DNA from: Ardenticatenales bacterium
GTDB taxonomy: Bacteria > Chloroflexota > Anaerolineae > Promineifilales > UBA4811
Assembly (NCBI GenBank): GCA_030593075.1
Contig: JAUVHW010000005.1
Location: forward strand, 1 to 39,834
Length of the DNA: 39,834 nt
Direction of reading: 5' to 3'
Part shown: in pieces, positions 1 to 39,834 of the stretch
How the letters are laid out: every line of letters begins with the position of its first letter
Numbering within the stretch: the first letter of the stretch is position 1
The notes under the pieces: model-generated
The model's database searches: none
The model's input: the letters and a program-made list of their open reading frames with translations, nothing else
What the model was told of the DNA's origin: nothing
Translations under genes and position numbers: made by a program

Positions 1-849
1 CAGCACTCCCGCCCTCGCCCTCTCCAACATGGCGGCTCCAAGCCGCTCGTCGGTGAAGGAGAAGGCCAGGAACCGGATGCTCTCGCTGGCGCCGGACACG
101 ATCTCCAGCACCCGCTCCATCACCCCGTCTTCGGGGGCAAACCGGGTCTCTACCGGCGTGCCCTCAATAGACAGCCGTGTGTGAGGCGTGGCGGCCGGAG
201 ACGTAGCGCCAAAGGCATTCTCCAGGAACATCTCCTCGAACTCTTGGACGTAGTTCTGAGCCAGCCGCTCAGAGACGATGCGGATGGCGTTGTTGTTATT
301 GCGATAGGTGCCGCTGTCGGTGAGATTCCACGAGCCGGTCCAGGTGACGAAACCATCGAGCACCGCGAACTTGTTGTGCATGGTGGCTGACCGTCCGTCG
401 CCCACCACTGGAATGCCGGCCTCAATCAACTCCCGCGGATGATCCAGCTCTATGTTGTCGCTATCGGTGACCATCCGCGCCCGCACGCCGCGCCGGTGGG
501 CCCGCACGAGGGCGTCGGTTATGCTCTGCAGGTTCAACTCGTAGGCGGCAACATCGACCGAGGACTGAGCGTGGTCGATGTCGGCCGCCAGCACCGTATC
601 TAACCCCCCGAGCCAGGTCGGCTCCTCTTGAGGAACGGTAAAGAACACTTCGTACCATCCGCCGCCCGCGGCGGAGACAGGCGCGGCAGGTGCGCCTGGC
701 TCTTCAATGTCGAACAGGCCAAAACCTTGCCCGCTGTGGGTGTATCGCAGCCACAGAACGGCGACAGCGAGCACCGGCAGCAGGGCCAGACCGCCGGCCA
801 GGGCAGTCCTACCCCGAGATGACTGACCGGTGAGCTGTTCCTCCTGCAC
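1..849 (-). CDS. Phospholipase D-like protein, C-terminus cut by window edge
   Basis: The frame runs open from a GTG at 849 to base 1 (283 codons) and continues outside the window. An N-terminal hydrophobic segment (about residues 19-34) looks like an uncleaved membrane anchor, followed by a Gly/Ala/Pro linker. Residues 85-200 form the first PLD half: the HKD motif is visible as H158, K160 and D165 (MHNKFAVLD), followed by the usual TGSWNLTDSG turn. The sequence then enters the second half (SIRFLAFSFTDE), whose HKD motif must lie off the edge. PLD-superfamily enzymes cut phosphodiester bonds in lipids or nucleic acids; the substrate cannot be told here. The GTG start is chosen because an in-frame TGA lies a short way upstream and no ATG precedes the hydrophobic segment. 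Its promoter is probably at 1013-1041, which leaves a leader of about 155 nt. Confidence 0.85.
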   Translation of the reverse strand, partial: MQEEQLTGQSSRGRTALAGGLALLPVLAVAVLWLRYTHSGQGFGLFDIEEPGAPAAPVSAAGGGWYEVFFTVPQEEPTWLGGLDTVLAADIDHAQSSVDVAAYELNLQSITDALVRAHRRGVRARMVTDSDNIELDHPRELIEAGIPVVGDGRSATMHNKFAVLDGFVTWTGSWNLTDSGTYRNNNNAIRIVSERLAQNYVQEFEEMFLENAFGATSPAATPHTRLSIEGTPVETRFAPEDGVMERVLEIVSGASESIRFLAFSFTDERLGAAMLERARAGVL

Positions 850-1012
850 CTGTGTGATCTCTCGCCCGCTTCTCCAACGCTGGTGCGCAGCTCTGCACCC
901 TCTCCCTCAGCTCGGACTACCGTTCGCACGCCGGCGTCTCTCAGCGGGGGCGATGGCTTCTCTGTTCCTGCTGGGATGCGAGTGTACGGCTAGCGACGCT
1001 CTGGTGATTGCC

Positions 1013-1041
1013 AGTATAGTGTCTTTCTCCACCAGCGCCAA
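1013..1041 (-). promoter_or_regulatory. Predicted sigma70-type promoter for the PLD-like gene
   Basis: On the minus strand TTGGCG (1036-1041) and TATACT (1013-1018) are separated by 17 nt. It lies in the divergent gap 850-1191, which otherwise holds only the opposite promoter at 1121-1149. Confidence 0.5.
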
Positions 1042-1120
1042 GGCGGTTCCGCCGAGGCAGCGAACAGCCTTGCCTGCCGCGCCGCGCGCCGGTGCGGTTG
1101 CCCTGGTGCGGTTCTGTTCT

Positions 1121-1149
1121 TTGCTGCGTTCCTCTGCCCGCCGTATAAT
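1121..1149 (+). promoter_or_regulatory. Predicted sigma70-type promoter for the aminotransferase
   Basis: TTGCTG (1121-1126), 17-nt spacer, then a perfect TATAAT (1144-1149). Transcription would start near 1156, about 36 nt upstream of the TTG start codon at 1192. The gap 850-1191 shows no gene of its own. Confidence 0.65.
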
Positions 1150-1191
1150 TACTCTCCAGACGCAGAGTGGGAGCGGCGCAGGAGGTGCCCT

Positions 1192-2373
1192 TTGGACAAG
1201 CGGCTGAATCGGTTTGCGAGCCGTGTGAGCAATCTGAGGGAAGAGGGCGCCTACGCCGTGCTGACCCAGGCTCAGGCGCTGGAGGCAGACGGGCGCGACA
1301 TCATTCACCTGGAGATCGGCCAGCCGGATTTCCAGACCTTTCCCAACGTCAGCAGGGCGGGGGTGCAAGCGATTGCCGATGGACAGACGCGCTATACGGC
1401 GCCGGCCGGCCTGCCGGCGCTTCGCGCCGCAATCGCCCGTGATGCCGGCGAGCGCCGCGGTATTGTCGTCAAGCCCGAGCAGGTCATCGTCGGGCCGGGC
1501 GCCAAGCCTCTCATCTACTTCCCCATCATGGCGCTGGTGGAGCCGGGCGACGAGGTGATCTATCCCGACCCAGGCTTTCCCAGCTACCGCGCCATCATCG
1601 AGTTGGCGGGCGGAGTGCCTGTTCCGGTTCCCCTGTTGGAGGAGACCGGCTTTTCCTTCGATTTGGCCGCCTTTGACGCCAGGGTCGGCCCCCGCACCCG
1701 GATGGTCATTCTCAACTCCCCTTCGAACCCGACCGGAGGCATCCTCCCGCGCGATGACCTGGCCCACGTGCTGCAGGCCGCTGAGCGGCATGGCGGTTGG
1801 GTGCTCTCGGATGAGATCTACATGCGATTGGTGTACGGAGACGAGCCGGCCGTGAGCATGGGGGCACTGCCTGAAGCACGCCAGCGCACCATCATCATGG
1901 ACGGCTTTTCCAAGACCTATGGCATGACTGGCTGGCGGCTGGGATTCGCCGTCATGCCCGAGGCCTTGGCAGAGAAGGTCGGCCTCCTCGTGACCCACTC
2001 TGTAGGTTGCACGGCCGCCTTCACCCAGTTCGCTGGCATAGAAGCCCTCACAGGACCCCAGGAGCCGGTGGAGGCGGTTCGGGCTGAGTACCAGCAGCGA
2101 CGCGACCTCATCGTTGCGGGGCTCAACGCCATTCCTGGAATCACCTGCCGGACACCGCAAGGGGCGTTCTACGTCTTCCCCAACGTCAAGAGCTTTGGCA
2201 TCTCTTCGGACGAGTTGGCTGCCTACTTGCTGGACCAAGCGGGGGTCGCCGTGTTGCCTGGCACTGCCTTCGGAGAACAAGGCGAGGGGTATCTGCGTCT
2301 CTGCTACGCCAACTCGCGCCAGAGGATACAGCAGGCGCTCGGGAGGATGGAGCAGGCGCTGGCCCGGATGTAG
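1192..2373 (+). CDS. PLP-dependent aminotransferase, class I/II
   Basis: A 393-residue fold-type I aminotransferase of the aspartate aminotransferase group. Visible signatures are the N-terminal substrate/PLP region (IGQPDFQTF), the SNPTGG turn, the DEIYMRLVY strand, the lysine motif SKTYGMTGWRLG that forms the internal aldimine, and a C-terminal arginine in the LRLCYANS region that would bind the substrate carboxylate. Its substrate is not predictable; aspartate, alanine or aromatic amino acids are all possible. The start is TTG: a strong AGGAGGTG Shine-Dalgarno sits at 1180-1187 and no ATG or GTG fits better. It is a single-gene unit, divergent from the PLD-like gene and convergent with ecfT. 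A 457-codon opposite-strand frame over the same bases is a codon-bias shadow. Confidence 0.93.
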   Translation: MDKRLNRFASRVSNLREEGAYAVLTQAQALEADGRDIIHLEIGQPDFQTFPNVSRAGVQAIADGQTRYTAPAGLPALRAAIARDAGERRGIVVKPEQVIVGPGAKPLIYFPIMALVEPGDEVIYPDPGFPSYRAIIELAGGVPVPVPLLEETGFSFDLAAFDARVGPRTRMVILNSPSNPTGGILPRDDLAHVLQAAERHGGWVLSDEIYMRLVYGDEPAVSMGALPEARQRTIIMDGFSKTYGMTGWRLGFAVMPEALAEKVGLLVTHSVGCTAAFTQFAGIEALTGPQEPVEAVRAEYQQRRDLIVAGLNAIPGITCRTPQGAFYVFPNVKSFGISSDELAAYLLDQAGVAVLPGTAFGEQGEGYLRLCYANSRQRIQQALGRMEQALARM

Positions 2374-2388
2374 CTTCCCCTCCCTCGT

Positions 2389-2411
2389 GCGGTCTCCTCT
2401 GTGGGGACCGC
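2389..2411. terminator. Hairpin between convergent genes
   Basis: GCGGTC (2389-2394) pairs with GACCGC (2406-2411) around an 11-nt loop, in the 39-nt gap between the convergent aminotransferase and ecfT stops. There is no clear T-run on either strand, so it would be a weak or factor-assisted bidirectional terminator. Confidence 0.4.
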
Positions 2412-2412
2412 C

Positions 2413-3183
2413 CTATGTGAGCTTCCAGGCAAGGCTGGCGCCCAGTAGCAGCAGCAATCCGGCCGTAGCCGCCCAGTCCACCGGCCGGAACCGGATGTCG
2501 TGCAGCGTGCTGCGCGGCCCCGGCGCTCCAAAGCCGCGCGCCGCCAACGCCATTCCTAGATTGTCCGCCATTCGCAGGGCAGCAATCATCACCGCCACCA
2601 GCATCGGCAGGTAGTTTCGCGCCCGACGCACGAAACTGCCCCGGCCGGGGTCCCAGCCGCGGGCTTGCTGCGCTTCGTAGACGGACTGGTACAGTCCGTA
2701 GGTGGTGGGCAGGTAGCGAATCGCCAGGCTCACCGTCAGCCCCCACTCGTACGGCAAGCCTAACCTGACCAGGCCCCTGACCAGCAGCGCCGGCTCGGTG
2801 GTAAAGAGCAGAGCTGCCGTCACAAACGTCATTGCGTTCACCCGCAGGGCAAAGACCGCGCCGGATCGCACCCCCTCCATCGTCCATCGCAGCGGGCCTA
2901 GCTGCCACAGCACCTGCCCGCTCGGCGGCGAGGCAAAAAACGGCTGCAGCACCAGGATCATGACTGTAAGCGGCAGCATTCGCTTCCACAGCCAGCCGAG
3001 TCGTTCCCAGGCAATCCCGGCCGCCAGCAGGACCAGGTGGAACGCCACCAGGACGACCCCCATCACCGCGAGCTCTTGAAACAGCAGACAGATCACCAGG
3101 CCAACCACGGTCAGGAGCATCTTGGTGCGCGGGTCCAACTCGTGGAGCCAGCTCCGTTGGGGGATGTACAGTTCGAACTGCAT
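2413..3183 (-). CDS. ecfT: ECF transporter transmembrane subunit EcfT (CbiQ family)
   Basis: A 256-residue membrane protein with five to six hydrophobic segments and the two cytoplasmic coupling motifs of the EcfT/CbiQ family: AQQARGWD (about residues 170-177) and ALAARGFGAPG (about 215-225). The Ala-Arg-Gly signatures dock on the two EcfA ATPases. EcfT joins a substrate-binding S component to EcfA1/A2 for vitamin or metal uptake. Neither ATPase nor an S component is present nearby, so the gene is an orphan in this window or belongs to a shared (group II) ECF module encoded elsewhere. It lies 76 nt downstream of the methylmalonyl-CoA mutase gene, a B12 enzyme, which hints at but does not prove cobalamin or cobalt uptake. 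No strong Shine-Dalgarno is visible before the ATG. Confidence 0.88.
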   Translation of the reverse strand: MQFELYIPQRSWLHELDPRTKMLLTVVGLVICLLFQELAVMGVVLVAFHLVLLAAGIAWERLGWLWKRMLPLTVMILVLQPFFASPPSGQVLWQLGPLRWTMEGVRSGAVFALRVNAMTFVTAALLFTTEPALLVRGLVRLGLPYEWGLTVSLAIRYLPTTYGLYQSVYEAQQARGWDPGRGSFVRRARNYLPMLVAVMIAALRMADNLGMALAARGFGAPGPRSTLHDIRFRPVDWAATAGLLLLLGASLAWKLT

Positions 3184-3259
3184 CAGGCAGAGACCCGGCT
3201 CATGACACGATACAGAGTGCGCGGGCCCGCATCTGGTCTAACGGGCCTTCATCTGCGCG

Positions 3260-4927
3260 CTATACGACGGTGCCCGGCCGGTACTCCCCCCAGATCCGCC
3301 GCAGCACGCCGCAGATCTCCCCTATGGTCACGTCGCCTTCTACACACGCGATCAGAACTGGCAGCAGGGCGCCCGAGCCGGCCGCAACCGCTGCCGGCTC
3401 TAACTGGCCCAGCAACTCCGCCACCCGGTCGGAATCTCGCCGTGTTCGCAGTCTCCCCAGCTTCTCCCGTTGCGCCTGCTCGATTGCAGGGTTGAAGCGC
3501 AGCAGGTCCAGCTCTCGGGTTTCCTCCACCCTGAACCTGTTGACTCCCACCACCACTGCGCTTCCCTCTTCGACCGCCTGCTGGTGCTGGTAGGCTGCCT
3601 GCTCGATCTCTGTCTGTACGTATCCGGCCTCGATAGCTGCGAGCGCACCGCCCATTTCCTCGATCTCGTCGATGTACGCTCGCGCACGAGCTTCGATTTG
3701 GTCGGTCAGGTATTCCACGTAATAGCTGCCCGCCAGGGGGTCCACCGTGTCCGCCACACCCGATTCGTGCCCGATTATCTGTTGGGTGCGCAGTGCGATC
3801 TGTACTGACTGCTCGGTCGGCAAGGAGAGGGCCTCGTCCCGGCTGTTGGTATGGAGCGACTGAGTGCCTCCCAGGACGGCCGCCAGAGCTTGCAGCGTTA
3901 CCCGAACCACGTTGTTCTCTGGCTGTTGAGCGGTCAGGGTGCAGCCGTCGGTCTGGGTGTGGAAGCGCAGCCGCCAGCTCCTGGGGTCCTGGGTGCCGAA
4001 CCGCTCGCGCATGATCCGGGCCCACAACCGGCGGACCGCTCGGAACTTGGCCACCTCTTCCAGCAAGTTGTTGTGCGCGCCGAAAAAGAAGGCCAGCCGA
4101 GGAGCGAAATCGTCCACCGCCAACCCGGCTAACAGCGCCGCCTCCACGTAGGCAATTGCGTTGGCCAGCGTAAAGGCGATTTCCTGGACGGCCGTGCTCC
4201 CCGCCTCGCGGACGTGATAGCCGCTTATGCTAATGGTGTTCCAGCGCGGCACGTGCTGCTTGCAGTAGGCAAAGAGATCGGTGATGAGCCGCATGGAAGG
4301 CCTGGGTGGAAAGATGTAGGTTCCGCGCGCAACGTACTCTTTGAGGATGTCGTTCTGCACTGTGCCCCGGAGCTTAGCCTGATCGACGCCCTGCCGCTTG
4401 GCGACCGCGATGTACATCGCCAACAAGATGGCGGCCGGAGCGTTGATCGTCATGCTGGTGCTCACCTTGTCGAGCGGAATCCCCTCAAACAGTGTCTCCA
4501 TGTCCTGCAGCGATGAGACTGCCACGCCCGCCTTGCCCACCTCTCCTGCCGCCAGTGGATCGTCGCTGTCGTATCCGATCTGAGTGGGCAGGTCAAAGGC
4601 GACCGAAAGGCCGGTCTGTCCCTGCTCCAACAGGAACTTGAAGCGGGCGTTCGATTCCTCGGCGCTAGCATAGCCAGCGTACTGGCGCATGGTCCATAGC
4701 CGGCTGCGGTACATGGTGGGCTGTGCGCCCCGCGTGAAGGGATATTGGCCGGGGAAGCCCAGCTTTTCCAGATAGTCCGGCTCCGTCGGACCGGCCGGCA
4801 GGTGGGTCCGCTCCACTGGTATGCCAGATGGTGTCTCGAACACCTCCGCCCGCTCAGGGAACCGGCTCAGTGCAGGCTCCACCGTCTGCTTTTCCCACTG
4901 CTGCTTTGTTTCCAGAATTGCGTTCAT
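3260..4927 (-). CDS. mcmA: Methylmalonyl-CoA mutase large (alpha) subunit
   Basis: A 555-residue protein matching the substrate-binding TIM-barrel domain of acyl-CoA mutases: [12 protein letters not shown] (65-76, with the Tyr expected to contact the substrate), [13 protein letters not shown] (81-93) and [19 protein letters not shown]. It ends after the barrel and its helical tail and lacks the C-terminal cobalamin-binding domain (no DxHxxG), so it needs a separate small B12-binding subunit, which is not in this window. The reaction is (R)-methylmalonyl-CoA to succinyl-CoA; a related mutase such as isobutyryl- or ethylmalonyl-CoA mutase cannot be fully excluded. The start at 4927 (MNAILETK) is preferred over an upstream in-frame ATG at 5005, because that one would lie upstream of the predicted transcription start and adds residues unlike the family. 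No MeaB chaperone or epimerase is adjacent. Confidence 0.93.
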
Positions 4928-4976
4928 TTTCGTCCCGTTTAGCCGTCGTTGACGGCCAGGATAGCATCGCGCGTGT

Positions 4977-5005
4977 TTTGTACCATTGTTTCTCGGAACG
5001 CACAA
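4977..5005 (-). promoter_or_regulatory. Predicted promoter of the mutase gene
   Basis: Minus strand TTGTGC (5000-5005), 17-nt spacer, then TACAAA (4977-4982) preceded by TGG (extended -10). The start codon is 50 nt downstream. Two inverted repeats lie just upstream (5013-5033 and 5038-5076). Confidence 0.45.
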
Positions 5006-5012
5006 GGCCTGT

Positions 5013-5076
5013 GTGACACACCCTCCATGTCACGTATGGCGTCAGTCACGACCGCCGACAGTCAGAAGCTGACGCC
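5013..5076. promoter_or_regulatory. Two inverted repeats upstream of the mutase promoter
   Basis: GTGACA (5013-5018) / TGTCAC (5028-5033), and GGCGTCAG (5038-5045) / CTGACGCC (5069-5076). The first is immediately upstream of the predicted -35 box, where an activator would bind. The rest of the 4928-5271 gap shows no open frame with family-like sequence. Confidence 0.35.
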
Positions 5077-5271
5077 GGTCGGGGGAGCCAGCTCTCTGCA
5101 ACGGCCGTCAACCTGTGGTAGAGTAGACTGCAGCGGAACTGCTGGCAGAGTTCTTTGCCGGAGTCGCCGCAACGGCCCTTCTGTTTCGTCTGGCACACTG
5201 CTAGTGAAGCGTGTCCGCGGGCCGTGGGCAACTGAGCATAGTGAAAGCTACCGGCCGAGAGGGCTGAAACC

Positions 5272-5571
5272 ATGAGTGCGGTTGCCAACATTGGCACTCT
5301 CATTGTCAAGTCGCCATCCATCCGTGGCGGGCGGCCGCGCATCAGCGGCACCGGCGTCACGGTTCAGTGGATCGTCGGCTGGTACAGGCTCGGCCTTCGC
5401 GCCGAGGAGATCGCGGACCAATTCGGTCATCTCACGTTGGCCCAGGTTTCTGCGGCCCTGGCATACTATCATGCCAACCGAGACGAGATCGACGCGGCGA
5501 TCGCAGCTGAAGAAACGAACGCAGCCAGGCTGGAATGGGAATCTGCTTCGCTGGCCAGACCGGACGTGTGA
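5272..5571 (+). CDS. DUF433 domain protein (antitoxin-like)
   Basis: A 99-residue protein with the DUF433 core: SPSIRGGRPRISGTGVTVQWIV (about 14-35), a short helix-turn-helix-like stretch and the (A)ALAYYHANRDEIDAAI region (about 62-77). DUF433 proteins are commonly the antitoxin partners of PIN-like DUF5615 toxins. No such toxin follows: the next 70 bases contain no PIN-like frame, so the antitoxin appears orphaned. A GAGAGGG Shine-Dalgarno precedes the ATG. After the TGA stop the same frame continues for 18 codons (PFLAEAYARGQVLSES...), which resembles a nucleotidyltransferase C-terminus; see findings. It is the first gene of a degraded toxin-antitoxin island with the MNT and HEPN genes that follow. 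Confidence 0.82.
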   Translation: MSAVANIGTLIVKSPSIRGGRPRISGTGVTVQWIVGWYRLGLRAEEIADQFGHLTLAQVSAALAYYHANRDEIDAAIAAEETNAARLEWESASLARPDV

Positions 5572-5644
5572 CCCTTTCTGGCGGAGGCGTATGCCAGGGG
5601 TCAAGTGCTGAGTGAATCCCGTGGTGGCTGAGGAGACGAGGACC

Positions 5645-5944
5645 ATGGAGACCCGCCACGTAACAGAAGCCGATATTCAGGAGATGGTTCGTCGCATCGT
5701 TGCGGCAGCCAATCCTGTGAAAGTGATCCTGATTGGCTCTCGGGCGCGAGAGACAGCGCGGCCGTGCAGCGATGTGGACCTGCTCGTTATCGAGCGCGAC
5801 CCGGTGGCCCATCGGCATGAAGCAGCCCGTCTGCGCCGCCTGCTGCGGGATTTCCGGGTACCCATCGACATCATTTTGTTGGAGCAGTCCTTCGCCGAGC
5901 GGTACTGGGATGTTCCGGGATCGGTGCTCTATCCCGCGTTTTGA
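5645..5944 (+). CDS. Minimal nucleotidyltransferase (MntA-like antitoxin), shortened by a stop codon
   Basis: A 99-residue MNT-fold protein. The active-site signature is clear: GSRARETARPCSDVDLLV, with the GS motif and the DxD metal pair, and a third acidic residue in PIDIILLE. In the known MntA/HepT (type VII) systems this protein AMPylates and silences a HEPN ribonuclease encoded just downstream, as here. The ATG at 5645 is preferred to a GTG at 5612 because GAGGAG lies at a good distance upstream. The protein ends ...DVPGSVLYPAF at a TGA (5942-5944), but the same frame continues EGRVLHG to a second TGA at 5966-5968. The family normally ends YPALREGRVLY, so the first TGA looks like a CGA-to-TGA mutation that removed the last residues. 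Confidence 0.85.
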   Translation: METRHVTEADIQEMVRRIVAAANPVKVILIGSRARETARPCSDVDLLVIERDPVAHRHEAARLRRLLRDFRVPIDIILLEQSFAERYWDVPGSVLYPAF

Positions 5945-5960
5945 GAGGGAAGAGTCCTCC

Positions 5961-6191
5961 ATGGCTGACAGCCGTGAGACCCGTCTCCAGGAACTGGTCC
6001 GCCTTTTGCTTCGTAAGGCACGACAGGACCTGGCTCTTGTGAAGGTGGTTGGAAGCAACCAGACAGATGGTGATGAGGTTGCTGGTTTCCGCACCGCCCA
6101 GGCCTCCCCGGCCGCACCCCTCAGCGCGCGAAATCGGCCACGATGTGAACCCAGGCCCCGGCCGGCAGAAGCCGCTCCAGCGCCCGGCTGA
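5961..6191 (+). pseudogene. HEPN (HepT-like) toxin remnant, truncated
   Basis: Begins with ATG at 5961 and overlaps the ancestral end of the MNT gene by 8 nt. Residues 8-50 match the HEPN N-terminus: a helix with LLRKARQDLALVKV, a variable loop, then DEVAGFRTAQ, which corresponds to the family's GFHAQQAxEKALK helix. Immediately after this (about 6095) the similarity stops, and the frame runs into Pro/Arg/Ala-rich sequence that is the antisense of the methyltransferase 3' end, stopping at 6191. The catalytic RX4-6H motif of HEPN RNases, which lies in the second half, is gone. It overlaps the convergent methyltransferase by 71 nt. A deletion that fused the toxin's 5' third to the neighbouring gene is the simplest explanation. 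Confidence 0.6.
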
Positions 6192-6849
6192 CTGCAAAAA
6201 GTGCATCGCTGAAGGCCAGGTAAGTGGGGTCCGAAATGGTCTGGATGGCGACGGTGGTGAGGCCCGCCTCCTCCCCCAGGCGGCGCAAGCGGCGTACGCT
6301 GTTGGCCCGGTAGCGCACGGGAAAAGCGTCGGCTTCCCCGCGGCTGTACAACCGGAGGACCAACCATGCCTGAAGCGGCTTGCGCTGGGCCAGTAGGCGG
6401 TTCAGCAGGCTTACCGGATGCCACCCATTCGGGGCCAGCGCAATCAGGTGCCCCCCTGGGCGTAGGATGCGCGCCGCCTCCGCAAAGGCGGCTGACGGCA
6501 TTGCCAGATGTTCCAGCACCCAACTGGCAATCACCAGGTCAAAGGTCGAGGCAGCGAACGGTAGCCGGTCCAAGAAGGCGGCCGACAGCCGGGGACGTGG
6601 AGTGTCGGCCGGCCGGAGCCGGTGTTCTCTCAGCGAGGCGGTGTCCGGATCAATGCCCACCATCCACACCTGCTCGCCCTGCAACTGCTCGACGACTCCG
6701 CCTCGGCCGCAGCCTGCGTCCAGCAGACGGACCCCCGGCCGGAGGTACTGGCGGATGGTGGCTTCATAGACCTCGGTGGCAGGCATCCACTCCGGAGCCA
6801 GAGCGAGGAGCCGCGCCCGGTATTGGTTCTGCTTGTCGAGGGAGAGCAC
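6121..6849 (-). CDS. Class I SAM-dependent methyltransferase
   Basis: A 242-residue Methyltransf_11-type enzyme. Motif I is LLDAGCGRGG (about 42-51, the SAM-binding loop), the acidic motif II residue follows in MVGIDPDT, and post-motif sequences FDLVIASWVLEHLAMP and ARILRPGGHLIALAPN match the ubiquinone/UbiE-like group. The second half is variable and gives no substrate. It starts 11 nt after the stop of the LysM/M23 lipoprotein gene and is probably co-transcribed with it. Its last 71 bases overlap the HEPN remnant on the other strand. Confidence 0.88.
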   Translation of the reverse strand: MLSLDKQNQYRARLLALAPEWMPATEVYEATIRQYLRPGVRLLDAGCGRGGVVEQLQGEQVWMVGIDPDTASLREHRLRPADTPRPRLSAAFLDRLPFAASTFDLVIASWVLEHLAMPSAAFAEAARILRPGGHLIALAPNGWHPVSLLNRLLAQRKPLQAWLVLRLYSRGEADAFPVRYRANSVRRLRRLGEEAGLTTVAIQTISDPTYLAFSDALFAVSRALERLLPAGAWVHIVADFAR

Positions 6850-6860
6850 GGCTGCGGCGC

Positions 6861-8438
6861 TCAGCTACCCTCGCCGGGCGTGACCCCCTCTGCGTTTCCG
6901 GCGATGATTCCGTTGAACTCTGGCTCGCGGCATTCGCAAGCTTCGCGGGTCTGGTCTCCCTTTACCAGTGCTCCGTCGTAGGCGGGTCCGTAGCTGACCG
7001 TGGTCCAGCCGTCCATCACAAAGGGTGTGGTCCCGGCCGCGTCGACCCAACGGCCGTTGTAGCGTCGGGCGAGGTGAAGGTGAGCGGCGGTGGTGAAACC
7101 CCCTTCACAGGAAGGGTGTCCGATCTTGTCTCCGGCTTCCAGCCAGGCACCCGTGGGGACCCGGCCATCCGCGGCAATGTGCATATAGAGGACGCTCCAG
7201 CCGGTTCCTTCAAAACCGTCGTCGTCCAGGTCTACTACTACTTCGCCGTTCTCGCTGCGCACCACCCGGCCGGGGCAGACCGCTCGCACCCAGTTGGGCG
7301 TCTTGTCACACCCCCGCGCGTCGCCGGCCGGTACAAAGTCAAGCGCAGCCAGTCCATAGCCGCCCCAACCGCCGTGCGGCCCGCCGGTGAGATACCATAG
7401 TTCTCCTCCCTTCCAGGGGAGCAGCATCTCCGGCTGCGCCAGGTCGGGCGGGACAAGGGGTTCAACGGCGTAGACAAAGGGACTGCCAAAGAACGCCCGA
7501 TAGATGGTCATGAGGCTCCCGTCCCAGGCTGCCTGCGTCTCCCAGCCGGCCCGGGAATTGTAGAGTGCCAGGAAGCTCTGAACCGCGGCCGTGCCGGCGT
7601 TGAGCCCGGCCGCCAGTTGGATCCTTGTGTCGTCGCCCAACTCGACAGTGTGGGGCCAGTAGCTTTCCCACTCATAGTAGCCGCGATTGAGCTCATTGGC
7701 GGTCCAGCTGAGCTGGAGGAACAGTCCGTCCCAGTCGTACTCCACCCTGCCCATTGGATAGTAGAGCGTGTCCTCGGCCGGATCTGGCTCGGTCACCCAG
7801 CCGGATTTGAGCTCCAGCAGAGCCAGTAGAAGGCGGGGGCCAACGCTGTACTGCTGGGCGATCAGTTGGACGATCTCGGGGCCGCTGAGGATGCGCCCCT
7901 CCACATCTTCTGTGTAGCTCGCCAGGTAGCCCCCTGCACCGCTAGCGCACGCCGTTGCGTCAAAATGGGAAAAGGCCGGGCCATACACCAGCTCGCTATC
8001 CGGGATCAGTTTCTCGGCCGGGCCGACCGGAAGCTCGACCGTCGGCAGGAGCAGAATCTGCCCGGACTGGATCATGTCAGAGTCGGCCAGCCCATTGAGC
8101 GCCATCAATGCTTCCACCGTGGTGTCGTACCGGAGCGCGATAGCGCCCAGACTCTCACCATATTGGACCAGGTGACTTTCAGGTTGGGGCTCCGGCTCAG
8201 TTGCGCGGGTGGGGTCTGGTGTCGGGCTGGTGAGCGGCCTGGAGACAGTCTGGGCGGTCGGGGTCGGCCGTGGAGTTGGGGAGGGTTGGAAAGGTACCGC
8301 GCTTGGCTCTCCGGGCCGAGTTCCCGTGTCCGTGCTCGCAGCTCTGGTCGGCGATGGCCTTGCCACCCGCTGGCAACTTGCGAGGTAGGCGACCAGGAGG
8401 GAGAGCAGGACGACAGCGTAGCGCCTAGACCTTGACAT
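6861..8438 (-). CDS. LysM and M23-like peptidase lipoprotein
   Basis: The start at 8438 (525 aa) gives a typical lipoprotein signal: MSRSRR, a hydrophobic run, and a lipobox ending LASC with the lipidated Cys at residue 22. A further in-frame ATG at 8510 would bury this signal. A long Pro/Thr-rich linker (about 25-88) leads to a LysM domain (about 89-132; YGESLGAIALRY...SGQILLLP) that binds peptidoglycan. A middle domain with the ETQAAWDGSLMTIYRAFFG region follows. The C-terminal part resembles M23/LytM peptidases: GPHGGWGGYGLAALDF, VLYMHIA and HLHLARR carry the expected His and Asp ligands. It probably trims or binds the cell wall on the outer face of the membrane. Confidence 0.82.
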   Translation of the reverse strand: MSRSRRYAVVLLSLLVAYLASCQRVARPSPTRAASTDTGTRPGEPSAVPFQPSPTPRPTPTAQTVSRPLTSPTPDPTRATEPEPQPESHLVQYGESLGAIALRYDTTVEALMALNGLADSDMIQSGQILLLPTVELPVGPAEKLIPDSELVYGPAFSHFDATACASGAGGYLASYTEDVEGRILSGPEIVQLIAQQYSVGPRLLLALLELKSGWVTEPDPAEDTLYYPMGRVEYDWDGLFLQLSWTANELNRGYYEWESYWPHTVELGDDTRIQLAAGLNAGTAAVQSFLALYNSRAGWETQAAWDGSLMTIYRAFFGSPFVYAVEPLVPPDLAQPEMLLPWKGGELWYLTGGPHGGWGGYGLAALDFVPAGDARGCDKTPNWVRAVCPGRVVRSENGEVVVDLDDDGFEGTGWSVLYMHIAADGRVPTGAWLEAGDKIGHPSCEGGFTTAAHLHLARRYNGRWVDAAGTTPFVMDGWTTVSYGPAYDGALVKGDQTREACECREPEFNGIIAGNAEGVTPGEGS

Positions 8439-8631
8439 CCTCAGTGGCGCCGCCAATGCAAAGGAGCTGCGGCTCTCGTAGGGGGCCGCTCGTGGGTCTG
8501 ACCGCCGCATGTGTGGCAGAGAACCCGGACCGGAACTGGTGTCTCGTGATCCCGCAGACGATGGTGTTCCTGCTCAAGCTGCATGCAACCTGGGTCCTGG
8601 GCAGCCACCGAGTAGGCTGCTGGCGGTTCGA

Positions 8632-10038
8632 CTACTCGGGCTTGGAAGCGGCGCCCCGGTAGCTGGTAACCAGGATGGCAAAGACGGTGCAGTGGGTAGC
8701 GTCCAACATCCTGCTCGCCAGCCGGTTGTCCAGTTTCTCGATCTCGGTCGCCGTGGTGATCACCGTGGGCAGTTGCGCGTTGTACCGATAGTCAAAAATC
8801 TGGTTGAGTTTCTCGCGTGCCCAGCTGGTTGCGCTCTCGATGCCCAGGTCGTCCAGGATCAGATACCGTGCGGCACGGATCTCCTTGAACCGCTTGCTGT
8901 AGCTGGTGCTGCTGCTGGGGTCAAAGGTGGCGCGCAGATCGTCCAGCAGGTCGGGCACGCTGATAAAGAGAACCGGGTACCCCTGCTGGCGCCAATGATT
9001 CGCGATGGCTGCGGCGAGGTGGGTCTTGCCGCAGCCATAGGCGCCAGTGAACGCTAGCCAGCCCTCCGGTGCCTCTGCGTAGCTCCTGGCTGCCTCGATA
9101 GCGCGCTGCAGGTTCTTCTGGTCGTTGCGGGGCAGATCACGCTGCCGGAGGTCGAAGGATGCGAAGGTCTGGCCCCAATGAAGGCCCAGACTGGAAAGGT
9201 CTGACTGGTCGTCGTGCACGCCAGAGAGCCGAAAGTCTGGCGCCAGGATGGTGACGATCTGCACCAGGCCCGGGTCAACTAGGCGGGAACGCACCCGCAG
9301 CTCTATCTCCTCCAGTTCATGGTTGGTGGTGATGATGGTTGGCAGGCGGGCGTTGTACCGGTGATTGAGAATCTGAAAGAGCTTCTCCTGGGCCCAGGGT
9401 GTGCCGCTCTCGGTGCCAAAGTCATCCATTATCAGCAGCGGCACAGACTTGATCTGCTCCAGGCGTTCGTGAAAGCCGACTGGCGAATCGGGCGCAAAGG
9501 TGGCTCGCAAAAAGTCGAGCAAATCAGGCACGGTGACAAAGATGACCGGCCTGCCGCGGGCTATCTGGAGATTGGCGCTGGCGGCTGCCAGGTGAGTCTT
9601 CCCGCTGCCATAGCCGCCCCGCAGCAAGAGCCAACCCTCTGGCTTCTTTGCGAACTCCAGGCAGCGCTCGTACGCCGCCCTCAGGTTGCGCCGCTTTTCG
9701 TCCGGTAGTCCCGCGGGGTCCGGACGGAAGTTCTCAAAGGTCTTGCTCTCCAGGAAACCCAACTGGCTGATGGCCCGCAAGCTCGCCGAGCGGCGCTCCT
9801 CAATCCTGTGCCGTTGGCAGTCGCAAGGGACGGCCTTGCCGAACTGAGGGTCAGCCGGCGGTACGTCCGGGGTGACAAACCCCATCCCGTTGCAGATGGA
9901 ACAGGGGGCCTCGTCACTCTCTCCCCGCTCCGCCGCCACTGCCGTACGCCATTCGCTCTCAGTGCTGGATGATGTCTCCATACTTGCCTTCGATGTATCG
10001 GCGGCGACTTCTTTCAGAATCTCCTCCAGCTGCTGCAT
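8632..10038 (-). CDS. Tandem-duplicated DnaC/IstB-like AAA+ ATPase with zinc knuckle (putative helicase loader)
   Basis: 468 residues containing two complete DnaC-type ATPase modules. N-terminal Cys46, Cys49, Cys72 and Cys74 (CSICNG...CDC) form a zinc site like that of DnaC/DnaI-type loaders. Module 1 has Walker A GGYGSGKTH (141-149), Walker B LLIMDD (201-206) and sensor ITTN (236-239). Module 2 has GAYGCGKTH (332-340), LILDD (393-397) and ITTA (427-430), losing the sensor Asn. By eye the two modules share about half of their residues over 130 positions. A normal loader has one module and about 250-330 residues. The ATG at 10038 has AAGGA seven bases upstream and lies 80 nt inside the DnaD-like gene, so translation is probably coupled. 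Likely role: loading DnaB, encoded upstream in the same operon. Confidence 0.85.
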   Translation of the reverse strand: MQQLEEILKEVAADTSKASMETSSSTESEWRTAVAAERGESDEAPCSICNGMGFVTPDVPPADPQFGKAVPCDCQRHRIEERRSASLRAISQLGFLESKTFENFRPDPAGLPDEKRRNLRAAYERCLEFAKKPEGWLLLRGGYGSGKTHLAAASANLQIARGRPVIFVTVPDLLDFLRATFAPDSPVGFHERLEQIKSVPLLIMDDFGTESGTPWAQEKLFQILNHRYNARLPTIITTNHELEEIELRVRSRLVDPGLVQIVTILAPDFRLSGVHDDQSDLSSLGLHWGQTFASFDLRQRDLPRNDQKNLQRAIEAARSYAEAPEGWLAFTGAYGCGKTHLAAAIANHWRQQGYPVLFISVPDLLDDLRATFDPSSSTSYSKRFKEIRAARYLILDDLGIESATSWAREKLNQIFDYRYNAQLPTVITTATEIEKLDNRLASRMLDATHCTVFAILVTSYRGAASKPE

Positions 10039-10720
10039 CGTGCTTTCCTTCTACCTTCCAGCGTTCCAGGATGCGGGAGATGTATGCCCACTTGCGGGCG
10101 TTGTTGTTGACTGCGATCTCTATTGCTTCCTCTATCCACTCGGCCGCGTAACAGTCCTCTGCGTCACGCAGCTGCTCGGCAATCATGGGGGTCAGGGGTC
10201 CGATGTTCTGTTCGTACAGCACAAAGACATTGGGCCGCTCGACAATCAGGCTGACCGGCTCGGCCGGATCGCCCGAGGGCCGCCACTCACCGCGAGTGAT
10301 TCCCTCCACGGCCGCCCGGCCGCGCTCGGTGTTCATAAAGTAGAGGTCTTCCATACCGGCCGCGCTCTCCACCAAGACGTGCAGCAACGTCCCTCGTGCC
10401 ACGGCGCGCTCCAATGCATCATCGAGCGCAGCCGCGGCCGCGCGCGCTGGTTTCTTGCCCCGCCCGCCGGCGCTTCCGGACCCCGCCATCGGCGTGGGCG
10501 CTGTGAGCAGCAGGCTTTGCATAAGGATGTCGTCGTCCAGGAAATCCTTGCGGACCAGGTAGCGCACTGGCCCTTCTTTGTGATGCAGGGCCCAAAAGCA
10601 ATACAGTGTCACCTTGAGCTCTGCCAGGTCGTCGATGACCGGCAGTAGCTCACTGAAAAACAGCGCTGGCAGAGCGAGGGTATTGAGCCGGCCGGCAGGA
10701 AACCCGCTGAACCCCTTCAT
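9959..10720 (-). CDS. DnaD-domain primosome protein
   Basis: A 253-residue protein. Residues 165-228 fit the DnaD C-terminal domain (DnaB_2 family): VLYEQNIGPLTPMIAEQL and WIEEAIEIAVNNNARKWAYISRILERW match the conserved helix and the YIxxIL.xW motif that binds DNA and helicase-loader partners. The N-terminal 70 residues look like a degenerate winged helix; an Ala/Gly/Lys-rich linker joins the two. In Firmicutes DnaD works with DnaB and DnaI in replication restart and initiation. It starts two bases after the dnaB stop and overlaps the tandem ATPase gene by 80 nt, giving the order helicase, DnaD-like, loader. Confidence 0.82.
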   Translation of the reverse strand: MKGFSGFPAGRLNTLALPALFFSELLPVIDDLAELKVTLYCFWALHHKEGPVRYLVRKDFLDDDILMQSLLLTAPTPMAGSGSAGGRGKKPARAAAAALDDALERAVARGTLLHVLVESAAGMEDLYFMNTERGRAAVEGITRGEWRPSGDPAEPVSLIVERPNVFVLYEQNIGPLTPMIAEQLRDAEDCYAAEWIEEAIEIAVNNNARKWAYISRILERWKVEGKHDAAAGGDSERSRRRYIEGKYGDIIQH

Positions 10721-10722
10721 AG

Positions 10723-12087
10723 CTAGGGCTCGATTCGCCGCTGCTCCAGATCGCGGAACTGCGCCAGCTGCGTATGGAAAAAGAGTTCGACCTTTCCCGT
10801 CGGGCCATTGCGGTGCTTGGAAACCGCAATCTCTGCAATGTTCGGCTTTTCAGACTCCTCCTTGGTATAGTACTCGTCCCTGTAGATGAACATCACGATG
10901 TCCGAGTCTTGCTCGATGCTGCCGCTCTCTCTCAGGTCCGAGAGCATTGGTCGCTTGTCCTGGCGCTGTTCGACGGCACGAGAGAGCTGGGCGGCCGCCA
11001 GGACCGGCACGTTCAGCTCGCGCGCCAGCCCTTTGAGCTGGCGTGAGATGTAGCTGATCTCCTGTACCCGGTTCTCGCTCCGATAGTCGCCGCTCATTAG
11101 CTGCAGGTAGTCCACCAATATCAGATCCAGACCATACTCGGCGTACAGGCGTCGGCACTTGGTGCGCAGCTGCAGCGGAGTGATGGAGGGGGTGTCATCG
11201 ATAAAGATGAGAGTGTCTGCCAGCCTTCCGGTGGCTTCGGTGAAGAGGGGCCATTCATCGTCCCGCAGAGCGCCACGGCGCAATCGATGAGAATCGATTC
11301 CGGTCTCGGCCGCCACCAGCCGCCCAACCAGCTGCTCGGCGCTCATCTCCAGGCTAAAGACGGCTACCCGTTTGCGGTGCTGGCGCGCTGCGTGGAGGGC
11401 GACACCCAACAGAAAGCCGGTCTTTCCCATCCCCGGTCTGCCGGCGATGATGAGCAGATCTGAGCGCTGCATCCCCCCCAGGATCTTGCCCAATTGCCGG
11501 AATCCCGTGGGTATCCCCAGTAGAACGTCGTCCCGTTCTGACAACTTGTGGACCCGGTCATAGTACTCGGTGACGACCTCCTTGATCGGCTGGATATCCC
11601 TTGTCAGTCGCTGTTCCGATACACCGAAAAGCGCCTGCTCGGCCTTGTCCAGCACGATCTCAATGTTCTCCGCCTCGTCGTATGCCAGCTGGGCAACCTG
11701 GCTGGCTGCACCCAGGAGGCGCCGGCGGAGCCCGGCCTGCTCCACCATGCGGCCGTACGCCTCAGCGTGAATGGCGCTGGGGACGGCATCCATGAGCTGG
11801 CTGACGTAGATCGGCCCACCGATCTCCTGCAAGCGCCCCTGATGTTCTAGCTCGCTGGTAACTGTCAAAAAGTCGATCGGTTCGTTGCGCTCCTGGACAG
11901 CCAGGATGGCTTCCCACACCCATCTGTTCTTCACCAGGTAAAAGTCTTTGCCTCGGAGAAAGGGAGCGAGGTCGATTAGTGCATCTGGGTTGATCAGGAC
12001 GGAACCCAAAACCGCCTCTTCGGCCTCGACGTTGCTTGGGGCCGTCTTTTCCGGGGCGGAGAGAGTAGTGGGACTCGAAACATCCAT
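10723..12087 (-). CDS. dnaB: Replicative DNA helicase DnaB
   Basis: 454 residues with normal DnaB architecture: N-terminal helical domain (20-120), linker, then the RecA-like C-terminal domain with Walker A GRPGMGKT (216-223), catalytic Glu in SLEMS (247), Walker B LILVDYLQLM (322-331) and the AAQLSR loop. No intein is inserted. It unwinds the fork as a hexamer on the lagging strand. Start 12087 is preferred to the in-frame ATG at 12111 because a GAGG Shine-Dalgarno lies 10 nt upstream of it. It heads the operon with the DnaD-like protein and the double-ATPase loader. The 219-nt gap upstream contains a TTGCTG/CAGCAA hairpin (near 12237-12252) and two copies of GTTGCTTGTG (12186, 12258). Confidence 0.97.
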   Translation of the reverse strand: MDVSSPTTLSAPEKTAPSNVEAEEAVLGSVLINPDALIDLAPFLRGKDFYLVKNRWVWEAILAVQERNEPIDFLTVTSELEHQGRLQEIGGPIYVSQLMDAVPSAIHAEAYGRMVEQAGLRRRLLGAASQVAQLAYDEAENIEIVLDKAEQALFGVSEQRLTRDIQPIKEVVTEYYDRVHKLSERDDVLLGIPTGFRQLGKILGGMQRSDLLIIAGRPGMGKTGFLLGVALHAARQHRKRVAVFSLEMSAEQLVGRLVAAETGIDSHRLRRGALRDDEWPLFTEATGRLADTLIFIDDTPSITPLQLRTKCRRLYAEYGLDLILVDYLQLMSGDYRSENRVQEISYISRQLKGLARELNVPVLAAAQLSRAVEQRQDKRPMLSDLRESGSIEQDSDIVMFIYRDEYYTKEESEKPNIAEIAVSKHRNGPTGKVELFFHTQLAQFRDLEQRRIEP

Positions 12088-12306
12088 GTTTATCTGCCTC
12101 AGCAAATGCAATGAATGGCCGTGTGGCCTGACCAGACGGCGTTAGGCCGCGCGGTCCGCCGCACGGGGTCTGGCAGGCGCTATCGGTTGCTTGTGTCGAG
12201 ACGGGTGCTGGAAATCGCCCAGCGGTAGCGCTATTGCTGCCTGCAGCAAGGCTTCGCGTTGCTTGTGCCCAGGGTGGCCATCAACCTCGATTGCGGCCCC
12301 TGGGGG

Positions 12307-12798
12307 TCAGTCGTCCGTGTCCAGCGCGTCCAGGTAGTCGCTGAACACATCCAGCTTCTCATCGGGGACCTCAGGACCCTCCACCGAGAGAATCTCCTCG
12401 TCGGGAAGCACCCCCGCTTCCTCCATCACCTTCTCATCCACAAAAACCGGCACACTGACGCGAACCGCCAGCGCCATCGCATCTGAAGGTCGTGCGTCTA
12501 TCTCCAGGAGCTTGCCATTCTGGTCAATGAACACCGTGGCGGTAAAGTAATCATCCTTGAGTGAGTTCACCAGCACGTGCGAGACGGTGCCACCGAGCTC
12601 CGTTATCACTTTCTTGAGGAGGTCGTGCGTGAGCGGCCGGGCAGTCTCAACCTGCTGCAGCTCCACGACTATGGCGTCCGTCTCAAACGGGCCGATCCAG
12701 ATCGGCAGCCGGCGGTCGCTGTCGATTTCCTTGAGCAGGACGACACGATGGGGTGACATCAGGCTCACTCGGATGCTGTCGATGACGACTTCTATCAT
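12307..12798 (-). CDS. Bifunctional nuclease (DUF151/BFN) domain protein
   Basis: 163 residues from MIEVVIDSIRVSLMSP, matching the BFN/DUF151 family: LLKEIDSDRRLPIWIGPFETDAI and the ARPSDAMALAVR signature are both present, with an acidic C-terminal tail. Some BFN proteins have RNase/DNase activity; for bacterial members the role is poorly known. An upstream in-frame ATG at 12843 is rejected because it lies upstream of the predicted transcription start (promoter 12834-12862). GGGAG precedes the chosen ATG. It is followed by a 219-nt gap before dnaB and is probably a separate unit. Confidence 0.9.
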   Translation of the reverse strand: MIEVVIDSIRVSLMSPHRVVLLKEIDSDRRLPIWIGPFETDAIVVELQQVETARPLTHDLLKKVITELGGTVSHVLVNSLKDDYFTATVFIDQNGKLLEIDARPSDAMALAVRVSVPVFVDEKVMEEAGVLPDEEILSVEGPEVPDEKLDVFSDYLDALDTDD

Positions 12799-12833
12799 AG
12801 CTCCCGTTGCTCGCACTCCCAGTTGGCGCAGGG

Positions 12834-12862
12834 ATTTTATCACGGAGCGGGGAGAAAGCCAA
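12834..12862 (-). promoter_or_regulatory. Predicted promoter of the BFN-domain gene
   Basis: Minus strand TTGGCT (12857-12862), 17-nt spacer, TAAAAT (12834-12839). The start codon at 12798 is about 30 nt after the expected transcription start. Confidence 0.55.
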
Positions 12863-12886
12863 ATGCGCCCCTGCTCTGGAAGCAGC

Positions 12887-12912
12887 GAGGGCGGCCCACT
12901 CCGGCCGCCCTC
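12887..12912 (-). terminator. Strong GC hairpin after kbl
   Basis: GAGGGCGGCC (12887-12896) and GGCCGCCCTC (12903-12912) form a perfect 10-bp stem with a 6-nt loop, 35 nt downstream of the kbl stop codon. No T-run follows, so termination may not be classical intrinsic. Confidence 0.6.
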
Positions 12913-12946
12913 AGAGGCAACCTCTCAGCTGCGTTTCAGATGAGGT

Positions 12947-14146
12947 TCAGGGGATGACACCCAGTTCCCGGCCGACCTTGGCAAAGACCTCCAGCCCTTT
13001 GTCGAGGTCCTCTTGGGTGTGGGCGGCCGTGTTCATCACCCTGATGCGGGCCGTACCCCGCGGAACGGTGGGGAAGCCGAGGGCCATGGCAAACACACCT
13101 TCCTCAAAGAGACGGCGGGAGAACTCCTTGGCCTTGGCGACCTCGCCGATGATGATCGGCACGATTGGCGTCTCGGTTCGGCCGGTATCAAAGCCCAGCT
13201 TTTCCATTTCCGATTTCAAGTAGGTGGTGTTCTCCCACAACCGGTCCACCAGTTCTTCTGACCGCTCCAGCAGCTCAACCGCTGCCAGACATGCGGCGGT
13301 ATCGCCCGGAGTGAGAGCGCTGGAGAAGAGATTCGGCCGGGCTCTCTGCCGGATGTACTCAACGATAACCTGCTTGCCGGCGATGACCCCTCCCATAACG
13401 CCAAATGCCTTGGAGAGAGTGCCGATCTCGACGTCGAATTGGCCGTGCAGCCCAAAGTGGGCCACAATTCCTTTCCCGTTTCCCAGCACCCCTTCGCCGT
13501 GGGCGTCATCCACCATGGTGAGCACGCCGTGCCTTGCCGACACCTCGTAGAGCTTGTCGAGCGGCGCAACGTCACCGTCCATGCTGAACACGCCGTCCGT
13601 TACCATGAGTCCGCGCCGGTACTTGGGCAGATGCTCCTTGATGACTGCTTCCAGACTGTCCGGGTCACGGTGCTCAAAGACAATGATCTTGGCCCCAGAA
13701 AGCCGCGCCCCGTCGATGATGCTGGCGTGGTTCAGCCGGTCCGAGAAGATGACGTCCTGCTCGCCGGCTGCCTTATTGCGGCCGACGAGAGCCGGAATAG
13801 CGGCCTGGTTGGCGCAAAAGCCGGACTGGACCAACAAGGAAGCCTCCACACCCTTGAACTCGGCCATCCGGCGCTCGAACTCTGTGTGCAGAGCTTGGGT
13901 CCCAGCGATGGTCCGCACCGCGGCCGGGCCGACACCCCATTTGTCAATGGCTTCCTGCGCCCTTTTCTTTAGTAACGGGTGATTGGCCAACCCCAGGTAG
14001 TTGTTGGTGCAGAAATTGAGCACTCGCTGTCCGTCCACCACCATCCAACCGTCGGCCGGGGAGTTCATGGTGCGGATGTTGATGTATGATTCTGTGTCGC
14101 GCAGCCGTCTGAGTTCGTCGCGGAAAAAGTCGAGCTTGTCAGTCAT
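12947..14146 (-). CDS. kbl: Glycine C-acetyltransferase (2-amino-3-ketobutyrate CoA ligase)
   Basis: A 399-residue alpha-oxoamine synthase of fold-type I. The PLP lysine is K246 in GTLSKAFGVMGG, preceded by MVDDAHGEG (211-219) and the RTIAGTQALHTEFE segment typical of Kbl rather than BioF or HemA. It converts 2-amino-3-oxobutyrate and CoA to glycine and acetyl-CoA. It lies 18 nt downstream of the threonine dehydrogenase gene, with AGGAG before its ATG, so the two form the threonine-to-glycine operon. The pairing fixes the assignment within this otherwise similar enzyme family. Confidence 0.95.
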   Translation of the reverse strand: MTDKLDFFRDELRRLRDTESYINIRTMNSPADGWMVVDGQRVLNFCTNNYLGLANHPLLKKRAQEAIDKWGVGPAAVRTIAGTQALHTEFERRMAEFKGVEASLLVQSGFCANQAAIPALVGRNKAAGEQDVIFSDRLNHASIIDGARLSGAKIIVFEHRDPDSLEAVIKEHLPKYRRGLMVTDGVFSMDGDVAPLDKLYEVSARHGVLTMVDDAHGEGVLGNGKGIVAHFGLHGQFDVEIGTLSKAFGVMGGVIAGKQVIVEYIRQRARPNLFSSALTPGDTAACLAAVELLERSEELVDRLWENTTYLKSEMEKLGFDTGRTETPIVPIIIGEVAKAKEFSRRLFEEGVFAMALGFPTVPRGTARIRVMNTAAHTQEDLDKGLEVFAKVGRELGVIP

Positions 14147-14164
14147 TGTTGGCTCCTGTTGGGA

Positions 14165-15148
14165 TCATGGGTACAGTCTTCCCTCGGCGTGGCGCGCGGT
14201 GAGCCTCTCCAACATGTCGCCGGTCATCGCCGCCAGATCATAGTCCGGCTGCCAGCCCCAGTCGTTGAGGGCGGCGCTGTCGTCGATGGAACGAGGCCAC
14301 GAATCCGCAATCGCCTGCCTAGAGTCGGGTTTGTATGTCACCGTGAAATCCGGGATGTGTTTCTTGATCTCGGCCGCCAACTCGCCGGCCGAGAAGCTCA
14401 TCGCCGTCAGGTTATAGTTGGAGTAGTGCCGCAGAAGCGCGAAATCGGCCTCCATGAGATCTGTCGCCGCCTTGATGGCATCCGGCATGTAAATCATTGG
14501 CAGCACCGTGCTCTCCCCGACAAAGCAGGTGTAGCGCCGATTTGCTATGGCCTCGTAGTAGATGGCTACCGCATAGTCAGTGGTCCCGCCGCCGGGCAAG
14601 GTCTCGCTGCTGATTATCCCTGGGTAGCGGATGCCGCGCACGTCCATTCCGAATCGTTGCACGTAATAGTCGCACAGTGCCTCGCCAGCAACCTTGGTGA
14701 CTCCATACATTGTGGCGGGGCTCAGAATCGTCTCCTGCGGTGTGTTGTCTCGCGGCGTCTCGCGGCCGAAAACGGCAATCGAACTGGGACAGAAGATGCC
14801 CGGCAGTCCTCGTTCACGAGCGATCTCGAGGATGTTGTAGAGACCATTGACGTTGACGCGCCAGCAGAGCTGGGGCTTTTGCTCCCCTACGGCCGAGAGG
14901 ATTGCCGCCAGATGGTAGATAGTATCGATCTGGTAGCTGTCGACTACTGCTTCGACCGTTTCCTTCTGCGTTACGTCGATGAACTCAAATGGACCCGAGT
15001 CGCGCAGAGTGGGGCTGGGAGCAGTCTTGTGACCGGCCGCCACCACGTTCTGATTCCCGTACCGGTTGCGAAGAGCCATTGTCAGTTCGGAACCAATTTG
15101 GCCCGCAGCTCCGGTCACCAGAATCTTGGGCATTCGCTTCCGCGTCAT
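14165..15148 (-). CDS. tdh: L-threonine 3-dehydrogenase, short-chain (SDR) type
   Basis: 327 residues with an extended-SDR fold: NAD-binding GAAGQIG (13-19), IYHLAAILSA, the Ser/Thr-Tyr-Lys catalytic set (CPSSIAVFG and MYGVTKVAGE) and the RYPGIIS strand seen in UDP-epimerase-like threonine dehydrogenases. It oxidises L-threonine to 2-amino-3-oxobutyrate with NAD. This is the epimerase-like type, not the zinc alcohol-dehydrogenase type found in E. coli. Start could be 15148 or 15133 (MPKILVTG); neither has a strong Shine-Dalgarno. A much longer frame reaching 15814 is an artefact overlapping the divergent gene. First gene of the operon with kbl. Confidence 0.92.
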   Translation of the reverse strand: MTRKRMPKILVTGAAGQIGSELTMALRNRYGNQNVVAAGHKTAPSPTLRDSGPFEFIDVTQKETVEAVVDSYQIDTIYHLAAILSAVGEQKPQLCWRVNVNGLYNILEIARERGLPGIFCPSSIAVFGRETPRDNTPQETILSPATMYGVTKVAGEALCDYYVQRFGMDVRGIRYPGIISSETLPGGGTTDYAVAIYYEAIANRRYTCFVGESTVLPMIYMPDAIKAATDLMEADFALLRHYSNYNLTAMSFSAGELAAEIKKHIPDFTVTYKPDSRQAIADSWPRSIDDSAALNDWGWQPDYDLAAMTGDMLERLTARHAEGRLYP

Positions 15149-15249
15149 TCTCAAAGTATCCTCACACAGACAGGGAGCAGCCAACGCAACCATACTAGCA
15201 CACCGGCCGCTGGGCCAGTAGTGACGAAAGTAACGGCCAGCCGGTTGCA

Positions 15250-15279
15250 TTGGGCAGCGCGGTCTGCTCGTGCTACAAT
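15250..15279 (+). promoter_or_regulatory. Predicted promoter of the ADP-forming acetyl-CoA synthetase
   Basis: TTGGGC (15250-15255), 18-nt spacer, TACAAT (15274-15279), in the 174-nt divergent region between tdh and the synthetase gene. Confidence 0.5.
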
Positions 15280-15322
15280 CGCGCGGCCCGTTGTCTGCTA
15301 CCAGGTTTTCGAGGACTCTGAG

Positions 15323-17443
15323 ATGGACAGAGGACAACACCTTGGCTGTTTCTTCAATCCCCGCAGCGTGGCGGTCGTCGGCGCCAGCCGCGACACTCAC
15401 AAGTTGGGCTATGGCGTGGTGCGCAACTTGTACGAGTATCATTACGGGGGCGAGATATACCCCATAAACCCGCACGCTCGCGAGATCCTGGGGTACCAGT
15501 GCCACCCCAGCATAGCAGAGGTGCCTGGGCCGGTGGACCTCGCTGTTGTGGTGGTCCCAGCCCGGCACGTTGCATCTGCTGTGGCGCAGTGCGGCGAGGC
15601 CGGCGTTCCGGCCGTGGTTGTGGTCAGCGGTGGCTTTGGCGAGACAGGGCCAGAGGGAGAGGCCCGCGAGCAGGAGCTGCAGGCGACGGCCCAGCGCTAT
15701 GACATGCGGCTCCTGGGCCCAAACTGCATCGGCACCATTGATACCCATGCGCCGATCAACACCACCTTTGTGGTCGGCATGCCGGTTGCTGGCGACATCG
15801 CCTTTGTCTCGCAATCCGGGGCAGTCGTGGCGGCCGTCATTGACTGGGCGCTGGGCGCGGGGGTCGGCTTCTCGCGTATAGCCAGTCTAGGGAACGGCGC
15901 CGACGTGGATGAGACCGAACTGCTGGCAGAGATGGCGGCCGACCAACACAGCCGAGTCATTACTGGCTATCTGGAGGGCGTGGCCGACGGACGCGCCTTT
16001 ATGGAGGTCGCCTCTGAGGCCGCTCGCAGTAAGCCGGTAGTGATGCTCAAAGTCGGCCGCGGCGAAGGGGGCGCCCGGGCGGTCGCCAGCCACACCGGGG
16101 CGCTGGCCGGCAGCGCCGAGGCCTATGACGCAGCTTTTCAGAAGGCGGGAGTGCTGAGGGCCAGTTCGCTGGAAGAGCTGTTCGATTGGGCAAGAGCCTT
16201 GGCCTGGCAGCCGCTGCCGGAAGGAGACCGGGTGGCAGTACTGACCAACGCTGGCGGACCGGGCGTCTTGGCGGTGGACGCGCTAGAGGCGGCCGGTCTG
16301 ACCCTGGCCCCGCTGACCGAGGCCACCCGCCGTTATCTCGCGTCGCGCTGCCCGCCGTACGCCAGCGTGGGCAACCCGGTGGATATCCTGGCTGGTTCTG
16401 GGCCTGGCACCTACGCCCGCGCGCTGGATGCATTGCTGGCCGACGAGACCGTGGATGCGGCTGTCGTCATTCAGGCCCCGCAGGATTGGTTCTTGCCTGC
16501 CAGCCTGGCGGAGGTGATTGGTGAGGTGGCGGCCGGAAGCCGCAAGCCGGTGCTAGCCAGCATCATGGGGCTGGCCAGCACGGCCGATGCCCTCAGCATT
16601 CTCCACCGATGTCGAATCCCCAACTATGCCTTTCCAGAACGGGTAGCGTCCACCCTGGCTGCCATGTTGGAGCGTCGCCTCTGGCTGGATGCGCCTCCGG
16701 AGCAACCGGCCGGTCCTCTGAGTGAGGAGCGCGCGGCCGAGCGAAAAGCCGCCAGAATGGCTGTAGCCGACGCAGTTGAGAGGCAGGCAAAGGTGCTTGG
16801 GGGCCGGGAAACTGCTCGGCTGCTCAGCGCATATGGGGTGCGGGTTCCCGCCGACAGCCTGGCGACGATGGCCGAGGAGGCGGCCGCCCTGGCCGAGGAG
16901 ATAGGTTATCCGGTGGTACTCAAGGTGGCATCGCCGGAGATTACCCACAAGAGCGATGTCGGGGGCGTGGAGACCGGACTGAGCGACGCGGCGTCAGTCC
17001 GGGCGGCGTTCGAGCGCATCACCGCTTCTGTGCGACGAGAGAGGGCCGGCGTGCAGCTGGAGGGGGTAATGGTGCAGCAGATGGTCCCGGCCGGCCAGGA
17101 GGTGATCGTCGGCTGGAGACGTGATCCGCAGTTTGGCCCCCTGATGCTGGTGGGCAGCGGGGGCACCGAAGTTGAGTTGGTGCGCGATGTGGAGGTGGGC
17201 GTTGTGCCCCTGGGCCGACGGGAGGCCGAGCGGATGCTCGACTCTACACTGGCCAGCCACCGGCTGGCGGGCTGGCGCGGCGCGCCCCCTTCTGACAGGG
17301 AAGCTGTGATTGACGCCCTCCTGCGGCTCTCGCAGATGGCGCTCGACCTGCCGCAAGTAGCAGAGCTGGAGGTCAATCCGCTACGTGTGCTGGCGGCCGG
17401 TAAAGGGGCGTACGCCGTTGACTGCCGCGCCGTGATCGCGTAG
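15323..17443 (+). CDS. Acetate--CoA ligase (ADP-forming), fused alpha and beta domains
   Basis: 706 residues. The alpha part (1-460) holds a CoA-binding Rossmann domain (NPRSVAVVGAS, 12-22), succinyl-CoA ligase-like domains and the phospho-acceptor His257 in ASHTGALAGS. The beta part (about 480-706) is an ATP-grasp domain with EEIGYPVVLKVASPEI, His542 in THKSDVGG, and ELEVNPLRVL at the end. It converts acyl-CoA, ADP and phosphate to the acid, CoA and ATP, the energy-yielding step of many peptide fermenters. ATG at 15323 has GAGGA upstream at good spacing; a longer frame beginning at 14159 is spurious. The stop codon TAG lies inside a REP-like element. It is divergent from tdh-kbl, which produce its acetyl-CoA. 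Confidence 0.94.
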   Translation: MDRGQHLGCFFNPRSVAVVGASRDTHKLGYGVVRNLYEYHYGGEIYPINPHAREILGYQCHPSIAEVPGPVDLAVVVVPARHVASAVAQCGEAGVPAVVVVSGGFGETGPEGEAREQELQATAQRYDMRLLGPNCIGTIDTHAPINTTFVVGMPVAGDIAFVSQSGAVVAAVIDWALGAGVGFSRIASLGNGADVDETELLAEMAADQHSRVITGYLEGVADGRAFMEVASEAARSKPVVMLKVGRGEGGARAVASHTGALAGSAEAYDAAFQKAGVLRASSLEELFDWARALAWQPLPEGDRVAVLTNAGGPGVLAVDALEAAGLTLAPLTEATRRYLASRCPPYASVGNPVDILAGSGPGTYARALDALLADETVDAAVVIQAPQDWFLPASLAEVIGEVAAGSRKPVLASIMGLASTADALSILHRCRIPNYAFPERVASTLAAMLERRLWLDAPPEQPAGPLSEERAAERKAARMAVADAVERQAKVLGGRETARLLSAYGVRVPADSLATMAEEAAALAEEIGYPVVLKVASPEITHKSDVGGVETGLSDAASVRAAFERITASVRRERAGVQLEGVMVQQMVPAGQEVIVGWRRDPQFGPLMLVGSGGTEVELVRDVEVGVVPLGRREAERMLDSTLASHRLAGWRGAPPSDREAVIDALLRLSQMALDLPQVAELEVNPLRVLAAGKGAYAVDCRAVIA

Positions 17444-17499
17444 AAGCGGTTTCCAACCGCGACCGACCCGGCGGCCGTAGGAGCGGTTTGCAGCCGCGA
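17440..17499 (+). repeat. Pair of REP-like GTAG palindromes
   Basis: Two related elements in direct orientation. Unit 1: GTAG (17440-17443) then a perfect hairpin GCGGTT/AACCGC (17446-17460). Unit 2: GTAG (17477-17480) then GCGG...CCGC (17483-17497). Each is followed by GA. A GTAG head before a small GC hairpin is the pattern of REP sequences mobilised by RAYT (IS200/IS605-like) transposases. No such transposase is in the window. Confidence 0.65.
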
Positions 17500-17535
17500 T
17501 TGAGACCGCCGTCATAGATCATCGTAGTGCCCAAA

Positions 17536-17563
17536 TTGCCCGAGCGAGGCGCGATGGTACAAT
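17536..17563 (+). promoter_or_regulatory. Predicted promoter of the phosphohexomutase
   Basis: TTGCCC (17536-17541), 16-nt spacer, TACAAT (17558-17563) with an upstream TGG (extended -10). GGAGG lies at 17584-17588 before the ATG at 17593. Confidence 0.6.
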
Positions 17564-17592
17564 AGGCCACTCTTCATCACCCTGGAGGTTGC

Positions 17593-19020
17593 ATGACCAT
17601 TCGATTCGGTACCGACGGCTGGCGAGCTGTCATTAGCGATACGTTCACCTTCAACAACCTGCGGCTGGTCGCTCAGGCCATCGCCGACATGATTCTGGAG
17701 GTGCACAGAGACGGAAAGCCAGAGATGGTGATTGGCTATGATACGCGTTTTCTCTCTGACCGCTACGCGACCGAGGTGGCGCGGGTCATGGCGGCCAATG
17801 GCATCATTACCTGGCTCACCCGCGCCGACACCGCCACCCCGGCCATCTCTTACTCCGTCGTTCACAAGAATGCAGCTGCTGGCATTGTCATTACTGCGAG
17901 CCACAACGCACCCCGATACAACGGGATCAAGCTCAAGTCGGCCCATGGCGGCTCCGCCTCTCCTGAGCAGGGCCGCATGGTGGAGAGCTTCTTGGAGCGA
18001 AACCAGGCGAGCATGCGCGGGCCGAACCTGATCGGCCTTGATGCCGCCGTGGACCAGGAGCTTATCCGCAAGTTTGATCCCGCCTGGGCCTACTACGAGC
18101 ACCTGGCTACGCTGGTAGACCTGGACGCAGTCTCCAACGGAGAACTGCGAATTGTGGCGGATCCGATGTACGGTTCCGGTCGGGGCGCCTTCAAGGAGAT
18201 CCTCTCCCGGTCTCGCTGTCATGTGCACGAGATCCGAGGCGAGATGAACCCTGGCTTTGGCGGCATCCATCCGGAACCAGTCGCGCACTATTTGGAGGCG
18301 CTCTCGGCCGCAATCCAGAATGGGCTGGGCTCGGTGGGAATCGCCACTGACGGAGATGCTGACCGGGTCGGTGCGGTGGACAACAAGGGGCAGTACGTGG
18401 ACCCGCATCGTATCTTTGCTCTGGTTCTGCGCTACCTCTTGGAGAAGCGGGGTTGGAGCGGCGCTGTGGTGCGAAGCGTATCGACTACCCGTATGGTAGA
18501 CCGCTTGGCAGCACGCCACGATCTGCCGCTCCACGAGACCCCGGTCGGGTTCAACCACATCGCTGAGTACATGATTAACGGCGATGTTCTGATGGGCGGT
18601 GAGGAATCGGGCGGCATGAGCATCCAGGGGCACATCCCTGAGGGAGATGGCATCCTCATGGGGCTGCTGCTGCTGGAGGTGATGGCGGCGGCCGGCGTGC
18701 CGCTATCGGAATTGGTGGAGGATCTGCTGCAGGACGTGGGGCCGGCCCACTATGCCCGTACCGATCTGCGCCTGGCCCGGCCGGTCGCCAAGGCGGTGAT
18801 GGTGCGGCGGTTGACCGAGTCCGCGCCGTCCGCCATCGGTGGGGTGTCCGTCAAGGAGGTCCTGACTGTGGACGGCGTCAAGTACTTGTTGGAGGACGAG
18901 GGCTGGCTGCTGATCCGTCCCTCGGGCACCGAGCCAGTATTACGTGTCTATGCGGAATCGCCTGAACCCAAGATGGTGGAGGAGATGCTGGCCTACGGCG
19001 AGAGCGTGGCCCGAGATTAA
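17593..19020 (+). CDS. Phosphoglucomutase/phosphomannomutase family protein
   Basis: 475 residues of the alpha-D-phosphohexomutase superfamily with all four signature loops: phosphoserine loop TASHNAPRYNG (Ser103), metal-binding DGDADR (253-258), sugar-binding GEESGG (336-341) and phosphate-binding RPSGTEP (442-448). It interconverts hexose 1- and 6-phosphates. Glucose, mannose and glucosamine are all possible substrates; ASHNP is the commoner serine-loop sequence and here it is ASHNA. It has its own promoter and is separated by 244 nt from moaA. Confidence 0.93.
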   Translation: MTIRFGTDGWRAVISDTFTFNNLRLVAQAIADMILEVHRDGKPEMVIGYDTRFLSDRYATEVARVMAANGIITWLTRADTATPAISYSVVHKNAAAGIVITASHNAPRYNGIKLKSAHGGSASPEQGRMVESFLERNQASMRGPNLIGLDAAVDQELIRKFDPAWAYYEHLATLVDLDAVSNGELRIVADPMYGSGRGAFKEILSRSRCHVHEIRGEMNPGFGGIHPEPVAHYLEALSAAIQNGLGSVGIATDGDADRVGAVDNKGQYVDPHRIFALVLRYLLEKRGWSGAVVRSVSTTRMVDRLAARHDLPLHETPVGFNHIAEYMINGDVLMGGEESGGMSIQGHIPEGDGILMGLLLLEVMAAAGVPLSELVEDLLQDVGPAHYARTDLRLARPVAKAVMVRRLTESAPSAIGGVSVKEVLTVDGVKYLLEDEGWLLIRPSGTEPVLRVYAESPEPKMVEEMLAYGESVARD

Positions 19021-19105
19021 GCAGTCCGGGGAGCAGTGGTGACACAAGCGCCCCATGGACATCCCAGGAAGCTCGCATTGAGGAATGCACACGTGGGGAC
19101 CCTTG

Positions 19106-19246
19106 CGGCAGTCTGGTGCAGCGCTTGGACGCGCCGCCGCCACGATGAGGTATCGCCCCCGCGGGTCACTGAGGAAGACTGCCGAGTCGAACGGGCTGCG
19201 GCGCGCGGGCTTGATCTCCGGAGGTGCTGCAGGTGAGGCGTCACCT
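19106..19246 (+). promoter_or_regulatory. Possible structured leader upstream of moaA
   Basis: The 244-nt gap before moaA has several pairings: CGGCAGTC (19106-19113) with GACTGCCG (19177-19184), GCGCCGC (about 19131-19137) with GCGGCGC (about 19197-19203), and AGGTGA/TCACCT (19231-19246) around GGCG just upstream of the start codon. The first two are mutually crossing. No coding frame here looks real. Confidence 0.35.
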
Positions 19247-19264
19247 CTGGCAATCTGATCAGCC

Positions 19265-20266
19265 ATGAGCGCGCGGTTTCTTGATAGCTTTGCCCGGCCG
19301 ATCAGCTACCTGCGCGTCTCGGTCACCGACCGCTGCAATCTGCGCTGCGTCTACTGCATGCCGGCCGAGGGGATTCCCTTGCTGGGTCACCAGGACATTC
19401 TCACATTCGAAGAGATCGAACAGGTCGTTCGGGTGGCTGCAGGGATGGGCATCCACAAGATCCGGCTCACAGGTGGTGAGCCGCTGGCTCGGGCGGGTTT
19501 GCCTGAGTTGGTGCGCATGCTGGCCGCCGTCCCTGAGGTCGACGACATCAGCATGACCACCAATGGGCACCTGCTGCCCCGCCACGCTGACGATTTGGCC
19601 GCTGCCGGGCTGGACCGGGTCAACATCAGCCTGGACAGCCTGCGGCCGGAGCGGTTCCGGGCGCTCACCCGGAATGGAGACCTGGAGCGCGCCTGGGAGG
19701 GAGTGCGGGCGGCCGAGAGCGCTGGCCTTACCCCGGTCAAGCTCAACGTCGTGGTGATGCGTGGCTTCAACGACGACGAAGTGGTGGACTTTGCCCGACT
19801 AACCGTGGCGGGCGGGCACCACGTCCGTTTCATAGAGGTAATGCCGCTGGGCCACAACGACTTGTGGGCCGAGGATGGCTTTGTGCCTGTGCGCCAGGTG
19901 CGCGAGCAGATCGAGTCGGCCCTGGGACCGCTGGAACAGGTCGGTCCGGACTCGCCGGCGGCCGGCAGCGGCCCTGCTCGCTACTGGCGAGTGCCGAATG
20001 CTCCGGGGACTATTGGCTTTATCAGTCCGGTCAGCGAGCACTTTTGTGCCGGGTGTAACCGATTGCGCCTGACGGCCGAAGGCCGGCTTCGGCCTTGCTT
20101 GCTCTCTGATGCCGAAGTCGACCTGCGCGGCCCTCTTCGCTCTGGAAAAGACGAGGCTGAACTAAAGGCCTTGATTGCCAGTGCGATTGCCGGCAAGCCC
20201 GCCGGCCACCGCCTGGGAGTTGGCGAGCGCGCGGTCGCTCGCGAGATGGTGCAGAATGGTGGGTGA
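19265..20266 (+). CDS. moaA: GTP 3',8-cyclase MoaA
   Basis: 333 residues; radical-SAM enzyme of molybdenum cofactor synthesis. The N-terminal cluster motif is C24-N-L-R-C28-V-Y-C31, followed by LTGGEPL (68-74). The C-terminal substrate-side cluster uses C261, C264 and C278 (CAGCNRLRLTAEGRLRPC), and the protein ends in the GG dipeptide needed by MoaA. It turns GTP into 3',8-cyclo-dGTP, the first step to Moco. No other moa/moe genes are in the window. No clear Shine-Dalgarno precedes the ATG; AGGTGAGG lies inside a hairpin stem 19-26 nt upstream of the ATG. Its stop abuts the stop of the convergent aminotransferase (TGATCA at 20264-20269). Confidence 0.97.
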   Translation: MSARFLDSFARPISYLRVSVTDRCNLRCVYCMPAEGIPLLGHQDILTFEEIEQVVRVAAGMGIHKIRLTGGEPLARAGLPELVRMLAAVPEVDDISMTTNGHLLPRHADDLAAAGLDRVNISLDSLRPERFRALTRNGDLERAWEGVRAAESAGLTPVKLNVVVMRGFNDDEVVDFARLTVAGGHHVRFIEVMPLGHNDLWAEDGFVPVRQVREQIESALGPLEQVGPDSPAAGSGPARYWRVPNAPGTIGFISPVSEHFCAGCNRLRLTAEGRLRPCLLSDAEVDLRGPLRSGKDEAELKALIASAIAGKPAGHRLGVGERAVAREMVQNGG

Positions 20267-21424
20267 TCAGGCGGATTGTCGAATCGCTTCCGCCAAGATC
20301 TCCATTCCCCGTGTCAGGTCCCCCAGTTCCAGATAGCTGAACGGCACGCGGATGTGCCGCCTGCCCTGCTTGCGGCCTTTTGTGAAAAAGGGCTCGCCGG
20401 TCAGGAATGTTATGCCCAGCCGCTGGGCGCGCTGTAGCACCTCTGCCGCGGACAGCGGCTCGGGCAGCGTAAGCCACACGAAAAAGCCTCCCGCTGGCTC
20501 GGTCCAGGCGACGTCTGGCGGCATGGTCGCCCTCAACGCCGCCAACAGAACCTCTCGTCGTTGGCGATAGGCCTGCCGCAGGCCGACGATGTGCGGCTCC
20601 AACCAGCCTCGCTCACAGAAGACAGCCGCCACGTAGGCCGCGAAAGGGTTCGCACCGCCGCCAGACTTTGTCAGACCGCAGGCCGCCATTCGCTCAACCT
20701 GCGCGGCCGTTCCCACCGCCCAGCCCACCCGCAGACCAGGGGCCAGAATCTTGGAGAAGCTGCCCAGCCGGATAGTTACCCCGTGGGTATCCATCTGGAA
20801 AATGGAGCGGGGCGGCGGGTCCTCAAAGTAGATATCGCGGTAGACATCGTCCTCGATAATGAGCAGATCGTGTCGGTAAGCCAACTCCAGCGCCTGCGGC
20901 CGGCGCTCCGCACTGAGTGTGACGCCCGAAGGGTTCTGGAAGCTGGGAATGGTGTAGAGCAATGCTGGCCGCTCGCCGGCGTCCACCAATGACTCCAACC
21001 GTCTCTGCAGCGCGTCTACCCGCAGACCATCTCCATCCATTGGGACGGCCGCAAGCTTGACGGGGTAATCGCGGATGACGGCCAATGCTTCGTGGTAGCT
21101 GGGCGCTTCCACCAGGACGGTGTCCCCCGGCCGGGTGAAGAGACGCAGGGCCATGTCCAGTGCCCCGGATGCCCCGGCCGTGATGATGAGGTTCTCTGGC
21201 TCGAGTGCCAGGCCTTCGTCGCGAGCCAGCTTGCTGCGCAGATAGTCGCGCAGCGGCCCGCAGCCGAGTTCGGCGCCATAGTTGAGCGCCGATTGGCCCT
21301 GCTGTGCCAGTGCCTCACCGGCCGCCTCTGCTAGCTGCTCCGTGGGAAAGAGCGCTGGGTCGACGTGACCGTAGGCAAGCGGGAGCGCCCCTGCCGGGCC
21401 GCCGCCGGTCTGTAGGTCGCTCAT
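20267..21424 (-). CDS. PLP-dependent aminotransferase, MocR/LysN-like
   Basis: 385 residues, fold-type I. TAGASGALDMALRLF (82-96), SYHEAL, PSFQNPSGVTLS and IIEDDVYRDIYF precede the aldimine lysine in GSFSKILAPGLRVGW. The sequence is closest in style to 2-aminoadipate/branched-chain aminotransferases (LysN, AraT) that are related to the catalytic domain of MocR regulators, but no winged-helix domain is attached. Substrate is uncertain. It begins 7 nt after the sugar epimerase stop and is probably co-transcribed. Confidence 0.9.
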   Translation of the reverse strand: MSDLQTGGGPAGALPLAYGHVDPALFPTEQLAEAAGEALAQQGQSALNYGAELGCGPLRDYLRSKLARDEGLALEPENLIITAGASGALDMALRLFTRPGDTVLVEAPSYHEALAVIRDYPVKLAAVPMDGDGLRVDALQRRLESLVDAGERPALLYTIPSFQNPSGVTLSAERRPQALELAYRHDLLIIEDDVYRDIYFEDPPPRSIFQMDTHGVTIRLGSFSKILAPGLRVGWAVGTAAQVERMAACGLTKSGGGANPFAAYVAAVFCERGWLEPHIVGLRQAYRQRREVLLAALRATMPPDVAWTEPAGGFFVWLTLPEPLSAAEVLQRAQRLGITFLTGEPFFTKGRKQGRRHIRVPFSYLELGDLTRGMEILAEAIRQSA

Positions 21425-21431
21425 CTCTCGT

Positions 21432-22391
21432 CTACTGCTTCGCTGGATAGCTTGTCCTATACCATTCTGCCATGACAGACAACTGTCTCTCGAAATCGAT
21501 CTCCGGCTCGTAGCCCAGCATCTCCTTGGCCAACGAGATGTCAGCCAGAGTGTGTTTCACATCTCCGACTCGAGGTGGTTTTCGCGCCAGGGGAAGCTCT
21601 CTTCCTGCGAGTCTCTCAAGCATTTGCCTGCATTCGAGGAGGGAATAGGACCTGCCCTGGGCTACGTTGATCTCCTCTCCGTGCCACCGCTGCTTCCTCG
21701 TTGCGGCCGAGATATTGGCTTGGACCACGTTGTCAACAAAGCAAAAGTCTCGCGTTTGGGTTCCATCGCCTTCCAGGAATGGCTGATAATCCGCATCGAC
21801 GTAGAGGTGGTACAACCAGGCTGCCAGCACCGTCGAATACGGCCCGCCAAACAGCGCGTGTGGCCCGAAAACGTTGAAATAGCGCAGACAGACCGTATCG
21901 GCGTCATAGAGTTTGGCGAATACTTGGCACCACTGCTCGCTCTGCCATTTCTCGAGGGCGTAAGGGGATTTCGGACTGCAGGGATGGGATTCCGGGGTGG
22001 GTAGCTCTTCTGCGCCACCGTATACCGAACTGCTGCTCGAAAAGACAAACCTCGTGGAATCCGCCAGCTCTGCCGCGACAATGCCATCCAGAATGCTCAC
22101 CGTGCCCATGACGTTGGCCTCAGCTGTCTCGTACGGGTTCTCGACTGAATAGCTGACGCGAGGAATAGCAGCCAGATGAAAGACAACGTCAGGCCTGAAC
22201 TCTCTGAGCAGCTCCATCATCCGGAGTCTGTCTTGGACCTTTGCGCGAACGTACTGGAAACCGTCCACCACGTTATCGGGAGAACCAGACGACAGATCAT
22301 CAACCCCTACTGCCTCAGAGTGCCGCCTCTTCAGGGCCAGACACAGGTTGTAGCCAATGAACCCGTTGCTTCCAGTTACGATTGCCTTCAC
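21432..22391 (-). CDS. NAD-dependent sugar-nucleotide epimerase/dehydratase
   Basis: 319 residues of the extended SDR family: GSNGFIG (7-13) binds NAD, VVFHLAAIPRVSYSVENP follows, and the catalytic Ser and Tyr-Lys are in SSSSSVYGG and SPYALEK. The ending (KEMLGYEPEIDFERQL) is typical of UDP-glucose or UDP-N-acetylglucosamine 4-epimerases (GalE/WbpP-like). Substrate cannot be fixed. Operonic with the downstream aminotransferase. It is not next to glycosyltransferases, so a role in a polysaccharide cluster is unproved. Confidence 0.88.
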   Translation of the reverse strand: MKAIVTGSNGFIGYNLCLALKRRHSEAVGVDDLSSGSPDNVVDGFQYVRAKVQDRLRMMELLREFRPDVVFHLAAIPRVSYSVENPYETAEANVMGTVSILDGIVAAELADSTRFVFSSSSSVYGGAEELPTPESHPCSPKSPYALEKWQSEQWCQVFAKLYDADTVCLRYFNVFGPHALFGGPYSTVLAAWLYHLYVDADYQPFLEGDGTQTRDFCFVDNVVQANISAATRKQRWHGEEINVAQGRSYSLLECRQMLERLAGRELPLARKPPRVGDVKHTLADISLAKEMLGYEPEIDFERQLSVMAEWYRTSYPAKQ

Positions 22392-22451
22392 AGCGAATCA
22401 CTCCTCGACATGACTGCAATGACTTGAAGCGACCGTAGCCCTGTCAAACAC

Positions 22452-22504
22452 GAGTTCTGCTCCGCGAGAACTCTAGGCAGAGCTTCATGCGAGGTTGCGC
22501 AACC
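22452..22504 (-). terminator. Hairpin and palindrome after mvhD
   Basis: GAGTTCT (22452-22458) pairs with AGAACTC (22467-22473) across 8 nt. GGTTGCGCAACC (22493-22504) is a perfect palindrome. Both lie in the 178-nt gap between the end of the flx/hdr operon and the epimerase gene. On the minus strand only GTGTTTG follows the hairpin, a poor T-run. Confidence 0.4.
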
Positions 22505-22569
22505 AACGCGAATCGGCCGCTCAGCAGTACCCGGCCAGACGTGCAACCAACGACCTGACTCGGCTCCGG

Positions 22570-23007
22570 TCAGTCGGGGCTAGGCACAGTGGTAAGCTTT
22601 CCCCGCATGGGCGGCATCTGTCGCAGCCGCTCGGTGAACTGGGTGACGGCCTCCGCAAAGAGCTGGCCTTCCGAGGCCGAGACCCACTGCACCCAGAGCC
22701 GCTCCTTCTCAATCCCCATATAGTCCATCAGGCGATGATAGACGGGGAACCGCTTGGCAGTTCGGTGGTTGCCGTTCCCATAGTGGCAGTCGCCGATGTG
22801 GCATCCGAGGACCATCACCCCATCGGCCCCCTGCATGAAGGTCCGCAACACCAGCTCGGGGGAGACCCGGCCGGAGCACGGCACGCGGATGATCTTGACG
22901 TTGGGCGGCTGCTTGCGCCGGGCCATGCCCGCCCCGTCCGCGCCGGCATAGCTGCACCAGTTGCACAAAAAGCCGATGATCTTGGGTTCGTAGCTGTCTT
23001 CAGGCAT
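22570..23007 (-). CDS. mvhD: MvhD/FlxD-type iron-sulfur subunit
   Basis: 145 residues with the full MvhD pattern: CNWCSYAGAD (15-24), IRVPCSGRV, then GADGVMVLGCHIGDCHYGNGN. The five cysteines would hold one [2Fe-2S] cluster that passes electrons to HdrA. MvhD was first known from methanogen hydrogenase; in the Flx-Hdr complexes of sulfate reducers the same protein is called FlxD. Here it is the last gene of the seven-gene operon, 102 nt after hdrA, with GGAG before its ATG. Confidence 0.93.
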   Translation of the reverse strand: MPEDSYEPKIIGFLCNWCSYAGADGAGMARRKQPPNVKIIRVPCSGRVSPELVLRTFMQGADGVMVLGCHIGDCHYGNGNHRTAKRFPVYHRLMDYMGIEKERLWVQWVSASEGQLFAEAVTQFTERLRQMPPMRGKLTTVPSPD

Positions 23008-23109
23008 TGCGGTTTCTCCGGCTCGTCAGGCGGTCTGGCCCGCTCCTCCCGTCTTCGGGCAGGTAGGCGCCTTCCGTGTCACTCGGTGCGTCTCCTCACT
23101 CGACGGCCC

Positions 23110-25095
23110 TCAAGCTGGCACCAGTTCGAACAGGGCGTCCATTGCGCCGCGCATCTGCGCCACCAGCTGCTGGTCGGTAAAGTGGTAAAGTGTGATGGAC
23201 TTGGAGAGGCAGGCGGCAACACAAGTGCCGCATCCCTTGCACAGTGCCTCAATGACGCGCGCCTTCTGCCGCTCCTCCAAGTGCTCGATGGCACTGTACG
23301 GGCAGGATTCAATGCACATCTGACAGCCGACGCAGGTCAGGTCATTGACCTCGGCCTTGGCAGCCTCGATCTCCACTTCCCCTTTACCAATTATGGAGAG
23401 CACACGGGCGGCTGCAGCCGCGCCCTGGACGACGGTGTCCGGGATGTCGCGCGGGCCCTGTGCGCAGCCGGCAATAAAGACCCCGTCGGTCATGGTCGCG
23501 ATAGGATCTAGTTTGGGGTGCCTCTCCTTGAAGAAACCCTCCCGACTGCAGCTGATACTAAAGATCCGGGCCACCTCGTGGCTGTCATGGCGCGGTTCCA
23601 GGCCGGTAGACAGAATCGCCATGTCCACGGGGATGCGCCGCTGGCGGCCAACCAGCGTGTCTTCGGCCGTCACGATCAGCTTGCCCTCCTCTTCGGGTGT
23701 GAGGGTGGCGTCGGTGATAGAGGCGGCGCGGCCTCGAATAAAAACGGTTCCCTCTTCCAGCAGCCGGTGGTAGAACTCCTCATAGTCCTTGCCAGGAGTA
23801 CGGATGTCGATGTAAAAGTTGTACACGGTAGCGTTGGGCAGCTTCTCGTGGACCATGTGTGCGAACTTGAGCGAGTACATGCAGCAGACACGCGAGCAGT
23901 GCTCGCGATAACGCACGTCCCGGCTACCAACGCAGTGGATGATAGCGATGCTATCAGGCTGGGTCTCCCCATCACGCAGAACTACGTTGCCCTCGGTGGG
24001 GCCAGCCGCGTTGGTCATGCGTTCGAATTCCAGGGCAGTAAAGACGTTGGGGTACCGAGCGTAACCGTATTGTGAGATCCGCCGGGCGTCAAAGGCGTCG
24101 TAGCCCGTGGCTACAATGATGTTCCCTACCTCTATCTCCAAGATTCGGTCGTCCTGTTCGAAGTCAATAGCGTCGGTGGGGCAGAATTTCTCACACGCTC
24201 GGCACTTGCCCTTCTGGAACCAGATGCAGTTGTCCTGGTCGATGACAGGGAATTTGGGGACCGCCTGCGGGAACGGCCGGTAGACCGCCTTGCGGCGACC
24301 TAGCCCAGCCTCAAAGATGGTGTCCACCACTTTGGCCGGGCACTTTTCCTCGCAGACGCCGCATCCAGTGCAGAGTTCCTGGTTGATGCAACGGGCTCGA
24401 ACCCGAATTCGAGCTTCAAAGTTGCCAATGTAGCCGCTGACCTCTTCCACCTCCGAGTAGGTTAGCATGGTGATGTTTTCGTGGTTGCCGACCTCGAACA
24501 TCCGAGGGGTGAGGATGCAGGCCGAGCAATCGAGAGTGGGAAAGGTCTTGTCTAGCTGCGCCATGTGGCCGCCAATGCTGGGCTCTCGCTCCACCAGGTA
24601 GACGTGGTAGCCAGCATTGGCGATTTCCAGCGCGGCCTGAATGCCGGCCACCCCACCGCCGACGACCAGCGTGTTCTGGTTAACGGGAGACAGCCGTGCA
24701 AAAAGGGGTTCGTTGTAGCGCACGCGGGCCACGGACGCTGCGGTCAGCGCCATGGCCTTCTCGGTTGCCTCACTCCGGTCTTTGTGGACCCAGGAGGCGT
24801 GCTCGCGGATATTCGCCATCTCGAGAAAGTAGGGGTTGAGCCCAGCCCGCTGGCAGGCGTTCCGGAAGGTCGGTTCGTGCATGTGGGGGGAGCAGGAGGC
24901 GACCACGACCCGGTCCAGCCCATATTCCTTGATGTCTTCCTCAATGAGCTCCTGCCCCAGGCTGGAGCACATGAACTTGTATTCTCGAGAAACCTCCACG
25001 CCGTCCAGCCTGCCCGCCCACTCGGTGACGGCTTCGCAGTCGACTGTGCCGGCTATGTTGCCGCCGCAGTGACAGGTGTAGACGCCAATCTTCAT
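23110..25095 (-). CDS. hdrA: Heterodisulfide reductase subunit A (electron-bifurcating flavoprotein)
   Basis: 661 residues, the usual length of HdrA. Order: N-terminal domain with TCHCGGNIAG (7-16), FAD-binding VVGGGVAGIQAALE (144-157), the C190-x2-C193 pair in LDCSACILTPRM, a ferredoxin-like pair of clusters (C242/245/248/252 and C290/298/301/305), the rest of the FAD fold, and a C-terminal ferredoxin domain (C588/591/594/598 and C619/622/625/629). The flavin splits electrons between ferredoxin and the HdrBC disulfide site. It follows hdrB by 18 nt with AAGGAG before its ATG. Confidence 0.97.
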   Translation of the reverse strand: MKIGVYTCHCGGNIAGTVDCEAVTEWAGRLDGVEVSREYKFMCSSLGQELIEEDIKEYGLDRVVVASCSPHMHEPTFRNACQRAGLNPYFLEMANIREHASWVHKDRSEATEKAMALTAASVARVRYNEPLFARLSPVNQNTLVVGGGVAGIQAALEIANAGYHVYLVEREPSIGGHMAQLDKTFPTLDCSACILTPRMFEVGNHENITMLTYSEVEEVSGYIGNFEARIRVRARCINQELCTGCGVCEEKCPAKVVDTIFEAGLGRRKAVYRPFPQAVPKFPVIDQDNCIWFQKGKCRACEKFCPTDAIDFEQDDRILEIEVGNIIVATGYDAFDARRISQYGYARYPNVFTALEFERMTNAAGPTEGNVVLRDGETQPDSIAIIHCVGSRDVRYREHCSRVCCMYSLKFAHMVHEKLPNATVYNFYIDIRTPGKDYEEFYHRLLEEGTVFIRGRAASITDATLTPEEEGKLIVTAEDTLVGRQRRIPVDMAILSTGLEPRHDSHEVARIFSISCSREGFFKERHPKLDPIATMTDGVFIAGCAQGPRDIPDTVVQGAAAAARVLSIIGKGEVEIEAAKAEVNDLTCVGCQMCIESCPYSAIEHLEERQKARVIEALCKGCGTCVAACLSKSITLYHFTDQQLVAQMRGAMDALFELVPA

Positions 25096-25113
25096 CCGAC
25101 GCTCCTTGCCCGG

Positions 25114-26073
25114 CTAGCCGGAATCTCCGCCATCTAACGGTTCGGGCATGGGTAGTGCCTTCTTGCTCTTCTTCTTGCGCGGTTGGGGTGAGGCCTCGGC
25201 AGCCTGCCACTTTTCCAGCATCGGTCCCGCGGGAACAAGGCCCTCCTCGAACTTGAGTTCGGCCGCCTCCATCCCCAGCGCCAGCGCCATCATCTGGGTG
25301 AAATACACGATCGGCATCCTGTAGGTAGTGCCGAAATGGCTGTTCAGCTGGTTCTGATAGACATCCAGGTTGAGCTGGCACATCGGGCAGGCGACCACCA
25401 TCGCGTCGGCTCCCAATTTGGCTGCCAGGTCGATCAACCCGCGTAGGATTCCCAGGGCCACCTCGGTCCCAATCTGTGTCATGTGACCACCGCAGCAACT
25501 GGACTTGAGCGAATAGTCAGGGACAGTCGCCCCCAGCCCTTTCAGTAGGCGATCCAGGGTCTGTGGGTTCTCCACGTCGTCAAAGCCCCCTTCCGGCCGG
25601 CCTATGTAGCACCCGTAATAAGGCACCAGCGTGAGGCCCGCCAGTGGGCGGACTACCTTCTCGCTGACCGCATCGCAGCCGACCTCGTTGCAGATCACGT
25701 CCAGCAGATGGCGGGCCCTGACGCTGCCCGGCGTGTAGCTCAGATTGCCGGCCGCCAGTGCTTCGTTTACGTCCGAGTTCAGCTGAGGATAATCGCCCAT
25801 TCTCTCGTCAACCTTCTTCAAGTTGACGTAGCATGCGCTGCAGGGAGCGATTACCTCCGAGGTCCCTTGCCTACCGGCTAACGCCAGATTCCGGGCCACG
25901 AGCGCGTAGGCGGGAAGCGAGTCGATTGAAAAGTACTCGGTAGCGCCGCAGCAGTTCCAATCCTTGATCTCTTCTAGCTCCAGGCCCAGCGCGGCCGCCA
26001 CCATCTGGCTGGTCGCATCATAGGCGGAAGCGCTGCTCTCTGCTGAGCATCCAGGGTAATAGGCGTATTTCAT
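25114..26073 (-). CDS. hdrB: Heterodisulfide reductase subunit B
   Basis: 319 residues with two CCG domains. Cysteines C9, C41, C42, C78, C81 (first) and C155, C193, C194, C229, C232 (second) match the pattern that holds the two noncubane [4Fe-4S] clusters which reduce a disulfide. A Lys/Pro-rich tail of about 30 residues (KKKSKKALP) is longer than in classical HdrB. Its ATG overlaps the hdrC stop (ATGA), giving tight coupling. The natural disulfide in a non-methanogen is unknown. Confidence 0.95.
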   Translation of the reverse strand: MKYAYYPGCSAESSASAYDATSQMVAAALGLELEEIKDWNCCGATEYFSIDSLPAYALVARNLALAGRQGTSEVIAPCSACYVNLKKVDERMGDYPQLNSDVNEALAAGNLSYTPGSVRARHLLDVICNEVGCDAVSEKVVRPLAGLTLVPYYGCYIGRPEGGFDDVENPQTLDRLLKGLGATVPDYSLKSSCCGGHMTQIGTEVALGILRGLIDLAAKLGADAMVVACPMCQLNLDVYQNQLNSHFGTTYRMPIVYFTQMMALALGMEAAELKFEEGLVPAGPMLEKWQAAEASPQPRKKKSKKALPMPEPLDGGDSG

Positions 26074-26624
26074 CCACGCGCTCCTATCTCTTTGGCCTTG
26101 TTGAGGATGTTGCGGAGTTGGCGCACCGCCTTGATCCGCGTGGGCCGAAGGTTCAGCCGGCCGCGGCTCAGCATCGCCAGCGCCATGGGTCCCATTTTCA
26201 GGCCGCCCAGCGGGTGATGGGCCAGGTAGAACTGGGTCGCCAGGCCAAATTCGAACGCCCGGCCATAGTTCTCCACGTGTCCGATAAAGGTCTCGGAGAA
26301 ATCAACCGCATCTGTAGTGTACAGCCCAGCCTGGATTGCCTGGTGCTTGAGGTGGTACATGATGTCGGTGATGGGGATTTCCTGCGGGCACCTGACGGTG
26401 CACAGGTAACAGGAAACGCAGTACCAGAAGGTGTTGCTGCGCAGGACCTCATCGTCCTGGCCGGCCGCTATCATGGCGAATAGCTTGCGCGGCGTGTGGT
26501 CCATGTCCGGCCCGGAAGGGCAAGAGCCGCCGCACATCCCGCACTGCAGACAGCTCCTTAGCTTCTCCCCGCCGTGGAGTTCGCTTATGATTCTGCCGTA
26601 CACCGAGTTTGGGTTCAGTGTCAT
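26070..26624 (-). CDS. hdrC: Heterodisulfide reductase subunit C
   Basis: 184 residues from MTLNPNSVYG. Two [4Fe-4S] motifs, C25/28/31/35 (CLQCGMCGGSC) and C69/72/75/79 (CVSCYLCTVRC), relay electrons from HdrA to HdrB. The longer in-frame extension to 26906 is rejected, because it overlaps the upstream flavoprotein gene and is not family-like; AGGA precedes the chosen ATG. Its last bases overlap the hdrB start. Confidence 0.94.
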   Translation of the reverse strand: MTLNPNSVYGRIISELHGGEKLRSCLQCGMCGGSCPSGPDMDHTPRKLFAMIAAGQDDEVLRSNTFWYCVSCYLCTVRCPQEIPITDIMYHLKHQAIQAGLYTTDAVDFSETFIGHVENYGRAFEFGLATQFYLAHHPLGGLKMGPMALAMLSRGRLNLRPTRIKAVRQLRNILNKAKEIGARG

Positions 26625-26695
26625 CGCTTGATCCTGATGTGGTGCTTCGTTGCTGGCCCACGTATGAACCATGGGCTTTCGAAGCGCTTGGTGAT

Positions 26696-27550
26696 CTACA
26701 AGAAGCTCTCCAGCAGCTTCGCAACCTGGGAATGGTAAAAGACCGGGCCGTCGGCGCAGACAAAGATGTCGCCCAGGTTGCAGCGGCCGCACTTGCCAAT
26801 CCCGCAGTGCATCCGACCCTCCAAGGTGACCAGCATCTGGTCCAGAGTAAAGCCCAGCTTGCGCAGAGAAAGCGTGACGAAATGAATCATGATGGGCGGG
26901 CCACAAGTGATGGTGATGGTGTTCTCGGGCGAGGGTCCGACGTTTTCCAGCAAGGTGGTAATCAGGCCCTCGTTGCCCTCCCGCCAGTCGGGGGGGCGCT
27001 GGTCCACCGTCAGGTGCAGCTCGGTGCGGGGCGCAGCGCGCCAGGCGTCGTACTCGTCAGTAAAGATGAGCAAAGAGGGCGTGCGAGCAGCCCACAGTAT
27101 GGTCGTCTTGCCATACTCGTCCCGGTTATCCAGGATGGTGCTGATGACCGGCCGCAGGGGAGCGCCGCCGATGCCGCCGCCAAGGACGAGGATGTCTTTG
27201 CCCTGGATCTCGTCCATTGCGAACCAGTTACCCAGCGGGCCGCGCACCCCAACCGGGTCACCCACGTCAAGCCTATGCAGCCCGTTGGTGGTCTTGCCGT
27301 GGGGATGGCGTTGGACGGCAAACTCCAGCAAGTCGCCCCGGCCGGGAATGGAGGTGATGCCAAAGGGTGCCTCGCCTGAGCCAAAGGCAGAGACAAACGC
27401 GAACTGGCCCGGCCGGTAGTTGGCAAAGGCAGCCTTGCCGGCCGGTTCCTGCAGCTCTATCTGGAACAGTCGAATCTCCGTTGCCAGTTCCTTGGTCCCC
27501 GCCAATCTGCCCACGTAGGGCCGCATGGGATTGCTGCCGTTGTCGCTCAT
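26696..27550 (-). CDS. flxA: FlxA-like FAD/NAD(P)-binding oxidoreductase subunit
   Basis: 284 residues with the PyrK/HydG architecture. The FAD part has RPGQF (46-50) and PFGITS (63-68); the nucleotide-binding part has LVLGGGIGGAPLRP (121-134); C249, C254, C257 and C265 (CGIGKCGRC...C) bind a C-terminal [2Fe-2S]. In Flx-Hdr complexes this subunit takes NADH or NADPH. Start at 27550 has GGAGG upstream and overlaps the previous stop codon (ATGA). A longer upstream reading is a shadow of the previous gene. Confidence 0.9.
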   Translation of the reverse strand: MSDNGSNPMRPYVGRLAGTKELATEIRLFQIELQEPAGKAAFANYRPGQFAFVSAFGSGEAPFGITSIPGRGDLLEFAVQRHPHGKTTNGLHRLDVGDPVGVRGPLGNWFAMDEIQGKDILVLGGGIGGAPLRPVISTILDNRDEYGKTTILWAARTPSLLIFTDEYDAWRAAPRTELHLTVDQRPPDWREGNEGLITTLLENVGPSPENTITITCGPPIMIHFVTLSLRKLGFTLDQMLVTLEGRMHCGIGKCGRCNLGDIFVCADGPVFYHSQVAKLLESFL

Positions 27551-28584
27551 GTCTCCGCCTCCGCTTCCACGGTATCCCGCTCTTGGTGCATGGCGTAAAC
27601 GGTGTTGAGCATCTCGACAATGTCGATGTTGACCGGGCAGACGTCGATGCAGCGGCCGCAGCCGACGCAGCCCAAAGGGCCAAAGTCCTTGGGATAATAG
27701 CAGAACTTGCAGTAGTAACGGTTGCGGATCCGCTGTCCCTTGAGGGGCCGGGAGTTGTGCCCGCCGGCTATGGTGCGGTAGTTGGGAGCTGTGCAGGCGT
27801 CCCAGACCCGCATCCGCTCGATCAGCACCAGGTCGGTGCGAGAGGCAACCGGCTCGTCGCGCAGGTCGAAGCAGCGGCAGGTTGGACAGACAAAAGTGCA
27901 CAGCTTGCAGCTCAGGCAGCGCTCGCCCAGCCGCGACCAGTATTCCTGGTCAAAGTGGGCCGGCCACTGGTCGGCCGCCAGCACCGGCACCTGCTCGTTC
28001 CGGGGGATGTCAGGCAGACTCAGGTCGGTGACCTCCTCAATGGCAGCCGAGGCCAGCAGGGCCTCCCCCTGGTTCGTCACCGGCTGTACGGCGTAGCCGC
28101 CCTCTACGGCCGTCAACAGGACATCGAGATGCGTAGGGTCGTCCGGAGCGCCGCCGAGGCTGGTGCAAAAACAGCTCTCCCACATCTGGGGGCAGGCGAT
28201 GCCCACCAGCGCGGTCTTCTGCCGGCGTCGCGTATAGTGGGCGTCGGCCGGCTCCCGGTCACGGAATAGGGCGTCAAGGGCCACCAAACCATGAGCGTCG
28301 CACGGGCGCAGGCCAAACACCACCTGTCCCTTCTCCAGAAAACGGTCGTGCAGCGTCACCTGGTCGCTGCGTTTCTCTACCTGCATAAGGCGCTCGGTAT
28401 GCGGAAACAGGAACTCCTTGGCCGAGAGGTCCGGACGGTCGTATTCGAGTGTGATCTCGCTGCTGCCGGCCACCGGCCGCAAATGGATGTGACCTCGACC
28501 CACGTCCCTGGGGGCGATAAGGGTTCGTTCCCCAGCCAGTTCGTCCAGCCAGGCGGTCAAGGAGCTGTGGCTCATGAACATCAT
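27547..28584 (-). CDS. FlxB-like 4Fe-4S dicluster protein (HydB-like)
   Basis: 345 residues. The first 215 residues resemble the N-terminal part of F420-hydrogenase/sulfhydrogenase beta subunits (FGLRPCDAHGLVALD at 90-104, CPQMWESCFC). Two [4Fe-4S] sets follow: C223/226/229/233 (CLSCKLCTFVC, with two more Cys just after) and C306/309/312/316 (CVGCGRCIDVC). It should carry electrons between FlxA and the Hdr part. Start is 28584, whose ATG overlaps the previous stop; its own stop overlaps the flxA start. Which of the two beta-like subunits is FlxB and which FlxC is my guess from gene order. Confidence 0.85.
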   Translation of the reverse strand: MMFMSHSSLTAWLDELAGERTLIAPRDVGRGHIHLRPVAGSSEITLEYDRPDLSAKEFLFPHTERLMQVEKRSDQVTLHDRFLEKGQVVFGLRPCDAHGLVALDALFRDREPADAHYTRRRQKTALVGIACPQMWESCFCTSLGGAPDDPTHLDVLLTAVEGGYAVQPVTNQGEALLASAAIEEVTDLSLPDIPRNEQVPVLAADQWPAHFDQEYWSRLGERCLSCKLCTFVCPTCRCFDLRDEPVASRTDLVLIERMRVWDACTAPNYRTIAGGHNSRPLKGQRIRNRYYCKFCYYPKDFGPLGCVGCGRCIDVCPVNIDIVEMLNTVYAMHQERDTVEAEAET

Positions 28585-29429
28585 ATCAGCGAGACCTCCC
28601 CGTCCGCCAGGATGGTCACAAAGGGGACCGGGTCGGTGGTCATCCCTCCTCGGTGGCCCAGTAGTTCGCTGACTTCTTTGACCAGCTTTCGGTTGAGCAG
28701 GCTGAGGGGGATGTCCATGGGGCATACCCGCTCGCACTCGTTGCACTCCACGCAGCGGCCGGCCAGGTGCATCGCGCGGAAGGTATGGAAAAAGTACTTT
28801 TGGGGGAGTTCGATCTGCATCCCAATCCATAACGAGTCGTCTCGGTCGAACTCGCACACGTTGCAGTAGCAACCCGGGCAGGCTTGGCGGCAGGCATAGC
28901 AGCGAATGCAGCGATCGAACTCTCGAAGCCAGAACTGAAGACGTTCCTCAGCTGACATGCCCTCCAGTTCGGCCAGGTCCTCGAAATCGTCGGTGACGTC
29001 AATGTCGGGGGGGTCGCCAATCAGCGTGTCGTACAGAACGGGGATTCGCACATTGCAGCGGAGACAGGGAGCTTGCAGGTTGCCCTCCGCCATCATACCA
29101 CCGCAGGCCAGCCCAATGATGTAGACCTTGTCCCGGCTGATCTGCCCTTCGCTCAGCAGCAGGTTGATGGCCCGGCTGTCGCACGGCTTGGTCATGATGG
29201 CGACGTTCGGCACCTCCTCCCCGCGCCGCGCCGGCTTCTTTTTGTCGTGCAGGAAGGTCGTCAGATTGGCGTAGCATTCCCGGTTCCAGACCAGTCGATC
29301 CACGCCGTCAGGGTCATAGATAAAGGCCGGCCGGGTGCCGCCGCGCGTCGCGGCCTCGTAGCCGATCACACAACTTACCCGACCACTCTCTAGGAGCTCC
29401 CTGGCCTTGGCGCGTATCTGCTCAATCAA
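28581..29429 (-). CDS. FlxC-like iron-sulfur subunit (FrhB/HydB-like)
   Basis: 282 residues read from a TTG at 29429; GAGGAGGAG lies 5 nt upstream of it and no ATG is near. An upstream in-frame ATG at 29570 would lie inside the kinase gene. IMTKPCDSRAINLLL (79-93) and ACGGMMAEG are typical of FrhB-related proteins, and two [4Fe-4S] sets follow: C174/177/180/184 (CIRCYACRQAC) and C226/229/232/236 (CVECNECERVC). It is the first gene of the operon and is driven by the strong promoter at 29462-29489. Confidence 0.85.
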   Translation of the reverse strand: MIEQIRAKARELLESGRVSCVIGYEAATRGGTRPAFIYDPDGVDRLVWNRECYANLTTFLHDKKKPARRGEEVPNVAIMTKPCDSRAINLLLSEGQISRDKVYIIGLACGGMMAEGNLQAPCLRCNVRIPVLYDTLIGDPPDIDVTDDFEDLAELEGMSAEERLQFWLREFDRCIRCYACRQACPGCYCNVCEFDRDDSLWIGMQIELPQKYFFHTFRAMHLAGRCVECNECERVCPMDIPLSLLNRKLVKEVSELLGHRGGMTTDPVPFVTILADGEVSLI

Positions 29430-29461
29430 ATGGGTCTCCTCCTCGTGAACGTACCCCGCGG

Positions 29462-29489
29462 ATGATACGAATCCGTTGTCTTGTGTCAA
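29462..29489 (-). promoter_or_regulatory. Strong sigma70-type promoter of the flx/hdr operon
   Basis: Minus strand perfect TTGACA (29484-29489), 16-nt spacer, TATCAT (29462-29467). It lies between the kinase stop and the first operon gene, leaving a leader of about 25 nt that contains the GAGGAGGAG site. Confidence 0.8.
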
Positions 29490-29536
29490 GCAAGGGCGAG
29501 CGGTAGTTAAACGGAGAAAGTGGTGAAATTCCCCTC

Positions 29537-31330
29537 CTAACTGTCGACACTGATGCGGCCGCCGAAACAATAAATCAGCTCCTTCGCGATGACCAACCCC
29601 AGGCCGGTGCCGGTCTCAAACGCCTTGGCGTTTGGGGCGCGATAGAATTCGGCAAAGAGCTTGGGCAGCGACTCGGCCGGGATTCCAATGCCGGTGTCTG
29701 CCACTGCCACCACCACCTGCAGGTCCGATTTATGGACCGATACCGTCACAGTGCCCTTTTCCGGCGTGTACTTGACCGCGTTTCCTACCAGGTTAACGAA
29801 AACGCGTTCCAGCCCTTCTTCGGTGACCAGCACGACAGGGTCGCCGGATGGGTACTCCAGCAGCAACGTCTGTTCCTTTTCCTTGGCCTGCGCCTCCAGC
29901 TTGGCTGCAACGCGCTCCAGCGTCTCCATTAGCGGCACCGGCTTCATTTCCTCAACCTTCAGGTCTGATCGACCGGCTGCCAGATCCAGCAGATCGTTGA
30001 TCAAGGCCTCCAGTCTGTTGAGCCGCCGGTTGAGGCGTTTCATGATGTCCCGCTGTCGCTCCTGCAGCTCGCCAGCGTAGCCCTTGATCACCCCGCGCAG
30101 CAAGCTCTGCGCCCCCGTGACCGGCGAGCGCAGTTCGTGGGTAACCGCGCGCACAAACTGCGATTTGTCGAGGTCGAGCTTCTTCAGCGCCTGATACGCC
30201 ATCGCGTTCTCAATGGCTGTCGCTCCCTGCGCTGCGATAGCAGATAGAAAGCGGGCATCGTCCTCGACAAAGTGGTTCGGCTCCTGGCTATAGACTCGCA
30301 CCACGCCCAGTACGCGCTGTCTGGCCGACAGCCGGACGTACAGTATGGAGCGGATGTTCTCGGCATCCATCGCGTCCGGGTATTGCAGCCGGGCCCGGTC
30401 TGCCTCCCCTTGGACAATGGCGGGCCGGCCGGTGGAGAGCACCTGGGAGTGAACTGGGTTCTCCTCCAGCAGGATGGGACCCTTGTGGAGATAGGCATCG
30501 CTCAACCCAAAGGCGGCCGCCACCTCCACCCGTGTGCCGGTGTTGTCGAGTAAGCCAATCGAAACCGCCGGCACGTTCATCGCCTCGGCCGTGGCCCGCA
30601 CCAGGCGGTCGAGCACCTCCGGCAGGTCGAGAGTGGAATTGACTGCCTGCGCTCCCAGGTAGAGCGTGCCCAGTTGATCTTCTCGGCGGCGCAAGCGCTG
30701 CGCGATTGAGGAGGTCAGATACACTGTAACCAGGCTGGTGCTGGCAAAAGTACCCAGCACCCCAATCAAGAAGGCTTGGTTGTGGTACGAGTCCGCTGGC
30801 AGAAAGCCCTCAACGTGCACGTGAGGCAGCCAGCCCGCAACCTCCAGAGCGACCGTGCCGCCTACCAGGAAGAGAGCCAGCAGTGCATAGATGCCGGCCG
30901 TCCGCCGGCTGAAAACCAGGGAGGCGATTATCATGTGAAAGATAAAGAAAAAGATGAGGGGACTCTCCGCGCCACCCGAAAAGTGGATCAGCGCCGTCAT
31001 GGCGAGCCAGTCCAGCCCGACCTGGAGGTGGGCCATTGTGTGGTAGGCAGCGCCCGCCCGGCCGGGCTTTTTCCGCAACCGGCCCAACGCGGCCCACAGC
31101 ACGCCGTTGTACAGCAGAATCACCAGGCCGGTGGCGTACAGTGGGACCGAGGAGACTCCCAGTCGCAGCACCGAACAGGCGAACCAGGTGACGACCAGGA
31201 CCCCAATGCCAGCTATCCACCGCATGACCAGCAGCCAGCGGGCGGAGGCGATCACTTCCTCAGTTCTGGCGAGGGGGAGCGACAGCGTGCTGCCAATGCG
31301 GTCTGGGTCAGTCACGCCTCGACGCTTCAA
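29537..31330 (-). CDS. Membrane sensor histidine kinase with GAF domain
   Basis: 597 residues. About six hydrophobic segments occupy residues 32-207, followed by a short coiled region and a GAF domain (about 235-380), then HisKA with phospho-acceptor H398 (FVRAVTHELRSP) and a HATPase domain: N box NLVGNAVKYTP (513-523), G1 DTGIGIP (545-551), F box FAEFY, G2 GTGLGL (574-579). No response regulator is encoded beside it. Start is TTG at 31330 with GGGAG upstream; GTG at 31315 is an alternative. It ends GGRISVDS at TAG, about ten residues short of the family's usual end, yet the frame continues with EGNFTTFSV to a TAA (29507-29509), which looks like the missing tail. Confidence 0.92.
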   Translation of the reverse strand: MKRRGVTDPDRIGSTLSLPLARTEEVIASARWLLVMRWIAGIGVLVVTWFACSVLRLGVSSVPLYATGLVILLYNGVLWAALGRLRKKPGRAGAAYHTMAHLQVGLDWLAMTALIHFSGGAESPLIFFFIFHMIIASLVFSRRTAGIYALLALFLVGGTVALEVAGWLPHVHVEGFLPADSYHNQAFLIGVLGTFASTSLVTVYLTSSIAQRLRRREDQLGTLYLGAQAVNSTLDLPEVLDRLVRATAEAMNVPAVSIGLLDNTGTRVEVAAAFGLSDAYLHKGPILLEENPVHSQVLSTGRPAIVQGEADRARLQYPDAMDAENIRSILYVRLSARQRVLGVVRVYSQEPNHFVEDDARFLSAIAAQGATAIENAMAYQALKKLDLDKSQFVRAVTHELRSPVTGAQSLLRGVIKGYAGELQERQRDIMKRLNRRLNRLEALINDLLDLAAGRSDLKVEEMKPVPLMETLERVAAKLEAQAKEKEQTLLLEYPSGDPVVLVTEEGLERVFVNLVGNAVKYTPEKGTVTVSVHKSDLQVVVAVADTGIGIPAESLPKLFAEFYRAPNAKAFETGTGLGLVIAKELIYCFGGRISVDS

Positions 31331-31353
31331 GAGATGGCTCCCATGGCGTGGCG

Positions 31354-31359
31354 ATTATA
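31354..31359 (-). promoter_or_regulatory. Extended -10 promoter of the kinase gene
   Basis: TATAAT on the minus strand preceded by TGC (extended -10); no convincing -35 box. The TTG start lies 23 nt downstream, with GGGAG between. Confidence 0.55.
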
Positions 31360-31434
31360 GCATAACCCTCCTGGGGACGGCATCCACCTAAAGGGCTATC
31401 AGGGGTCAGCGCCGACATCGGGCCGGGGTGCCTG

Positions 31435-31443
31435 TGGTATAAT
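31435..31443 (+). promoter_or_regulatory. Extended -10 promoter, likely leaderless transcript
   Basis: TGG followed by a perfect TATAAT (31438-31443). The GTG start codon at 31451 lies 7 bases after the box, just where transcription should begin, so the mRNA would start at its own start codon. Confidence 0.6.
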
Positions 31444-31450
31444 TGCGCGC

Positions 31451-32311
31451 GTGAGGGTGCACGTGAAGGTCAAGTATTGGGTGGTCTGGCTGCTCATCGC
31501 TGCTGCGCTGCTCGTGCCGGCCCCAGCCGGGGCGCAGTCGAAGGTCGGCCGCCTAGCCTGGGCGCGAGTGGATCTCTGGCCTGACTTTGATCGGCCAGCA
31601 GTCCTGGTGCTGATCACCGCCGAGCTCTCGGCCGAGGCCACGCTCCCGGCTGCGGTGGAATTCCGTCTGCCGCTGGAAGCCGGCGAGCCTACTGCCGTTG
31701 CTCGCATCAACTCAGAAGAAGAGATGCTCAACACTCCGTATGAGACTCGACCTGGCGACGGTTTCACGGTGTTGACCGTGGAGACAACCGAGCCTGTCGT
31801 CCGGGTAGAGTACTATTATGCCTACGACCGGGACGGGGATGAGGTGCGCTTTGCCTACAGCTGGCTGGGCGGGGTTGCCGTTGACGAGCTTGTGGTCCTG
31901 CTTCGGGAGCCAGACCACGCCACGGCCGTCACCACAGAGGCCGTGTTTGAGGATACCGGAGTCGGGTCTGACGGCCGCAACTATTACGAGTGGCAGATAG
32001 GACCCGTGGCGCGAGACCAGACTGTCTCCACCCAGGTTTCCTATGCGGGTGCCCTTGCTGTGCCTGCCCAGGCATCGGCTGGCACCGCAACGGCCGGCCC
32101 AGTCAGCGAGCCGCTGCCGCTCTTGCTGGCCGCTGGGGGCGGACTGTTGGCCGGCGGTGGCATTGGCTGGTTCGTGGCGAGGCGCCGCTCCCCCAACGTA
32201 CCATCTCGCCGCCCGGGAAGGGCTGCCCGGCCGGCTTACTGCCAGCAGTGCGGCGGCCGTCACAAGCCCGGTGACCAGTTCTGTCGCCAGTGCGGTTCCA
32301 GAGTGAGTTGA
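31451..32311 (+). CDS. Secreted/membrane protein with C-terminal zinc ribbon, function unknown
   Basis: 286 residues. A signal peptide (residues 1-28, ending AGA) precedes a beta-rich ectodomain of about 180 residues with no family I recognise (region with VRVEYYYAYDRDGDEVRFAYSW). A Gly/Ala/Leu-rich transmembrane helix (about 214-236), a basic stop-transfer (RRRSP) and an Arg/Pro linker lead to a cytoplasmic zinc ribbon, C264/267/278/281 (CQQCGG...CRQCGS). So the zinc knuckle faces inside and the domain faces outside. The GTG start has no Shine-Dalgarno, consistent with a leaderless message. The stop is only 4 nt from the RNase D start, so the two are probably co-transcribed. Confidence 0.8.
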   Translation: MRVHVKVKYWVVWLLIAAALLVPAPAGAQSKVGRLAWARVDLWPDFDRPAVLVLITAELSAEATLPAAVEFRLPLEAGEPTAVARINSEEEMLNTPYETRPGDGFTVLTVETTEPVVRVEYYYAYDRDGDEVRFAYSWLGGVAVDELVVLLREPDHATAVTTEAVFEDTGVGSDGRNYYEWQIGPVARDQTVSTQVSYAGALAVPAQASAGTATAGPVSEPLPLLLAAGGGLLAGGGIGWFVARRRSPNVPSRRPGRAARPAYCQQCGGRHKPGDQFCRQCGSRVS

Positions 32312-32315
32312 TCCC

Positions 32316-33458
32316 ATGCCGGGGCTTCTATCACCTATCCTGGTCCAGACCCCTGCCGCCTGGCGCGACTGCTTCGCCGAGCTGCGCCAGCAGCCCCGGC
32401 TGGCAGTTGACACCGAATCCAACAGTCTCTACGCTTACCAGGAGCAGGTCTGCCTGATCCAGGTATCGGTGCCCGGCCGGGACTATATCATTGATCCTCT
32501 GAGCCTGCCCGATCTGGAGGGGCTGGGCGGGCTGATGGCCGACCCGGCCGTGGAGAAGGTTTTTCACGCGGCTGAGTATGATCTGCTGAGCATGAAGCGC
32601 GACCATGGCTACCAGTTCGCGGGTCTTTTTGACACCATGCTGGCAGCCCGCATTCTGGGCTGGGATCACCTCGGCCTGGGCTCTATCCTTGACCAAGAGT
32701 TCGGCATCAAGGTGAACAAGCGTTTCCAGCGGGCCGATTGGGGACGCCGGCCGCTCCCGCCGGAGCAGATTGCCTATGCCAGCACGGACACCCATTACCT
32801 GCTCGCTCTTCGGGACCGGTTGGAGCGCGAGCTGACGGCGGCCGGCCGGGCGGCCGAGGCGCGTGCCTCCTTTGATCGAGTCGCGGCCGTCACGCCCACG
32901 CCGCACGCCTTTGACCCTGATGCATTCTGGCGCCTTCTGAACGGGCGCCGGCTCGCGCCGCAGCAGAACGCTGTTCTGCGCGAGCTGTACGTCTTTCGTG
33001 ACCGGGAGGCGCAGCGACGCAACCTGCCTCTTTTCAAGGTCTTCGCCAACCGTACCTTGGTCGAGTTGGCCGAGGCTCTGCCTCGCCGCGTGGACGAACT
33101 TGAGGGCATATACGGCCTCACGTCGCGGGTTGTTAGCCGCTATGGCCGCGGACTCGTGGGAACAGTTCGCAGGGGCCTGCGGGCGAAACCGCCTGAACCG
33201 CCCCGCCGGCGTGCCCGGCCGCCGGCGGCCGCCGTGGCGCGCTTTGAGGAGCTTCGCGCCTGGCGCAAGCGTCGAGCCGGCGAGCGCGGGGTGGAGTCCG
33301 ACGTTATTGTCAGCCGGGAGGCCCTTTGGGAGCTGGCGAGGGGCAATCCCAGGAGCGCGGCCGAGCTGGCCGGCATCAACTCCTTGGACGACTGGCAGCG
33401 ACGCGAGTATGGGCAGGAGTTGCTGGGAGTCTTGAGCCGAACGAGGAGAGAGGGATGA
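32316..33458 (+). CDS. rnd: Ribonuclease D
   Basis: 380 residues with the DEDDy 3'-5' exonuclease: D32 and E34 (AVDTESN), D89 (HAAEYD), and Y154 with D158 (QIAYASTDTHYL). Two HRDC-type helical domains follow (about 205-285 and 300-375), as in E. coli RNase D. The enzyme trims tRNA precursor 3' ends and other small RNAs. GAGTGAG lies before the ATG. Its stop overlaps the start of the next nuclease gene (ATGA), so the two RNases are translationally coupled. Confidence 0.94.
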   Translation: MPGLLSPILVQTPAAWRDCFAELRQQPRLAVDTESNSLYAYQEQVCLIQVSVPGRDYIIDPLSLPDLEGLGGLMADPAVEKVFHAAEYDLLSMKRDHGYQFAGLFDTMLAARILGWDHLGLGSILDQEFGIKVNKRFQRADWGRRPLPPEQIAYASTDTHYLLALRDRLERELTAAGRAAEARASFDRVAAVTPTPHAFDPDAFWRLLNGRRLAPQQNAVLRELYVFRDREAQRRNLPLFKVFANRTLVELAEALPRRVDELEGIYGLTSRVVSRYGRGLVGTVRRGLRAKPPEPPRRRARPPAAAVARFEELRAWRKRRAGERGVESDVIVSREALWELARGNPRSAAELAGINSLDDWQRREYGQELLGVLSRTRREG

Positions 33459-34849
33459 AGCTGACCTTTCATGGAGCGGTCCGGACGGTGACTGGTTCGC
33501 AGCACTTGCTAGAGGTCAACGGCACGCGCATTCTGCTAGAGTGTGGCTTATTCCAGGGCAAGCGCCGGGAAGCCTTTGAGCGGAATCAGCAGCTCCCCTA
33601 CGATCCCCGCCAGGTGGACATGATGATTCTCTCCCACGCCCACATTGATCACTCGGGCAACATCCCCAGCCTGGTAAAGAATGGGTTTCGAGGGGATGTG
33701 CTGTGCACCTTTGCCACCCGTGACCTGTGCGCTGCCATGCTGCGGGACAGCGCCCACATCCAAAAGCACGACGTCGAGTACGTGAACAAAAAGCGGGCTC
33801 GCGCCGGCCGGCCGCTGGTGGAGCCGCTCTACACCATTGAGGATGCGGTTCAGTCGCTGAAGCACTTTCTGGCGGTGGGTTATGAACGGCCGTACCGGAT
33901 TTCGCCCGACATCACCGCCACCTTTTACGATGCGGGACACATTCTGGGTTCGGCTATTGTGGTGCTGGACATCCAGGAGAACGGTGCAGCCCGCCGGTTG
34001 GTCTTCAGCGGTGACCTGGGCCGGCCGGATCGGCTGATCCTGCGGGACCCAACTATCGTGGATGGCGCGGATGTGCTGCTCATCGAATCCACCTACGGCA
34101 GTCGTCTTCACGAGCCGGTCCCCGAGGCGGAGCGCGAGCTGGAGCGCATCATCGTCCAGACCTATCGCCGGGGCGGGAAGGTAATAGTGCCTTCCTTTGC
34201 CGTCGGCCGGACGCAGGAGTTGGTCTACAGTCTGCAGCGGCTGAAACAGCGTCGCGACATCCCGGCCCAGCTACCCGTCTTTGTCGACAGCCCGCTGGCA
34301 ATTGACGTAACCAGTATCTTTCGCCTGCATCCCGAGTGCTACGACGAGGAAGTCGGCCGGTTCCTGGTAGAGTCGGGCGACCCGTTTGGGTTCGAGCAGC
34401 TTCGCTACACTCGCTCGGTGCGGGAAAGCAAGGAGATCAACTTTTCGCGGGAGCCGGCCGTCATCATCAGCGCCTCCGGCATGTGCGAGGCGGGCCGGAT
34501 CCTGCACCATCTGAAGAACAACGTAGAGGACCCGCGCAATACCGTGCTGATCGTCGGCTGGCAGGCGCCCGACACGCTGGGCCGGCGATTGGTGGAGCGC
34601 AAGCCGGTCGTCAAGATCTTTGGCGAGGAGTACCCCCTGAACGCACAGGTGGAAGTGATCAACGGTTTTAGCGCCCACGCCGACCGGGATGAGTTGCTAG
34701 ACTGGGTCAATGGCATGAAGCGGAGGCCTGAGCACACTTTTGTGGTCCATGGCGAAGAGTCGGCCTCGGAGGCCTTCAGCCGGCTCCTGCGCCAGCAGGG
34801 ATGGCCTGGCGTCCACGTCCCACAACTGCACGAGTCCTTTGCGGTCTAG
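33455..34849 (+). CDS. MBL-fold/beta-CASP RNA nuclease (CPSF-like)
   Basis: 464 residues. Metallo-beta-lactamase motif SHAHIDHSG (H61, H63, D65, H66), further ligands in DAGHILGSA and FSGDLGRPD, then beta-CASP motifs, e.g. IPSFAVGRTQE near residue 247, an AVIISASGMCEAGR motif, and the final NGFSAHADRDEL. It lacks the extra domain of RNase J and resembles the shorter RNase-Z/CPSF-73-like group found in many bacteria and archaea, acting on RNA as endonuclease or 5' exonuclease. Start is ATG at 33455, preceded by GAGGAG. Confidence 0.92.
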   Translation: MKLTFHGAVRTVTGSQHLLEVNGTRILLECGLFQGKRREAFERNQQLPYDPRQVDMMILSHAHIDHSGNIPSLVKNGFRGDVLCTFATRDLCAAMLRDSAHIQKHDVEYVNKKRARAGRPLVEPLYTIEDAVQSLKHFLAVGYERPYRISPDITATFYDAGHILGSAIVVLDIQENGAARRLVFSGDLGRPDRLILRDPTIVDGADVLLIESTYGSRLHEPVPEAERELERIIVQTYRRGGKVIVPSFAVGRTQELVYSLQRLKQRRDIPAQLPVFVDSPLAIDVTSIFRLHPECYDEEVGRFLVESGDPFGFEQLRYTRSVRESKEINFSREPAVIISASGMCEAGRILHHLKNNVEDPRNTVLIVGWQAPDTLGRRLVERKPVVKIFGEEYPLNAQVEVINGFSAHADRDELLDWVNGMKRRPEHTFVVHGEESASEAFSRLLRQQGWPGVHVPQLHESFAV

Positions 34850-34866
34850 GTATGGCGTGCTATAAT
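34839..34866 (+). promoter_or_regulatory. Promoter of tRNA-Ser
   Basis: TTGCGG (34839-34844), 16-nt spacer, TATAAT (34861-34866) with upstream TGC (extended -10). tRNA starts 13 nt later. Confidence 0.6.
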
Positions 34867-34878
34867 CCGGTTTGGTGC

Positions 34879-34969
34879 GGAGGGGTGCCAGAGCGGCCGA
34901 TTGGGGCGGTCTCGAAAACCGTTGTGGCTTTATGAGTCACCGTGGGTTCGAATCCCACCCCCTCCGCCA
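34879..34969 (+). tRNA. tRNA-Ser (CGA anticodon)
   Basis: 91 nt with the CCA end encoded. The acceptor stem GGAGGGG (34879-34885) pairs with CCCCTCC (34959-34965), discriminator G, then CCA. The anticodon loop CTCGAAA reads CGA for serine UCG. The long variable arm (GTGGC...GTCAC) and the TTCGAATC T-loop are typical of tRNA-Ser. It has its own promoter, sits directly after the two RNase genes, and ends 11 nt from the convergent recD2 stop. Confidence 0.97.
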
Positions 34970-34980
34970 CACCTCTGCAG

Positions 34981-37167
34981 CTACTTCCCCAACCTCCAAT
35001 CCAACGCCGTGTGCCGCTGCGTCACCTTGTTGTTGCGCACTGCTATCGCGATAGCCTTCTTGGTGCCCACCAGCACCACCAACTTCTTGGCCCGCGTCAC
35101 TCCGGTGTAGAGCAAGTTGCGCTGGAGCATCAGGTAGTGCTGCATCGTCACCGGCATTACCACGGCCGGGTACTCGCTGCCCTGAGCCTTGTGAACGCTG
35201 ATGGCAAAGGCGTGCACCACCTCGTCCAGCTCTGACCAGTCGTAGGTCACCCTCCGGCCGTGGTAATCGATCACCGCCGTCTGCTGGACGCCCTCAAGCG
35301 CGAGCAGCCGGCCGATATCCCCGTTGTACACGTCCTTGTCATAGTTGTTTCGGGTCTGCATCAGACGGTCGCCTACCCGGAGGGTCCGGCCGCCCATTCG
35401 TCGCTCGGGCCGGTTGCCGGCCGGAGGGTTGAGCGCCTCTTGCAGCCGTTGGTTAAGGTTGGCCACCCCGCTGCTTCCTCGGTACATGGGCGCCAGCACC
35501 TGGATTTCGCTCAGCGGGTCCATGCCGAACTTGCGCGGTATCCGGTGCTGGACCACATCTACCAGCAGGTCGGCCGCCTTGTCCGCATCCGGCTCCACAA
35601 AGAGAAAAAAGTCCTGAGCTGACCGGGGAGTGAGGGGCAGTCGGCCCTCGTTTATCCGATGAGCGTTAGCCACAATCAGGCTGCCCTGCTCCTGGCGAAA
35701 GATCAACCCCAGGCGGGTGACGGCCGCTACCCCCGAGGCGATGATATCGCGTAGAACGTCCCCCGCGCCCACCGAGGGCAGCTGGTCCACATCCCCTACA
35801 AAGACCAGGTGGCTGTGGGGGTCAATTGCCTTGAGCAGGTTGTTGGTCAGAACCAGGTCGAGCATCGAGGCTTCGTCCACAATCACCATGTCCACGTCCA
35901 GTGGGTTCTCTTCGTTCCGTTTGAAGCCCTGGGTCGGGGAGAACTCCAGCAATCGGTGGATGGTCTTGGCCGGGTGGCCGGCCGCCTCGCTCAGCCGCTT
36001 GGCCGCCCGGCCGGTGGGGGAGGCCAGCGCAAATGTACACTGATGGGTCCTCAGGAGCCTGATGAGGGTCCGCACGGTGGTGGTCTTGCCCGTGCCCGGC
36101 CCACCGGTGAGCACCGAGACCTTGTTCGCCACGGCCGCCTTGATCGCCGCCCGCTGCTTCTCCGACAGTTCCGCGTCCAGTCTTGGCAGCGGGGCCAGAG
36201 ACCTGAGTCCGCCCAGACGGCTCTTGCGCGTCTCGACCATTCGCCGCAGACGCTGGGTCACTCCCAACTCCGAGTAGTAGAAGGGGGCCAGGTATACCGC
36301 CTCTTGTTCGACCTCGGCCGCTTTGCCGACCCGCTCTCTCTTGACCTGCTGTTCCGTCTCTAATCGCTCAATCGCGTACTCGACCTGCTCCTCTTTGACC
36401 GCCAGCAGGTCGGCTGCCTTGGTCGCCAGCTCGGGCTGCGGCAGGTAGACGTGCCCCTCGTCCGCCTGCTGGCTGAGTGTGTACATCACTCCTGCCTGGA
36501 CCCTCTCCGGCGAATCGGCCGGCAAGCCCATGTCGCGGGCGATCTTGTCTGCCGTCCTGAACCCGATGCCCCATACGTCCCGCGCCAGCCGGTAGGGATT
36601 CGACTGAACCACGTCTACGGACGCGTCCCCATACTGCTTGTAGATCTTGACCGCCAGCCGCGTGCTGACCCCATGGGACTGCAGAAAGATCATCACTTCC
36701 TGGATCGCCTTCTGCTCCTCCCAGGCGACGGCTATCTGTTCGACGCGCCGGGGGCCAATCCCCAGCACCTCTCGCAGCCGGCCGGGGTCGGCGTCAATCA
36801 CCTCCAGCGTCTCCGCCCCGAACTTGCGCACGATCCGCTCTGCTATCACGGGTCCCACTCCGCGGATCATGCCCGAGCCGAGGTAGCGGCGCAGCCCCTC
36901 GATGGTGGCGGGGAGCACCCGTTCACACCGTTCGGCGCGGAACTGCCGGCCGTGCTTGGGATGGGTCATCCAGCGGCCGGTCAGCTTGAGCGATTCGCCC
37001 GGGTTGATCTCCGGCAGCTCCCCCACCACTGTGACCAGCCCGTCTCGCGTCATAGCCCCCTGCGGTATGCCCCGGGGCCGGGCCGGCTTGACCCGGATTA
37101 CGCTGAACCCGGTCTCGCCGGCGTAGTAGGTGATCCGCTCGACCGAGCCTTCGATGGAGTCGTTCAC
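34981..37167 (-). CDS. recD2: RecD2-type DNA helicase
   Basis: 728 residues, the length of RecD2 (no RecBC partners are nearby). The N-terminal region includes helix-hairpin-helix motifs (GVGPVIAERIV, LGIGPRRVEQI). Helicase motifs are Walker A GGPGTGKTT (355-363), Walker B with VIVDEASMLD, GDVDQLPSVGAGDVL, and the C-terminal UvrD-like part with SVHKAQGSEYPAVV and LLYTGVTRAKK. It unwinds DNA 5' to 3' and is linked to recombination and stress tolerance in other bacteria. It begins two bases before the murJ stop on the same strand, so it is probably co-transcribed with murJ. Confidence 0.95.
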   Translation of the reverse strand: MNDSIEGSVERITYYAGETGFSVIRVKPARPRGIPQGAMTRDGLVTVVGELPEINPGESLKLTGRWMTHPKHGRQFRAERCERVLPATIEGLRRYLGSGMIRGVGPVIAERIVRKFGAETLEVIDADPGRLREVLGIGPRRVEQIAVAWEEQKAIQEVMIFLQSHGVSTRLAVKIYKQYGDASVDVVQSNPYRLARDVWGIGFRTADKIARDMGLPADSPERVQAGVMYTLSQQADEGHVYLPQPELATKAADLLAVKEEQVEYAIERLETEQQVKRERVGKAAEVEQEAVYLAPFYYSELGVTQRLRRMVETRKSRLGGLRSLAPLPRLDAELSEKQRAAIKAAVANKVSVLTGGPGTGKTTTVRTLIRLLRTHQCTFALASPTGRAAKRLSEAAGHPAKTIHRLLEFSPTQGFKRNEENPLDVDMVIVDEASMLDLVLTNNLLKAIDPHSHLVFVGDVDQLPSVGAGDVLRDIIASGVAAVTRLGLIFRQEQGSLIVANAHRINEGRLPLTPRSAQDFFLFVEPDADKAADLLVDVVQHRIPRKFGMDPLSEIQVLAPMYRGSSGVANLNQRLQEALNPPAGNRPERRMGGRTLRVGDRLMQTRNNYDKDVYNGDIGRLLALEGVQQTAVIDYHGRRVTYDWSELDEVVHAFAISVHKAQGSEYPAVVMPVTMQHYLMLQRNLLYTGVTRAKKLVVLVGTKKAIAIAVRNNKVTQRHTALDWRLGK

Positions 37168-37168
37168 C

Positions 37169-38746
37169 TTAGCCGCGTTGTAGTAAGCGCCGCACCAGCC
37201 TCAGTTCGTCCATCTGGAGCAGGGCGGTGATAGCCAGGTAGATGGCCGCGCCCAGCGCGATTCCGCCCCCGCCGGTCAACAGCGCCGGGCTGTCCTGCCA
37301 GAGGGCCAGCCAGAGCCACAGCGCCGCTCCCATGCCGGCTGTCGCCAGGGCGGACTGGCCCAGCCCCGTCAGCAGCCAGCGCCCTTCAATTCCCCCCAGC
37401 CGGCCGCGCAGCAACCAGAGAAGCCAGAGCGCCTCGAGGATGGTCGCCAGCGAGTTAGCCAGCGCCAGCCCGCCGTGGGGCATCCAGCCGGCATCCTCAT
37501 AAAGCCGGCTCAGCCCGATGGCCAGGGCGACGTTGAGCGCCATTGCTGCGCTCCCCACCACCACCGGCGTCCTGGTGTCGTGGAGCGCGTAGAAGGCGCG
37601 CACTACGATCTCCAGGCCGGCGTGGCCTGCCAGACCCAGTGCGAAGAACCCCAGCGCCCAGGCGACGCTGGCTGTGGAGTAGGCGGTGAATTCGCCTCGC
37701 TGAAACAGCAACCCAACAATGGGGACCCGCAGAAGCAGCAGTCCGGCAGTGGCAGGGAGTGCCAGGTAGAGGACGCCGCGCAGGGTGGAAGCCAGCGTGC
37801 GGCGCACGGCTGGCAGGTCTCCCTGAGCCACCAGAGTGGAAAAGGTGGGAAAAGCCGCGATTCCCACTGCCTGCGCCACCACACCGAGCGGAAGGAGCAT
37901 GACGCGCATGGCATAGTCGAGAGCGCTGACCGCGCCCTCGCCAAAGGCGGAGGCCAGGTTGGTGTTGACCCAAAAGTTGACCCGCGTCACCGCTAGCCCC
38001 AACACCCGAGGCCCCATCAGCCGGGCGACCTGGCGCACCGCGGGATTCTCCAGCCCCAGTCCCAGGGTGTAGGTCGCTCCCCGGCCGCGTAGGCCCGGCA
38101 ACTGCACCAGCAGGTGCAGCGCCGCTCCGGCTACCACCCCCACTGCCACGCCGTGGACGCCCATGGAGGAAGACAGCAGAATCGCGCCGCCGATGATGCC
38201 CAGGTTGTACAGGATCGGCGCGACGGCCGGCAGTAGAAAGTGCTGCTGGGCGTTCAGAATCCCCATCAGCAGCCCGCTGGCGCTGAAGACTACGGTGCCG
38301 ATGAGCATGATTCGCAGCAGCTCGGCCGTCAGCTGTTGGCCGGCCGCCGGCATGTTGGGGACCAGCCACCGAGAGACAATCGGGCCTGCCAGAACGGCCG
38401 TCAGGATGGAGAGGAGGGCGACGATCACGAAGATCAGGTTGGCCGCCTGGCTCGCCAGCCGCCAGGCGCTGCGCCGGTCGCCCTTGGTGAGCAGCCCGGT
38501 GAAGACGGGAATGAAAGCGGAGGCCAGCGCGCCACCCGCCACCACCAGATAGAGCGTCTCTGGGACCACGTTGGCGGCCGCGAAGGCGTCCATCGCGATG
38601 CTGGTGCCGTAGAGGTGGCCCACGATCATCTGCCTACCCAGACCCAGCAGCCGGGCGGCCGCCGTGGCAATCATCACTGTGCCGGCCGCCCGGGCGATCT
38701 GGGTCTCCGAACGCAGAGCCGTCGGAGTGCTGACCTTGGGGAGCAT
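37169..38746 (-). CDS. murJ: Lipid II flippase MurJ
   Basis: 525 residues of the MurJ/MviN family with about 14 hydrophobic segments. The N-terminal GLGRQMIVGHLYGTSIAMDAFAAA (about 35-58), PETLYLVVAGGALASAFIPVF and the STLVAQGD helix are conserved in MurJ. It moves lipid II across the membrane for peptidoglycan synthesis. The ATG at 38746 lies only 10 nt after the predicted -10 TACAAT (38756-38761), so the message is probably leaderless or nearly so. Its promoter and first codons are the template of the repeats at 38785-39380. Confidence 0.95.
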   Translation of the reverse strand: MLPKVSTPTALRSETQIARAAGTVMIATAAARLLGLGRQMIVGHLYGTSIAMDAFAAANVVPETLYLVVAGGALASAFIPVFTGLLTKGDRRSAWRLASQAANLIFVIVALLSILTAVLAGPIVSRWLVPNMPAAGQQLTAELLRIMLIGTVVFSASGLLMGILNAQQHFLLPAVAPILYNLGIIGGAILLSSSMGVHGVAVGVVAGAALHLLVQLPGLRGRGATYTLGLGLENPAVRQVARLMGPRVLGLAVTRVNFWVNTNLASAFGEGAVSALDYAMRVMLLPLGVVAQAVGIAAFPTFSTLVAQGDLPAVRRTLASTLRGVLYLALPATAGLLLLRVPIVGLLFQRGEFTAYSTASVAWALGFFALGLAGHAGLEIVVRAFYALHDTRTPVVVGSAAMALNVALAIGLSRLYEDAGWMPHGGLALANSLATILEALWLLWLLRGRLGGIEGRWLLTGLGQSALATAGMGAALWLWLALWQDSPALLTGGGGIALGAAIYLAITALLQMDELRLVRRLLQRG

Positions 38747-38755
38747 TGTGAGCTT

Positions 38756-38783
38756 ATTGTAGCTGCAACTAGTGTGGGGACAA
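38756..38783 (-). promoter_or_regulatory. murJ promoter
   Basis: TTGTCC (38778-38783), 16-nt spacer, TACAAT (38756-38761) on the minus strand. The repeats upstream keep the TTGTCC part but change the -10 to TGCAAC. Confidence 0.6.
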
Positions 38784-38784
38784 G

Positions 38785-38866
38785 GCCTCAGCGCGCTGAG
38801 AGCTGGGTACGCCGCCCTTGGCGAGCATTATGGGCTTGTTGCAGCTGCAACTGGTGTGGGGACAAG
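38785..38866 (-). repeat. Repeat copy 1 of the murJ 5' region
   Basis: 82 nt. It contains the perfect palindrome CTCAGCGCGCTGAG (38787-38800), an ATG and about 19 codons in the murJ direction (MLAKGGVPSSQRAE...), then TTGCAGCTGCAAC and TGTGGGGACAAG. It is a diverged copy of the murJ start and promoter. Confidence 0.75.
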
Positions 38867-38945
38867 TCCTCAGCGCGCTGAGAGCTGGGTGCGCTGCCCT
38901 TGGCGAGCATTATGGGCCTGTTGCAGCAACTGGTGTGGGGACAAG
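38867..38945 (-). repeat. Repeat copy 2 of the murJ 5' region
   Basis: 79 nt, nearly identical to copy 1 except for a 3-nt deletion inside TTGCAGCTGCAAC and a few substitutions. The palindrome is at 38869-38882. Confidence 0.75.
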
Positions 38946-39048
38946 CGCACCGAAGCCTGGCCGGGAAGCCTCATTGCACCAATGCTGCTCGGCGCGTCAC
39001 CCACAAGCGGGGGAGCCACCGAATAGACCGGGCGTCTGATATGGGGGA

Positions 39049-39064
39049 GCCAACCGAGGTTGGC
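39049..39064. repeat. Inverted repeat
   Basis: GCCAACC (39049-39055) and GGTTGGC (39058-39064) separated by GA, in the 38946-39265 segment between the repeat copies, which otherwise shows no gene. Confidence 0.5.
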
Positions 39065-39161
39065 CGACTGTGCTACACCGGCCCGCCGAACCCCTCGCGC
39101 TCCCGACAGCAGCAGGCGCCCTTGCCGTGCCTACTCACCACCACCACAATGTGGCCCTGGA

Positions 39162-39211
39162 ACATGTTTCAACATGTTTCCTGATATCAGCCGCTGAATT
39201 CATTCAGCGGC
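39162..39211. repeat. Tandem 10-mer and near-perfect palindromes
   Basis: AACATGTTTC occurs twice in tandem (about 39162-39181). Next come CTGATATCAG (39181-39190) and an inverted repeat GCCGCTGAAT (39190-39199) / ATTCAGCGGC (39202-39211) with two central bases. These could be protein-binding sites or a mobile-element end. Confidence 0.5.
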
Positions 39212-39265
39212 GGTGCTGGGACTGGGAGGTGGGACGCGGCCGGGCTGGTTTCCTGCCAGCCCCCC

Positions 39266-39340
39266 AAGCGCGCTGAGAGCGGGGTACGCTGCACTCGGCG
39301 AGCATTATGGGTCTACTGTAGGTAGGACTGGGGTGGGGAT
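39266..39340 (-). repeat. Repeat copy 3 of the murJ 5' region
   Basis: A more diverged copy: AAGCGCGCTGAGAGC, GGGTACGC, CGGCGAGCATTATGGG, then TGGGGTGGGGAT in place of GTGTGGGGACAAG. The ATG and its codons (MLAECSVPRSQRA...) are still present on the minus strand. Confidence 0.65.
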
Positions 39341-39347
39341 AATGCCC

Positions 39348-39380
39348 AAGCGCGCTGAGAGCCGGGTACGCCGCCCCCGG
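39348..39380 (-). repeat. Repeat copy 4, partial
   Basis: AAGCGCGCTGAGAGCCGGGTACGCCGCCCCCGG; similarity fades after this point, but an ATG still opens a frame with VPGSQRA on the minus strand. Confidence 0.5.
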
Positions 39381-39407
39381 CTCTCATCAAAAGGAGGAGA
39401 AGAAGAG

Positions 39408-39437
39408 ATGTCACCCTTCAAGCATAATTCTACATAA
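39408..39437 (+). other. Very short ORF behind a strong ribosome binding site
   Basis: ATG at 39408 opens nine codons (MSPFKHNST) ending in TAA. AAGGAGGAG (39391-39399) is an almost perfect Shine-Dalgarno 8 nt upstream. It may be a leader peptide or chance; no downstream gene on this strand in the window. Local sequence is more AT-rich than its surroundings. Confidence 0.3.
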
Positions 39438-39502
39438 CATAAGGTTCAGATGCTGGACGGTAGCCACACGCCTCCCCTACGCGAAACCTACGCTTGTGCG
39501 AC

Positions 39503-39594
39503 GGTTCACAAACCAGAGGGACTGTGACGGCTGACGCCGGCCGAAGGGCATGCGGCTGGGTGGTAGCCAAGCGGTGCAGGGGCAGCGGGCCCCC
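39503..39594. other. Run of short hairpins, possible structured RNA
   Basis: Four consecutive small stems: GGTT/AACC (39503-39514), CGGC/GCCG (39528-39539), GGCT/AGCC (39554-39568) and GGGG/CCCC (39579-39593). No coding frame with recognisable similarity. The strand is unknown. Confidence 0.25.
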
Positions 39595-39612
39595 GGTCGG
39601 CCGCCGCTAGGC

Positions 39613-39834
39613 TCACGGCTGACTGATGATCATGGGCTGCAGCGGCAATGCATCCCCGGCCGGCTGCCCTTGGACAGAAACCGGCAGCCGTGCGGCCGGA
39701 TCCCCCAGCGGATATAGTCCGACGACCAACTGGTACTCGCCGGCCGGCGTCCCGGCCGGGATGAGCACCCCGTGGTTGTCCACCTGAGTCTGTCCTGGCT
39801 GCCAGCTGCTGGTGTGCGTCAGCCCACCACCGGG
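39613..39834 (-). CDS. C-terminal end of a probable membrane glycosyltransferase-like protein (partial)
   Basis: The frame is open at the window edge; 73 residues are visible before TGA (39613-39615). The sequence DNHGVLIPAGTPAGEYQLVVGLYPLG with a following GDPAARLPV resembles the beta-sandwich tail that ends many large Chloroflexota membrane proteins of the glycosyltransferase-39/DUF2723 kind. The catalytic and membrane parts lie outside the window, so the family is inferred from the tail only. Confidence 0.55.
   Translation of the reverse strand, partial: PGGGLTHTSSWQPGQTQVDNHGVLIPAGTPAGEYQLVVGLYPLGDPAARLPVSVQGQPAGDALPLQPMIISQP

Follow-up and report, generated by a model that had tools for sequence, protein, structure and literature searches.

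The replicative helicase operon of an Ardenticatenales bacterium of the Chloroflexota encodes a loader in which the AAA+ module of the DnaC/DnaI family is present twice in the same chain, and in which the two modules are unequal. Module 1 holds the complete motif set of these ATPases (Walker A, Walker B, sensor I, Arg finger, and sensor II), and module 2 holds the same set except for the sensor-I Asn. The comparison of sequences strongly supports the assignment of this protein as the chromosomal replicative-helicase loader, with a predicted binding to DnaB. The stretch of DNA analyzed, referred to here as the window, covers 39,834 nucleotides of one contig.

The dnaB operon and its conservation

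The genes of the operon lie on the minus strand between positions 8632 and 12087, and are transcribed in the order dnaB, DnaD-like gene, and loader gene (Table 1). This operon had been proposed by the first-pass annotation, and both its open reading frames and the Pfam and NCBIfam matches of their products bear it out. The DnaD-like gene runs into the start of the loader gene with an overlap of 80 nt, and its product matches PF07261 (DnaB_2/DnaD) and exceeds the cut-off of the NCBIfam model DnaD_dom. The dnaB product holds full DnaB N- and C-terminal domains and also scores above the cut-off of its NCBIfam model. In the genome of the window, this is the single protein with a full DnaB_C match, the DnaD-like protein is the only one of its kind, and the loader is the only PF01695 protein over the cut-off. 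No match to the PF05258 domain of DciA was found in this genome or in 38 near relatives.

Table 1. Coordinates of the operon genes, the loader domains, and the neighboring gene in the window
Feature	Position	Strand	Evidence
Tandem AAA+ helicase loader, 468 aa	8632..10038	-	ORF, Pfam, NCBIfam, 130 distinct tandem relatives
AAA+ module 2 (residues ~281-466)	8641..9198	-	motif alignment
AAA+ module 1 (residues ~90-275)	9214..9771	-	motif alignment
Zinc ribbon C46-C49-C72-C74 (residues 46-74)	9817..9903	-	conservation in 41 class proteins
DnaD-like primosome gene, 240 aa	9959..10681	-	PF07261, TIGR01446
Replicative helicase dnaB, 454 aa	10723..12087	-	TIGR00665, 553.8 bits
Bifunctional-nuclease-domain gene (PF02577), 5' of dnaB	12307..12843	-	Pfam

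The linkage of a DnaC/DnaI-type loader to dnaB and a dnaD-like gene, also proposed previously, holds for most of the 130 tandem loci, 126 of which have the dnaD-like gene immediately upstream and 117 of which have dnaB upstream. Among the 13 loci without dnaB, the sequence available upstream is shorter than 1.1 to 1.7 kb in four, and in the other nine, with enough room upstream, dnaB was not detected nearby. The reading frames overlap in 134 of the 141 loci scored. The PF02577 gene is upstream in 89 of the 130 tandem loci, and is a frequent neighbor that probably does not take part in the loading machinery. In five loci (L066, L117, L051, L054, and L063) the dnaB reading frame upstream of the loader reaches 877-1380 aa, which suggests the presence of inteins in DnaB.

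Architecture of the loader

The loader consists of an N-terminal helix (residues 3-13), a zinc ribbon, module 1, a junction of ~20 residues, and module 2. The zinc ribbon, absent from the first-pass description, follows the pattern CxxC...CxC and is present once per chain, ahead of module 1. Its residues C46, C49, and C72 are invariant in the 41 proteins of the class that were compared, and position 74 is Cys in 37, His in three, and Asn in one. The two DnaC-type modules are each recovered by PF01695 (IstB_IS21), which matches the protein twice (123 bits). Their resemblance is lower than the half of the residues estimated at first, with 42% identity (84/198) in the loader of the window and a median of 47% over the 130 tandems. 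Among the NCBIfam models, PRK08116, a DnaC-like family, reaches 246.7 bits against a cut-off of 189 over two stretches that correspond to both modules, and the scores for the IstB, DnaI, and DnaC equivalog models are below their cut-offs. The PRK08116 model (NF005992), which describes clostridial-type DnaC-like ATPases, has 269 positions, covers a single module, and has no function assigned.

The motifs of both modules fall in identical alignment columns. Module 1 contains K147 in Walker A, D205-D206 in Walker B, N239 at sensor I, R248/R252 as Arg coupler and finger, and R270 at sensor II, together with R178, F181, T213, and W215, which align with the tetrad that binds single-stranded DNA (ssDNA) in DnaC. 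The equivalent positions of module 2 are K338, D396-D397, A430, R439/R443, and R461, with R369, F372, T404, and W406 aligned with the tetrad. Thus, the earlier reading of module 2 as one that keeps Walker A and B and has Ala in place of the sensor Asn proved correct, and the loss is conserved in the class. The register of R248/R252 and R439/R443 relative to R216/R220 of DnaC was set from the spacing of R-x-x-S-R and from how far these residues lie from sensor II; MAFFT aligned R216 of DnaC with the finger column.

The best solved relatives of the loader are DnaC from Escherichia coli and the Bacillus-type DnaI. In the AlphaFold2 (AF2) model both modules are well folded (mean pLDDT of 86.5), and a pTM of 0.57 means that their mutual placement is not fixed. 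With Foldseek, the modeled modules match chain G of the DnaBC complex 6qem, DnaI 2w58, and DnaC 3ecc. DnaI from Bacillus belongs to the same AAA+ family, has the Walker B DD, and works beside DnaD/DnaB-type primosome proteins; the identity with 2w58 is 26% over the matched module. DnaI has one AAA+ module per chain, whereas in the loader described here the dimer would be covalent and its modules unequal. DnaC from E. coli shares the AAA+ motifs, the Arg coupler and finger, and the counterparts of the ssDNA tetrad (K143, F146, S177, and Y179), and a predicted module superposes on chain G of 6qem. However, it is 26-29% identical, has one module, and lacks both the zinc ribbon and a dnaD partner. 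The presence of one AAA+ module per chain, characteristic of DnaC/DnaI loaders, does not extend to the 130 distinct proteins with two.

Identity as chromosomal helicase loader

The assignment as a loader is based on the family match, the operon with dnaB and dnaD, the single copy in the genome, the mutual exclusion with DciA, and the conservation throughout the class. In 251 Chloroflexota genomes, the loader (counted as a strong match with E below 1e-30, and read by hand from the table of matches) is present in 154 and DciA in 84; no genome holds both and 13 hold neither. Ten of these 13 belong to two families (f48 and f86), whose genomes may contain a diverged DciA or another loader. As reported by Brezellec et al. 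2016 (PMC5109545), dna[CI] and dciA are mutually exclusive across bacteria, dnaC/I genes descend from phage genes, and one domestication event in Chloroflexi displaced dciA. The domesticated dna[CI] described there and the loader studied here are very probably the same gene. In the passages found in the main text of that study a duplicated module is not mentioned and the term dnaD does not appear.

The Pfam name of the domain, IstB_IS21, and the phage ancestry described in PMC5109545 could both evoke a transposition helper similar to IstB or a phage-borne DnaC in place of a host loader, a reading of very low probability. The first-pass annotation had named an IstB-like protein without linkage to dnaB as an outcome that would overturn its interpretation, and the transposon reading is rejected on the operon, the copy number, and the score for the IstB equivalog, which stays at 146.4 bits against a cut-off of 200. 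The neighbors across the class are dnaB and the dnaD-like gene, and the loader is a single-copy gene exclusive with DciA. Moreover, the matches listed from 50,697 phage records and 72,556 plasmid records include no tandem, and those of 0.5-0.75 kb are single modules aligned to both halves. Likewise, the separate canonical DnaC/DnaI that the first-pass annotation had also named as such an outcome is not present among the PF01695 proteins over the cut-off in this genome. A weak third match to this family, considered as a second single-module loader, was discarded as a ClpB-like protein, recognized in its sequence by Clp-N repeats and a pair of AAA domains.

In the viral contig IMGVR_UViG_3300044658_000141 (L224:2539-4086), the tandem loader has a split analogue, consisting of two adjacent but separate DnaC-type genes, of 319 and 186 aa, downstream of a 604-aa gene.

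Distribution and origin of the tandem

All 41 proteins read from the class to which the window belongs, that of the window included, are tandems, and 130 distinct tandems are found in total when other Chloroflexota lineages are included. The double architecture occurs in many members of the phylum and is not general in it: several families have a single-module loader and others rely on DciA. Three architectures can be distinguished: the tandem, a single module with a zinc ribbon (254-327 aa), and a single module with a long N-terminal extension, in which 230-400 additional low-complexity residues precede the zinc ribbon. The single-module loader occupies the same genomic place in other lineages. 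Loaders of the third architecture include L193, L194, L195, L197, L218, and L219, and in L193 and L195 the linker is preceded by a MERLN(D/E)I motif that resembles the N-terminus of the tandem loaders.

The tandems were split according to the sensor-II Arg of module 1, which is kept in type A (n = 112, with the window and its class) and lost in type B (n = 18, from other families of the phylum). Modules 1 and 2 mostly form separate groups within each type, and the duplication must therefore be old. The supports are 97/95 for module 1 of type B, 100/100 for module 2 of type A, and only 58/92 for module 1 of type A, and module 2 of type B requires two origins on the tree. A quick tree joins the second modules of both types, a point on which the careful tree does not decide, and the AU tests reject neither a single nor a double duplication (p 0.15-0.43). 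It is possible that the tandem originated on two occasions in Chloroflexota, and that the parts lost differed between them. Among the single-module loaders, L204 and L215 are placed with module 2 sequences and L217 near module 1, which suggests, as far as their position in the tree indicates, a secondary loss of one module.

Two metagenome-assembled genomes (MAGs) labeled Flavobacteriaceae (L182/G337) and Deltaproteobacteria (L148/G338) contain DciA alongside a tandem loader. The first of them consists of contigs joined by runs of 100 N, and no tandem loader was found in 147 other genomes of the phylum of its label, so that contamination is likely in this MAG.

Asymmetry of the modules

The first modules of type A have Asn at sensor I in 109 of 112 proteins, while in the second modules this position is Ala in 56, Ser in 29, Thr in 11, and other residues in the rest. 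The sensor-II Arg, present in all first modules by definition of the type, is kept in 85 of the 112 second modules. Conservation in both modules reaches 97-100% for the Walker A Lys, the Walker B Asp, and the Arg finger, and 99-100% for the columns of the ssDNA tetrad (R/K, F/Y, T/S, and W). In E. coli DnaC, the sensor I mutant N203A has no ATPase activity and shows the weakest loading among the active-site mutants (PMC8213410). By analogy, module 2 of the window would be a natural version of N203A, in which ATP and DNA binding should remain. The Ser or Thr found at this position in about 36% of type A could still support some hydrolysis.

The asymmetry noted at the outset is thus conserved in the class of the window, but it differs in other tandem lineages. 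In type B, module 1 lacks sensor II in 18 of 18 members (again by definition), and the sensor-I Asn, frequently missing from both modules, is present in eight first and six second modules; L208, L210, L211, L220, and L221 have it in both. Two tandems from small genomes of another lineage, L184 and L185, have it in neither. As the pattern of type B is unlike that of type A, the asymmetry arose differently in different lineages, and the exact division of labor is, judging by these residues, no general law of tandems. A covariation of the module 1 sensor I with the module 2 Arg coupler (104/13/9/4) was too weak and phylogeny-bound, and was set aside.

Proposed mechanism and alternatives

The loader is proposed, with somewhat more confidence than doubt, to act as a covalent dimer of which three copies would serve each DnaB hexamer, with a hydrolyzing module 1 and a module 2 that mainly holds ATP. 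The AAA+ module of a DnaC/DnaI-type loader would have been duplicated in tandem behind one N-terminal helix and zinc ribbon, and this N-terminal part would dock onto the C-terminal ring of DnaB. Three chains could then supply a ring or open spiral of six modules, in which modules of both types would bind ATP and would use the equivalents of the DnaC tetrad to hold ssDNA. In the class of the window, only module 1 would have the full apparatus for hydrolysis, and module 2 would mainly hold ATP and assist module 1 as a structural element that grips DNA and provides an Arg finger. Binding of ssDNA would cause the module 1 sites to fire and the loader to be released. DnaI is found on the DnaB hexamer as three dimers, in a trimer-of-dimers ring (PMC3791466); therefore, three covalent dimers would not represent a new geometry, and the simplest arrangement has three chains on each hexamer. 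The extension of this mechanism to the whole class, as a covalent hetero-dimer of a hydrolyzing and an ATP-holding module that builds an obligately alternating ring with three chains per hexamer, is put forward more tentatively and falls a little short of an even chance. Several Chloroflexota lineages manage with a single module, which counts against the covalent dimer.

It is conceivable, although unlikely, that the modules are stacked, with six chains per DnaB hexamer forming two tiers of six as in p97 and NSF. Module 1 would in that case work on DnaB, and module 2 would form a second tier acting on DNA or on partners such as DnaD or DnaA. The single N-terminal helix and zinc ribbon of each chain fit six docking sites on the hexamer, stacking is the arrangement of p97-type tandem AAA+ proteins, and the AF2 model, given its pTM, leaves room for this placement; the p97 matches found by Foldseek have a high rmsd (11-18 Å) and are uninformative in this respect. 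However, the ssDNA tetrad and the Arg fingers are kept in both modules, as expected if both line one DNA channel, and the known DnaC/DnaI complexes have six modules, including the trimer of dimers of DnaI (PMC3791466).

Still less probable is a near-neutral duplication, where both modules hydrolyze ATP, the tandem acts as two ordinary loader subunits, and the change at sensor I is tolerated, as little hydrolysis is required in this family. The tandems without sensor-I Asn in either module and the apparent reductions to one module (L204, L215, and L217) would agree with it, as would the fact that DnaC active-site mutants partly load DnaB and that those in Walker A or sensor II load it like the wild type (PMC8213410). 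Against it speak the module-specific pattern of sensor I throughout the class and the retention of the Walker and DNA-binding residues in module 2.

Significance

The loader family and the domestication of dnaC/I in Chloroflexi were already known, the latter from PMC5109545. For a tandem loader with unequal modules, no description was found in the freely readable journal papers searched. The fact that in the class of the window module 2 almost always lacks the hydrolysis residue and keeps its predicted DNA-binding residues suggests a division of labor in helicase loading that is built into one protein.

How many loader ATPases must fire for the DnaB ring to open or close, and whether all six sites are equal, are hard questions to address with the homo-oligomeric DnaC and DnaI. 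A natural loader with unequal linked modules fixes the hydrolysis-capable sites and may also fix the stoichiometry and, as the two modules are unequal and linked, each type of site can be mutated alone. From an evolutionary point of view, the tandem adds a second layer to the replacement of dciA by phage dnaC/I, that of a duplication and specialization after domestication in deep branches of the phylum.

What the first reader, a model, noticed from the sequence alone, without database searches (positions are those of the whole stretch)
38707..39380. Tandem diverged copies of the murJ start region upstream of murJ
Starting inside murJ, the sequence of the promoter, start codon and about first 15 codons (MLPKVSTPTALRSET) is repeated upstream at 38785-38866, 38867-38945, 39266-39340 and 39348-39380. 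Each copy still has an ATG and a similar peptide (MLAKGGVPSSQRAE), plus a 14-nt palindrome in copies 1 and 2 where the coding part was. This could be a stack of leader ORFs and operators controlling a flippase gene, or remains of repeated slippage. The copies keep the -35 (TTGTCC) but have lost TACAAT.
Basis: partly seen in the sequence, partly recalled or inferred. Interest (0 to 1): 0.68.

Follow-up and report, generated by a model that had tools for sequence, protein, structure and literature searches.

The report
Duplicated murJ start beside new sRNA
The repeats before murJ are a local tandem duplication seen only in this lineage, but they start inside the gene of a previously undescribed small RNA that is conserved across a whole class of Chloroflexota bacteria and looks built to block ribosome-binding sites.

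Summary
The tandem copies are real: an 82-bp unit (TRF score 333), two adjacent copies plus about one and a half more beyond an inserted interspersed repeat. The three nearest relatives lack them. The unit runs from the 3' arm of a hairpin, through the murJ promoter, to the ATG and about 5 codons. Upstream ATGs have no Shine-Dalgarno sequence, lie in changing frames and stop soon, so a stack of leader ORFs is not supported; decayed tandem duplication is.

The hairpin arm belongs to an unannotated small-RNA gene at 39351-39419 (minus strand). A covariance model finds this RNA in 49 of 56 genomes of the order and 202 of 396 of the class, and in only one genome outside the class (weak) in a 400-genome phylum sample. 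Its main hairpin is 100% paired across families, with compensatory changes in 10 of 10 pairs. It carries a conserved anti-Shine-Dalgarno stretch, UCUUCUCCUCCUUUU. GCGTAGGnnnn repeats at 11-bp period lie upstream in 21 of 22 loci from other families, although the model did not contain them. No Rfam match and no publication was found. It resembles streptococcal csRNAs and cyanobacterial Yfr1 in plan but is a separate family. Transcription, targets and regulator are inferred, not shown.

The parts
37169..38746 (-). murJ (525 aa)
38756..38783 (-). murJ promoter: TTGTCC (38783-38778), 16-nt spacer, TACAAT (38761-38756); -10 box ends 9 nt before the ATG, so a nearly leaderless mRNA is predicted
   Evidence: only promoter-like site found in 38690-39530
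38736..38817 (-). repeat unit D: hairpin-3'-arm remnant, linker, murJ promoter, murJ ATG and first codons
38821..38899 (-). repeat unit C (3-nt deletion; -10 box lost)
39255..39305 (-). repeat unit B, truncated next to the interspersed repeat region
39294..39375 (-). repeat unit A; begins with the intact 3' arm of the small-RNA hairpin
39033..39211 (.). interspersed repeat of about 180 bp inside the array
   Evidence: copies on C227 (two), C399, C321 and C314
39351..39419 (-). conserved small-RNA gene (modelled part): 5' hairpin 39419-39402, anti-Shine-Dalgarno TTCTCCTCCTTTT 39401-39389, main hairpin 39386-39356
   Evidence: no Rfam match
39427..39432 (-). -10 box TAGAAT of the small RNA, 7 nt before the predicted start at 39419
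   Evidence: same position in the order's loci; TAGAAT or variants
39450..39493 (-). operator: GCGTAGGTTTC GCGTAGGGGAG GCGTGTGGCTA CCGTCCAGCAT, 11-bp direct repeats
39494..39511 (-). imperfect dyad TTGTGAACCGTCGCACAA, CRP/FNR-like spacing
   Evidence: conserved only within the order

Best explanation
Two things lie on top of each other. (1) At 39351-39419 (minus strand) is the gene of a small RNA of roughly 70-120 nt, conserved through the class. Its promoter carries an array of 11-bp direct repeats, most likely bound side by side by an OmpR/PhoB-type response regulator. The RNA presents an unpaired UCUUCUCCUCCUUUU next to a stable, covarying hairpin. It most likely pairs in trans with Shine-Dalgarno sequences of target mRNAs and blocks ribosome binding. 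(2) In this lineage only, a segment from the 3' arm of that hairpin through the murJ promoter to about codon 5 of murJ was tandemly duplicated several times; an interspersed repeat landed inside the array; the upstream copies decayed and lost their -10 box. Only the copy next to murJ keeps a promoter, which is predicted to give an almost leaderless murJ mRNA. Shown: the repeats, their absence in relatives, and the RNA's conservation, covariation and operator. Inferred: transcription, regulator, mode of action, and that the array has no function.
For: Array; single copy in G001 and no array in G002/G003; contig C227 looks like an allele with fewer units. RNA: 49/56 genomes of the order, 202/396 of the class, 45 of 46 matching genomes of the phylum sample lie in the class. 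Main hairpin: 7/10 then 10/10 pairs with compensatory change, 99.4% and 100% paired. Operator absent from the model but present in 21/22 loci from other families. Third hairpin, often with a U-run, in most order members; varied neighbours; no frame on the other strand.
Against: No transcript data. No U-run after the hairpin in the window's own family, so the RNA's 3' end there is unclear. Extended 18-nt target sites are not enriched in four genomes. The 5' hairpin is weak in some members. The A8 alignment was fitted to the structure, which favours it. 194 of 396 class genomes gave no match, some perhaps through strict filters.
Confidence: 0.75

Rival explanations
1. The array is a functional stack of leader ORFs or operators controlling murJ.
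For: Each full copy keeps an ATG and a similar short peptide; two copies carry a perfect 14-nt palindrome.
Against: Unit length not a multiple of 3, no Shine-Dalgarno sequence, frames stop early; array absent from three relatives; upstream copies lack a -10 box; an interspersed repeat interrupts the array.
Confidence: 0.07
2. The conserved RNA is a cis-acting leader of murJ rather than a trans-acting small RNA.
For: murJ is the downstream gene in 14 of 40 loci compared, including loci from two other families; in the window's family no terminator follows the hairpin.
Against: In most order members a third hairpin, often with a U-run, ends the RNA before murJ. Many loci have gyrA, tyrS or other genes downstream, some convergent. 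Several genomes have 2-3 copies at unrelated loci.
Confidence: 0.12
3. The conserved pyrimidine stretch is a binding site for an RNA-binding protein, so the RNA is a protein sponge rather than a base-pairing regulator.
For: The stretch is the most conserved part and is richer in UCU repeats than a bare anti-SD needs; extended complementary targets are not enriched.
Against: The core CUCCUCCUUUU is complementary to the canonical Shine-Dalgarno sequence (general knowledge); the second candidate in this genome (C333) shares the operator but has a different body whose common part is again anti-SD (CACCUCCUU).
Confidence: 0.15
4. The conserved element is read on the plus strand, as a leader with a strong Shine-Dalgarno sequence (AAAAGGAGGAG) before a small ORF; in the window ATG 39408 follows it.
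For: The window has AAAAGGAGGAGAAGAAGAGATG on the plus strand.
Against: Of 38 loci, 29 have no start codon in range and the rest differ in codon and position, with frames of 2-32 codons. The conserved promoter and operator lie on the far side.
Confidence: 0.02

Closest known systems
csRNAs of streptococci (CiaRH regulon; PMC3091779)
   Same: Small RNA with stem-loops flanking an unpaired anti-Shine-Dalgarno region; promoter governed by a direct repeat of a response regulator (TTTAAG-N5-TTTAAG, 11-bp period); several copies per genome.
   Different: Different repeat sequence (GCGTAGGnnnn, 3-5 copies instead of 2); no anti-start-codon (CAU) next to the anti-SD; a long covarying hairpin with a conserved CGGCG loop; different phylum; no sequence relationship shown.
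Yfr1 of cyanobacteria (PMC6778093)
   Same: Almost universal in its group; conserved single-stranded motif between two stem-loops.
   Different: No Rfam match of any kind reached the window or related loci; different motif (recalled as ACUCCUCACAC, from memory), no operator of this type known to me.
LhrC of Listeria (PMC4132741, abstract)
   Same: Multicopy small RNA under control of a two-component system (LisRK).
   Different: Not compared in sequence beyond the Rfam search; different phylum and, from memory, different motifs.
Ordinary tandem duplication
   Same: Head-to-tail copies that decay away from the active gene, absent from relatives, probably variable in number.
   Different: Nothing important: the unit happens to join the end of an RNA gene to the start of murJ.

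Membership tests
csRNA (CiaR-dependent small RNAs) | Unpaired anti-Shine-Dalgarno region beside stem-loops | tested here: met
csRNA (CiaR-dependent small RNAs) | CiaR repeat TTTAAG-N5-TTTAAG in the promoter | tested here: not met
   11-bp period is present but the repeat is GCGTAGGnnnn
csRNA (CiaR-dependent small RNAs) | Anti-start codon (CAU, or anti-GUG/UUG) in the unpaired region | tested here: not met
   not in the conserved stretch UCUUCUCCUCCUUUUAAC; the window has a CAU in the loop of the 5' hairpin only
Yfr1 | Match to the Rfam covariance models | tested here: not met
   no Rfam family close to its gathering score in the window or seven related loci
Intrinsically terminated trans-acting small RNA | Own promoter, own terminator, position independent of neighbours | tested here: met
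   promoter and operator, third hairpin often with U-run in most order members, varied neighbours; not met for the terminator in the window's own family
Intrinsically terminated trans-acting small RNA | Discrete transcript and regulated targets | not testable with these tools
   no expression data; extended target sites not enriched
OmpR/PhoB-type response-regulator operator | Direct repeats at 11-bp period | tested here: met
   the link to this regulator family is general knowledge and the binding protein is unknown
CRP/FNR-type site | TGTGA-N6-TCACA dyad | tested here: inconclusive
   clear in most of the order, one mismatch in the window, not evident in the rest of the class
Leader-ORF (attenuation) array | Translatable leader ORFs conserved before the gene | tested here: not met

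The most novel reading that the evidence does not exclude
A class-wide anti-Shine-Dalgarno small RNA, switched on by one response regulator through an 11-bp repeat array, acts as a general brake on translation in Anaerolineae; murJ, its most frequent downstream neighbour in the loci compared, would escape it in this lineage by having a nearly leaderless mRNA.
Probability: 0.2. Interest if true: 0.8.

Novelty: new member of a known kind. Interest (0 to 1): 0.6.

Why it matters
I found no description of this conserved small RNA of the class Anaerolineae, a large group with few genetic tools. It has strong covariation, a promoter motif conserved across many families and no Rfam entry. It offers a transcript to look for, an operator with which to identify the regulator, and a clear prediction of how it acts. 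It also shows how a curious local repeat can arise from duplication across the border of an unannotated RNA gene.

Tried and rejected
Rfam search of the region and of seven related loci: nothing near a gathering score. The 82-bp unit as a genome-wide repeat: rejected, only C227 carries part of it. AGCGCGCTGAGAGC as a genome-wide motif: with up to 2 mismatches it exceeds the reversed control (115 against 32 sites), but exact matches occur only at this locus and at C227. murJ codons 5-14 as a true copy of the hairpin arm: possible but weak, so direction and number of duplication events are left open. Extended 18-nt target sites for the RNA: at control level. Operator elsewhere in six genomes: mostly at control level, except near a second candidate RNA on C333. 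Plus-strand reading: rejected. The match outside the class (G542): judged chance, no operator. Literature searches for this RNA: nothing. No structure prediction was needed.

Full report
WHAT WAS CLAIMED AND WHAT IS THERE. The window is contig C280 of a 422-contig genome assembly. Its nearest named relatives are Ardenticatenales/Anaerolineales MAGs: GLR113, CSMAG_849 and UBA2181. murJ runs from 38746 to 37169 on the minus strand. TRF finds an 82-bp period over 38734-38945 with score 333, and a further copy begins at 39267. Copies C and D are 85% identical; each is 72-76% identical to the far copy A. The palindrome, the ATGs and the loss of TACAAT are real. The TTGTCC hexamer is kept only in the two near copies.

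WHAT THE UNIT IS MADE OF. In the direction of murJ each unit reads: hairpin arm (GGCGTACCC-GCTCTC), linker (AGCGCGCT), promoter region, ATG CTC GCC AAG. Relative G001 has this order once: hairpin, GGCGCGCT, GTCCC, TTACAATA, CCC, ATGCTT. Its linker and promoter stretch aligns to the murJ-side unit with a score reached by 1 of 2000 shuffles. G002 and G003 also carry the hairpin before murJ and have no array. So the array is best explained as tandem duplication, in this lineage, of a segment from the hairpin arm to about codon 5 of murJ. The similarity of murJ codons 5-14 to the arm is weak (14-18 of 30 bases, shuffle p 0.0002-0.02) and could be microhomology or an older fused copy. A ~180-bp interspersed repeat with copies on four other contigs lies inside the array. 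Contig C227 carries the last 490 bp at 95.7% identity, with the interspersed repeat following soon after the first hairpin; its continuation occurs nowhere else in the assembly. It is therefore probably an allele of the same locus with fewer units, which suggests that unit number varies.

NO LEADER-ORF STACK. 82 is not a multiple of 3, the frames differ from copy to copy, no copy has a Shine-Dalgarno sequence, and the ORFs from the unit ATGs (19-40 aa) stop before murJ. Only the copy next to murJ has a promoter by consensus. Its -10 box ends 9 nt before the ATG, so the murJ mRNA is predicted to be almost leaderless. I take the array to be a decaying duplication without conserved function; a regulatory effect in this one lineage is not excluded.

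THE HAIRPIN BELONGS TO A CONSERVED RNA. The hairpin region is far more conserved than the array: a stretch UCUUCUCCUCCUUUU before the hairpin, a -10 box, and a direct-repeat motif further up are shared with genomes of another family. A covariance model from six sequences, with only the hairpin paired, found matches in 49 of 56 genomes of the order, mostly full-length and usually one strong match per genome. A second model from 35 sequences found it in 202 of 396 genomes of the class and 109 of 222 genera. In the 400-genome phylum sample 46 genomes match, and all but one belong to the class; the exception lacks the promoter motif. So the RNA appears restricted to the class. The hairpin is 99.4% paired with compensatory changes in 7 of 10 pairs within the order. 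Across families it is 100% paired with such changes in all 10 pairs, against 86% paired in shuffles and at most 65% when slid. That alignment was fitted to the structure, which favours it, but the margin is large.

PROMOTER. In the order the RNA is preceded by a dyad close to TTGTGAAATATTTCACAA and then 3-5 repeats of GCGTAGGTTTT. Distances between CGTA words upstream are 11 (67 times), 22 (45) and 33 (25); no other distance occurs more than once. The model contained none of this, yet in 21 of 22 loci from other families the same 11-bp repeats recur upstream (distance 11: 40 times, 22: 19) and never in the downstream control. The window has four units (39450-39493) and an imperfect dyad (39494-39511). 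Direct repeats at 11 bp are typical of OmpR/PhoB-type response regulators (general knowledge); the actual regulator is unknown. The dyad has the spacing of CRP/FNR sites (general knowledge) but is clear only within the order.

AN INDEPENDENT SMALL RNA. Most order members have a third hairpin, in many followed by U-rich sequence, as in an intrinsic terminator. Of 40 loci compared, 14 (13 distinct genomes) have a murJ homologue downstream, including loci from two other families of the class; others have gyrA, tyrS or unrelated genes (these names are my reading of the sequences). Several genomes have two or three copies. The window's genome has a second candidate on C333 with a divergent body (CACCUCCUUGUCCCC) but the same kind of operator and a TATAAT box. 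The opposite strand shows no conserved start codon or frame. In the window's own family no U-run follows the hairpin, so read-through into murJ is possible there.

HOW IT PROBABLY WORKS. The unpaired CUCCUCCUUUU is complementary to canonical Shine-Dalgarno sequences and resembles the 3' end of 16S rRNA (general knowledge). The simplest mechanism is blocking of ribosome binding on target mRNAs when the regulator is active. csRNAs of streptococci have the same plan: stem-loops, an unpaired anti-SD, a response-regulator direct repeat, several copies (PMC3091779). Yfr1 of cyanobacteria likewise has a single-stranded conserved motif between two stem-loops (PMC6778093). This RNA is not a csRNA: the operator sequence differs and there is no conserved anti-start codon beside the anti-SD. 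Sites matching the extended 18-nt stretch are not enriched in four genomes, so targets remain open, and a protein-binding role for the pyrimidine stretch is a serious rival.

STATUS OF THE CLAIMS. Shown: the repeats, their absence in relatives, the RNA's conservation, covariation, operator and distribution, and the lack of an Rfam match. Inferred: transcription, the regulator family, base pairing with Shine-Dalgarno sequences, and neutrality of the array. No publication describing the RNA was found in the open-access library, which does not cover most subscription journals.

Noticed in passing
window 39033-39211; copies on C227 (two), C399, C321, C314: Interspersed repeat of about 180 bp in this genome, 75-91% identical between copies, tandem on C227. 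A 50-bp part of it also matches many genomes of the order; it ends in a palindrome CCGCTGAATGAATTCAGCGG-like sequence. Perhaps a miniature mobile element.
   Followed up: partly
L215 (G000:C333:1000-1400), RNA at C333:1182-1248: Second small-RNA candidate in the same genome with the same kind of 11-bp operator, a TATAAT box, a CACCUCCUU stretch and a similar hairpin.
   Followed up: partly
L144, L147, L148, L163, L151 (upstream of the RNA match): In some families a further hairpin domain (GGCATGGTTC...GAACCATGCC) lies between the promoter and the anti-SD stretch, with the 11-bp operator further upstream.
   Followed up: no
L129, L132, L219, L220, L224, L231: A related-looking but distinct RNA (GCAAGGACACACAACTTTTTCTCCTTTT, hairpin, T-run) with its own conserved promoter region and no 11-bp operator, in several genera of the order.
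   Followed up: no
L114, L131 (genus g11): Two TTCTTCTCC modules in a row under one operator, as if the RNA had duplicated its anti-SD part.
   Followed up: no
window 39344-39834 and C227:383-872: Two contigs of the same assembly overlap at 95.7% identity, pointing to strain variation within this genome bin.
   Followed up: partly
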